A DNA stretch of 35,595 nt from Candidatus Aenigmatarchaeota archaeon. GTDB taxonomy: Archaea > Aenigmatarchaeota > Aenigmatarchaeia > QMZS01. Numbering within the stretch: the stretch's first letter is position 1; every line of letters begins with the position of its first letter. Shown here in pieces: positions 1 to 35,595 of this stretch. The DNA lies in the NCBI GenBank assembly GCA_030614705.1, contig JAUWTN010000005.1:1-35595 (forward strand), given 5' to 3'. A model generated the notes under the pieces. The model was not told the DNA's origin. It saw nothing but the letters and a program-made list of their open reading frames with translations, and ran no database searches. The position numbers and the translations under genes were made by a program.

Positions 1-1
1 T

Positions 2-3000
2 GATTCAATTGGTGATGAAGAATTGAGCATATATACTCTGACATCAACCCCGATAACCCCAACAACCCCTAGTGGCTGGAACAAATTCTATGCAAACGAC
101 TCAATCTCAGCAGACGGAACAAACATAACTTATCAATTATTAAACGCCACAAACAACGCAACAAAATGCACTGGGTTGACTGGTAACGGCGATGATATTT
201 CAACCTGCGCTTTGGGATTAACTTCAATAAGATTATTAGCAAACCTTACAACAACAAACACAAGCAACACACCAATTTTGTATGACTGGAATGTGAATTG
301 GACAAGCGCCGACGAAACTCCACCCCAATACTTCAACATCACCGCAACCCCCACCGTCGGAATTACCGGCAACGAATCCAACTACACAGTAGACTGGACC
401 GATGGCACAGAACTGGACACTTGCATCTTCTCACACACATTTGAGCCCACAGTACTCGACACACAGGAGCAAGGCACATCCAACCGACTAACCGGTTTTG
501 GCTCAACCCACTACAGGGCCCAGTCTTTTATTCCAAACAGCAGCGGTTATATAATCAATGCAAGTGCTTATCTTGACTATCAGACCGGCACAAAAGGCAA
601 TGTAATTTATGAAATAAGAGCCAATGACATCGATGCACCCGCATCCACAATACTCAGTCAGGCGACCCTTCCTACTGCGCTGATAACAACAGCAGACTGG
701 TATAACGCAAATTTCACTACACCAGCATCCATAACCCTTGGTGTAACCTATTGGCTCGTCATCACCTCTCCCGCATCCTCAACCAACAATGTCTATAGGG
801 TTCATTATTCATCAACAGACACCTATTCAAAAGGTTATATGGCCTACAGCTTTGATTCCGGGTCCAGCTGGACCACCCAGGCATCCTATGATATACGATT
901 TAAAGTAGAGACCGCAGAATTTAATTATAAAAACGAGACAAAACCATTAACCGAAACATCAGACACCTGCACATTTTCAATAACACCTAAATATAATCTG
1001 ACAGGCACTTGGTACCAATGTGCAAATGATACTCTTAATAACCTGAACTGCACCCCGGAGCAGACCTATCATGTAATCACAGCAGAAGACACAGAATATC
1101 CTAAAGGAAAACTTCTATCACCACTAAACAATTCAAAAGTAAACGGCAATGTTACAATAGTAGCAACAGTTTCAGATAACGTTGGTCTTGATTATGCGTA
1201 TTTCCAGTGGAAAAATACAACAGATCCATGGATTAATCTTACTGATTGTTTGGTAGACTGCCTCAGTTTGCCTACTTGTAATCCAAATTGCATATGGATC
1301 ACTGCAGATTTTGAAAACAGCACCGAAGGCTATGAAATAAGAGTTGTACCTGTAGATTTAAGTGGAAACAAAAATACAAGCACAGCACAGTTTAATTATT
1401 TTATAGACCGGTATGCTCCTTTCATAGAAAACATCACAACAACTTATCCGTCCGCCCAGACTTACATAGCAAATGGGCAGACAGTATCTTTAAACTTAAG
1501 CGCAAGAGACTCACCAGAGCATGAGTCTGGGATAAACACCACGTGGGTTGATTTAAGCAATCTGAACACTTCCAACAACATTACTATGGCATTTGTATCT
1601 GGTAACAAAGAGGCCGGCTACTGGTCAGACTGGGAATTGAATGTTACCTTATCAGGTGCAACAACAGGAACACAGACCGCAGTGATTACAGTTTATGACA
1701 ACGCGACCCCCGAAAACAACATAAGAACAGGTGATGTTTTTGTAGTCAATGTTGACGCAGACTCACCGCAATATTACGATATTTCAAGAGACTCAGACCC
1801 GATTTACATAGATGCCAATGTAACTTATCAGGTCAGATGGACCGACAATATTGACCTGAAATCTTACATTTTCAGTTCAAACTTCACAACCGTCTGGACT
1901 AACGACACCATACAAAATCTGACAGGCACACAAAACTGGTCTGTGGTGACTAAAAACATGACAAACAGCGGAAACTTTGGCTGGAGAATCTATGCCTTTG
2001 ACCACATTAATAACTCAAATGATACAGGGATTCAATACATAACAATTTTATCCACTTTTATACCCTCTCCCGTTGTCACTTTAATAGGACCTTCCACAGA
2101 TATCACAACAACAAACACAACCATAAATTTCACATATAACATAACAGATTTGACAGACGAGCAGTTGGACACATGTGAGCTATACCTTGACTGGACATTA
2201 AACGCCACAGATAATACTATCCTGATTGATGACACAATGAACTTCACAATTGATGGAATAACAGACGATTATCATGAATGGTATGTCCGCTGCAACAACA
2301 CAGACAATGCCTGGGGAATAAGCGATACATGGAATTTTATAATTGACACAATCAATCCATCAATAAATTTCACAGATCCAACAACACAAACAGGCAATCA
2401 CCAGCAAAATTACATTGAAGCCAATGTAACAGCATCAGATACAAACTTGGCAAATATAACAATTTACCTTTACAACTCCACAGGTTTACTTTACAATTTC
2501 ACAAATTCAACAGGATTCTTCTACAATTTCACAAATCTCGACTATGGAACCTATTACCTAAACGCAACAGCAAATGACTCAGCAGGAAACACAAATAGCA
2601 CAGAAACTAGAACAATAACACTTAACACCGCTCCAACAATTTCAGTTCATGAAACTGATAACTCAACAGACAAATCATGGGCTATCTATAACCTTCCACT
2701 CGACTTCCAGTATTATTGCTATGCAGGAGTGGATGGGGTTTGCGATGACAGTAAAGCATATGATACTGATGACAGTACCTGCAATTTCACTATTGAGAAT
2801 AATGGTAGCCTTACTGTTGATGTTTTGATGTATGCTCTCGGAAATTACTCTGACAATTATTTTATATGTTCAAGCTCTGATGCAAATGATGACGGGGACT
2901 ATGATGATGGGGATTATGATTGTAAAGATGCTCTATTATCAAACAGAAATGGCGCAGATAATATGCAGATTTATAATGGATCTGCATGGTTCAATGTATC

Positions 3001-3196
3001 TAATAAATATATGGATGGAACTTCATATGGGCTGGCAATAGCCTGCGACCTGCCTGCAGATACCAATCTGAGTGGTATAGATTTTCAGGTAAGGGTTCCC
3101 AATTGTGTTGCTGTAGACGATTACAGCGCAACCCTCCAGTTTGTTGCATACTCTGAGATTTCAGGTTGCAGTATAGGGAGTTATTTCGAACCTTAA
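2..3196 (+). CDS. Giant exported surface protein with Ig-like repeats, 5' end outside the window
   Basis: The frame is open to the first bases of the window, so this is the C-terminal ~1064 residues of a larger protein. The TTG at 23 is probably internal. Composition is that of an archaeal envelope protein: very rich in Thr, Asn and Ser, with dozens of N-x-S/T sequons. It contains repeated Ig/cadherin-like blocks (for example around nt 1100-1400 and 2340-2630) and a ~150-residue beta domain around nt 460-925 of the kind seen in extracellular binding proteins. The last ~180 residues (nt ~2650-3193), with several Cys and an Asp-rich stretch, resemble the secreted protein at 4575-5213. There is no C-terminal transmembrane anchor. 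Base composition is more C-rich than the genes downstream. Likely an S-layer-like or adhesive protein; its ligand cannot be told. Confidence 0.75.
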   Translation, partial: DSIGDEELSIYTLTSTPITPTTPSGWNKFYANDSISADGTNITYQLLNATNNATKCTGLTGNGDDISTCALGLTSIRLLANLTTTNTSNTPILYDWNVNWTSADETPPQYFNITATPTVGITGNESNYTVDWTDGTELDTCIFSHTFEPTVLDTQEQGTSNRLTGFGSTHYRAQSFIPNSSGYIINASAYLDYQTGTKGNVIYEIRANDIDAPASTILSQATLPTALITTADWYNANFTTPASITLGVTYWLVITSPASSTNNVYRVHYSSTDTYSKGYMAYSFDSGSSWTTQASYDIRFKVETAEFNYKNETKPLTETSDTCTFSITPKYNLTGTWYQCANDTLNNLNCTPEQTYHVITAEDTEYPKGKLLSPLNNSKVNGNVTIVATVSDNVGLDYAYFQWKNTTDPWINLTDCLVDCLSLPTCNPNCIWITADFENSTEGYEIRVVPVDLSGNKNTSTAQFNYFIDRYAPFIENITTTYPSAQTYIANGQTVSLNLSARDSPEHESGINTTWVDLSNLNTSNNITMAFVSGNKEAGYWSDWELNVTLSGATTGTQTAVITVYDNATPENNIRTGDVFVVNVDADSPQYYDISRDSDPIYIDANVTYQVRWTDNIDLKSYIFSSNFTTVWTNDTIQNLTGTQNWSVVTKNMTNSGNFGWRIYAFDHINNSNDTGIQYITILSTFIPSPVVTLIGPSTDITTTNTTINFTYNITDLTDEQLDTCELYLDWTLNATDNTILIDDTMNFTIDGITDDYHEWYVRCNNTDNAWGISDTWNFIIDTINPSINFTDPTTQTGNHQQNYIEANVTASDTNLANITIYLYNSTGLLYNFTNSTGFFYNFTNLDYGTYYLNATANDSAGNTNSTETRTITLNTAPTISVHETDNSTDKSWAIYNLPLDFQYYCYAGVDGVCDDSKAYDTDDSTCNFTIENNGSLTVDVLMYALGNYSDNYFICSSSDANDDGDYDDGDYDCKDALLSNRNGADNMQIYNGSAWFNVSNKYMDGTSYGLAIACDLPADTNLSGIDFQVRVPNCVAVDDYSATLQFVAYSEISGCSIGSYFEP
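2477..2536 (+). repeat. 30-bp in-frame tandem duplication
   Basis: Two adjacent 30-nt units encode STGLLYNFTN and STGFFYNFTN. They differ at only a few bases, so this is a recent or homogenised duplication of ten codons inside an Ig-like repeat. Each unit carries an NFT glycosylation sequon. Confidence 0.7.
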
Positions 3197-3237
3197 TGCC
3201 AATAATTTAACTGAAAGGATTAAAATTATATAATTAT

Positions 3238-4335
3238 ATGAACTATTTAAGAAAAACACTGCTCCTGATGATTTTGATGATAATATTCAGTCAGATTACT
3301 CTGGCAATTAAAATATCTCCCCCTATTAATGCTGGAATGCTGGAACCAAAAACATCTTATGAATTTCTTATATCCCTGACAAATCAGGAAAATAAAACAA
3401 TTGAACTATTTTTAGATTTGACCTCCAGAGCAGAATATTTAAGTCTTTATTCTACATTTGAATCAAGCATTAATCTTGCTCCCTATAAAACAAAAAATAT
3501 ATTAATTACAATTCATACCCAGGAACCCGGCATCTTCAATCCAGGTAATCATATCCTAACAATTCTGCCAGAAACAACATCAAGCGGAAATGGTGTTGGA
3601 ATTATATCTTCCCCTGTAATAGAAATAAAATTCACAATCCCAGGCAATGTTACAAAAAAATTGGAACTAAATAATTTCAATGTTGTTCAGGGAGAAAATA
3701 ATATAGATCTCCAATTATCTGCTGAGAATACTGGAAATGTTAGAGTCGGGGCATTTCCAATTGTGGAAATACAAAAATATCATGGTACTAATTCATACCC
3801 TCTAAATCCCCCTGTTGAAATAAAAGGAAAAACCCAGTATTTAATTTACCCTGAAGATTTAATCAGCATGAATCTTGTATGTGATATCTCCTCACTCAAT
3901 GCAGGAAAATATAAAGCAATCGCTAAAGTAGAATATGACAATAAAGAAACAAATATTATTTCCCATGATTTTACAATTGAAAAAGAAGAAAAATCAGATG
4001 AAGATAAAAAAGAACCAAACAGCAACCCTTCTTCTGAAAACAATTATGATGAACCTTACAATCAAGAAACCGGAACAATCAACATTGGAGGCAATCTCTT
4101 AGATGAAACACAAAACCAACCTGAAATAGAAAGAAAAGAACTCCGTATATCAAATCTTAAAATTGAACCTATAGAAGGAGAAAATGGTTTAATAATAAGG
4201 ATAGAAATTGAAAATATTTACAAAGACAATATAAATTATGAAGCTATCTTCAGTCTATTTGATGAATTAGGAAACAAGGTGGATGAGATGACTGAAGTTG
4301 GAGAAGTAAATGGTTTTGAAATAAAAAATCTGTAA
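3238..4335 (+). CDS. Exported Ig/CARDB-like surface protein, cut by an in-frame TAA before its membrane anchor
   Basis: The protein starts with a signal peptide (residues ~1-23, charged MNYLRK then a hydrophobic core). Two beta-sandwich regions of the CARDB/NEW3 kind follow (~25-140 and ~145-245), then a charged Glu/Lys/Asn/Pro linker (~248-300) and a third beta domain. The TAA at 4333-4335 ends the protein inside this last domain. Beyond it, in the same frame, the domain finishes and a transmembrane helix follows (4336-4572). The intact protein would have ~444 residues and be membrane-anchored. It is the first gene of a run to 11103 and resembles in layout the 5210-7060 protein. As written it would be secreted rather than anchored. 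Whether this is a nonsense mutation, a sequencing error or readthrough cannot be decided here. Confidence 0.75.
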   Translation: MNYLRKTLLLMILMIIFSQITLAIKISPPINAGMLEPKTSYEFLISLTNQENKTIELFLDLTSRAEYLSLYSTFESSINLAPYKTKNILITIHTQEPGIFNPGNHILTILPETTSSGNGVGIISSPVIEIKFTIPGNVTKKLELNNFNVVQGENNIDLQLSAENTGNVRVGAFPIVEIQKYHGTNSYPLNPPVEIKGKTQYLIYPEDLISMNLVCDISSLNAGKYKAIAKVEYDNKETNIISHDFTIEKEEKSDEDKKEPNSNPSSENNYDEPYNQETGTINIGGNLLDETQNQPEIERKELRISNLKIEPIEGENGLIIRIEIENIYKDNINYEAIFSLFDELGNKVDEMTEVGEVNGFEIKNL

Positions 4336-4572
4336 AAAATCTTGTATGGAAAACCAGGAGATTATAAAATAAATGTAAAAGTGGAATATGAAAATGGAAT
4401 GGATGAAAAAGAAATCTGGGCACAATTGCCTGAAGAAAAAAATCTAAAAGAAACAGAAAAAAATCCCACTGGTTTTTTTATATTTAACCCTCTCAAAGAA
4501 AATATCTGGCTCTTGTTAATAATAACACTTGCATTAATTTCTGTTTTTATATATAAAAAACGCAATAAATAA
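4336..4572 (+). pseudogene. In-frame C-terminal remainder of the preceding gene, with membrane anchor
   Basis: This continues 3238-4335 in the same frame directly after the TAA. It encodes the last beta strands of an Ig-like domain (GKPGDYKINVKVEYENG), an acidic linker, a transmembrane helix (NIWLLLIITLALISVFIYK) and a short basic tail. The domain plus stop-transfer layout matches the ends of the 8680-11103 protein and its relatives. It is therefore read as the severed tail rather than an independent gene. A TTG at 4342 could start a separate 76-residue product, but that would lack a signal peptide. The next gene starts 2 bp after its stop. Confidence 0.65.
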
Positions 4573-4574
4573 AA

Positions 4575-5213
4575 ATGAATCTCAAATACTTTCTTTTGAT
4601 TTTAATAACAATTCTTTTGTTAGGTTCAAATATAATTTCAGGAAATTCAATTTTTACAGGTCTGTTTGGAGCCACTACTTCAGTCGGTATTATTAATCAG
4701 GTTGATGCCGTGATGTATGAAGAGCAAAAAGAAGATGTTATATTCCAGATTAATTTGAACGATAATGGCAGTTGGTATAGTTATAACGGCAGTTTTGGGG
4801 GGATAAAAAGCGGATATGATGATTATGATAATTTAACTCAAACATTTACTTTGGAAAATATTGGGAGCGTAAATATAGACATTCTTATAGCCTCAGAAGA
4901 TTTTGGTGAAAATGGAAGTTATATAAATGCGGACCTTGCCAATGGCGATTTGCAGATTTATATCCCGGGAATTGGGTGGAGAAACATACCTGACAATAAT
5001 GATGCTGACATAGACGGAATAAAAGATAATAGCGAACTGTGCATCGCAAATGATTTAAAAGTTGGCAATAATGTGCAGGGATTTGATTTTCAGGTCAGAG
5101 GAAATCTTTCAGGCAACTATACCTCCCAATTGACAATTACCGCATATAATAATCACACAGTTAACCCATGCACAGGGTCGGGAATTTATATAAATGTAGG
5201 TGAACTATCATGA
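4575..5213 (+). CDS. Small secreted protein sharing a module with the giant surface protein; possible filament subunit
   Basis: 212 residues with an N-terminal signal peptide (MNLKYFLLILITILLLGSN). The mature part is a single beta-rich domain. The segment TFTLENIGSVNIDILIAS, then LQIY...GW, then LCIANDL and GFDFQVRGNLSGNYTSQLTI line up by eye with the C-terminal module of the protein at 2-3196 (TIENNGSLTVDVLMYA, MQIYNGSAWF, LAIACDLP, GIDFQVRVPN). The pattern 'E-N-x-G-S-x-x-(I/V)' is also seen in TasA/camelysin-type fibre proteins; membership there is speculation. It begins 2 bp after the previous stop and its TGA overlaps the next ATG (ATGA), so the genes are coupled. Confidence 0.7.
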   Translation: MNLKYFLLILITILLLGSNIISGNSIFTGLFGATTSVGIINQVDAVMYEEQKEDVIFQINLNDNGSWYSYNGSFGGIKSGYDDYDNLTQTFTLENIGSVNIDILIASEDFGENGSYINADLANGDLQIYIPGIGWRNIPDNNDADIDGIKDNSELCIANDLKVGNNVQGFDFQVRGNLSGNYTSQLTITAYNNHTVNPCTGSGIYINVGELS

Positions 5214-7060
5214 TGATGATAATAAACAAAGCGATTATTTATCTCATCCTGCTAATCTGTTTTGTTTCTCCAATACTTGGTGTTGGCATACTTCCTTCAG
5301 ATCGGGAAGGAAGTGAACTTGATTTGGATATAATCTACAATTTTTCATTTACTCTAACAAACACGCATCCTTATGATTTAAATATAACCTTTGAAACAAT
5401 GAACAATAATCTTAAATCTTATATTACTTACAATCCATCAACCCTGACTTTGAATACCACCGATAATAAAATTCCATTCAATGTAATAATAAACCCGAAG
5501 AATATACCTCACGGAGATTACACCTTAATATTCAGACCAAATGCAATCTCATACAAACCGGAAATTAATTATACTGAAAATACCTCTCTGGCAGGGATAA
5601 TAATCCCCACAGCCACAGGAACAATTAGTTTTAATGTGCCTGAAGAACCGGAAATTCCAGATGATCCCCCATCTCCGGATGAACCTTCAGATAGTTTCAC
5701 CGGAGGTTCAATAGGAGAAATGCCCTTAATACCAAAAACCAAATTGCTTGAAATTGAAGTCCCTGTATTTGTTAAACTCACTGAAGAAAGTGTTTCCGTC
5801 ATAATTAAACTTAAAAATATGGGAACAGAAAATCTTCAAAATCTTTCAATTACCCTGACCCCAGATAATCCAATAGCACTGAAATATAACTCAATTATAG
5901 GATATTTAAATGCTGGTGAAGAAAAAAATATTCTGGTTGAAATTAGCAATGCCACCTCAATCCAAACCGGAATTAAAATAAATGTTTATGACTCTGAAAA
6001 CAACTGGAGCGCATTGTTTTTGGTTTACACTGAAACCTCAAGAAGTGATATTGAAACAGGATGCATTAGAATAGAACCAAAAAATTTCAGGATTGAAGCA
6101 GACAAAAACACCTCATTAAATTTAACGCTCATCAACATATGCAATACAACATTAAATAATATTGGTGTGGAAATAAACCAATTAAATTATAAAAAAACTC
6201 TGCAAACACTTGAAGACCAGACAACAATTGAACTAAATTTAATTCTCAAAGAAGGCGAATATAGCTATGAAATTAAATCCGTTTATGAAGGGGGAAGTTC
6301 AACAAGCAGGATTACAATACAATCTATAGACTACCAACAGTTTTTGGACGAAATAAAAAAACTTGAACAAATGCTGGAGGAAATTAAAATTAAAATTAAA
6401 TTAACACCTTATATTCCAAACAAAGATAACCTTATTAATGAAACAAATGAAATGGAGTACTTGATTAACTATTCTAAAGAACTTCTGAACCAGGACAAAA
6501 TCCAAAATCTGCAAGCTTTATTAACGCAAATCAGAAAAAATGGAGGGGTAATTCTCAACCACCTTAATTTATGGATAATAATAAATCTATTGGCGATTTT
6601 GCTATTATTCTCCATGCCGGCAATCATATGGTTCCTGATAAAAATTCTGGAAAAGAAAGAACTTGAAAAAGAAATAGGCGCTTATTCAAAAAGAGTCCAA
6701 AAAAAATACACTCAGGAATTGAGAAAAAAGATAAAACTTAGAATTAAAAAACCCAAGAAAAAGAAAGAAAATATAGAATTAGAAAAAGCGGAAAGAAATG
6801 AGGAAAACAATAAAACAAAACAAAAAACGAAGAATTTGGGAGAAAAAATAAAAAAATTGAGGAACAGAATAAATAAAAAAATATCCAAAACAAAAAAAAT
6901 AATTAAAAAACCCAATGAAAAAAGAGAAAATGAAAAAACAGTAAAGAAAATGAAAATAAAAGAGAACTCAAAGACAAAATTAAAAAAGAAAGAAGATATA
7001 AAATCAAAAAAAAGAAAACATAAAATATCTGTAAAAAGGAAAAAATATGCAAAGAAATAA
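5210..7060 (+). CDS. Single-pass surface protein with a very lysine-rich cytoplasmic tail
   Basis: 616 residues. A signal peptide (~1-24) is followed by a beta domain, a Pro/Glu/Asp linker (~144-162), two more CARDB-like beta domains (~178-275 and ~283-372) and a predicted coiled coil (~375-445). One transmembrane helix (~452-478) then leads into a 138-residue tail that is about half Lys/Arg, with little hydrophobic content. If the topology is outside-in, the tail is cytoplasmic. It could bind nucleic acid, an acidic partner or the inner membrane face. No catalytic motif is seen. The ATG overlaps the preceding TGA, and the last 14 nt overlap the next gene. The encoded MinD-type ATPase two genes on is a natural candidate cytoplasmic partner (inference). 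Confidence 0.7.
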   Translation: MMMIINKAIIYLILLICFVSPILGVGILPSDREGSELDLDIIYNFSFTLTNTHPYDLNITFETMNNNLKSYITYNPSTLTLNTTDNKIPFNVIINPKNIPHGDYTLIFRPNAISYKPEINYTENTSLAGIIIPTATGTISFNVPEEPEIPDDPPSPDEPSDSFTGGSIGEMPLIPKTKLLEIEVPVFVKLTEESVSVIIKLKNMGTENLQNLSITLTPDNPIALKYNSIIGYLNAGEEKNILVEISNATSIQTGIKINVYDSENNWSALFLVYTETSRSDIETGCIRIEPKNFRIEADKNTSLNLTLINICNTTLNNIGVEINQLNYKKTLQTLEDQTTIELNLILKEGEYSYEIKSVYEGGSSTSRITIQSIDYQQFLDEIKKLEQMLEEIKIKIKLTPYIPNKDNLINETNEMEYLINYSKELLNQDKIQNLQALLTQIRKNGGVILNHLNLWIIINLLAILLLFSMPAIIWFLIKILEKKELEKEIGAYSKRVQKKYTQELRKKIKLRIKKPKKKKENIELEKAERNEENNKTKQKTKNLGEKIKKLRNRINKKISKTKKIIKKPNEKRENEKTVKKMKIKENSKTKLKKKEDIKSKKRKHKISVKRKKYAKK

Positions 7061-7811
7061 AATTAATGGGAAAAATCGCGCATTTAAAAAAATATATTTT
7101 CTGTATTGCTGTATTTTGATAATATGCTTACTCGCAATATCATGGAGCAATGCATCAATTACCGGTAAACTGACCGGAATTTCGCCCCAGCAGGAAAATA
7201 TCATATTGGAAAATCAAATAACTGAGATATTTCCGCAAACAGAAAATGAACCAAAATCTCAGGATTATAAACTTTACTGGGCAGAAAACAAAGAAAAAAT
7301 TAATAATATCTTCAATTCATACATAAAAAAATATCATAAAATAGATTGCATTGATTACAACCAGCTAAGAAGTTTGCTGCAACCAAATCAAAAAATCAAA
7401 AAAATTGCAAAGAACCTGACACATAACTCAACCACAGAACTTGAAACCGCATATATCTTGCATCAATTCGTATACAACAATATTAAGTACGCAGAAATAG
7501 ATAATCCAATGAATCCAGCACAGATATTATTATCAAAAAAAGGTGACTGCTCCGAAAAAGCTATTTTATTAAACAGCCTCTTGGAATCAATAAATATTGA
7601 TTCTTATATTGCTGACGGCAATAAACACAAATATATTTTTGTAAAAATAGACAATATTTGGGCGCCTATAGACCCTTCAACAAAGGATTTTTATTTTGTT
7701 TGTAAAAACTGGAACAACAAAAATATAAGTTATTATCACTCAGAAACACAGTCTTTTTTATTCAATTCAAAAGCGACTTTATCCAATAAAAACTGGTGCA
7801 ACTCCCCTTAA
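7047..7811 (+). CDS. Membrane-anchored transglutaminase-like cysteine enzyme
   Basis: 254 residues. An N-terminal hydrophobic segment (~16-34) serves as signal anchor or signal peptide. The C-terminal half has the transglutaminase-like papain fold: helix TAYILHQFVYNNIKYAE, then KKGDCSEKAILLNSLL with the nucleophile Cys168, His194 in NKHKYIFV and Asp209 in WAPIDPS, giving the Cys-His-Asp triad in the usual order and spacing. In archaea and bacteria this family includes proteases and amide-bond-forming or cleaving enzymes. Its place among exported proteins suggests extracellular processing or cross-linking of them, which is inference. The start overlaps the end of 5210-7060 by 14 nt. Confidence 0.75.
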   Translation: MQRNKINGKNRAFKKIYFLYCCILIICLLAISWSNASITGKLTGISPQQENIILENQITEIFPQTENEPKSQDYKLYWAENKEKINNIFNSYIKKYHKIDCIDYNQLRSLLQPNQKIKKIAKNLTHNSTTELETAYILHQFVYNNIKYAEIDNPMNPAQILLSKKGDCSEKAILLNSLLESINIDSYIADGNKHKYIFVKIDNIWAPIDPSTKDFYFVCKNWNNKNISYYHSETQSFLFNSKATLSNKNWCNSP

Positions 7812-7843
7812 AGAGGTTATTTGATATAAAAGTATATTTAACT

Positions 7844-8683
7844 ATGGCACTGAATTTTTATCAGGAAAAAGACAAAAATTCTTTTAAAAATCAAATTAAA
7901 AAAATCGATGAAGCAATCAAAAACAAGCAAACAAAAAGAATTATCGGAATTGCATCGGGCAAAGGTGGTGTTGGAAAAACACTGGTAACCATAAACCTTG
8001 GATTGGCAATCAATAAATTTGGAGAAAATATTACTTTGGTTGATGCGGATATCACTGCTTCAAATCTTGGACTTCAGCTCGGAACTTTTTCTTTTCCAAC
8101 TAACCTGCAGGAAGTTTTAAATGGAAAATCAAAAATACGCAAAGCAATCTATTCAACATCCACAGGATTTAATTTAATCCCCTCCTCTATTGCGTTAGGT
8201 TCCATCAACGCAAAAACAAACAATCTTAAAAAAGTGCTAAAAAAATTAAACGGGCTTATCTTAATTGATTGTCCTCCGGGTTTGGATAAAGACTCGGTTA
8301 ATGTATTAAATTCGTGCGATGATCTTATTGTTGTTGCAACTCCAGATCTTCCTGCAATGACCAATGCCGCAAAAACAATTCAAATCGCAAAAAAAATGAA
8401 GAAAGAAATTCTCGGCGTGGTTGTAAACAGATATAATCATGATAAATATGAATTATCATCTAATGAAATCGAATTAATGTGCGGCGCGCCCATATTAAGT
8501 AAAATACCTGAAGAATCTGACATTAGAAAAAGTTTATTTGTAAGAGCTCCGGTTTTAGATTACAATAATTACTCAAAAGCAACAATAGAATTTTATAAAC
8601 TTGCTGCAAAATTAATTAAACAGGATTACAACCCACCGGACTTTTTAAGTTTAAAAAGATTTTTGCAGAAATTCAAAAAATGA
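7844..8683 (+). CDS. MinD/ParA-family P-loop ATPase
   Basis: About 279 residues. The deviant Walker A motif SGKGGVGKT begins ~30 residues from this start; switch I (LVDADITASNLG) and switch II/Walker B (LILIDCPPGLDKD) follow, then GVVVNRY. This is the MinD/ParA/SIMIBI signature: ATP-dependent dimerisation, usually used to position cargo on a membrane or the nucleoid. The ATG at 7844 is preferred because the 16 residues from an upstream ATG at 7796 (inside the previous gene) do not look like family sequence; 7796 remains possible. No clear C-terminal amphipathic MinD helix is seen, though the end is basic. Its TGA overlaps the ATG of the next surface gene, so the ATPase is embedded in a surface-protein operon. 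Confidence 0.85.
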   Translation: MALNFYQEKDKNSFKNQIKKIDEAIKNKQTKRIIGIASGKGGVGKTLVTINLGLAINKFGENITLVDADITASNLGLQLGTFSFPTNLQEVLNGKSKIRKAIYSTSTGFNLIPSSIALGSINAKTNNLKKVLKKLNGLILIDCPPGLDKDSVNVLNSCDDLIVVATPDLPAMTNAAKTIQIAKKMKKEILGVVVNRYNHDKYELSSNEIELMCGAPILSKIPEESDIRKSLFVRAPVLDYNNYSKATIEFYKLAAKLIKQDYNPPDFLSLKRFLQKFKK

Positions 8684-11103
8684 GCGGAAAATATTTGAGT
8701 CTGGTTTTTTTAATTTGTTTTATGTCCCCGGTTCTTAGTCTGGATATCTCAGATTTAACAATTACATCTGAAATATGGATGAGCGAAAACAAAGACCTGC
8801 AAATTTCATTTAAATGTTCCAACTGTTCGTCTGATACTTTGGTTTACGCAAATATAACAGGTTCTGAAAATTATGAAGAAATTATATCTTCAGGATTTAT
8901 CTCCGAACCTGAAGGAAATCTCACAATTTATAGTATTACCCGCACTTTAGGCGATAATCTTAAAGAAAATATTCTCCCCTACACCCTCACAGTTTTCTGC
9001 GAAGATAATAACTCACAAACAGAAGCATCTTCTGAGTTTTATGTTAACAAATTCACTTCGGACATTGAAGAGATAACAATACCCTCTGAGAACCCATATT
9101 TAACAATTTATCCTTTAGACACCATAGACTTCAAAATTAGACTGGACCGCATAGAAAACGGGCACTCAGGAACATTAACCTCAGGGGTTAATTTTGTTAT
9201 TGCTCTTAATGACAAAGAACTCACCATACTGGAGAAAACACCGCCTAAAGACACAAATTCGCCATGGATATTAAAAGCTCAAATTCCAGATGATATGGAA
9301 TATGTTACTGACAAAAAATTTGCGGTAAACGCAGTATATAAAACCCATCAGGCCTCAGCAATTTACGACGAAAGTTTTAACCTAGAATCTCCATTGGAAG
9401 TTACTATTATTGAACCTTTATGCAATTTAAACAACCCCTACAAACTTATTGATACCGCAAATATAAATCTGACAATTAAAGTAGATTATAAATCCAAACC
9501 TCTCGAAGATATAAACTCTTTGGAATTTAAAAGCGCTCTGGATAACACAGAACTAATCATTAAAGAAGCAAAACCTCTGGAAAGCAAAGGCATCTGGAAA
9601 CTTATTGTAAACCTTCAAAAACAGGAACCCAGAGAAGAACTCTATTATTTGGATATATTTGCAACATACAAAAATATTGAAGAAAAAACCATCCAGTCAC
9701 TCCCAATACAATTTGTAATTCCTTTTAAAGGAAAAATAACAAACGCAAATAATGCTCCGATTTCCTCTGAAATAGTATTGACCGGTATTGACAGGGAAGA
9801 AAAAATTAAGACTGCTAATAATGGAGAATATAATCTTCAAATTATTCCCGGAGAATATGAAATTGAATTAAAATTTGACGACTTAATAAATTTTAAATTT
9901 TACGATACTGAATTAGAAGACTCTGATATATATTCATATACCAATCAACCCATAAGATATGATTCATTTGAAGGGGCTGAAGTTGAAGCCCTTAGAATAA
10001 TTGCGATGGTATTTGCTTTTCAATTTGACAATGCGCAAATTACAATACCCTGCACGGATCTTGAATATGATTCCGGGCAGATAGTCATTTACCAATGCTC
10101 AAACTGGAACTTCGGAAAAAGAGTTTGCGATGGCGGGTGGAATACAATAAGTGATATAGACAAAAACGATTATCGAATTATATTTGAAGTTCCTTCTTTC
10201 TCCAAAACCGCATTTGCCATAAGTGAAGACAAATCATTTGAGTTGGAAGCAAATACAGACAAAGAAGAATATTTTATTGAAGAAAACATTATCTTGCAGG
10301 GAAAAGTTTCCGATGATCAGGGCAATGGCATAAAAGATGCAAAAGTAAATTACCTGATTGAAAACACCAATATAATTGGGGATTCAATTACAGATGCAGA
10401 AGGCAAATACACAATAAATTTAAATGCGCCAAAAGAAGAAGGAAATTTCAATATTAAAATAAAAGCCGGAACTTTGCACAAATCCACAAACACAATAACG
10501 AAATCGGTTGAAATATACAGGAAAAAAGAACTTGAAATTTCAGTCCCTAATTACCTCAATATGGAACTGGGAATTCCGGTTTCAACAAAAATAACTATTA
10601 AAAATACAGGTCAGACAAAACTGCATGACATTCATCTGGAAATCGATGACAGCATACCCTACTCGTGGTACCTTCTGAGTCAACCAACCATATATGAACT
10701 TGATGCCGGCGAGCAAACAGAAATCAATCTGGAATTTTCAGTTTCAGAAGATAAATGCATTGATTGTAAAACCCAATACAGTGTTAATATTAAAGCTAAA
10801 AGCGAAGCAACTACATCAAAAAGTTTCATATTAAATATAAAAGGGTTGGAATCAGAAACAAAAGAAACTGAGGTTGAAGAAACAAATGATACCCCGGAAG
10901 ATAATAGTGCGGGTTTTGATATCACCGGGTACTTTATGACCCAATCCAGCCTGATAACGCAAAACCTTGAATTTATAATATTCCTTGTATTATTGGGTGT
11001 GTTGGCAAGAGTTATAATGTTGAAAAAGAAATCTCCTTCCGGCGAGCAGAATAACAATTCAATGGAAATTATCAAAAAAATCAGAGAAGAATTTATGAAA
11101 TAA
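8680..11103 (+). CDS. Large membrane-anchored surface protein with Ig and carboxypeptidase-regulatory-like domains
   Basis: 807 residues: signal peptide (~1-20), N-terminal beta domain with a CSNC pair, several Ig-like domains, and a carboxypeptidase-regulatory-like domain (~350-420; NGEYNLQIIPGEYEIELKF). A second unit of that kind lies at ~520-600 (DQGNGIKDAKVNY, DAEGKYTINL). A CARDB/NEW3-like domain with CIDC follows, then an acidic Glu/Thr linker, one transmembrane helix (~763-781) and a short basic tail. It closes the rightward operon and is convergent with the gene at 11121. Function is unknown; the layout is that of a cell-surface structural or adhesion protein facing outward. Confidence 0.75.
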   Translation: MSGKYLSLVFLICFMSPVLSLDISDLTITSEIWMSENKDLQISFKCSNCSSDTLVYANITGSENYEEIISSGFISEPEGNLTIYSITRTLGDNLKENILPYTLTVFCEDNNSQTEASSEFYVNKFTSDIEEITIPSENPYLTIYPLDTIDFKIRLDRIENGHSGTLTSGVNFVIALNDKELTILEKTPPKDTNSPWILKAQIPDDMEYVTDKKFAVNAVYKTHQASAIYDESFNLESPLEVTIIEPLCNLNNPYKLIDTANINLTIKVDYKSKPLEDINSLEFKSALDNTELIIKEAKPLESKGIWKLIVNLQKQEPREELYYLDIFATYKNIEEKTIQSLPIQFVIPFKGKITNANNAPISSEIVLTGIDREEKIKTANNGEYNLQIIPGEYEIELKFDDLINFKFYDTELEDSDIYSYTNQPIRYDSFEGAEVEALRIIAMVFAFQFDNAQITIPCTDLEYDSGQIVIYQCSNWNFGKRVCDGGWNTISDIDKNDYRIIFEVPSFSKTAFAISEDKSFELEANTDKEEYFIEENIILQGKVSDDQGNGIKDAKVNYLIENTNIIGDSITDAEGKYTINLNAPKEEGNFNIKIKAGTLHKSTNTITKSVEIYRKKELEISVPNYLNMELGIPVSTKITIKNTGQTKLHDIHLEIDDSIPYSWYLLSQPTIYELDAGEQTEINLEFSVSEDKCIDCKTQYSVNIKAKSEATTSKSFILNIKGLESETKETEVEETNDTPEDNSAGFDITGYFMTQSSLITQNLEFIIFLVLLGVLARVIMLKKKSPSGEQNNNSMEIIKKIREEFMK

Positions 11104-11120
11104 ATAACCTTTCCTTCAGG

Positions 11121-11717
11121 TTAACTCTCGGGTTTATCATTTGTCTTAATCAATCCTTTCTTTTCCATTAACAAATAAGGATATCCTCTTTTATCTGTTT
11201 TTGAAATATCAATTCCAAGATTTTTTGCAAATTCAAAAAGTTTTTCTCTTGCCACTTCCACAGTTCCAAAATCCTTTACTGTCTCTACCTCTATGAAATA
11301 TCCTAATTCTTTGACTATATCCAAAGCTATTTCAAATTTATCATTATAAATATAAACTTCTCTTTCTTTTTCAACTGTAATTAATTTTTTGATATCAATT
11401 GCTGAAAATATTTTCTCTATTTTATCCTGATTTTTAATTTCGGTTTCAAACTCATCGCAATGGGTGGCTAGTTCAACATTTTCAGGATGCCAGTGCTTAT
11501 AATTTAGAATTGTTTTATCGCCTCTCTTTCTAATACTTAACCATTCAAAAGGAAAATCCGGTTCTACAAAATTTCTATGAACTGGCGTGAAATAATCGTC
11601 TGTCTGTTGCGTTTTTTTCACAAATTTTGCAATTTCCTTTAGTTTTTCTTTTATTCTAAAAAAATTAATCTCATCTAGAGGGATTTTAATTTCAATTTCT
11701 ATATCATTGTGAGCCAT
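11121..11717 (-). CDS. CYTH-domain protein (CyaB / thiamine-triphosphatase superfamily)
   Basis: 198 residues. The N-terminal EIEIKIP is the ExExK motif of the CYTH tunnel fold, which binds triphosphate through metal. Further basic and acidic residues line up along the chain: LSIRKRGDKTILNYKHW, CDEFETEI, KEREVYIYNDKFEIALD and GYFIEVET. Archaeal members are annotated as class IV adenylate cyclase (CyaB) or triphosphatase; the sequence does not settle which. It lies 52 bp downstream of aspS on the same strand and is convergent with the surface operon. Only the stop-to-stop gap of 17 bp separates it from 8680-11103. Confidence 0.8.
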   Translation of the reverse strand: MAHNDIEIEIKIPLDEINFFRIKEKLKEIAKFVKKTQQTDDYFTPVHRNFVEPDFPFEWLSIRKRGDKTILNYKHWHPENVELATHCDEFETEIKNQDKIEKIFSAIDIKKLITVEKEREVYIYNDKFEIALDIVKELGYFIEVETVKDFGTVEVAREKLFEFAKNLGIDISKTDKRGYPYLLMEKKGLIKTNDKPES

Positions 11718-11769
11718 AATAGATTAAACAATATAATAGAAAATATTGGTGGTTAATAAAAATTTGATA

Positions 11770-13074
11770 TCAAGGAGTTAATCTCTCAACATCTCTTGGG
11801 AATAAGACCGCTTCTCTTACATTAGGCAGATTTAAGAACTGCATTATAAACCTTTCAATCCCAAGACCAAAACCCCCGTGAGGAGGCATTCCATACCTGA
11901 ATGATTCAACATAAAACCTTATTGACTCAAGAGAAACACCCTTTTCCTTTGCCTGCTCTTCAAGAACTTTTATCCTATGTTCTCTCTGCCCTCCGGTTAT
12001 AAGTTCAACACCCCTGAAAACCAAATCAAATGAATCTGTGGTCTCTTTATTGTCATTGTTTTTCATTGTATAAAAAGGTCTTTTCTCAAAAGGGTACTGA
12101 GTTATGAAAACAAAATCAGAATCATATTTTTCCTTAATTTTATCCCCAACCATTTTTTCTTCCTCAGGGGATAAATCATTTCCCGGTTCTTTACCCAACA
12201 ATTCAAAAGCTTCCTTTAAAGTAATTCTTGGAAATGGTTTTTTGTATTTTGGAAAATCAACTTTGAAAGGTTCAATTATTTCATCGCAGTTTTTCTTTAT
12301 GTTATCAAGGATGCTGTTAATCATATCCTCAATCAATTCCATCACAGCTTCATAATTTTCAATAAATGAAATCTCAGAATCAATTCCCCAATATTCTGAC
12401 AAGTGTCTTGTTGTGTGGCTTTTTTCAGCCCGGTACACAGGTCCAATCTCAAAAACTTTTTCAAAACCAGAAGCCTGCATTAACTGTTTATAAAATTGCG
12501 GACTTTGGGTTAAATAACCTTCTTTGTTATAATATAAAATTGGGAATAACTCGCTTCCGCCTTCCGCGCCTTGAGCAACAATTTTTGGGGTATGCACTTC
12601 AACAAAATTTCTTCCTGTAAAAAATTCTCTGGTATAATTAACAACCGCGGATTTTAATTCAAATATCTTTTTATTCTTTTGGTTTCTTAAATCCAAAAAC
12701 CTGTAATCCAGTCTCTTGCTAATATCAGTCTCGATTTTTCCTGAAAATTCTATTGGCAATGGCTCAGCTCCATTTATCAATCTAAATTCTTTAATCTTAA
12801 CTTCAATTCCATTTGATGCTTTTTCATTTTTAATTGGAATTCCTATTACCTCAATAACATCTTCCCTCTTAAGTTCCTTTATTTTATCAAAATATTCATT
12901 ATCTTTTTTTGCCAGTAACTGCACTTCTCCGGTGCAATCCCTTAAAACAACAAATACAATGTTTCCTAAATCTCTTACTGCGCTTGCCCAGCCTCTTAAC
13001 AATATTTCTTTATTTTCCTTGTTTTTCGCCCCTGAAGCGTATATTCGCTCACCTGACAATCTAATTTCCTCCAT
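11770..13074 (-). CDS. aspS: Aspartyl-tRNA synthetase, archaeal type
   Basis: 434 residues, the usual length for archaeal/eukaryal-type class IIb AspRS, lacking the bacterial insertion. The N-terminal OB-fold anticodon-binding domain (GWASAVRDLGNIVFVVLRD) is followed by motif 1 near EVHTPKI, the flipping-loop region GAEGGSELF, the Asp pocket QSPQFYKQ, motif 2 (GPVYRAEKSHTTRH) and motif 3 (GMPPHGGFGLGIERF), ending LFPRDVERLTP. At the OB-fold sites said to separate discriminating (Trp, Lys) from non-discriminating (His, Pro) archaeal enzymes, eye alignment gives Ser31 and Ser87, so tRNA-Asn charging is undetermined. It is transcribed away from the dCMP deaminase gene across a 56-bp gap. Confidence 0.95.
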   Translation of the reverse strand: MEEIRLSGERIYASGAKNKENKEILLRGWASAVRDLGNIVFVVLRDCTGEVQLLAKKDNEYFDKIKELKREDVIEVIGIPIKNEKASNGIEVKIKEFRLINGAEPLPIEFSGKIETDISKRLDYRFLDLRNQKNKKIFELKSAVVNYTREFFTGRNFVEVHTPKIVAQGAEGGSELFPILYYNKEGYLTQSPQFYKQLMQASGFEKVFEIGPVYRAEKSHTTRHLSEYWGIDSEISFIENYEAVMELIEDMINSILDNIKKNCDEIIEPFKVDFPKYKKPFPRITLKEAFELLGKEPGNDLSPEEEKMVGDKIKEKYDSDFVFITQYPFEKRPFYTMKNNDNKETTDSFDLVFRGVELITGGQREHRIKVLEEQAKEKGVSLESIRFYVESFRYGMPPHGGFGLGIERFIMQFLNLPNVREAVLFPRDVERLTP

Positions 13075-13130
13075 AACAATATTTTAAAAATAAATAGAAT
13101 TTACGGGTATTATTTCCATTAAATATAATT

Positions 13131-13649
13131 ATGGAAAGACCCTCAAAAATTGAATATTATCTAAATATTGCCAGAGAAGTCGCCAGCAGGTCAACATGCC
13201 TGTGTTTTCACTGCGGGGCGATAATTGTGAAAGATGACCAGATTATCTCAACAGGGTATAATGGGGCTCCACGCGGAACACTTGACTGCATTGAAAGAGG
13301 GATTTGTTTAAGAAGAAAACTCAATGTTCCTTCAGGGCAAAGATATGAACTTTGCAGGAGCGTACACGCGGAACAGAATGCAATAATCAATGCAGCAAGA
13401 GCCGGAGTTAGCCTGCTTGGGGGGGATATGTATCTTTACGGATACAGGGTGTATGAAAACAAAAAAGAACCAACAGATATTTTCCCGTGCTTTATTTGCA
13501 AGAAAATGATTATCAATGCTGGACTTAATAAAACCATCTGCGTAACAAAAGACGGGAAACACAAGGTATTTGAAATTGAAAAATGGATTAAAGAATGGCA
13601 GGAAAAAGATATGATTGATGATAAAGAAATTTATAAAACAGAATACTAA
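13131..13649 (+). CDS. Deoxycytidylate (dCMP) deaminase
   Basis: 172 residues. It converts dCMP to dUMP for dTMP synthesis. Zinc ligands and catalytic Glu are clear: SVHAEQNAI (His79, Glu81) and FPCFICKKMI (Cys120, Cys123). TGYNGAPRG is the substrate-binding loop typical of ComEB/DCTD-type dCMP deaminases. Four extra Cys/His near the N-terminus (CLCFHCG, DCIERGICL) fit the second, structural zinc site seen in phage and bacterial family members. The next gene, a P-loop kinase-like protein, starts 1 bp after its stop. Confidence 0.92.
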   Translation: MERPSKIEYYLNIAREVASRSTCLCFHCGAIIVKDDQIISTGYNGAPRGTLDCIERGICLRRKLNVPSGQRYELCRSVHAEQNAIINAARAGVSLLGGDMYLYGYRVYENKKEPTDIFPCFICKKMIINAGLNKTICVTKDGKHKVFEIEKWIKEWQEKDMIDDKEIYKTEY

Positions 13650-13650
13650 G

Positions 13651-14199
13651 ATGATAATTGGATTTACTGGAAAAAACGGGGCTGGGAAGACAATTGTTAT
13701 TGATTACCTGAAATCAAAAGGTTTTGAAACTTTTTCGCTGTCTGATATTTTAAGGGAAGAAATAAGGAAAAAAGGTCTTGTTGAAGAAAGGGAAAATCTG
13801 ATCAAAATTGGGAATGAGCTCAGGGAAAAATACGGTCCGGGAATTCTTGCAAAACTTGCGTTGGATAAAGTTGAAAAAATTGATAATGTTGCAATTGACA
13901 GCATTAGGAATCTTTATGAAATTGAAGAGCTTAGGAAAAATAAAGATTTTATTTTGATTGGTATTGAAGCTCCGGTTGAATTAAGATATAAAAGAATTGT
14001 GGAAAGGAAAAGGATTGGAGAAAATATAAGTCTTGAACAATTTATTGAAATTGAAGAAAAAGAAAATTCAAATGACGAGAAAAAACAGCAACTGAATAAA
14101 TGTCTTGAACTTGCGGATAAAATAATTGAGAATATTGGGGGGATTGAGGAATTGTATCAGAAGATTGATATTATCCTGAAAGATTATCAAAAAGATTAA
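13651..14199 (+). CDS. UPF0200/CoaE-like P-loop nucleotide kinase
   Basis: 182 residues from the ATG at 13651, which follows the previous stop by 1 bp and puts the Walker A motif GFTGKNGAGKT at the very N-terminus, as in the family; upstream ATGs lie inside the deaminase gene. SLSDILREEIRKKG, NELREKYGPGILAKL, DSIRNLYEIEELR and RYKRIVERKR match the archaeal UPF0200 group, which is related to dephospho-CoA and adenylate kinases. The substrate is unproven. Coupling to dCMP deaminase suggests a nucleotide; fungal dCMP deaminases carry a P-loop kinase-like domain in one chain, an interesting parallel. Confidence 0.8.
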   Translation: MIIGFTGKNGAGKTIVIDYLKSKGFETFSLSDILREEIRKKGLVEERENLIKIGNELREKYGPGILAKLALDKVEKIDNVAIDSIRNLYEIEELRKNKDFILIGIEAPVELRYKRIVERKRIGENISLEQFIEIEEKENSNDEKKQQLNKCLELADKIIENIGGIEELYQKIDIILKDYQKD

Positions 14200-14252
14200 T
14201 AGGTTATTTCATAATACCCTTTCAAATTGGATTAACCACTCATAAAATTTAG

Positions 14253-15188
14253 TTAAACCGGGGTATTTAACTCAATCAACTTTTTTAGTTCCTCTATTGA
14301 ATCAACATAACCCATATCTTTTCTAAATGATGCTGCGCTGTGGAAACCTTTGAAAAATAACTGAGCCTGCATTCTCAAATAAAAAATATTTTCAATTTCA
14401 TAATATTTTGCGTATTCCAGATACCTGTAAAAAATTTCTTTGATTTCTTCGTAAGTTTTTTTCTCTTCTGTTTTTTCAAAAATAAACGGGTTTCCCATTG
14501 CAGCAGTTCCAATCATCACCCTATCGCAACCAGTGTCTTTCATCATTGATTTTGCATCGCTTAATGATTTCACTCCCCCGTTGCCAATCACAGGTATGGA
14601 TAAATGTTCTTTGACTGCTTTTATTATATTCCAATCCACAATCCCTGAACCTCCCTGCATTGCAATTCTTGGGTGCAATATTAAAGCGTCTGCTCCATTT
14701 TCTTCAATAATTTTGGCAATTTTAAGAATATAATCGAGATTGCAAACTTCGACCCCAGACCTGATTTTAACTGTGAGCGGAACCTGTATTGCTTTTTTCA
14801 CTGAATTCACAATTTCCCCAATTCTTTTTGGTCTTTTCAAAAGAGCTGAACCCGCCCCCTGTTTGATTACATTCTTGTCTGGGCAACCCATATTAATATC
14901 AATAATATCCGTCTGATCCTGAACCAGTTTCGCGGCTTTAACAAGAGTCTCCGGGTTTGAACCAAATATCTGGATTCCCACAGGTCTTTCTTCATCGCAG
15001 GTTTGAGCAAGTTTTTTGGTTGCCTTATTGCCTCTCACCAAAGCATTTGCATTTACCATGCCCGTATATACCAGAGAAGCTCCGTGTTCAGAGCACATTC
15101 TCCTGAAAGCAATATCATTTATTCCCGCAAGAGGGGCGAGGATTAAACCAGCTTTTAACTGGAGATTGCCTATTTTTAAGTTTGCCAT
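14253..15188 (-). CDS. dus: tRNA-dihydrouridine synthase
   Basis: 311 residues with the FMN TIM-barrel fold. LILAPLAGINDIAFRR is the N-terminal Dus signature, and DINMGCPDKNVIKQGAGSAL contains the catalytic Cys102. PLTVKIRSGV, ADALILHPR and PVIGNGGVKS continue the barrel, with the C-terminal helical tRNA-binding domain after ~235. It reduces selected D-loop uridines with NADPH. The position specificity cannot be read from sequence. The gene is divergent from the cupin gene over a 49-bp AT-rich spacer. Confidence 0.92.
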   Translation of the reverse strand: MANLKIGNLQLKAGLILAPLAGINDIAFRRMCSEHGASLVYTGMVNANALVRGNKATKKLAQTCDEERPVGIQIFGSNPETLVKAAKLVQDQTDIIDINMGCPDKNVIKQGAGSALLKRPKRIGEIVNSVKKAIQVPLTVKIRSGVEVCNLDYILKIAKIIEENGADALILHPRIAMQGGSGIVDWNIIKAVKEHLSIPVIGNGGVKSLSDAKSMMKDTGCDRVMIGTAAMGNPFIFEKTEEKKTYEEIKEIFYRYLEYAKYYEIENIFYLRMQAQLFFKGFHSAASFRKDMGYVDSIEELKKLIELNTPV

Positions 15189-15237
15189 ACCTGTGTGTTA
15201 TTTTAATTAACTAAAAGAGTATATTTTAGATTTATTT

Positions 15238-15579
15238 ATGAGAATAAAAAGTTCTGAAGCTAAATCAAAAACAAATTCAGATGCCTGCATAGTTAAAGAA
15301 TATAAATTTCCATTCAAAGAATTGGGAATTGCCACTGCAACAATTAATGGAAGGTACCCTGATTCCGGAAAAGTTATAAATAAAATGTGCGATGAAATTT
15401 ATTATGTTATTTCCGGTACCGGGATTATTCATACTGAAGAAGGTAATTTTGAAATAAACAAAGAAGATGCTTTTTATTTTGAAAAAGATAAATGGTATTG
15501 GGTTGAAGGAAATAAATTGCAGATAATATTGCCAACAGCTCCTTCATGGTTCCCGGAACAATATAAACAATTGGAATAA
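15238..15579 (+). CDS. Small cupin-domain protein
   Basis: 113 residues forming a single cupin barrel. YYVISGTGIIHTEEGNFEINKEDAFYFEKDKWYWVEG carries the two beta-strand motifs, but the metal-binding His of motif 1 is largely missing (CDEIYYVISGTG; one His at HTEEG), so catalysis is uncertain. It may be a sugar- or metabolite-binding cupin. Its stop lies 6 bp from the stop of the convergent HTH regulator. Confidence 0.75.
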   Translation: MRIKSSEAKSKTNSDACIVKEYKFPFKELGIATATINGRYPDSGKVINKMCDEIYYVISGTGIIHTEEGNFEINKEDAFYFEKDKWYWVEGNKLQIILPTAPSWFPEQYKQLE

Positions 15580-15585
15580 AATTCG

Positions 15586-15885
15586 TTAGTGTCCGAGAAT
15601 CAACTTACAAAGCCCGCAATATTCTTTTTCAAGTTCGTCCTCCATAAGACTTTTTGAAAGCAAGATTCCCGCAAGTTCTTCGAGTCTTTTTCTTACTTCG
15701 GGCTTTTCCTCAAGTTCCTTCACTCTTTTGCCCCTGACTTGTTTCTTATACAATGCAACAGCTGCCTGGGACAAATACAACCTATCAGCGGCTTCCTGCT
15801 GAGTAAGACCTGAATTGATTAAATGATTTGACAGAACAGATCTTATTGAAGGCAAATGTTCCCGCACAAATATCTCGCACTTCAT
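15586..15885 (-). CDS. Archaeal HTH regulator with C-terminal CxxC (COG2522-like)
   Basis: 99 residues. HLPSIRSVLSNHLINSGLTQQEAADRLYLSQAAVALYKK is a helix-turn-helix of the XRE-like type (residues ~27-50). The RGKR basic segment and a C-terminal helix end in EYCGLCKLI (Cys90, Cys93). This is the layout of the short archaeal COG2522 regulators, in which the cysteines may bind metal or a cluster. Divergent start codons of this gene and the MFS transporter are 20 bp apart, so one bound site would cover both promoters; autoregulation and control of the transporter are inferred. Confidence 0.75.
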   Translation of the reverse strand: MKCEIFVREHLPSIRSVLSNHLINSGLTQQEAADRLYLSQAAVALYKKQVRGKRVKELEEKPEVRKRLEELAGILLSKSLMEDELEKEYCGLCKLILGH

Positions 15886-15905
15886 AATATTTCCTGTTAA
15901 ATATT

Positions 15906-17054
15906 ATGCATTATCACGAATATGTCCGATTCACTGAAATGGGTATCTTCTTCAGTTTTATTGCATTCATGATTAAACCAATTTTATCACCTTACATAAA
16001 AGGTCTTGGTTTTGATGAACTGCAGATTTGCATGATTTTCTCTGTATTTACACTAACAATTATTTTATTCTCACCCATAATAGGCAAGATATCAGACAAT
16101 GTTGGAAGAAAAACAATGATTTTGTTTGGGGTTGTTATAAACATCCTTGCCATGATATTTTACATCATGGACGGGTCGTGGGTATTTTTGGTTATTGCAA
16201 GAATATTCAACGCAATTGGTTATGTTACCGTTGCCTTGATAATACTCAGTAAAATTGGAGATTCTGTTGACGGAAAAACAAGAGGCAAATATACGGGGTG
16301 GACTTTGAGTCTTGAAAATATAGCCAAATCAGCAAGTCCGATTGTAGGCGGCGTTCTTGCGGATATGTTTTTCATAAAAGCTCCGTTCTATATGTCAATA
16401 TTTTTACTCCTCATCCTCATGGTTTATCTGATTAAACAAAAACCTAAGAGAAAAGCAAAAATAAAAAGAAGTGATTTTAATGTTATCGGAGAACTGAAAG
16501 AATTTCTTTCAGAAAGAAAATTAAAAGGTCTTGCTCTGCTTGGAATGGCAACGCACGCATCCATACCAGCAATCTATTTATTCCTTCCTTTATTGATTGT
16601 GGAAAAATTTGGTTTAAGTTTTACTTACGTGGGTGTTGCTTATTTCTTCCTTGGTTTCTTCAACCTGTTTCAGTTTTATTTTGGGGAAATTTCAGACAAA
16701 ATGGGAAGGTCTAAAATGCTTATATTGGGAACTTCCATTTATGGATTTGGATTAATCCTTCTTTCTGTTTCACAATCATATCCAATGCTATTATTGGTTT
16801 TAGTTTTACAGGGACTTGGCGGAAGTATGTGGAATATATCAGCATATTGCATTATGGCAGAATCAGGTGAAAAATTAAAAAAAGAAGCACAAACATTAAT
16901 GTCCTATGAGTCTCTGGCAAGAACCGGGGCTTTTTTTAGTTTTATCATAAGCGGTTTTGTGGTGACTTTTTTCAACATAGAATCCCTGTTTGTGCTTAAT
17001 GGAATATTAATTTTAGCAGTCAGTTTATACGCAGTGAAATATATTGTTGATTAA
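15906..17054 (+). CDS. Major facilitator superfamily transporter
   Basis: 382 residues with about 12 hydrophobic segments in two halves separated by a basic cytoplasmic loop (KQKPKRKAKIKRSDFN, ~178-193). The MFS motif A appears after TM2 as GKISDNVGRKT and again in the second half as GEISDKMGRSK. This is the drug/metabolite-exporter type of MFS; the substrate is unknown. An internal Met at residue 12 could also start the protein. It is divergent from the HTH regulator and convergent with the HMG-CoA reductase gene, with only 3 bp between stops. Confidence 0.88.
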   Translation: MHYHEYVRFTEMGIFFSFIAFMIKPILSPYIKGLGFDELQICMIFSVFTLTIILFSPIIGKISDNVGRKTMILFGVVINILAMIFYIMDGSWVFLVIARIFNAIGYVTVALIILSKIGDSVDGKTRGKYTGWTLSLENIAKSASPIVGGVLADMFFIKAPFYMSIFLLLILMVYLIKQKPKRKAKIKRSDFNVIGELKEFLSERKLKGLALLGMATHASIPAIYLFLPLLIVEKFGLSFTYVGVAYFFLGFFNLFQFYFGEISDKMGRSKMLILGTSIYGFGLILLSVSQSYPMLLLVLVLQGLGGSMWNISAYCIMAESGEKLKKEAQTLMSYESLARTGAFFSFIISGFVVTFFNIESLFVLNGILILAVSLYAVKYIVD

Positions 17055-17057
17055 AAT

Positions 17058-18206
17058 TCATTTTCCTAATTTTACAAATTCTTCGTGCATCCTCATATGA
17101 CCTTTCTGGATTCCTTCGCTTCCCAAAGCAGATAAAGCCCCAATATTATTTGCGAGCCCAACCGAAGCAACCACAACACCCAATTCTTTTGCATTTTTTA
17201 CTCTCAAAATTTTCATTGCAAGTCTTGCTTTTTTAGAATTAGTGGCTCCCCCAATGCTTGCAATTGCCATAGGAATCTCAATTTTTCCCACCAAAAAACC
17301 ATCTTTTACACTCAAATCAGTTATTGAAGTATACCTGTTTCTCGCAGCATAACTGTGCACTCCCGCTTCAATAGCTCTCCAATCATTCCCTGTCGCCAAG
17401 GTTACTGCGTCTATACCATTCATACACCCTTTGTTGTGCGTTGATGCCCTGTATATGTCCTTCCTTGCAAGAGCATAAGCATCTAAAATACCTTTTACAA
17501 CTTCTTCTCCGGAATAATTCCCTATTGCAAGATTCTCTATTTTTATTTTCGCGGTAACTGAGACAATTCTCTTATCCGCAAAATTTGAGATTATTCTTAA
17601 ACAATATCTGCCCCCGGTTATTTTGGTCACAGTGGGAGTTATTGCTTCAAGCATTGTGTTTATGACATTTGCGCCCATTGCATCCAAAGTATCAACAAAT
17701 AAATGCAAAACCAGATTTTTTCCTCTTTCTGTTTCAACTTCCCTAAGTTCAATATCTCTTGCTCCCCCGCCAAGTTCAAAAATTATCTTATTGCTTTCAT
17801 TTGCAATTTTCAGGATTTCTTCTTTTTCTTTCATGAGGTTTTCTTTTGCTTCTCCAAGGTTCTTAACATCCAGCAACTGCAACTGCCCAATCATTTTTGA
17901 ATCAAGATATTCTCCCTTAAAACCTCCTTCAGCTCTCACAAGTTTTGCGATTCTTGATGCAGCGGCAACAACCGAGGGCTCCTCAAGTTCCATTGGAACA
18001 AAATAATCTTTTCCATTCACAAGAAAATTTGTTGCAATTTTGAAAGGTCCAATATTATTTTCAAGTTCAAGAAAATCCGGAAGTTCTCTGTATTTTTTTA
18101 ATAAATTTAAATCCTCTTCATTAAGGTCTGAAAATTCAGTTAAAATTTTTATTTTATCTTCAAGAGATAATTTAGCAAATCCCTGAACTGCTGAAGTAAG
18201 CGCCAT
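17058..18206 (-). CDS. HMG-CoA reductase, class II, with truncated C-terminal flap
   Basis: 382 residues, against ~425-435 in typical class II enzymes. It converts HMG-CoA to mevalonate for archaeal isoprenoid lipids. Visible catalytic residues are Glu75/76 in EEPSVVAAAS, Lys259 in STHNKGCMNG, Asp275 in TGNDWRA and His370 in KGHMRMH. DAMGAN and ASIGGATNSKKA are class II signatures. The protein stops 12 residues after His370, where family members continue for ~50 residues as the mobile flap. The stop falls against the end of the convergent MFS gene and no flap-like remnant is seen beyond it. The catalytic set is intact, so it is probably active, but the loss of the flap is unusual. Confidence 0.92.
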   Translation of the reverse strand: MALTSAVQGFAKLSLEDKIKILTEFSDLNEEDLNLLKKYRELPDFLELENNIGPFKIATNFLVNGKDYFVPMELEEPSVVAAASRIAKLVRAEGGFKGEYLDSKMIGQLQLLDVKNLGEAKENLMKEKEEILKIANESNKIIFELGGGARDIELREVETERGKNLVLHLFVDTLDAMGANVINTMLEAITPTVTKITGGRYCLRIISNFADKRIVSVTAKIKIENLAIGNYSGEEVVKGILDAYALARKDIYRASTHNKGCMNGIDAVTLATGNDWRAIEAGVHSYAARNRYTSITDLSVKDGFLVGKIEIPMAIASIGGATNSKKARLAMKILRVKNAKELGVVVASVGLANNIGALSALGSEGIQKGHMRMHEEFVKLGK

Positions 18207-18283
18207 TATATTAATTGGGAATAATTTATAAACTTCTATTTTGTAAAAAGTTCTCGGAAGATTAATAAATAAAAATCTGCTAA

Positions 18284-18823
18284 TTAGACATACATCCCAT
18301 CGGGTTCTGTTTCATAAACTTTCTGGGCTTGTCTTTCCCATTTATCCATAAGTCTATGATAATCAATCTCCTGTTTATACCCATTATCCAGTTCATACCT
18401 TATTTCATGAATCTTTAATCCTTTATCCATATCTAAATCTATTCTTTTTTCCTGCAACTCAAGATATTCCATATAAATATCTTCTTGTTTCATTATCTCA
18501 GATAAACGAAGTTCTGAATCTTCAAGTATTTCTAAAGAATAAGTTTTAGCAATATCCTCAGATGATTTTCCAGACTCAATATTTTCCCTAAAATTATCAA
18601 AATATGTGTTTATATCCTTCTGAGATTTATCAATTTTATCCCTTTCCATCTTAACAATTTCTGTAAATTTGTTCTGATTAACCGCCATATCATTCTCAAA
18701 AGATATCTCAAATTTAGCTATTTCATTTGCCAAGCCTTCCTCTATTGTTTCCTGTGTTTCTGCTTTAGATAATAAATTTCTGTATTTTTCTATTTTTCCC
18801 TTTAGAACTGTTAAGTCTCCCAT
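18284..18823 (-). CDS. Coiled-coil protein of unknown function
   Basis: 179 residues, almost entirely charged and helical, with long Glu/Lys/Asp-rich heptad-like stretches (IKKYRN-type N-terminus, then KMERDKIDKSQKDINTYF and YLELQEKRIDLDMDKG) and no signal peptide or transmembrane segment. I do not recognise a family. It is divergent from the PurZ-like gene across a 42-bp AT-rich spacer that must hold both promoters, so the two may be co-regulated. That is only a positional argument. Confidence 0.6.
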   Translation of the reverse strand: MGDLTVLKGKIEKYRNLLSKAETQETIEEGLANEIAKFEISFENDMAVNQNKFTEIVKMERDKIDKSQKDINTYFDNFRENIESGKSSEDIAKTYSLEILEDSELRLSEIMKQEDIYMEYLELQEKRIDLDMDKGLKIHEIRYELDNGYKQEIDYHRLMDKWERQAQKVYETEPDGMYV

Positions 18824-18865
18824 TATATAATTATTAATAAATGATAATTTAAATTTAACTAATAT

Positions 18866-20074
18866 ATGAAAAACAGAACAGTTGATTGCCTTGTGGGTCT
18901 ACAATTGGGTTCTGAAGCAAAAGGCAAACTTTCCGCGTATTTAGCCCCTGAATATAATGCAATGGTAAGATCAGGAGGTCCGCAGGCAGGACACACATTC
19001 TTCAATGAAGGTGTTAAATATATTAACAGGCAAATCCCATGCGGAGTTATTAATCTAGACTGCCTTTTATACCTATCAGCAAACAGTCTGGTAAATCTTG
19101 ATGTTCTTGGAAACGAAATCAGAAGATACAATTTATATCCAGACAGACTAATGCTTGATAATCATGCCATGGTTATCACTGACAAACATATTGATAGGGA
19201 ACAAAAATCCTCGCTGGAAAACAGACTTGCATCCACTATAGAAGGGGTTGGGGCAGCGCAATCTGAGAAAATATGGAGGGAGGGTTATTTATTTGACCAT
19301 TATGCCAATGAAGACCCGGAATTATATTTTTTCTCAAATGACCCTGTTACAACAATAAACGAACAGATTCAAAAGAAACATCCTGTTTTGCTTGAAGGAA
19401 CACAGGGTTTTGGACTTTCCCTAAATCATGGGGAATACCCTTATGTTACAAGCAGAGATGTGACCTCATCCGCATTGCTCAGTGATGCAGGAATCTCCCC
19501 AGCTCATTACAATCAGACAATTGGTGTGATGAGAACTTATCCTATCAGAGTCGGTGGGAATAGCGGACCAACTAATTCAAATGAACTTACCTGGGAAGAA
19601 ATTACAAATCGTTCGGGTTCACCAGAACCATTAATTGAATATACTACAGTTACAGGAAGAACAAGAAGAATATTTGAGCAGGATTTTGAAACTCTTGAAA
19701 AAGCGATTCTTGTGAACAAGCCCGACCAGATTGCTCTTATGTTTCTGGATTATATTAATGCAGGAGATTATGGTAAAACAAAATTTGAGGATTTATCCGC
19801 GAAGTCTCAGAAATATATAAATAATCTGGAAGAAAAACTGAATATTCCAATCACCTTAATCGGAACTGGTCCGGGTGAAAAACATATGATTGACCTTAGA
19901 GAAGACAACCAAAAAAGATATCCTGTTGAAAACCCGCTTGAAAATTTGGACTGTAATTTATGGCCAACAAATTTTTATGGTCGTGACTGGGATTCAGGAT
20001 ATATTGAAGATTTCCTTGACCGCAAAATGAGTGATGAAAAAGGAAATGCTTTTAAAAGGAAAATATTTTGTTAA
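18866..20074 (+). CDS. Adenylosuccinate-synthetase superfamily enzyme resembling PurZ
   Basis: 402 residues of the PurA fold. The P-loop-like LQLGSEAKGK replaces the canonical GDEGKGK: the catalytic Asp is Ser16, the change reported for phage PurZ (N6-succino-2-aminoadenylate synthase, dGMP plus Asp). GGPQAGHT keeps the active His43. LLEGTQGFGLSLNHGEYPY, VTSRDVTSSALLSDAGIS, YPIRVGGNSGP and YTTVTGRTRRIF look like PurZ as I recall it, more than PurA. PurA's TKLD guanine-recognition motif is replaced by MFLDYIN, which suggests a donor other than GTP. LIGTGPGEKHMID closes the site. The C-terminal ~55 residues extend beyond typical PurZ length. The flanks are cellular genes, not a virus. The alternative is a divergent PurA or a paralogue on another nucleotide. 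Confidence 0.8.
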   Translation: MKNRTVDCLVGLQLGSEAKGKLSAYLAPEYNAMVRSGGPQAGHTFFNEGVKYINRQIPCGVINLDCLLYLSANSLVNLDVLGNEIRRYNLYPDRLMLDNHAMVITDKHIDREQKSSLENRLASTIEGVGAAQSEKIWREGYLFDHYANEDPELYFFSNDPVTTINEQIQKKHPVLLEGTQGFGLSLNHGEYPYVTSRDVTSSALLSDAGISPAHYNQTIGVMRTYPIRVGGNSGPTNSNELTWEEITNRSGSPEPLIEYTTVTGRTRRIFEQDFETLEKAILVNKPDQIALMFLDYINAGDYGKTKFEDLSAKSQKYINNLEEKLNIPITLIGTGPGEKHMIDLREDNQKRYPVENPLENLDCNLWPTNFYGRDWDSGYIEDFLDRKMSDEKGNAFKRKIFC

Positions 20075-20142
20075 TTATAATCCAAATAGAGTGTGAAATA
20101 ACTCAAATACTATCTATATTTAGATAATTATTAATATATTAT

Positions 20143-20397
20143 ATGAATATAAAATGCAAACTGTGCGGGAAAACAATTAGTTCCATGGACAATATGATGG
20201 GGGGATTTAAACTAAATATTGAATCAGATAATGAAATGGGCTCAAAATTAGCAGAGATGAGCGAAAACCTTGTTGCGCTGATAAATCACCTGATGATTGC
20301 TCACCCTGAAAAAGCAATGGAACTTTATGCGGATTTAAGTTCAAAACTGTCATCAATTTTTGAAATGTCAGAAGACGGAGATTATATGATTAAATAA
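20143..20397 (+). CDS. Small putative zinc-finger protein
   Basis: 84 residues. CKLCGK at the N-terminus (Cys5, Cys8) and NHLMIAHPE (His49, His54) make a C-x2-C ... H-x4-H set, so a zinc site is likely although the spacing is long. The rest is helical and acidic. I do not recognise the family. It follows the PurZ-like gene by 68 bp on the same strand; a TATA-like stretch just before it (ttattaatatattatATG) suggests its own promoter. Confidence 0.6.
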   Translation: MNIKCKLCGKTISSMDNMMGGFKLNIESDNEMGSKLAEMSENLVALINHLMIAHPEKAMELYADLSSKLSSIFEMSEDGDYMIK

Positions 20398-20464
20398 TCC
20401 TTGATTGAAAATTGATATTTTGGATTCAAAATTTTCACAGAAAGATATTTACTGATTATTAAGA

Positions 20465-21223
20465 CTAAACTAAATATTTATTAAACCAATCAACAACAAT
20501 TTTATACATTTTATCTCTATGAGGTCTCAATCCGTGATCACCTCCACCAATCATTACTTTTTCTTTTGGTTTGTTTGCGTTTTGAAAATATAATTCCATC
20601 TCAGAAACAGGCACTATATCATCCTTTGAACCATGAATAAATAAAATCGGACAATGAATATTTTTGATTGACTCCAGCAAATTATGATTTTCAAAATCTT
20701 TCCAAAATTGAGGTTTGATTTTTGTAATTACTCCATTGGGTTTTATTCTGGTTGAAATACCTTTAGGATTATAACTTTTACCAAATAAGTTAGCTAATAT
20801 TTCTTTTGGGTGAGCTACTGAACCCATCATAATTAAACAATTCACTTTTGGGTTTAAAGTTATTGCGGTTGCGGTTCCAAAAGACTGACCTAAAATTCCA
20901 ATTCTTGAATTATCAACTTTGGATTGTGCTTGAACAAATTCAAGAATCTTGGATAAATCTGACTTTAATTTAGATAAAGAAGTCTCGCTATAATCACCAT
21001 CGCTTTCTCCGCAACCAGAAAAGTCAAATCTATAAACTAAAATACCTGCAGTGGAAAGATTTTTTGCAAGACCATCAAACATTCCAGACTCTTCTTTTGT
21101 ATCTCCAAAACCATGAAGTAAAATAACTGCGGGATATTTATTTTTCTGAACTGAAGGAATTGTTTCTATTCCAACAAGTTTTTCATCAAATTCATTCAAA
21201 ACTGAAACCTTTATTTCTTTCAT
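20465..21223 (-). CDS. Alpha/beta hydrolase
   Basis: 252 residues. The oxyanion region LLHGFGDTKEE, nucleophile elbow GILGQSFGTA (Ser114), acid in HGSKDDIVP (Asp201 or Asp202) and GGGDHGLRP (His230) form the full Ser-Asp-His triad in order. DFSGCGESDG is typical of the serine-aminopeptidase/acyl-hydrolase type. Substrate unknown. Its start codon and that of the GNAT gene are divergent and only 11 bp apart. Confidence 0.88.
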   Translation of the reverse strand: MKEIKVSVLNEFDEKLVGIETIPSVQKNKYPAVILLHGFGDTKEESGMFDGLAKNLSTAGILVYRFDFSGCGESDGDYSETSLSKLKSDLSKILEFVQAQSKVDNSRIGILGQSFGTATAITLNPKVNCLIMMGSVAHPKEILANLFGKSYNPKGISTRIKPNGVITKIKPQFWKDFENHNLLESIKNIHCPILFIHGSKDDIVPVSEMELYFQNANKPKEKVMIGGGDHGLRPHRDKMYKIVVDWFNKYLV

Positions 21224-21234
21224 AATAGAAGATT

Positions 21235-21714
21235 ATGATTATTAAAAAAGCGTCTCTTGAAGAACTTGACAAACTGACAAAAATTCTTATTGAGTTTAAA
21301 GAAGAAATTAAGGTACTTGAACAGGAAAAATTCAGAGTTTTCAAAAACAAAAAGAAACCTTATGAGCTTATTAAAAATTCAGTGGAGAAAAAGATTAAGA
21401 ATGAAAAAAATCTAATTTTAATTGCTTATGAAGATGATGAAATTATTGGTTTTATAATAGGAATTATCAAAGAGTTTAACCACCTTGTTTATGAACCATT
21501 TACCTATGGAGAACTTATGACTCTGTGGGTTAAAGAAGAATTCAGAAAAAATGGAATCTCTTCGGCACTGAGAGATGAATTATTTGAATGGTTCAAAACC
21601 AATAATTGCAAATATGTCCAATTACAAGTTCTTGATAAAAATCCGGCTCTGGGGATTTATGAGAAATGGGGTTTCGAACCTGTCTTAAAAATCATGAAAA
21701 AGAAACTGAAATAA
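21235..21714 (+). CDS. GNAT-family N-acetyltransferase
   Basis: 159 residues. The acetyl-CoA-binding region is LWVKEEFRKNGISSALRDEL, a slightly altered R/Q-x-x-G-x-G/A motif with Asn-Gly-Ile-Ser. LQVLDKNPALGIYEKWGFEPV is the typical C-terminal GNAT segment. The acceptor cannot be told. The gene is divergent from the alpha/beta hydrolase and 55 bp upstream of the aldolase. Confidence 0.82.
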   Translation: MIIKKASLEELDKLTKILIEFKEEIKVLEQEKFRVFKNKKKPYELIKNSVEKKIKNEKNLILIAYEDDEIIGFIIGIIKEFNHLVYEPFTYGELMTLWVKEEFRKNGISSALRDELFEWFKTNNCKYVQLQVLDKNPALGIYEKWGFEPVLKIMKKKLK

Positions 21715-21769
21715 ATTCAAATCAACTAATCCGCCAATTAGGAATCTTATAAACAATACAGATACTATT

Positions 21770-22690
21770 ATGGAATTAACTCGAGAAAATATAGAAGTGC
21801 CTATGGATGTTCCTCCTGAAAAAAGAGAAGAATATATTGACAATTATCTGGAGATAACAAAGTCAACAGGAAGACTTATGTTGTTCGCAGGAGACCAAAA
21901 AATAGAACATATGAATAAAGATTTTTGCGGAGAAAACATATCTCAGGATGACAATGAACCAGAACATTTGTTTAGGATAGCAAAGAACAGCACTATCGGA
22001 GTTTTTGCAACCCAGTTTGGATTAATGGCAAAATACGCGGGTTCTTACAAAGAAGTTCCTTATCTGGTAAAACTAAACTCAAAAACAAACCTGTTAAGCA
22101 AAGAATTATCAGACCCTTACAGCCGCCAGTTAGTTGAAGTAAAAGATGTGGTAGCGATGAAAAAAAATCACGGGTTAAAAATTTTGAGCGTTGGATACAC
22201 AATTTATCTTGGAAGCGAATTCGAACACGAAATGCTAACACAGGCATCCAAAATAATATGCGAAGCTCACAAAAATGGTTTGGTTGTTGTGTTGTGGATT
22301 TATCCAAGAGGAAAATCTGTGGCAGATGAAAAAGACCCTCACCTCATAGCCGGAGCAACTGGTGTTGCTGCTTGTCTTGGAGCTGACTTTGTAAAAATAA
22401 ATTATCCAAAAAAAGAAGGCGAAAATTCAGCGGAGTTGTTAAAAGAAGCAACATCGGCGGCAGGAAGAACAAATGTGGTATGCGCAGGTGGTTCATCAGA
22501 TGATCCTCAAGCATTTTTGCAGCGTCTTTATGACCAGATTCACATAGGCGGAGCAAAAGGAAATGCAACTGGAAGAAACATCCACCAGAAACATCTTGAT
22601 GAAGCAGTTCGGATGTGCAATGCAATTTCAGCAATCACTCTTGAAGACAAAACAGTTGAGGAAGCAATGAACATTTATAACGGGCAATAA
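21770..22690 (+). CDS. DhnA-type class I fructose-bisphosphate aldolase homologue
   Basis: 306 residues. MLFAGDQKIEHMNKDF, VFATQFGLMAKY, LWIYPRGKSVADEKDPHL and GADFVKINYPKKEG belong to the archaeal DhnA/Fba class I aldolase group; Lys209 in DFVKINYP is the likely Schiff-base lysine, and VVCAGGSSDD is the phosphate-binding loop. Fructose-1,6-bisphosphate aldolase is the most likely role (glycolysis or gluconeogenesis); the ADH-synthase branch of aromatic biosynthesis is the alternative. An AT-rich stretch precedes the ATG. Confidence 0.88.
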   Translation: MELTRENIEVPMDVPPEKREEYIDNYLEITKSTGRLMLFAGDQKIEHMNKDFCGENISQDDNEPEHLFRIAKNSTIGVFATQFGLMAKYAGSYKEVPYLVKLNSKTNLLSKELSDPYSRQLVEVKDVVAMKKNHGLKILSVGYTIYLGSEFEHEMLTQASKIICEAHKNGLVVVLWIYPRGKSVADEKDPHLIAGATGVAACLGADFVKINYPKKEGENSAELLKEATSAAGRTNVVCAGGSSDDPQAFLQRLYDQIHIGGAKGNATGRNIHQKHLDEAVRMCNAISAITLEDKTVEEAMNIYNGQ

Positions 22691-22755
22691 ATTTTGTTTT
22701 AATTTTTGGAATATTTTTTTGATTGTTTAACTTTACTAATAAATCACTTCAGATT

Positions 22756-23148
22756 TTACTCTTTTTCCACCTCAAAAAGAAGTTCATCATTCCTGTAAAG
22801 TTCATTTCCATTTTTATCTTTGATTAATTTCACCGCAGACCTTCCTCCACCATTAGGATGCGTTCTATCCCAATAAACTATGTGATGACCTTTCAAATCA
22901 CCATTTTTAGAATAATCCTCATTTGTTTCAAGATAAAAAAATTCATCACCAGGAGGGAATTTTAAAATTGATTTCTCAGGTTCCCTATCTGTGTGATAAA
23001 CTTCTATTACTTCCCCCACATATTTTTTTAGTTCGTCCAAAGGATATTTTGAATTCACTTGCTGTTCTTCTGAAACAGAATCTCCATTATGTCCAAAAAT
23101 ACTATAGAATAAGTTTGACGGATTTAGCGATTTTAATGCCATTTCCAT
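22756..23148 (-). CDS. Hypothetical soluble protein
   Basis: 130 residues with no signal peptide or transmembrane helix. Visible features are an N-terminal FYSIFGHNGD, an acidic-basic mixed middle and a beta-rich C-terminal half with GHHIVYWDRTHPNGGGRSAVKLIKD. I do not recognise the family. Translation could also begin at Met3. It is isolated, convergent with the aldolase gene. Confidence 0.55.
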   Translation of the reverse strand: MEMALKSLNPSNLFYSIFGHNGDSVSEEQQVNSKYPLDELKKYVGEVIEVYHTDREPEKSILKFPPGDEFFYLETNEDYSKNGDLKGHHIVYWDRTHPNGGGRSAVKLIKDKNGNELYRNDELLFEVEKE

Positions 23149-23179
23149 AGATTTATTATAACCAATAAAGAATATATAC

Positions 23180-23281
23180 TCACTTTTTCTGTTTATTTCG
23201 CCTTAAATAAAACAATAGAGCCAATAAAGGAATTTCCATTAAACCTAAAGTGAAGAAATTAAGTTCAAATAAGGAAATCAT
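23180..23281 (-). CDS. Possible 33-residue membrane microprotein
   Basis: A short minus-strand frame begins MISLFELNFFTLGLM and ends in a hydrophobic run followed by YLRRNKQKK, the pattern of a one-helix membrane peptide with a positive cytoplasmic end. A GTG four codons upstream is an alternative start. It fills most of the gap between the thioredoxin-CcdA gene and 22756-23148, both on the same strand. There is no homology evidence; it may be chance in AT-rich DNA. Confidence 0.25.
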   Translation of the reverse strand: MISLFELNFFTLGLMEIPLLALLFYLRRNKQKK

Positions 23282-23319
23282 TACATAAAACACATTCCCA
23301 TCTTCCTTTATATTTATTA

Positions 23320-24945
23320 CTATTTCTTGTGTTTAAACTTCTTAAAATTCTCACTAAAAAGAATAATTAATCCTGACAAAATTACTGCTGAAATTATAAT
23401 ATAAAATAGGAAAATAACATTCTCCAATAAAGTGTAATTCCAGATTAAAACTGAACCTAAAAATAAAATTATCAACCCGGAAATAAGCTTTAACCTTTTT
23501 ATCCAAGTCTTTCCAAATTTTCTTTTCCCCAAAGTCACAGCAAAAATTGAAACTATTAGTGCCATGGGGATAATATATATGATGTTATAGAAAACTAAAT
23601 AAAAGTAATATTGCATATAAGGCAAAGAACTTGAAGTTAAAATTTTTGTATAAGCCAACGGAATTCCGAAAGTGCACGCAATTGCAACAAGACTTACTGT
23701 ACTTGCTATTAGGGTTGTTCCTAAAATTAAAGCGGGAATTGACTTTGCTAAACTTAAATTTTTTACTAATTCTGTGAGTTTTGATTTTTTATTTTTAGAC
23801 ATAGAAAGAGAAAACCCTTTTTGAAATAAAAAATAATCCTTTATATTTAATAGACCCGCAATAATACATACAATGCCCGCAATCACAGTTAACATAGCTA
23901 TCTCTTTTCCCAGCATAAAAATATTAAGCAGAACAGCCATGAATAAAAAGTAATACAAAGCGAAAAAGAATATGAAAATACCCCCAACTATAAAAATCTT
24001 TTTTCTTGATCCCGCCAAGCCCAATAGAGCCGCTAAAAGAAAAAACAAAACAAAGAATCCGCATGGGTTAGTAAGTCCATCCACTAAAGCCAAACCTATT
24101 GTAAGAACCGGCAAAGAAATTTCGCCTGTTTTTATTTTTCCAATAAAAGGAAGTTCAATGATTTCTTCTTTTTTAATTTCTTCAATTCCATTTTCTTCTG
24201 ATTCTATTGGTTTAGTAATTGGTTCAGTTTTACTCAGATTTATTTCTATTGCATTTTCAAACTCAACATAAGGCAAGTATTCAGAACCTGCAAAAACGCT
24301 GGCTGAAAAATCAGCTCTTTGAGGTTCTGCAATCTTAAATTTTTTACCTTCAAGAACTTTTGAAATATCTTTTGTAAAAAGCAATTCTTTTGTTAAAGAA
24401 TTATTAATAGTTTTATTTCCTATTGCGCCTTCAGATATCTTTTCCCCATTCCATTGAAAAATCCAATTATCTTCCTGCTTAATCAAAATTCTTCCATTAG
24501 CCCAGATTTTGGGTTTTGCTTTGAGTTCTTTTAAATTAAGTTCTTCAAAAGATACTGATTTATCAAGCAAAAGACAAGGATTAGATTCTTTTGTTTTAAT
24601 ATCTTCTTCCGCGGTTGGGACCTCCAGTCCGCCTAATTTAATATTATTTTTACCAATAACAAATTGAGGAACCGCAGCATGAATTTTATATTTTTGAGTA
24701 TATTCTCCAAAAAACTGGGAATTTGGATCCTGCCAGTCTCCTCCATGCCACATGTATTCAATCACAACCAAATTGGGATATTTTTCCATCCACGCAGTCA
24801 AAACAACAGGGTCTACAGAGGCGCAATTTGGACACCCAATATAAGTAAAATAAACAGCGCATATGTTTTTATCTTCCTGAGCATAAACTGCAGGCAATAT
24901 TGCGCTTATAACCAACAAAGACAAAATGAATATCTCCTTTCTCAT
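23320..24945 (-). CDS. Thioredoxin-like domain fused to a CcdA/DsbD-type membrane electron carrier
   Basis: 541 residues. A signal peptide (1-22) is followed by an extracytoplasmic thioredoxin-like domain with the redox motif GCPNC (Cys38, Cys41) and cis-Pro in AAVPQFVIG. After a low-complexity Glu/Ile linker (~238-265) there are about eight membrane helices (~277-530) with the paired CcdA/DsbD cysteines TNPCGFF (Cys295) and AIACTFGIP (Cys424). In the family these pass reducing equivalents from cytoplasmic thioredoxin across the membrane to an external thioredoxin domain; here both parts are in one chain. It is divergent from a Cys-containing membrane regulator at 25000, probably its controller. 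Confidence 0.85.
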   Translation of the reverse strand: MRKEIFILSLLVISAILPAVYAQEDKNICAVYFTYIGCPNCASVDPVVLTAWMEKYPNLVVIEYMWHGGDWQDPNSQFFGEYTQKYKIHAAVPQFVIGKNNIKLGGLEVPTAEEDIKTKESNPCLLLDKSVSFEELNLKELKAKPKIWANGRILIKQEDNWIFQWNGEKISEGAIGNKTINNSLTKELLFTKDISKVLEGKKFKIAEPQRADFSASVFAGSEYLPYVEFENAIEINLSKTEPITKPIESEENGIEEIKKEEIIELPFIGKIKTGEISLPVLTIGLALVDGLTNPCGFFVLFFLLAALLGLAGSRKKIFIVGGIFIFFFALYYFLFMAVLLNIFMLGKEIAMLTVIAGIVCIIAGLLNIKDYFLFQKGFSLSMSKNKKSKLTELVKNLSLAKSIPALILGTTLIASTVSLVAIACTFGIPLAYTKILTSSSLPYMQYYFYLVFYNIIYIIPMALIVSIFAVTLGKRKFGKTWIKRLKLISGLIILFLGSVLIWNYTLLENVIFLFYIIISAVILSGLIILFSENFKKFKHKK

Positions 24946-24958
24946 AGTAATTTTACGC

Positions 24959-24996
24959 TGAAACCATATATATACTTAAGTTTCAAAATATGAAAC
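24959..24996. promoter_or_regulatory. Shared divergent promoter with three TGAAAC half-sites
   Basis: TGAAAC occurs at 24959-24964 and 24991-24996, and its complement GTTTCA at 24980-24985. The last two form an exact inverted repeat, GTTTCA-aaata-TGAAAC, immediately before the ATG at 25000. Between the first two lies a TATA-like run, ccatatatatactt (24964-24977), about 25 nt from the start codon of the leftward gene and about 30 nt from that of the rightward gene. Such an arrangement fits an operator over a bidirectional leaderless promoter, probably bound by the winged-helix product of 25000-25461. Confidence 0.6.
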
Positions 24997-24999
24997 CTT

Positions 25000-25461
25000 A
25001 TGGAACAAGAGAAAAAATTAATTCTAGGTATACTAATTCTTTCAATTTTTGTGTTTATTGTGGCTGCAAGTTCCATGTATGTGCAGACAGAAATATCAAG
25101 CGGGAATGTGTGCGGGTGCGCTGTTCCAATCCCATTATTTATTCCCTTCCTCGCTTCAATTGGTTTATTTATCGGCACTTTATTGTATTACTTATTTTTC
25201 CCGAAACATGAAAATAAAATAGATAAAAAAATAATCCTAAATTTCTTTGAGAAAGAAGAAAAAGAAATTGTGGGTAAACTTATTGAGAACAAAGGTTCAT
25301 GTCTGCAATCAAAATTAACAAGAGAAACAAATTTATCCAAAGTGCAGGTTTTCAGAATACTTGAAAATCTTGTGAAAAGAAATATTGTGAATAAAGAATC
25401 CTACGGGAAAACCAATACAGTGAAATTAAATGACTGGATTATTAAATTGTTTGGTTTATGA
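25000..25461 (+). CDS. Membrane-bound winged-helix regulator with external CxC, candidate redox sensor
   Basis: 153 residues. Two transmembrane helices (~7-26 and ~45-67) flank a short outside loop containing NVCGCAVP (Cys38, Cys40). A cytoplasmic C-terminal winged helix follows (~85-150; EIVGKLIENKG, SKLTRETNLSKVQVFRILENLVKRNIV), like the archaeal membrane-anchored MarR-like regulators. The external cysteine pair next to a divergent thioredoxin-CcdA gene suggests it senses thiol state outside the membrane and represses or activates both genes through the TGAAAC sites. This is inference from architecture and position. Cys101 lies in the cytoplasmic part. Confidence 0.75.
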   Translation: MEQEKKLILGILILSIFVFIVAASSMYVQTEISSGNVCGCAVPIPLFIPFLASIGLFIGTLLYYLFFPKHENKIDKKIILNFFEKEEKEIVGKLIENKGSCLQSKLTRETNLSKVQVFRILENLVKRNIVNKESYGKTNTVKLNDWIIKLFGL

Positions 25462-25466
25462 GTTAT

Positions 25467-26120
25467 TTAGCTAAAACCATTAAACGCACTTTTAACTTCC
25501 TCATAAACAGTTTCCCAGTCTTTGCAGGGAATTGCATTTAAATCTGAATTAACAGAATGGCGATTATATAGAAAAATAATGCCTTTGTAATCTGATGGGA
25601 GAAAATTCAATAAATTTGGATTGTCATCAACAATTCCTTTTACCGATTGTTCTAAATTCTCCAGAATTTTTGCTTTCCATTCACTGCCATTTTCATGCGG
25701 AATTCCGTCAGGTCTGCAAATAATTGGGAGGTTTGGAAAATCATTAGTTCTCAACCAGGTTTTTGTTCCTTCAATCACGCTTTCAGGTCTGGTGGTTATG
25801 TAAGCGACAAGAGGAACAATATTGGAAATTTTATTTACAAAAATATTGGAATTTTTTATTAAAGGTAAATTCGTCTGGAGGTCATTTGAAATTATGTTGG
25901 TTTTTCTCCATGCTTTCACTTCTTTTGACTGCCAATAAGGAACATCCTGAGCGCGATTATATTTTAACATAATTTCCTCAACAGATAGATTTTCAGGGTT
26001 TCCAAATAATTTCTGCATTTGTCCAATCCAGTGACCAAAAGTCCAGGAAAGAGTATCATCTATATCTAAAGCCAATCCTTCCTTTTTTATTTCAGGCAAA
26101 CTGTTTATTTCAACATCCAT
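25467..26120 (-). CDS. HAD-superfamily phosphohydrolase
   Basis: 217 residues. Motif I is LALDIDDTLSW (nucleophile Asp19, Asp21), motif II is AYITTRPE, a basic residue lies near SEWKAKI and motif III is KGIVDDNPNL. The cap (~35-100) is helical. It resembles the 5'-nucleotidase/NT5C or acid-phosphatase-like HADs with DxDDT, but the substrate cannot be named. It is convergent with the regulator at 25000 (5 bp between stops) and lies 37 bp downstream of the PP-loop gene on the same strand. Confidence 0.8.
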   Translation of the reverse strand: MDVEINSLPEIKKEGLALDIDDTLSWTFGHWIGQMQKLFGNPENLSVEEIMLKYNRAQDVPYWQSKEVKAWRKTNIISNDLQTNLPLIKNSNIFVNKISNIVPLVAYITTRPESVIEGTKTWLRTNDFPNLPIICRPDGIPHENGSEWKAKILENLEQSVKGIVDDNPNLLNFLPSDYKGIIFLYNRHSVNSDLNAIPCKDWETVYEEVKSAFNGFS

Positions 26121-26157
26121 ATTTTATTGACCATAATATCTTTAATGTTCAGATTAA

Positions 26158-27102
26158 TTAGATTTTATATGACTCTAATTCCTCTCTTTTAATCTTTTTG
26201 ACGGTTATTTCCTTTTCCAGTTTCTTCCCGTAATTAACAATAACCTCTTTTTCGTTGGAGTAAGATAATGTTAATTCTGCGGCTAATTTAATTGCTTCTT
26301 TTGTTTTCTTTCCCCGCAGCAAAGTTGTTGGTCCTATTCCTTCAACTTCAAAGATAAAATCTCCTTTGTCTTTTAGGTTGGTAATTTTATTATTTTCAGT
26401 TTCATTTCTTCCAACAATAATTTTGTTTTCTGATATTCTGAAATGTCTTCCAAATCTTAGCAAGTTTAAATCCAAATCCGAGATTATTTTTTTGTGTTTA
26501 AATAAATCAGTTAATTTTTTTGCGAATTCCTGGTCCGCAAGAAGACATCCCCCCGCAGGCGCAAGATGTTTAAGATTGTATTTCTTTGCGAACTCAAGTT
26601 GTGTTTTTCTTCCCCTTCCGCTTATTCCTAAAAGTTTTTCCCTGCTAACAATTCCTTTTTTCTCATAGATAGTTTCGGGAAGAAGTTTTGCTGAGAGTGG
26701 TCTTAAGATTTTATTTTTTAATTTTGATTCTTTTTCTATTAATTGCAAGTCTCTGGATTTCTGGGAAAAAGGTCTCTGTCCCATCACTTCTCCAGTAACA
26801 ATCATGTTATTCTTTGCGATTTTTTTGATTTCATTCAGCATGTGCATGTGGCAGTCAAGGCAGGGATTTATTGCAGAACCATAACCATGCAAAGGGTTCT
26901 TTACCATATTCAGATATTTTCTGTCAAGTTTTTTTACAATTAATTTAAATCCCTGTTCCTTTGCAGTCTCCCTGCAAAATTTTTCATTCTCAAAAAAAGG
27001 TGATGTGAAATGAACCGCAACAATTTTTATATTTTGCTCCTGCAATAATTTAATTGCCATCACTGAATCAAGACCCCCGGAATATAAAACATAAGCTATC
27101 AT
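26158..27102 (-). CDS. ThiI/MnmA-like PP-loop tRNA sulfurtransferase homologue
   Basis: 314 residues. The N-terminal PP-loop SGGLDS (8-13) binds ATP and adenylates the target. INPCLDCHMHML (Cys81, Cys84), GEVMGQRPFSQ, RPLSAKLLPET and LAPAGGCLLAD (Cys186) are the conserved signatures of the short ThiI-like proteins annotated as tRNA 4-thiouridine synthases; the THUMP domain of classical ThiI is absent. The cysteines may carry sulfur or an Fe-S cluster. It begins 1 nt after the second (restored-frame) stop of rnp1, so rnp1 and this gene form an operon. Confidence 0.8.
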   Translation of the reverse strand: MIAYVLYSGGLDSVMAIKLLQEQNIKIVAVHFTSPFFENEKFCRETAKEQGFKLIVKKLDRKYLNMVKNPLHGYGSAINPCLDCHMHMLNEIKKIAKNNMIVTGEVMGQRPFSQKSRDLQLIEKESKLKNKILRPLSAKLLPETIYEKKGIVSREKLLGISGRGRKTQLEFAKKYNLKHLAPAGGCLLADQEFAKKLTDLFKHKKIISDLDLNLLRFGRHFRISENKIIVGRNETENNKITNLKDKGDFIFEVEGIGPTTLLRGKKTKEAIKLAAELTLSYSNEKEVIVNYGKKLEKEITVKKIKREELESYKI

Positions 27103-27103
27103 A

Positions 27104-27178
27104 TTACCAGTCCTTGAACTTCCTGCTAATCCTGTCTTCAGGTCTGCAATTAATTATTTTGCCATCAACAACAAGTTT
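27104..27178 (-). pseudogene. In-frame C-terminal remainder of rnp1
   Basis: Read in the rnp1 frame after the TAA, this encodes 24 residues, KLVVDGKIINCRPEDRI then a basic end, and a TAA. The IdGklI...RPEDRI block is the hallmark end of archaeal and eukaryal p29, so it belongs to rnp1. Its stop is 1 nt from the ATG of the ThiI-like gene, which also marks this as the natural end of the gene. Confidence 0.75.
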
Positions 27179-27427
27179 TTAAGGAAGAAATTTAAATTTG
27201 CAGATTTTCTTCTGGACTTTCTTTGTGACCTCTTTTTCGTTTTTCGAAAAAGGGGCACCGTTCGAAGAACGAGTGTGTTCTTGGTTTTCGATTTCAAACA
27301 TGTTTTTTGTCTCATCAACAATCTTTCCTTTTATCCCAATTAAATCCTTATTTGAACTATCAATTATCTCAACATTTTTCCCGATAAATTCCCCTCTAAG
27401 AAAATCCATAATTTTGTCTTTGTCCAT
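27179..27427 (-). CDS. rnp1: RNase P protein subunit Rnp1 (p29), interrupted by an in-frame TAA
   Basis: 82 residues up to TAA at 27181-27179. The Sm-like fold of p29/POP4 is visible: LRGEFIGKNVEIIDSSNKDLIGIKGKIVDETKN, then the strand KKICKFKF. Residues ~49-68 form an extra loop not expected in the family, encoded by hairpin-rich DNA. Directly past the TAA the same frame continues with the family's conserved ending (VDGKIINCRPEDRI), so the gene has lost its last ~25 residues to one codon change, an error in the sequence, or readthrough. p29 binds RNase P RNA for tRNA 5' maturation. It is followed by the ThiI-like gene and preceded by tRNA-Leu. Confidence 0.85.
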   Translation of the reverse strand: MDKDKIMDFLRGEFIGKNVEIIDSSNKDLIGIKGKIVDETKNMFEIENQEHTRSSNGAPFSKNEKEVTKKVQKKICKFKFLP

Positions 27428-27491
27428 AATACTGAGCTATTGTATTTTTAATTAAATCTTAAAAAATGAAAGTGCGGGAGAAGGGATTCGA

Positions 27492-27530
27492 TTAAGGCGT
27501 GGTCTATATTTAGGTTTAAAGGACGCACGT
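27492..27530 (-). other. tRNA intron 2, in the T-loop after base 54
   Basis: 39 nt separate T54 from T55. A bulge-helix-bulge-like fold exists: central helix AAGG/CCTT, 3-nt bulges GTA and AAT, and inner helix CGTG/CACG; the outer helix is not evident. Cutting after the second bulge base restores the T-loop TTCGAAT and T-stem AAGGG/CCCTT. The position is non-canonical, needing a splicing endonuclease with relaxed specificity. Confidence 0.75.
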
Positions 27531-27557
27531 ACCCTTGTAACGACTAACGTACAGGAT

Positions 27558-27596
27558 TTCTTAAAATCATCGAACATAGTTCTCCTAACTTAATTA
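27558..27596 (-). other. tRNA intron 1, canonical position 37/38
   Basis: 39 nt between G37 and A38. A bulge-helix-bulge can be drawn: central helix CTTA (anticodon loop) with TAAG (intron 3' end), 3-nt bulges AGT and AAA, and exon helix CAGGA/TCCTG. Cutting after the second base of each bulge gives exactly these boundaries. The inner intron helix is weak. Confidence 0.75.
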
Positions 27597-27647
27597 CTTA
27601 AGTCCTGCTCCTTTGGCCAGACTCGGACACTCCCGCATTTTAATATG

Positions 27648-27664
27648 TTTTTAAAATTAAATTA
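27648..27664. promoter_or_regulatory. AT-rich TATA-like box for tRNA-Leu and the HD gene
   Basis: tttttaaaattaaatta lies ~12-28 nt upstream of the tRNA 5' end on the minus strand and ~23-39 nt before the ATG at 27687 on the plus strand, the distances expected of archaeal TATA boxes for both. This is a sequence-only call in AT-rich DNA. Confidence 0.4.
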
Positions 27665-27686
27665 CTCAAATATTACTAATATTCTT

Positions 27687-28358
27687 ATGGATAAAGAGGT
27701 TATAATCAGAAAAACCGAGGAATACATTAAAAAGAGGTTTGAAGGGGAATCCACAGGACATGGGTGGTGGCACCTCCAAAGGGTTTTGAAGATGAGCCTG
27801 AAAATCGCTGAAAAGGAAAAAATAAATTCTTCGGAAGAAATTAACTTATTTGTTGTCCAGTTAGCCGCATTATTGCATGATATTGCTGACTGGAAATACA
27901 ATTCATGGGATGATTCTGTGGGTTACAAAATGGCTAGGAAATGGCTTGAAAAATTAGAAGTTGATGAAAAAACAATTTCTTCTGTTTGCGAGATTGTGAA
28001 AAATATATCTTTCCGTGGAGGAACCGTAAATTCTGAAATGAAGACAATTGAAGGAAAAATTGTTCAGGATGCGGACAGGCTGGATGCGATTGGGGCGATT
28101 GGTATTGCAAGAACTTTTGCTTATGGGGGATTGAGAGACAGGGAGATTCATAATCCTGATATGAAACCAATAAAATGTAAATCTTTTGAAGAATATAAAA
28201 ATTACAAAGGAACCTCAATCAATCATTTCTATGAAAAAATATTGTTGCTGAAAGATAAGATGAATACTGAAACAGGGAAGGAAATTGCTGAAGAAAGGCA
28301 TAAGTTTATGAAGAGTTTTCTTGAGGAATTTTTTGGGGAGTGGGAAGGGAAGAATTAG
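27687..28358 (+). CDS. HD-domain phosphohydrolase (YpgQ/YedJ type)
   Basis: 223 residues from the ATG at 27687; an earlier ATG at 27645 would overlap the probable promoter and adds a non-family N-terminus. Metal ligands are GHGWWHLQRV (His25/His29), ALLHDIADWK (His64-Asp65, the HD pair) and VQDADRLDAIGAIG (the late Asp). The FAYGGLRDREIHNP and NHFYEKILLLKDKMNTE segments are typical of YpgQ/YedJ-like enzymes, some of which hydrolyse dNTPs. The substrate is not predictable. It is divergent from tRNA-Leu and convergent with the HEPN gene. Confidence 0.87.
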   Translation: MDKEVIIRKTEEYIKKRFEGESTGHGWWHLQRVLKMSLKIAEKEKINSSEEINLFVVQLAALLHDIADWKYNSWDDSVGYKMARKWLEKLEVDEKTISSVCEIVKNISFRGGTVNSEMKTIEGKIVQDADRLDAIGAIGIARTFAYGGLRDREIHNPDMKPIKCKSFEEYKNYKGTSINHFYEKILLLKDKMNTETGKEIAEERHKFMKSFLEEFFGEWEGKN

Positions 28359-28371
28359 TCAACTCAAATTC

Positions 28372-29286
28372 CTATTTATCTTTAGATATTTCAAAATCAA
28401 ATTCTTGTAATTTCAAAGAACATTCAATTAAATAGTTTACACAAAAATCGAAATCTTCTTGACTGATTTTTGCATTTGGTGGTAAATTGACTTTTGGCAA
28501 GATCCCACTAGCTAGATACCAATCGGGCTCAGGAATTAATAATCTAAATTTAATATATTTCTTATAATTCAATCCAAAAGCCAATATTTTTACGGCTTTC
28601 TGCATAGATTCAATTGATTTGTTAACTTTGTCCACGAATTCTTTCATTTTATTCCCGGTCATTTCTTCACCCATAAAAAAACTATCCAAATGAGTCAGAT
28701 CCTCTCCAAAAAAGAAGGGCGATTCTCCAAATTTCGAGGTTTTTGAAGATTCATAATCCCTTATAAGAAATTCAAGTGAAAATGAAATTTTTTCAATTGC
28801 GTTCTTTTGATTATCATTATATGAATCAATCGCCTCTTTAATAAATCCTTTTACTCTTGTATTTTCAATTAATTCAATTAAGGATATTTCTTGGATATTT
28901 AATTCATAAACATTTTTACAGAGTCCTTCAAAAAGATTGTTTGCAGTAAATTTAGATTCTTCAATATCTGTTTTTGACGGAAACAATCCTTTATGTTTTA
29001 GATTTACTCGTCTTTCTTTTAGTTTAACTAAACTAGGTCTTAACTCAAGCTCAGTTTTCTCATCATTTTTTAGCCACTCATTGATTTTATCAAAATATTG
29101 CATAAAACTTGTATTGCTATTTACCGTAATGTTTTTGTCTTCTAAAACTAAATTAAAAACTAATTCCAATGCATCATGATAATGTAATAATGCAATAGAA
29201 GATAAAGGTTCGGATTTAACTGATTCTTGGTTTCCCCTCTCAATTAAATATTTAGCAAATGCTAATCTTTTTATTATGTGTCTCAT
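28372..29286 (-). CDS. HEPN-motif protein, second gene of a two-gene cassette
   Basis: 304 residues from the ATG at 29286, which overlaps the upstream stop as ATGA; a start 18 nt earlier is less likely. The helical N-terminal half has HYHDALELVFNLVLED and KERRVNLKHKGLFPS. RVNLKH (Arg93-x4-His98) is the R-x4-6-H motif of HEPN ribonucleases, with the expected polar residue and trailing KHKG. The second half (~150-304) is helical plus a small C-terminal segment and is not recognised. HEPN proteins in such pairs often act as RNase toxins or abortive-infection effectors; that role is inferred here. It is coupled to the gene at 29283-30002. Confidence 0.65.
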   Translation of the reverse strand: MRHIIKRLAFAKYLIERGNQESVKSEPLSSIALLHYHDALELVFNLVLEDKNITVNSNTSFMQYFDKINEWLKNDEKTELELRPSLVKLKERRVNLKHKGLFPSKTDIEESKFTANNLFEGLCKNVYELNIQEISLIELIENTRVKGFIKEAIDSYNDNQKNAIEKISFSLEFLIRDYESSKTSKFGESPFFFGEDLTHLDSFFMGEEMTGNKMKEFVDKVNKSIESMQKAVKILAFGLNYKKYIKFRLLIPEPDWYLASGILPKVNLPPNAKISQEDFDFCVNYLIECSLKLQEFDFEISKDK

Positions 29287-30002
29287 TTTCCGTACGCCCC
29301 GCAAAATATTATAAACCTCTCACCAATTTGATTTAATTTTCCATGAATTGCATCAAATCCCCGACTCATGGTCGTTGCTTCAAAACTAATTTCTCCAGCC
29401 TTAGTTAATCCATAAGTATATAATTCAGCAAAACTCTTTTTTAGTATATCTATATCCACTTCGTTAAATGCCAGTTCAAGCATTTTTAAAAATGAATCAT
29501 TTGGGATTTTATCTCTAACTTGATTTATAATATCAATTTCATCAAAATAATTTTCAGGAGATTTTAAAAATCTAATAATTTTCAATTGAAGTGGGGTTAA
29601 TTTTTCTATTAGTTTTAAATAAAAATCTTTTTCATCATTATTGCTTTGCTTATTTCGATCTAAATTACCAATAAGAAAACCAATATAATATCTAATTTTT
29701 TCTTCATTAAATTCTTCCAAACTTCTCTTTAATGTAATTTCAAAATAATAAGCAAATTCTTCGGTTTTTATATACTCTTCATTTAATGAATCTTTAATTT
29801 CGTCCACATCATTTCCAATTTTCTCAACGATTTTTTTAAGTCTTTCATGTTTAAAATCAGGGATATAATCATTCATTAAAGAATTCAAACTACCTCCTAC
29901 AAAAGGAATTGCAGCAACTAATGCTTTAACTCCACTAATAATAGGTTCTCCAACATGAGTTTCATCAATTTTTCTAATTTCTATTGAATATTTTTTATCC
30001 AT
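29283..30002 (-). CDS. Hydrophobic-helix/coiled-coil partner of the HEPN protein
   Basis: 239 residues. ISGVKALVAAIPFVGGSLNSLMNDYIP (~22-48) is a hydrophobic Gly-containing helix that could insert in membranes. It is followed by a helical charged region (RLKKIVEKIGNDVDEIKDSL, EEFAYYFEITLKRSLEEF, KIRYYIGFLIGNL) and a C-terminal winged-helix-like region (KLTPLQLKIIRFLKSPEN, ELYTYGLTKAG). The layout recalls a widespread uncharacterised family (IPxVG helix, then 'RxxRL', then a long helical domain) often seen near defence genes, as I remember it. The stop TGA overlaps the next ATG. It starts 41 bp after tyrS on the same strand. It could be a sensor or a membrane effector. Confidence 0.6.
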   Translation of the reverse strand: MDKKYSIEIRKIDETHVGEPIISGVKALVAAIPFVGGSLNSLMNDYIPDFKHERLKKIVEKIGNDVDEIKDSLNEEYIKTEEFAYYFEITLKRSLEEFNEEKIRYYIGFLIGNLDRNKQSNNDEKDFYLKLIEKLTPLQLKIIRFLKSPENYFDEIDIINQVRDKIPNDSFLKMLELAFNEVDIDILKKSFAELYTYGLTKAGEISFEATTMSRGFDAIHGKLNQIGERFIIFCGAYGK

Positions 30003-30043
30003 AATCCTAACACATCTTTCCTCGCATCTTTCAAATTTAAATA

Positions 30044-31126
30044 CTATCGAGTAACCCGAGCCGACCTAACAATCTCCAACAACTCCCCGGCCTTTTTATT
30101 CTTCTCAAAATGAGTCCTAACAGGTTCAAGCAATTTTATTAATTCATCTGAAACCCCATTCTTCAAATCCAATGGATGAATTTTTCCTTCCTTATAATCT
30201 TTCTCAAGAGATTCATAATTTTCAAATTCCAGATTTCCTCCGAATTTATCAGGTCTTTCAATCTTAAACATTTCACTCTCCCTAAAAATTATGTATTTGC
30301 AAAGTTCAAGAACCGGATTTCCATTAACTTCTTTTTCAGGACAGAATGCTTTGTTTAGTTTTCCTTTTATTTCTTTCGGAGAATCATGAACAAACACGCA
30401 GGTTTCTGGTTTGCTCTTGCTCATTTTAAAATCTTCAGGTTGAATTCCCGCCTGCTCGCTGCCCATTCTCTGCGGTCCAAGAAGACCTGATAGAAGATGA
30501 TGGTGAACGCAAACTGGTTTTTTGAATCCCAACTTTCCCGCAATTTCTCTGGACAAAATAGTTGCATGCCTCTGGTCCATTCCCAGCTGGCATATATCAA
30601 CCCCAAGTTCAAAAGGGTCTGCTGCCTGCATCACAGGATAGAATAACTGGGAAGTGTAAACCATATCGCCTTCTTTCCTGCCCATCACTGTGCAGCACCG
30701 CATTATTCTTTTTGTGGTTGTTAGTTTTGCCACCTCAAGAACCTTTTTCCAATACTCTTTATTATTAACTAAATCGCTTGACCACACAATTTCAACTTTA
30801 TTCATATCCACGCCAAGAGAACCCCACACTTCTATAAGGTATTTTCCTGCCTGCTGGATTGTTTCAAGGTCGCCGCCCATTTTATTATTTATCCACCCAA
30901 ACCAATCAGCGATAACTAATTTAAATTTACAACCTGCATCAACCATATCTCTTAATTTAATTGCCCTCATCAATCCTGTGCCAACATGAGCAATCCCGGA
31001 AGGCTCAAACCCATCATAAGCAACAGGGTGATTATTTGTCTCAAGCAATTCTCTCAATTCCTCCTTGGTTATAACTTCTTCAGTTGGAGATTTCAGAATT
31101 AAATCAATTCTTTCCTCTAAATCCAT
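30044..31126 (-). CDS. tyrS: Tyrosyl-tRNA synthetase, archaeal type
   Basis: 360 residues, class Ic. YDGFEPSGIAHVG carries the HIGH-equivalent (Tyr, Asp for tyrosine); VIADWFGWINNKMGGD, QLGMDQRHA and FKMSKSKPE (KMSKS loop) follow. It lacks the bacterial S4 domain, as in archaea and eukaryotes. C-terminal helices include PVRTHFEKNKKAGELL. The start is 3 bp after the stop of rps2, so the two are co-transcribed. Confidence 0.95.
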   Translation of the reverse strand: MDLEERIDLILKSPTEEVITKEELRELLETNNHPVAYDGFEPSGIAHVGTGLMRAIKLRDMVDAGCKFKLVIADWFGWINNKMGGDLETIQQAGKYLIEVWGSLGVDMNKVEIVWSSDLVNNKEYWKKVLEVAKLTTTKRIMRCCTVMGRKEGDMVYTSQLFYPVMQAADPFELGVDICQLGMDQRHATILSREIAGKLGFKKPVCVHHHLLSGLLGPQRMGSEQAGIQPEDFKMSKSKPETCVFVHDSPKEIKGKLNKAFCPEKEVNGNPVLELCKYIIFRESEMFKIERPDKFGGNLEFENYESLEKDYKEGKIHPLDLKNGVSDELIKLLEPVRTHFEKNKKAGELLEIVRSARVTR

Positions 31127-31129
31127 AGT

Positions 31130-31693
31130 TTATTTCTCAGCGCCTATAAATTCTTCCAAAGGCACTGGTTCTTCTTTTTTCAGTTTCCTCATTTCATTCA
31201 AAATTAATCCTAAAGAAACGCCCAATGCCTGTTTATTTGTGATGTTCATTGGAACTATCACATCAATCCCATTAACATCTGAATTTGTGTTGCAGTATCC
31301 AACCACAGGCATCCTGTTTAGACCTGCTTCCTGGATAGCATTCCAGTTTTCATCAACATTTGTCACAAATAACAAATCAGGCTCAAAAAAGTCCTTATTT
31401 CCTGTATTTGACAACACACTTGCTGTATAATTTGAAATAACCTTAGCTCCTATCAATTCACCGAACTTTTTGCAGTATTTCTCGTCTAATTCAGTGCATA
31501 CAATCAATACTTCCTTATTTAACAGGAATTTAGCCGCAACCTTGATTCTTTCGTCCATTTTGGTGATGCTAAACATATTCCTGCCCGCTGAAGTGCCCCA
31601 GGCTATGAATCTGTCCAATTTCTTGTCTTTTTTCAGTTCACCCTTATTCATCCGGTATCGGATATAATCTTCCTTCGGTATTAGTAATTCCAT
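31130..31693 (-). CDS. rps2: Small-subunit ribosomal protein uS2
   Basis: 187 residues of the Rossmann-like uS2 fold: ITKMDERIKVAAKFL, EVLIVCTELDEKYCKKFGELIGAKVI, EPDLLFVTNVDENWNAIQEAGLNRMPVVGYCNTNSDVNGIDVIVPMN and the helical C-terminus. The N-terminal region before the core is short and the usual HIGT-type motif is not visible (RFIAWGTSAGRNMF instead). It is divergent from rpl31e over 33 bp and coupled to tyrS. Confidence 0.9.
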   Translation of the reverse strand: MELLIPKEDYIRYRMNKGELKKDKKLDRFIAWGTSAGRNMFSITKMDERIKVAAKFLLNKEVLIVCTELDEKYCKKFGELIGAKVISNYTASVLSNTGNKDFFEPDLLFVTNVDENWNAIQEAGLNRMPVVGYCNTNSDVNGIDVIVPMNITNKQALGVSLGLILNEMRKLKKEEPVPLEEFIGAEK

Positions 31694-31726
31694 AAGTTAA
31701 TTTAAAAAATTAAAATAATAACAGTA

Positions 31727-31984
31727 ATGGTAGAAGCAAATGAAAGAATTTACACAATTCCATTGAGAAAAGCAAAGAAAAAACCAGGCAATAAAAGAGC
31801 AAAAGCCGCAATAAAAGTAATAAATGAATTTGTGGAAAGACATATGAAAGCGGAAATAATAAAGTTGGATAATCCAGTAAATGAATATATCTGGGAAAGA
31901 GGAGCTCACAAGATACCTTCCAAAATAAAAGTCAAGGTAACAAAACAGGAAAATAGCGCAAAAGTGGTTCTTTTTCAGAAATGA
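31727..31984 (+). CDS. rpl31e: Large-subunit ribosomal protein eL31
   Basis: 85 residues, standard archaeal length. ERIYTIPLRKAKKKPGNKRAKAAI and FVERHMKAEIIKLDNPVNEYIWERGAHKIPSKIKVKV are the family signature. It is an archaeal/eukaryal-specific protein near the peptide exit. In many archaea the next genes are rpl39e/eif6; here an unknown Cys-rich gene follows. Confidence 0.95.
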   Translation: MVEANERIYTIPLRKAKKKPGNKRAKAAIKVINEFVERHMKAEIIKLDNPVNEYIWERGAHKIPSKIKVKVTKQENSAKVVLFQK

Positions 31985-32013
31985 AATTATATTTTTTATA
32001 AATTATTTTATAA

Positions 32014-32026
32014 GGATATATAAAAT
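32014..32026 (+). promoter_or_regulatory. TATA-like promoter for the Cys-rich gene
   Basis: A run ggatatataaaat lies ~27-39 nt before the ATG at 32053, in a 68-bp AT-rich spacer. The spacing fits a BRE-TATA element driving a nearly leaderless transcript. This is a sequence-only call. Confidence 0.45.
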
Positions 32027-32052
32027 TTTTAACACTATTATATTGTGATAAA

Positions 32053-32496
32053 ATGGCTGAAGAAGCAGATTTGATTAAAGAAATGACTTTATTTGGACCT
32101 CCGGAAATCGGGTATATAACAAACCCTGAAACAAAAAACAGACCAAGTTATATAGAAATAAATGGTGAAAAAGTAGTTTGTCTTGCTAAAGGCGGAGAAT
32201 GCAGATTTAATCCAGATTATTATAATATTGGAATGAATGATGCAAAAAGCTGGATAACACCGATTATTGATGAAACCTGCCCGAATAGATGTGGATATAA
32301 AAGATTGGTTTGCGACGACCATCCGGGGGGAGGGTGTTCAGACACATTTTATCCTCATAACAATAAATTTAGAGGTCAATTTACAAGATATTGTAGAAAC
32401 TTTAGCCTGATAGAAGATGCCAAGATTCCTAAAAAAACAAAGGATTCAATTGCAACAAACTGTGAAAAATCAAACCCTTGGGAGGATCATTACTAA
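32053..32496 (+). CDS. Cysteine-rich protein of unknown function
   Basis: 147 residues with eight Cys (43, 50, 76, 80, 87, 95, 114, 137) and His90, His102 and His146, in groups like CLAKGGEC, CPNRCGYKRLVC and HPGGGCSDTF. No signal peptide is present, so a cytoplasmic zinc or Fe-S protein is more likely than a disulfide protein. I do not recognise the family. It has its own TATA-like box and is followed by the histone gene on the same strand (36 bp). Confidence 0.65.
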   Translation: MAEEADLIKEMTLFGPPEIGYITNPETKNRPSYIEINGEKVVCLAKGGECRFNPDYYNIGMNDAKSWITPIIDETCPNRCGYKRLVCDDHPGGGCSDTFYPHNNKFRGQFTRYCRNFSLIEDAKIPKKTKDSIATNCEKSNPWEDHY

Positions 32497-32531
32497 TAAC
32501 CCAAGCTTATTATAACTTTATAATTATTATT

Positions 32532-32876
32532 ATGAGTGAAGAAGAAATTAAAAAAGAAGAATCTGAAATTGCAAATTTGCCTTTCCCTCATGCAAGAGTG
32601 AAGGAATTGATAAAAAATAAATTAAATGAAGGCACTTACATAAAGAAAAAAGCAGCAATAAATCTTAATTTATGGCTTGGAAAATTAGCAGATCAGGTTG
32701 CGGAAGAAATAAGCAAAACAGAAAAAGCATATGTATCCGCAGAAGACATTATTGAAGCAACAAGCAAATTTGACGCTGTAAATAGGATAGATGAAGAAAA
32801 AACCAGAATCGCCGCGCATCTGAACGCAATCAAAGAAGATATCAACAGATTGCTTAGTGAATTGGATAGAATCTAA
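32532..32876 (+). CDS. Histone-fold protein with C-terminal coiled-coil tail
   Basis: 114 residues from the ATG at 32532; the upstream ATG at 32478 lies inside the Cys-rich gene and adds non-family sequence. LPFPHARVKELIKNKLNEG, INLNLWLGKLADQVAEEIS and AYVSAEDIIEATSKFDAV correspond to helices 1-3 of an archaeal histone. Residues after ~78 (NRIDEEKTRIAAHLNAIKEDINRLLSELD) form an additional amphipathic helix with heptad spacing not found in classical 67-residue histones. The acidic N-terminus is also extra. The usual R-T pair is replaced (EKAY), so DNA binding may differ. A non-nucleosomal DNA-binding or dimerisation role is possible. Confidence 0.7.
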   Translation: MSEEEIKKEESEIANLPFPHARVKELIKNKLNEGTYIKKKAAINLNLWLGKLADQVAEEISKTEKAYVSAEDIIEATSKFDAVNRIDEEKTRIAAHLNAIKEDINRLLSELDRI

Positions 32877-32878
32877 TA

Positions 32879-33646
32879 ATGGAAGTAGAAATAAATTATC
32901 TAGAAGAACCAAAACTAAACAATCCGATTTTTGTTGAAGGTTTGCCTGGAGTGGGGAATGTTGGAAGAATTGCAGTTTCTTACTTAATAGACAAATTAAA
33001 AGCAAAGAAATTCGCTGAAATCAAATCTTCGTACTTTTTTCCGCTTGTAATGGTTGATGCAAAAAATAAGATTTCTCCTATCAGCATAGACCTTTATTAT
33101 TACAAAGGCAAAAAGGATATAATATTTGTTGTTGGGGATTCACAGCCAGTTGATTATAAAGGATATTATCTTTTATGCAAAAAATTAATTGAAATTGGAC
33201 TTTCCTATAATATTAAAGAAGTAATTACCACAGGAGGTTTTGGCATAGGAGTTGAAAAACCGAAACCAAATGTTCTTAGCGCTATGACCAACCCAAAAGA
33301 CATGGCAAAATTAAAAAAAGCAGGGGTTCACTTTGAGAAAGAAAATCCAATTGGATCTATCTTCGGAGTTTCCGGTTTATTGTTGAGTTTCGGCAAAGAG
33401 AAAGGAATTGACGGATATGCGCTTCTTGGAGAAACTATGGGTTATCCCATAATCACAGACCCAAAAGCCGCAGAAGAAGTTCTGAAAATCCTTATGAATC
33501 TTCTTGAAGTTGATGTTGATTTAAAAGATATTGATAAAAGCGTTCAACAACTTGAAGTTTTCATGAAAACCATTGAAGATAAGACAAAACAATTGATGCA
33601 ACAGTTCCAGAAATCAGGGAAAGGTTATTCTGAATATATTGAATAA
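32879..33646 (+). CDS. PAC2-family protein (proteasome-assembly-chaperone-like)
   Basis: 255 residues. FVEGLPGVGNVGRIAVSYLI, ISIDLYYYKGKKDIIFVVGDSQP, EVITTGGFGIGVEKPKPNVLSAM, GSIFGVSGLLLSFGKEKGIDGYALLGETMGYP and a C-terminal helix are the archaeal PAC2/COG2047 signature. The eukaryal PAC2 relative helps assemble the proteasome; the archaeal function is not settled. It starts 2 bp after the histone stop, indicating one transcription unit. Confidence 0.88.
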   Translation: MEVEINYLEEPKLNNPIFVEGLPGVGNVGRIAVSYLIDKLKAKKFAEIKSSYFFPLVMVDAKNKISPISIDLYYYKGKKDIIFVVGDSQPVDYKGYYLLCKKLIEIGLSYNIKEVITTGGFGIGVEKPKPNVLSAMTNPKDMAKLKKAGVHFEKENPIGSIFGVSGLLLSFGKEKGIDGYALLGETMGYPIITDPKAAEEVLKILMNLLEVDVDLKDIDKSVQQLEVFMKTIEDKTKQLMQQFQKSGKGYSEYIE

Positions 33647-33682
33647 AAAAGTGATTTAACTTAATTTAAACTTTACAATATA

Positions 33683-33844
33683 ATGGGACTTACAATATTT
33701 GAGAAAACCAGGATAATTGGCGCAAGAGTTTTGCAGCTTTCCTGCGGAGCACCTGCTCTGATAAAATTAAATGGAACACCTATGGAAATTGCTGAAGCAG
33801 AGCTAGAAAAGGGAGTTTTGCCAATTGTAGCGGTTAGAGAATAA
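33683..33844 (+). CDS. rpoK: DNA-directed RNA polymerase subunit K (Rpo6)
   Basis: 53 residues. TIFEKTRIIGARVLQLSCG, APALIKL, MEIAEAELEKGVLPI and VAVRE match the archaeal RpoK/omega/Rpb6 core, which clamps the large subunit's C-terminus. Length is close to the usual ~55-60. It lies 36 bp after the PAC2 gene; TAA at 33842-33844. Too small for many gene callers. Confidence 0.9.
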   Translation: MGLTIFEKTRIIGARVLQLSCGAPALIKLNGTPMEIAEAELEKGVLPIVAVRE

Positions 33845-33985
33845 AATATAATTTAAATTCTAAATAATTACTTATTTAGCCAAGAAAATCCACTATTTAA
33901 TTAAGAATATCCAGATTTACATTCTTTCCAAATTATCCGGCAGATACTCTAATTCCAATAAAATTTAAGTCAAAATAAAAAATAA

Positions 33986-35254
33986 TTATTTTTTAGCAAC
34001 TAAATCAATACAAACGCCTGCTGCAACTGTCTGACCCATATCCCTTATTGCAAATCTTGATAATTGTGGAAGGTCTTTCTGAGTCTCAATTACTACTGGT
34101 TTTGTTGGCTTGACTTTTATGATTGCTGCGTCTCCTGTCTTTATGTATTCTGGGTTATCCTGAATTACCTGACCTGTTTTTGGATCCATTTTCTTTAGTA
34201 TTTCAGTTACTGTGCAAGTTACCTGCGCTGTGTGTATGTGGAAAACCGGTGTGTATCCTGGGGCAATTACAGTTGGGTGATTCAACACAATTATCTGCGC
34301 TGTAAACTCTTCTGCAACTGTTGCTGGATTGTCTGCAGGACATATCACATCACCTTTTTTGATGTCCCCTTTTCCAATACCTCTCAGGTTAAAACCTATG
34401 TTGTCTCCTGCTTTTGCTTCTGGTAATGACTGGTGGTGCATTTCAATGGATTTTATTTCAGCTTTGATTCCTGAAGGCATTATCACTACAGGTTGGTTTG
34501 GTTTCATAACTCCGGTTTCAACTCTTCCGACTGGAACAGTTCCAACACCGGTAATTGAATAAACATCCTGAATAGGCAACCTTAAAGGTTTGTCTATTGG
34601 TCGTTCTACTGGTTTTATGTTATCTAAAGATTCAACAATTGTTTTTCCTGTGTACCAGGTCATGTTTGTACTTTTATCTTTAATATTGTCTCCTTTATAT
34701 GCTGAAGTTGGTATTATTTCTACTTCTTCCAAATTGTATCCTACTCCCTGAAGCAATTTTTCAACACTTGCTTTAACTTCATTAAATCGCTCCTGTTTGT
34801 ATTCTACAGCATCCATTTTGTTAACGGCAATTATTATCTGTTTTATACCCAAAATTTTTGACAAGTAAGCATGTTCTTTTGTTTGTTCCTGAATTCCCTC
34901 TCTTGCTGAAACAACTAAAATTGCAATATCTGCCTGTGAAGTTCCAACAATCATGTTCTTAATGAAGTCTCTATGCCCTGGTGCATCAATCACAGTATAA
35001 TAATATTTCTGTGTATTGAACTCCTTAAAAGCTATGTCAATTGTAACGCCTCTTTCTCTTTCTTCTTTTAGTGTGTCCATTACAAATGCGAACTCGAAAG
35101 TCTCTTTCTTCTTTAACTTTGCTTCCTCTTTCAATTTTCTCATGGTTTCTTCTCTTACTGCTCCTGTGTCAAAGAGAAGCCTGCCAACTAAAGTTGACTT
35201 CCCATGGTCAATATGCCCTATTGTAACTAAATTTATATGTGCTTTGTCTGCCAT
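33986..35254 (-). CDS. Translation elongation factor 1-alpha (EF-1A)
   Basis: 422 residues, typical for archaeal aEF1A. The G motifs are GHIDHGKST (G1), the RGVTID region (G2), DAPGHRDF (G3), NKMD (G4) and TSAYKG (G5). Domains II and III follow ([45 protein letters not shown]). It delivers aminoacyl-tRNA to the ribosome. It is convergent with rpoK across ~140 bp of AT-rich DNA in which I see no gene. Confidence 0.97.
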
Positions 35255-35267
35255 AATAGAGAATAAA

Positions 35268-35283
35268 ACTTTTAAATATAACC
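35268..35283 (-). promoter_or_regulatory. TATA box of the EF-1A gene
   Basis: On the minus strand aggttatatttaaaag lies 14-29 nt upstream of the ATG at 35254, within the 94-bp spacer before the divergent membrane gene. This is a strong TATA-like element at the distance expected for a short-leader or leaderless transcript of a highly expressed gene. Confidence 0.5.
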
Positions 35284-35348
35284 TCTTAAACCGTACTACT
35301 TACACTTTAAAGGACTTTTAGTATGAATTTTAAAAAATAAACATTATT

Positions 35349-35595
35349 ATGAGAAAGAAATTGTTCAAAAACAAAGAACAGAGGAAGAAATTTATAATGG
35401 TATTCTTTGCAGTTCTTGTCGGGGGTGTATTTCTTCTGGAAATAATCGCCATCCCTTTGATGTACAAAGAACCTGAAACAAACCTGGAAACACCTGAAGA
35501 AATTGCTGAAAAATTCAAAACACAATGGATTTTTGAGGAAAATCTCACAGAACAGGAAAAACAGTTTATGATTCAAAGAGGATTTACCATAGCCA
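35349..35595 (+). CDS. N-terminal part of a membrane-anchored protein, 3' end outside the window
   Basis: 82 complete codons before the window ends. A basic start (MRKKLFKNKEQRKK) leads into one transmembrane helix (FIMVFFAVLVGGVFLLEIIAI) and then a Glu/Thr-rich external segment. A type II membrane protein or an exported protein is likely. The family cannot be recognised from this part. It is divergent from EF-1A. Confidence 0.65.
   Translation, partial: MRKKLFKNKEQRKKFIMVFFAVLVGGVFLLEIIAIPLMYKEPETNLETPEEIAEKFKTQWIFEENLTEQEKQFMIQRGFTIA

Follow-up and report, generated by a model that had tools for sequence, protein, structure and literature searches.

HEPN domains carry an R-x4-6-H motif where the third helix of their bundle ends, and at least 16 HEPN clades are linked to restriction-modification (R-M) systems (Anantharaman et al. 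2013, PMC3710099). Abi-alpha, encoded by prophage 6 of E. faecalis, is a single-gene abortive infection protein and brings about premature lysis (PMC6356687). PD-T4-10 is a toxin-antitoxin defense pair of E. coli encoded by two overlapping open reading frames (ORFs) (PMC9519451). Here we describe a gene pair that combines features of these systems, in a 35,595-nucleotide stretch of DNA (the window) from a Candidatus Aenigmatarchaeota archaeon whose genome assembly is 729 kb long and 78% complete. An earlier note, made from the sequence of the window, had proposed that the pair is a two-gene HEPN cassette and a possible new defense or toxin system.

The gap between tyrS and a gene for an HD-domain protein is filled exactly by the two genes, P0002 and P0001, which are co-directional and share a 4-base ATGA overlap (Table 1). 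We rechecked the ORFs, the overlap, and the codons of Arg93 (29008-29010) and His98 (28993-28995, numbered from the ATG at 29286); all coordinates and residue numbers in the earlier note were right. The overlap makes translational coupling of the two genes, as that note had also proposed, a reasonable expectation.

Table 1. Features of the P0002-P0001 locus (positions in the window)
Feature	Position	Strand	Basis or remark
P0002, 239 aa, upstream gene of the pair	29283-30002	-	Abi-alpha-like partner protein; profile-profile match
P0001, 304 aa, downstream gene	28372-29286	-	HEPN protein, predicted RNase; invariant motif, AF2 model, Foldseek
ATGA overlap, P0002 stop/P0001 start	29283-29286	-	Sequence; putative translational coupling
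R93-x4-H98 motif (RVNLKH) of P0001	28993-29010	-	Predicted catalytic residues; C-terminal end of model helix 83-99
H37-D38-x2-E41 of P0001	29164-29178	-	HEPN helix 2 (model helix 28-50); invariant
Acquired interval, HD-gene stop to tyrS stop	28359-30043	.	Other genes there in three close relatives; low GC
TATTTAAATTT, possible archaeal TATA box of the cassette	30033-30043	-	31 nt upstream of the P0002 ATG; putative function
tyrS, flanking gene	30044-31126	-	
HD-domain gene, flanking	27645-28358	+	

We determined whether P0001 has the sequence and fold of a HEPN protein. Taken alone, one R-x4-H in one sequence says little, and it is the conservation of the motif across homologues that carries the assignment. 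R93, K97, and H98 were invariant in an alignment of 8 rows that included plasmid homologues. These three residues, together with H37, D38, and E41, were also invariant in an alignment of 18 rows that spans archaea, bacteria, and actinobacterial viral contigs, with identity down to 23%. The residue after R in the family's motif is mostly V; in HEPN motifs this position is usually N, D, or H. An AF2 model of P0001 (pLDDT 85; pTM 0.77) is all-helical, with helices at residues 2-21, 28-50, 61-74, 83-99, and 105-127; the N-terminal part is a four-helix HEPN domain, and the C-terminal domain, also helical throughout, is conserved. R93-x4-H98 lies at the end of helix 83-99, the third helix of the bundle, which is the arrangement described for HEPN domains (PMC3710099), and the conserved acidic residue of HEPN helix 2 has its counterpart in D38 and E41 of helix 28-50. 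Foldseek matched the four-helix bundle of the model to solved HEPN structures, namely SO_3166 (probability 0.99; TMt 0.63), Csm6 (0.98), the Sulfolobus protein 2q00 (0.96), and MntA-HpeT (0.94; TMt 0.66). The E-values of these matches were weak, about 0.5 to 1, despite the high probabilities, as is usual for short helical domains. A viral structure library gave one informative match, a phage HEPN protein (probability 0.82). Relative to its nearest kin, a gene of Ca. Ethanoperedens, P0001 is under purifying selection (dN 0.15 and dS 1.35 by YN00; dN/dS about 0.11 by YN00 to 0.24 by NG86). We conclude from the invariant motif and the predicted fold that P0001 is a genuine HEPN protein, as the earlier note had read from R-x4-H; the result it named as refuting, a structure prediction lacking a HEPN fold around that motif, did not occur.

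The claim that neither protein is recognizable beyond the motif held for P0001 with respect to the libraries. Searches of Pfam, NCBIfam, PADLOC, and the PDB with the single sequences of P0001 and P0002 gave no match above cut-off, and P0001 fell into no family above cut-off in Pfam, NCBIfam, or PADLOC. A few members of the P0001 family had subthreshold matches to HEPN_Swt1 (0.016), HEPN_DZIP3 (0.06), and HEPN (0.078), the NCBIfam scan of family members gave no match, and the PADLOC scan gave a partial match only, to PDC-M32A. A scan with the exact seed missed the divergent family, which was recovered with an alignment of archaeal and Bacteroides sequences as the query. Of 156 genomes of the phylum, 4 (including that of the window) then proved to have a homologue; others were on 18 genome contigs, ranging from Lokiarchaeota to Haliea, on plasmids of Parabacteroides, Streptomyces, Embleya, and Paraburkholderia, and on viral contigs of actinobacterial type. 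One viral-contig homologue (L019:750-1742) lies upstream of HNH and terminase-like genes, a location typical of accessory genes carried by phages. The homologue on a plasmid of Streptomyces subrutilus (L006:1968-4954) comes after two genes with the annotation abortive infection family protein, and a very divergent homologue in another Aenigmatarchaeota genome (G108; L013:36-1040 and 1411-2343) lies near a Panacea/SocA-like and RelE-like pair. The nearest kin of P0001, from Ca. Ethanoperedens, is 75% identical. In a tree, P0001 grouped with the Ethanoperedens and Argoarchaeum proteins (support, 97/96), apart from two other Aenigmatarchaeota copies. Because P0001 does not group with the other copies of its phylum, this topology indicates horizontal transfer and separate acquisitions inside the phylum.

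P0002 proved partly recognizable, contrary to the earlier claim. Its Pfam score against PF14337 (Abi_alpha) was 16.4 bits, below the gathering threshold of 29, and PF14337 was the commonest weak match among its homologues. We compared two profiles, one built from 17 P0002 homologues and one from bona fide PF14337 proteins. The two aligned over 210 columns (E, 5.8e-7; probability, 92), whereas reversed and shuffled control profiles gave E-values of 0.37 to 0.95. We conclude from this profile comparison that P0002 is a distant, full-length relative of Abi-alpha. A direct relationship of P0001 to either P0002 or Abi-alpha was rejected using hhalign. A link of the P0002 family to PD-T4-10 was too weak to keep: one distant member matches (E, 7e-5; partial) and P0002 itself does not. 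The single-sequence structure model of P0002 had a pLDDT of 36. An N-terminal hydrophobic Gly helix had been described in this protein; a hydrophobic IPFVGG stretch is indeed present, but its hydrophobicity is borderline (peak 19-residue Kyte-Doolittle mean, 1.77). Since the segment is also weak in Bacteroidota homologues, we dropped the membrane-effector reading of P0002, which is unsupported as a trait of the family. Scans of viral contigs and plasmids gave no P0002 homologue. The nearest homologue (37%) is from a genome in the same class as Ca. Ethanoperedens, where it lies downstream of a type IIG-like Eco57I/TaqI_C enzyme, with one small gene between them.

We compared the tyrS-HD interval with that of related genomes. 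tyrS was detectable in 10 of 11 genomes of the family. In three genomes of the same genus, tyrS is 94 to 98% identical at the amino acid level and has the same flanking arrangement with the HD gene, and the interval of about 1.1 to 1.6 kb holds content unrelated to the pair that occupies it in the window. G001 has an AP-endonuclease/sugar-isomerase-like gene there, G005 has a broken version of the same gene, and G007 has genes for a small membrane protein and a 2H-phosphoesterase/metallophosphoesterase fusion, all named from our reading of the sequences. These intervals correspond to L064:1658-3287, L065:2465-3545, and L066:1392-2676. DNA similarity between the window and these relatives breaks off no more than a few bases from a stop codon, that of tyrS at one end and that of the HD gene at the other. 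The GC content of the cassette is 27.5%, compared with 32.7% and 34.9% in the two flanking 5-kb segments, and only 0.15% of equal-sized windows have a GC content as low. The pair had been called an insertion-like unit, and the three lines of evidence (other genes at the site, the similarity break, and the low GC) agree with this. We conclude that the pair was acquired at the tyrS-HD site, where it replaced other content, and that the site is one of variable gene content in a DPANN genus. With P0002 in 1 of 95 relatives and P0001 as rare in the phylum as given above, the genes are accessory, not housekeeping.

Both families recur beside R-M genes. Such genes were present at 8 of 27 P0001-homologue loci and at 10 of 25 P0002-homologue loci; these are descriptive counts made without a random-locus control, and the main support for linkage is the placement of genes within hsd operons themselves. 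In Ca. Ethanoperedens (L020), the P0001 homologue sits between hsdM and hsdS with a 4-bp gap and overlap. It lies 71 bp after hsdR in Haliea (L034), and a genome from the Bacteroidales has it upstream of hsdR. On a plasmid of Parabacteroides distasonis (L003:3977-6577), the P0001 homologue follows a gene for a large Eco57I-type methylase, with SNF2 upstream, and precedes a TIR-domain gene, and in another Aenigmatarchaeon the homologue adjoins a GmrSD/AlbA_2 gene. For P0002, the operon order hsdM-hsdS-P0002-hsdR was found at L088 and L098, and with one extra gene at L086. Other P0002 homologues follow a D12 methylase gene (L100), accompany hsdM and an AlbA_2-like gene (L052), or lie near DUF499 (L053). 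The Chloroflexota HsdS at L098:4709-6454 has an N-terminal nucleotidyltransferase (Polbeta) domain, and its operon contains an unrelated small gene in addition to the P0002 relative. Since homologues of each family sit in R-M operons, we conclude on the basis of gene context that P0001 and P0002 are R-M-associated defense genes, here detached as a pair. The defense association suspected earlier is thereby strengthened.

A two-protein system is plausible. Our favored reading, to which we give an even chance, is that the pair is a horizontally acquired two-gene defense cassette in which a HEPN RNase is the effector and an Abi-alpha-like protein its partner or regulator. The cassette would have been assembled from two families that elsewhere are accessory to R-M operons. 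P0002 would be made first from a shared transcript, with translation of P0001 coupled to it. P0001 would be an endoribonuclease, of the metal-independent type expected in the HEPN superfamily, with R93 and H98 as catalytic residues and H37, D38, and E41 in support. The two proteins would most likely act as a complex or as an ordered pair, with P0002 either restraining or triggering the RNase; alternatively, P0002 may deliver an Abi-alpha-type second blow. As in PrrC and the R-M-linked HEPN clades (PMC3710099), the RNase would stay silent until infection is sensed and would then be released, so that viral infection would lead to RNA cleavage and the cell would be stopped or killed, a PrrC-like logic without an R-M system. 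An R-M trigger would be absent or unseen, because an HsdS domain was not found in the 78%-complete genome. The RNase activity, the physical coupling, the direction of control, and the antiviral outcome are what we infer for the pair. We hold only tentatively a stronger version, namely, that the pair is an immune system of two genes not described before, in which a new family of HEPN RNases is under the direct control of an Abi-alpha-like sensor or regulator. Such a system would have arisen by detachment of two R-M-operon accessories and moved between ethane-oxidizing and DPANN archaea.

The chief rival to a cassette is that two independent defense genes lie side by side, each acting alone, with the ATGA overlap reflecting compact packing only. 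The idea that the pair is a conserved system is unsupported: no second adjacent P0002-P0001 pair was found at any homologue locus examined of either family, and each family occurred without the other at all of these loci. The closest homologues of P0001 lack P0002, and those on viral contigs and plasmids are lone genes, so P0001 may not need a partner. Abi-alpha likewise functions as one gene (PMC6356687), and DPANN archaea are enriched in compact defense systems (PMC12988326). Set against independent action are the exact 4-base overlap in the same orientation, the arrival of both genes in a single low-GC interval, and the unusual niche inside type I R-M operons that both families share. We regard independent action as a serious possibility, though one that falls well short of even.

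Classical toxin-antitoxin function, in which P0002 would be a dedicated antitoxin against a HEPN toxin and antiviral action would be secondary or absent, fits the antitoxin-first gene order, the overlap, and the accessory distribution. It also fits the Foldseek results, since the fold of P0001 is closest to HEPN-MNT toxins, and it has a precedent in PD-T4-10. P0002 is neither a nucleotidyltransferase nor a known antitoxin, however, and the occurrence of P0002 relatives without a P0001-family neighbor and of P0001 homologues without P0002 suggests that neither needs the other for tolerance. We consider this reading improbable. Very unlikely is that the genes are leftover accessories, now nonfunctional or serving R-M elsewhere in the genome, of an R-M system that has been lost or has escaped sequencing: the R-M linkage of both families and the incomplete assembly would allow it, but both frames are intact, P0001 is under purifying selection, HsdS was not found, and the pair came without R-M genes.

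To our knowledge, few defense systems are known from archaea, and the favored cassette is probably a small stand-alone antiviral unit in a symbiont-type archaeon. P0001 represents a HEPN family of wide distribution (archaea, Bacteroidota, Actinomycetota, Chloroflexota, and viral contigs) that current libraries miss; it is distinct from the HEPN families that have a usable library model and may coincide with one that has none, such as Bxe_C0808 (PMC3710099). P0002 links Abi-alpha, an experimentally proven abortive infection family, to R-M operons and to archaea.

Among described systems, HEPN-MNT modules (SO_3166/SO_3165 and MntA-HpeT) are two-gene operons and provide the best structural matches to P0001. 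Their toxin is about half the length of P0001, and their partner is a minimal nucleotidyltransferase, whereas P0002 lacks an MNT domain and is Abi-alpha-like instead. Abi-alpha itself (PF14337/DUF4393) aligns with P0002 over its full length at the profile level. P0002 differs in falling below the Pfam cut-off, in its hydrophobic IPxxGG stretch, and in the genomic setting of its family, whose members occur in R-M operons and, in the window, ahead of a HEPN gene. With PD-T4-10, which gives abortive infection, the pair shares the layout of two overlapping ORFs. The R-M-embedded HEPN proteins, with their PrrC/PrrI logic (PMC3710099), have in common with the P0001 family the HEPN bundle, R-x4-H, the acidic residue of helix 2, frequent embedding in hsd operons, and a mobile, patchy distribution. 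PrrC and RloC fuse an ABC-ATPase to HEPN, whereas P0001 is a separate protein with no ATPase match and a helical C-terminal domain of its own; unlike the embedded proteins, it is encoded in the window without a surrounding R-M operon and has the product of an Abi-alpha-like gene as its putative partner. A functional pair would represent, in minimal form, a second-line guard of R-M that has become an antiviral unit in its own right.
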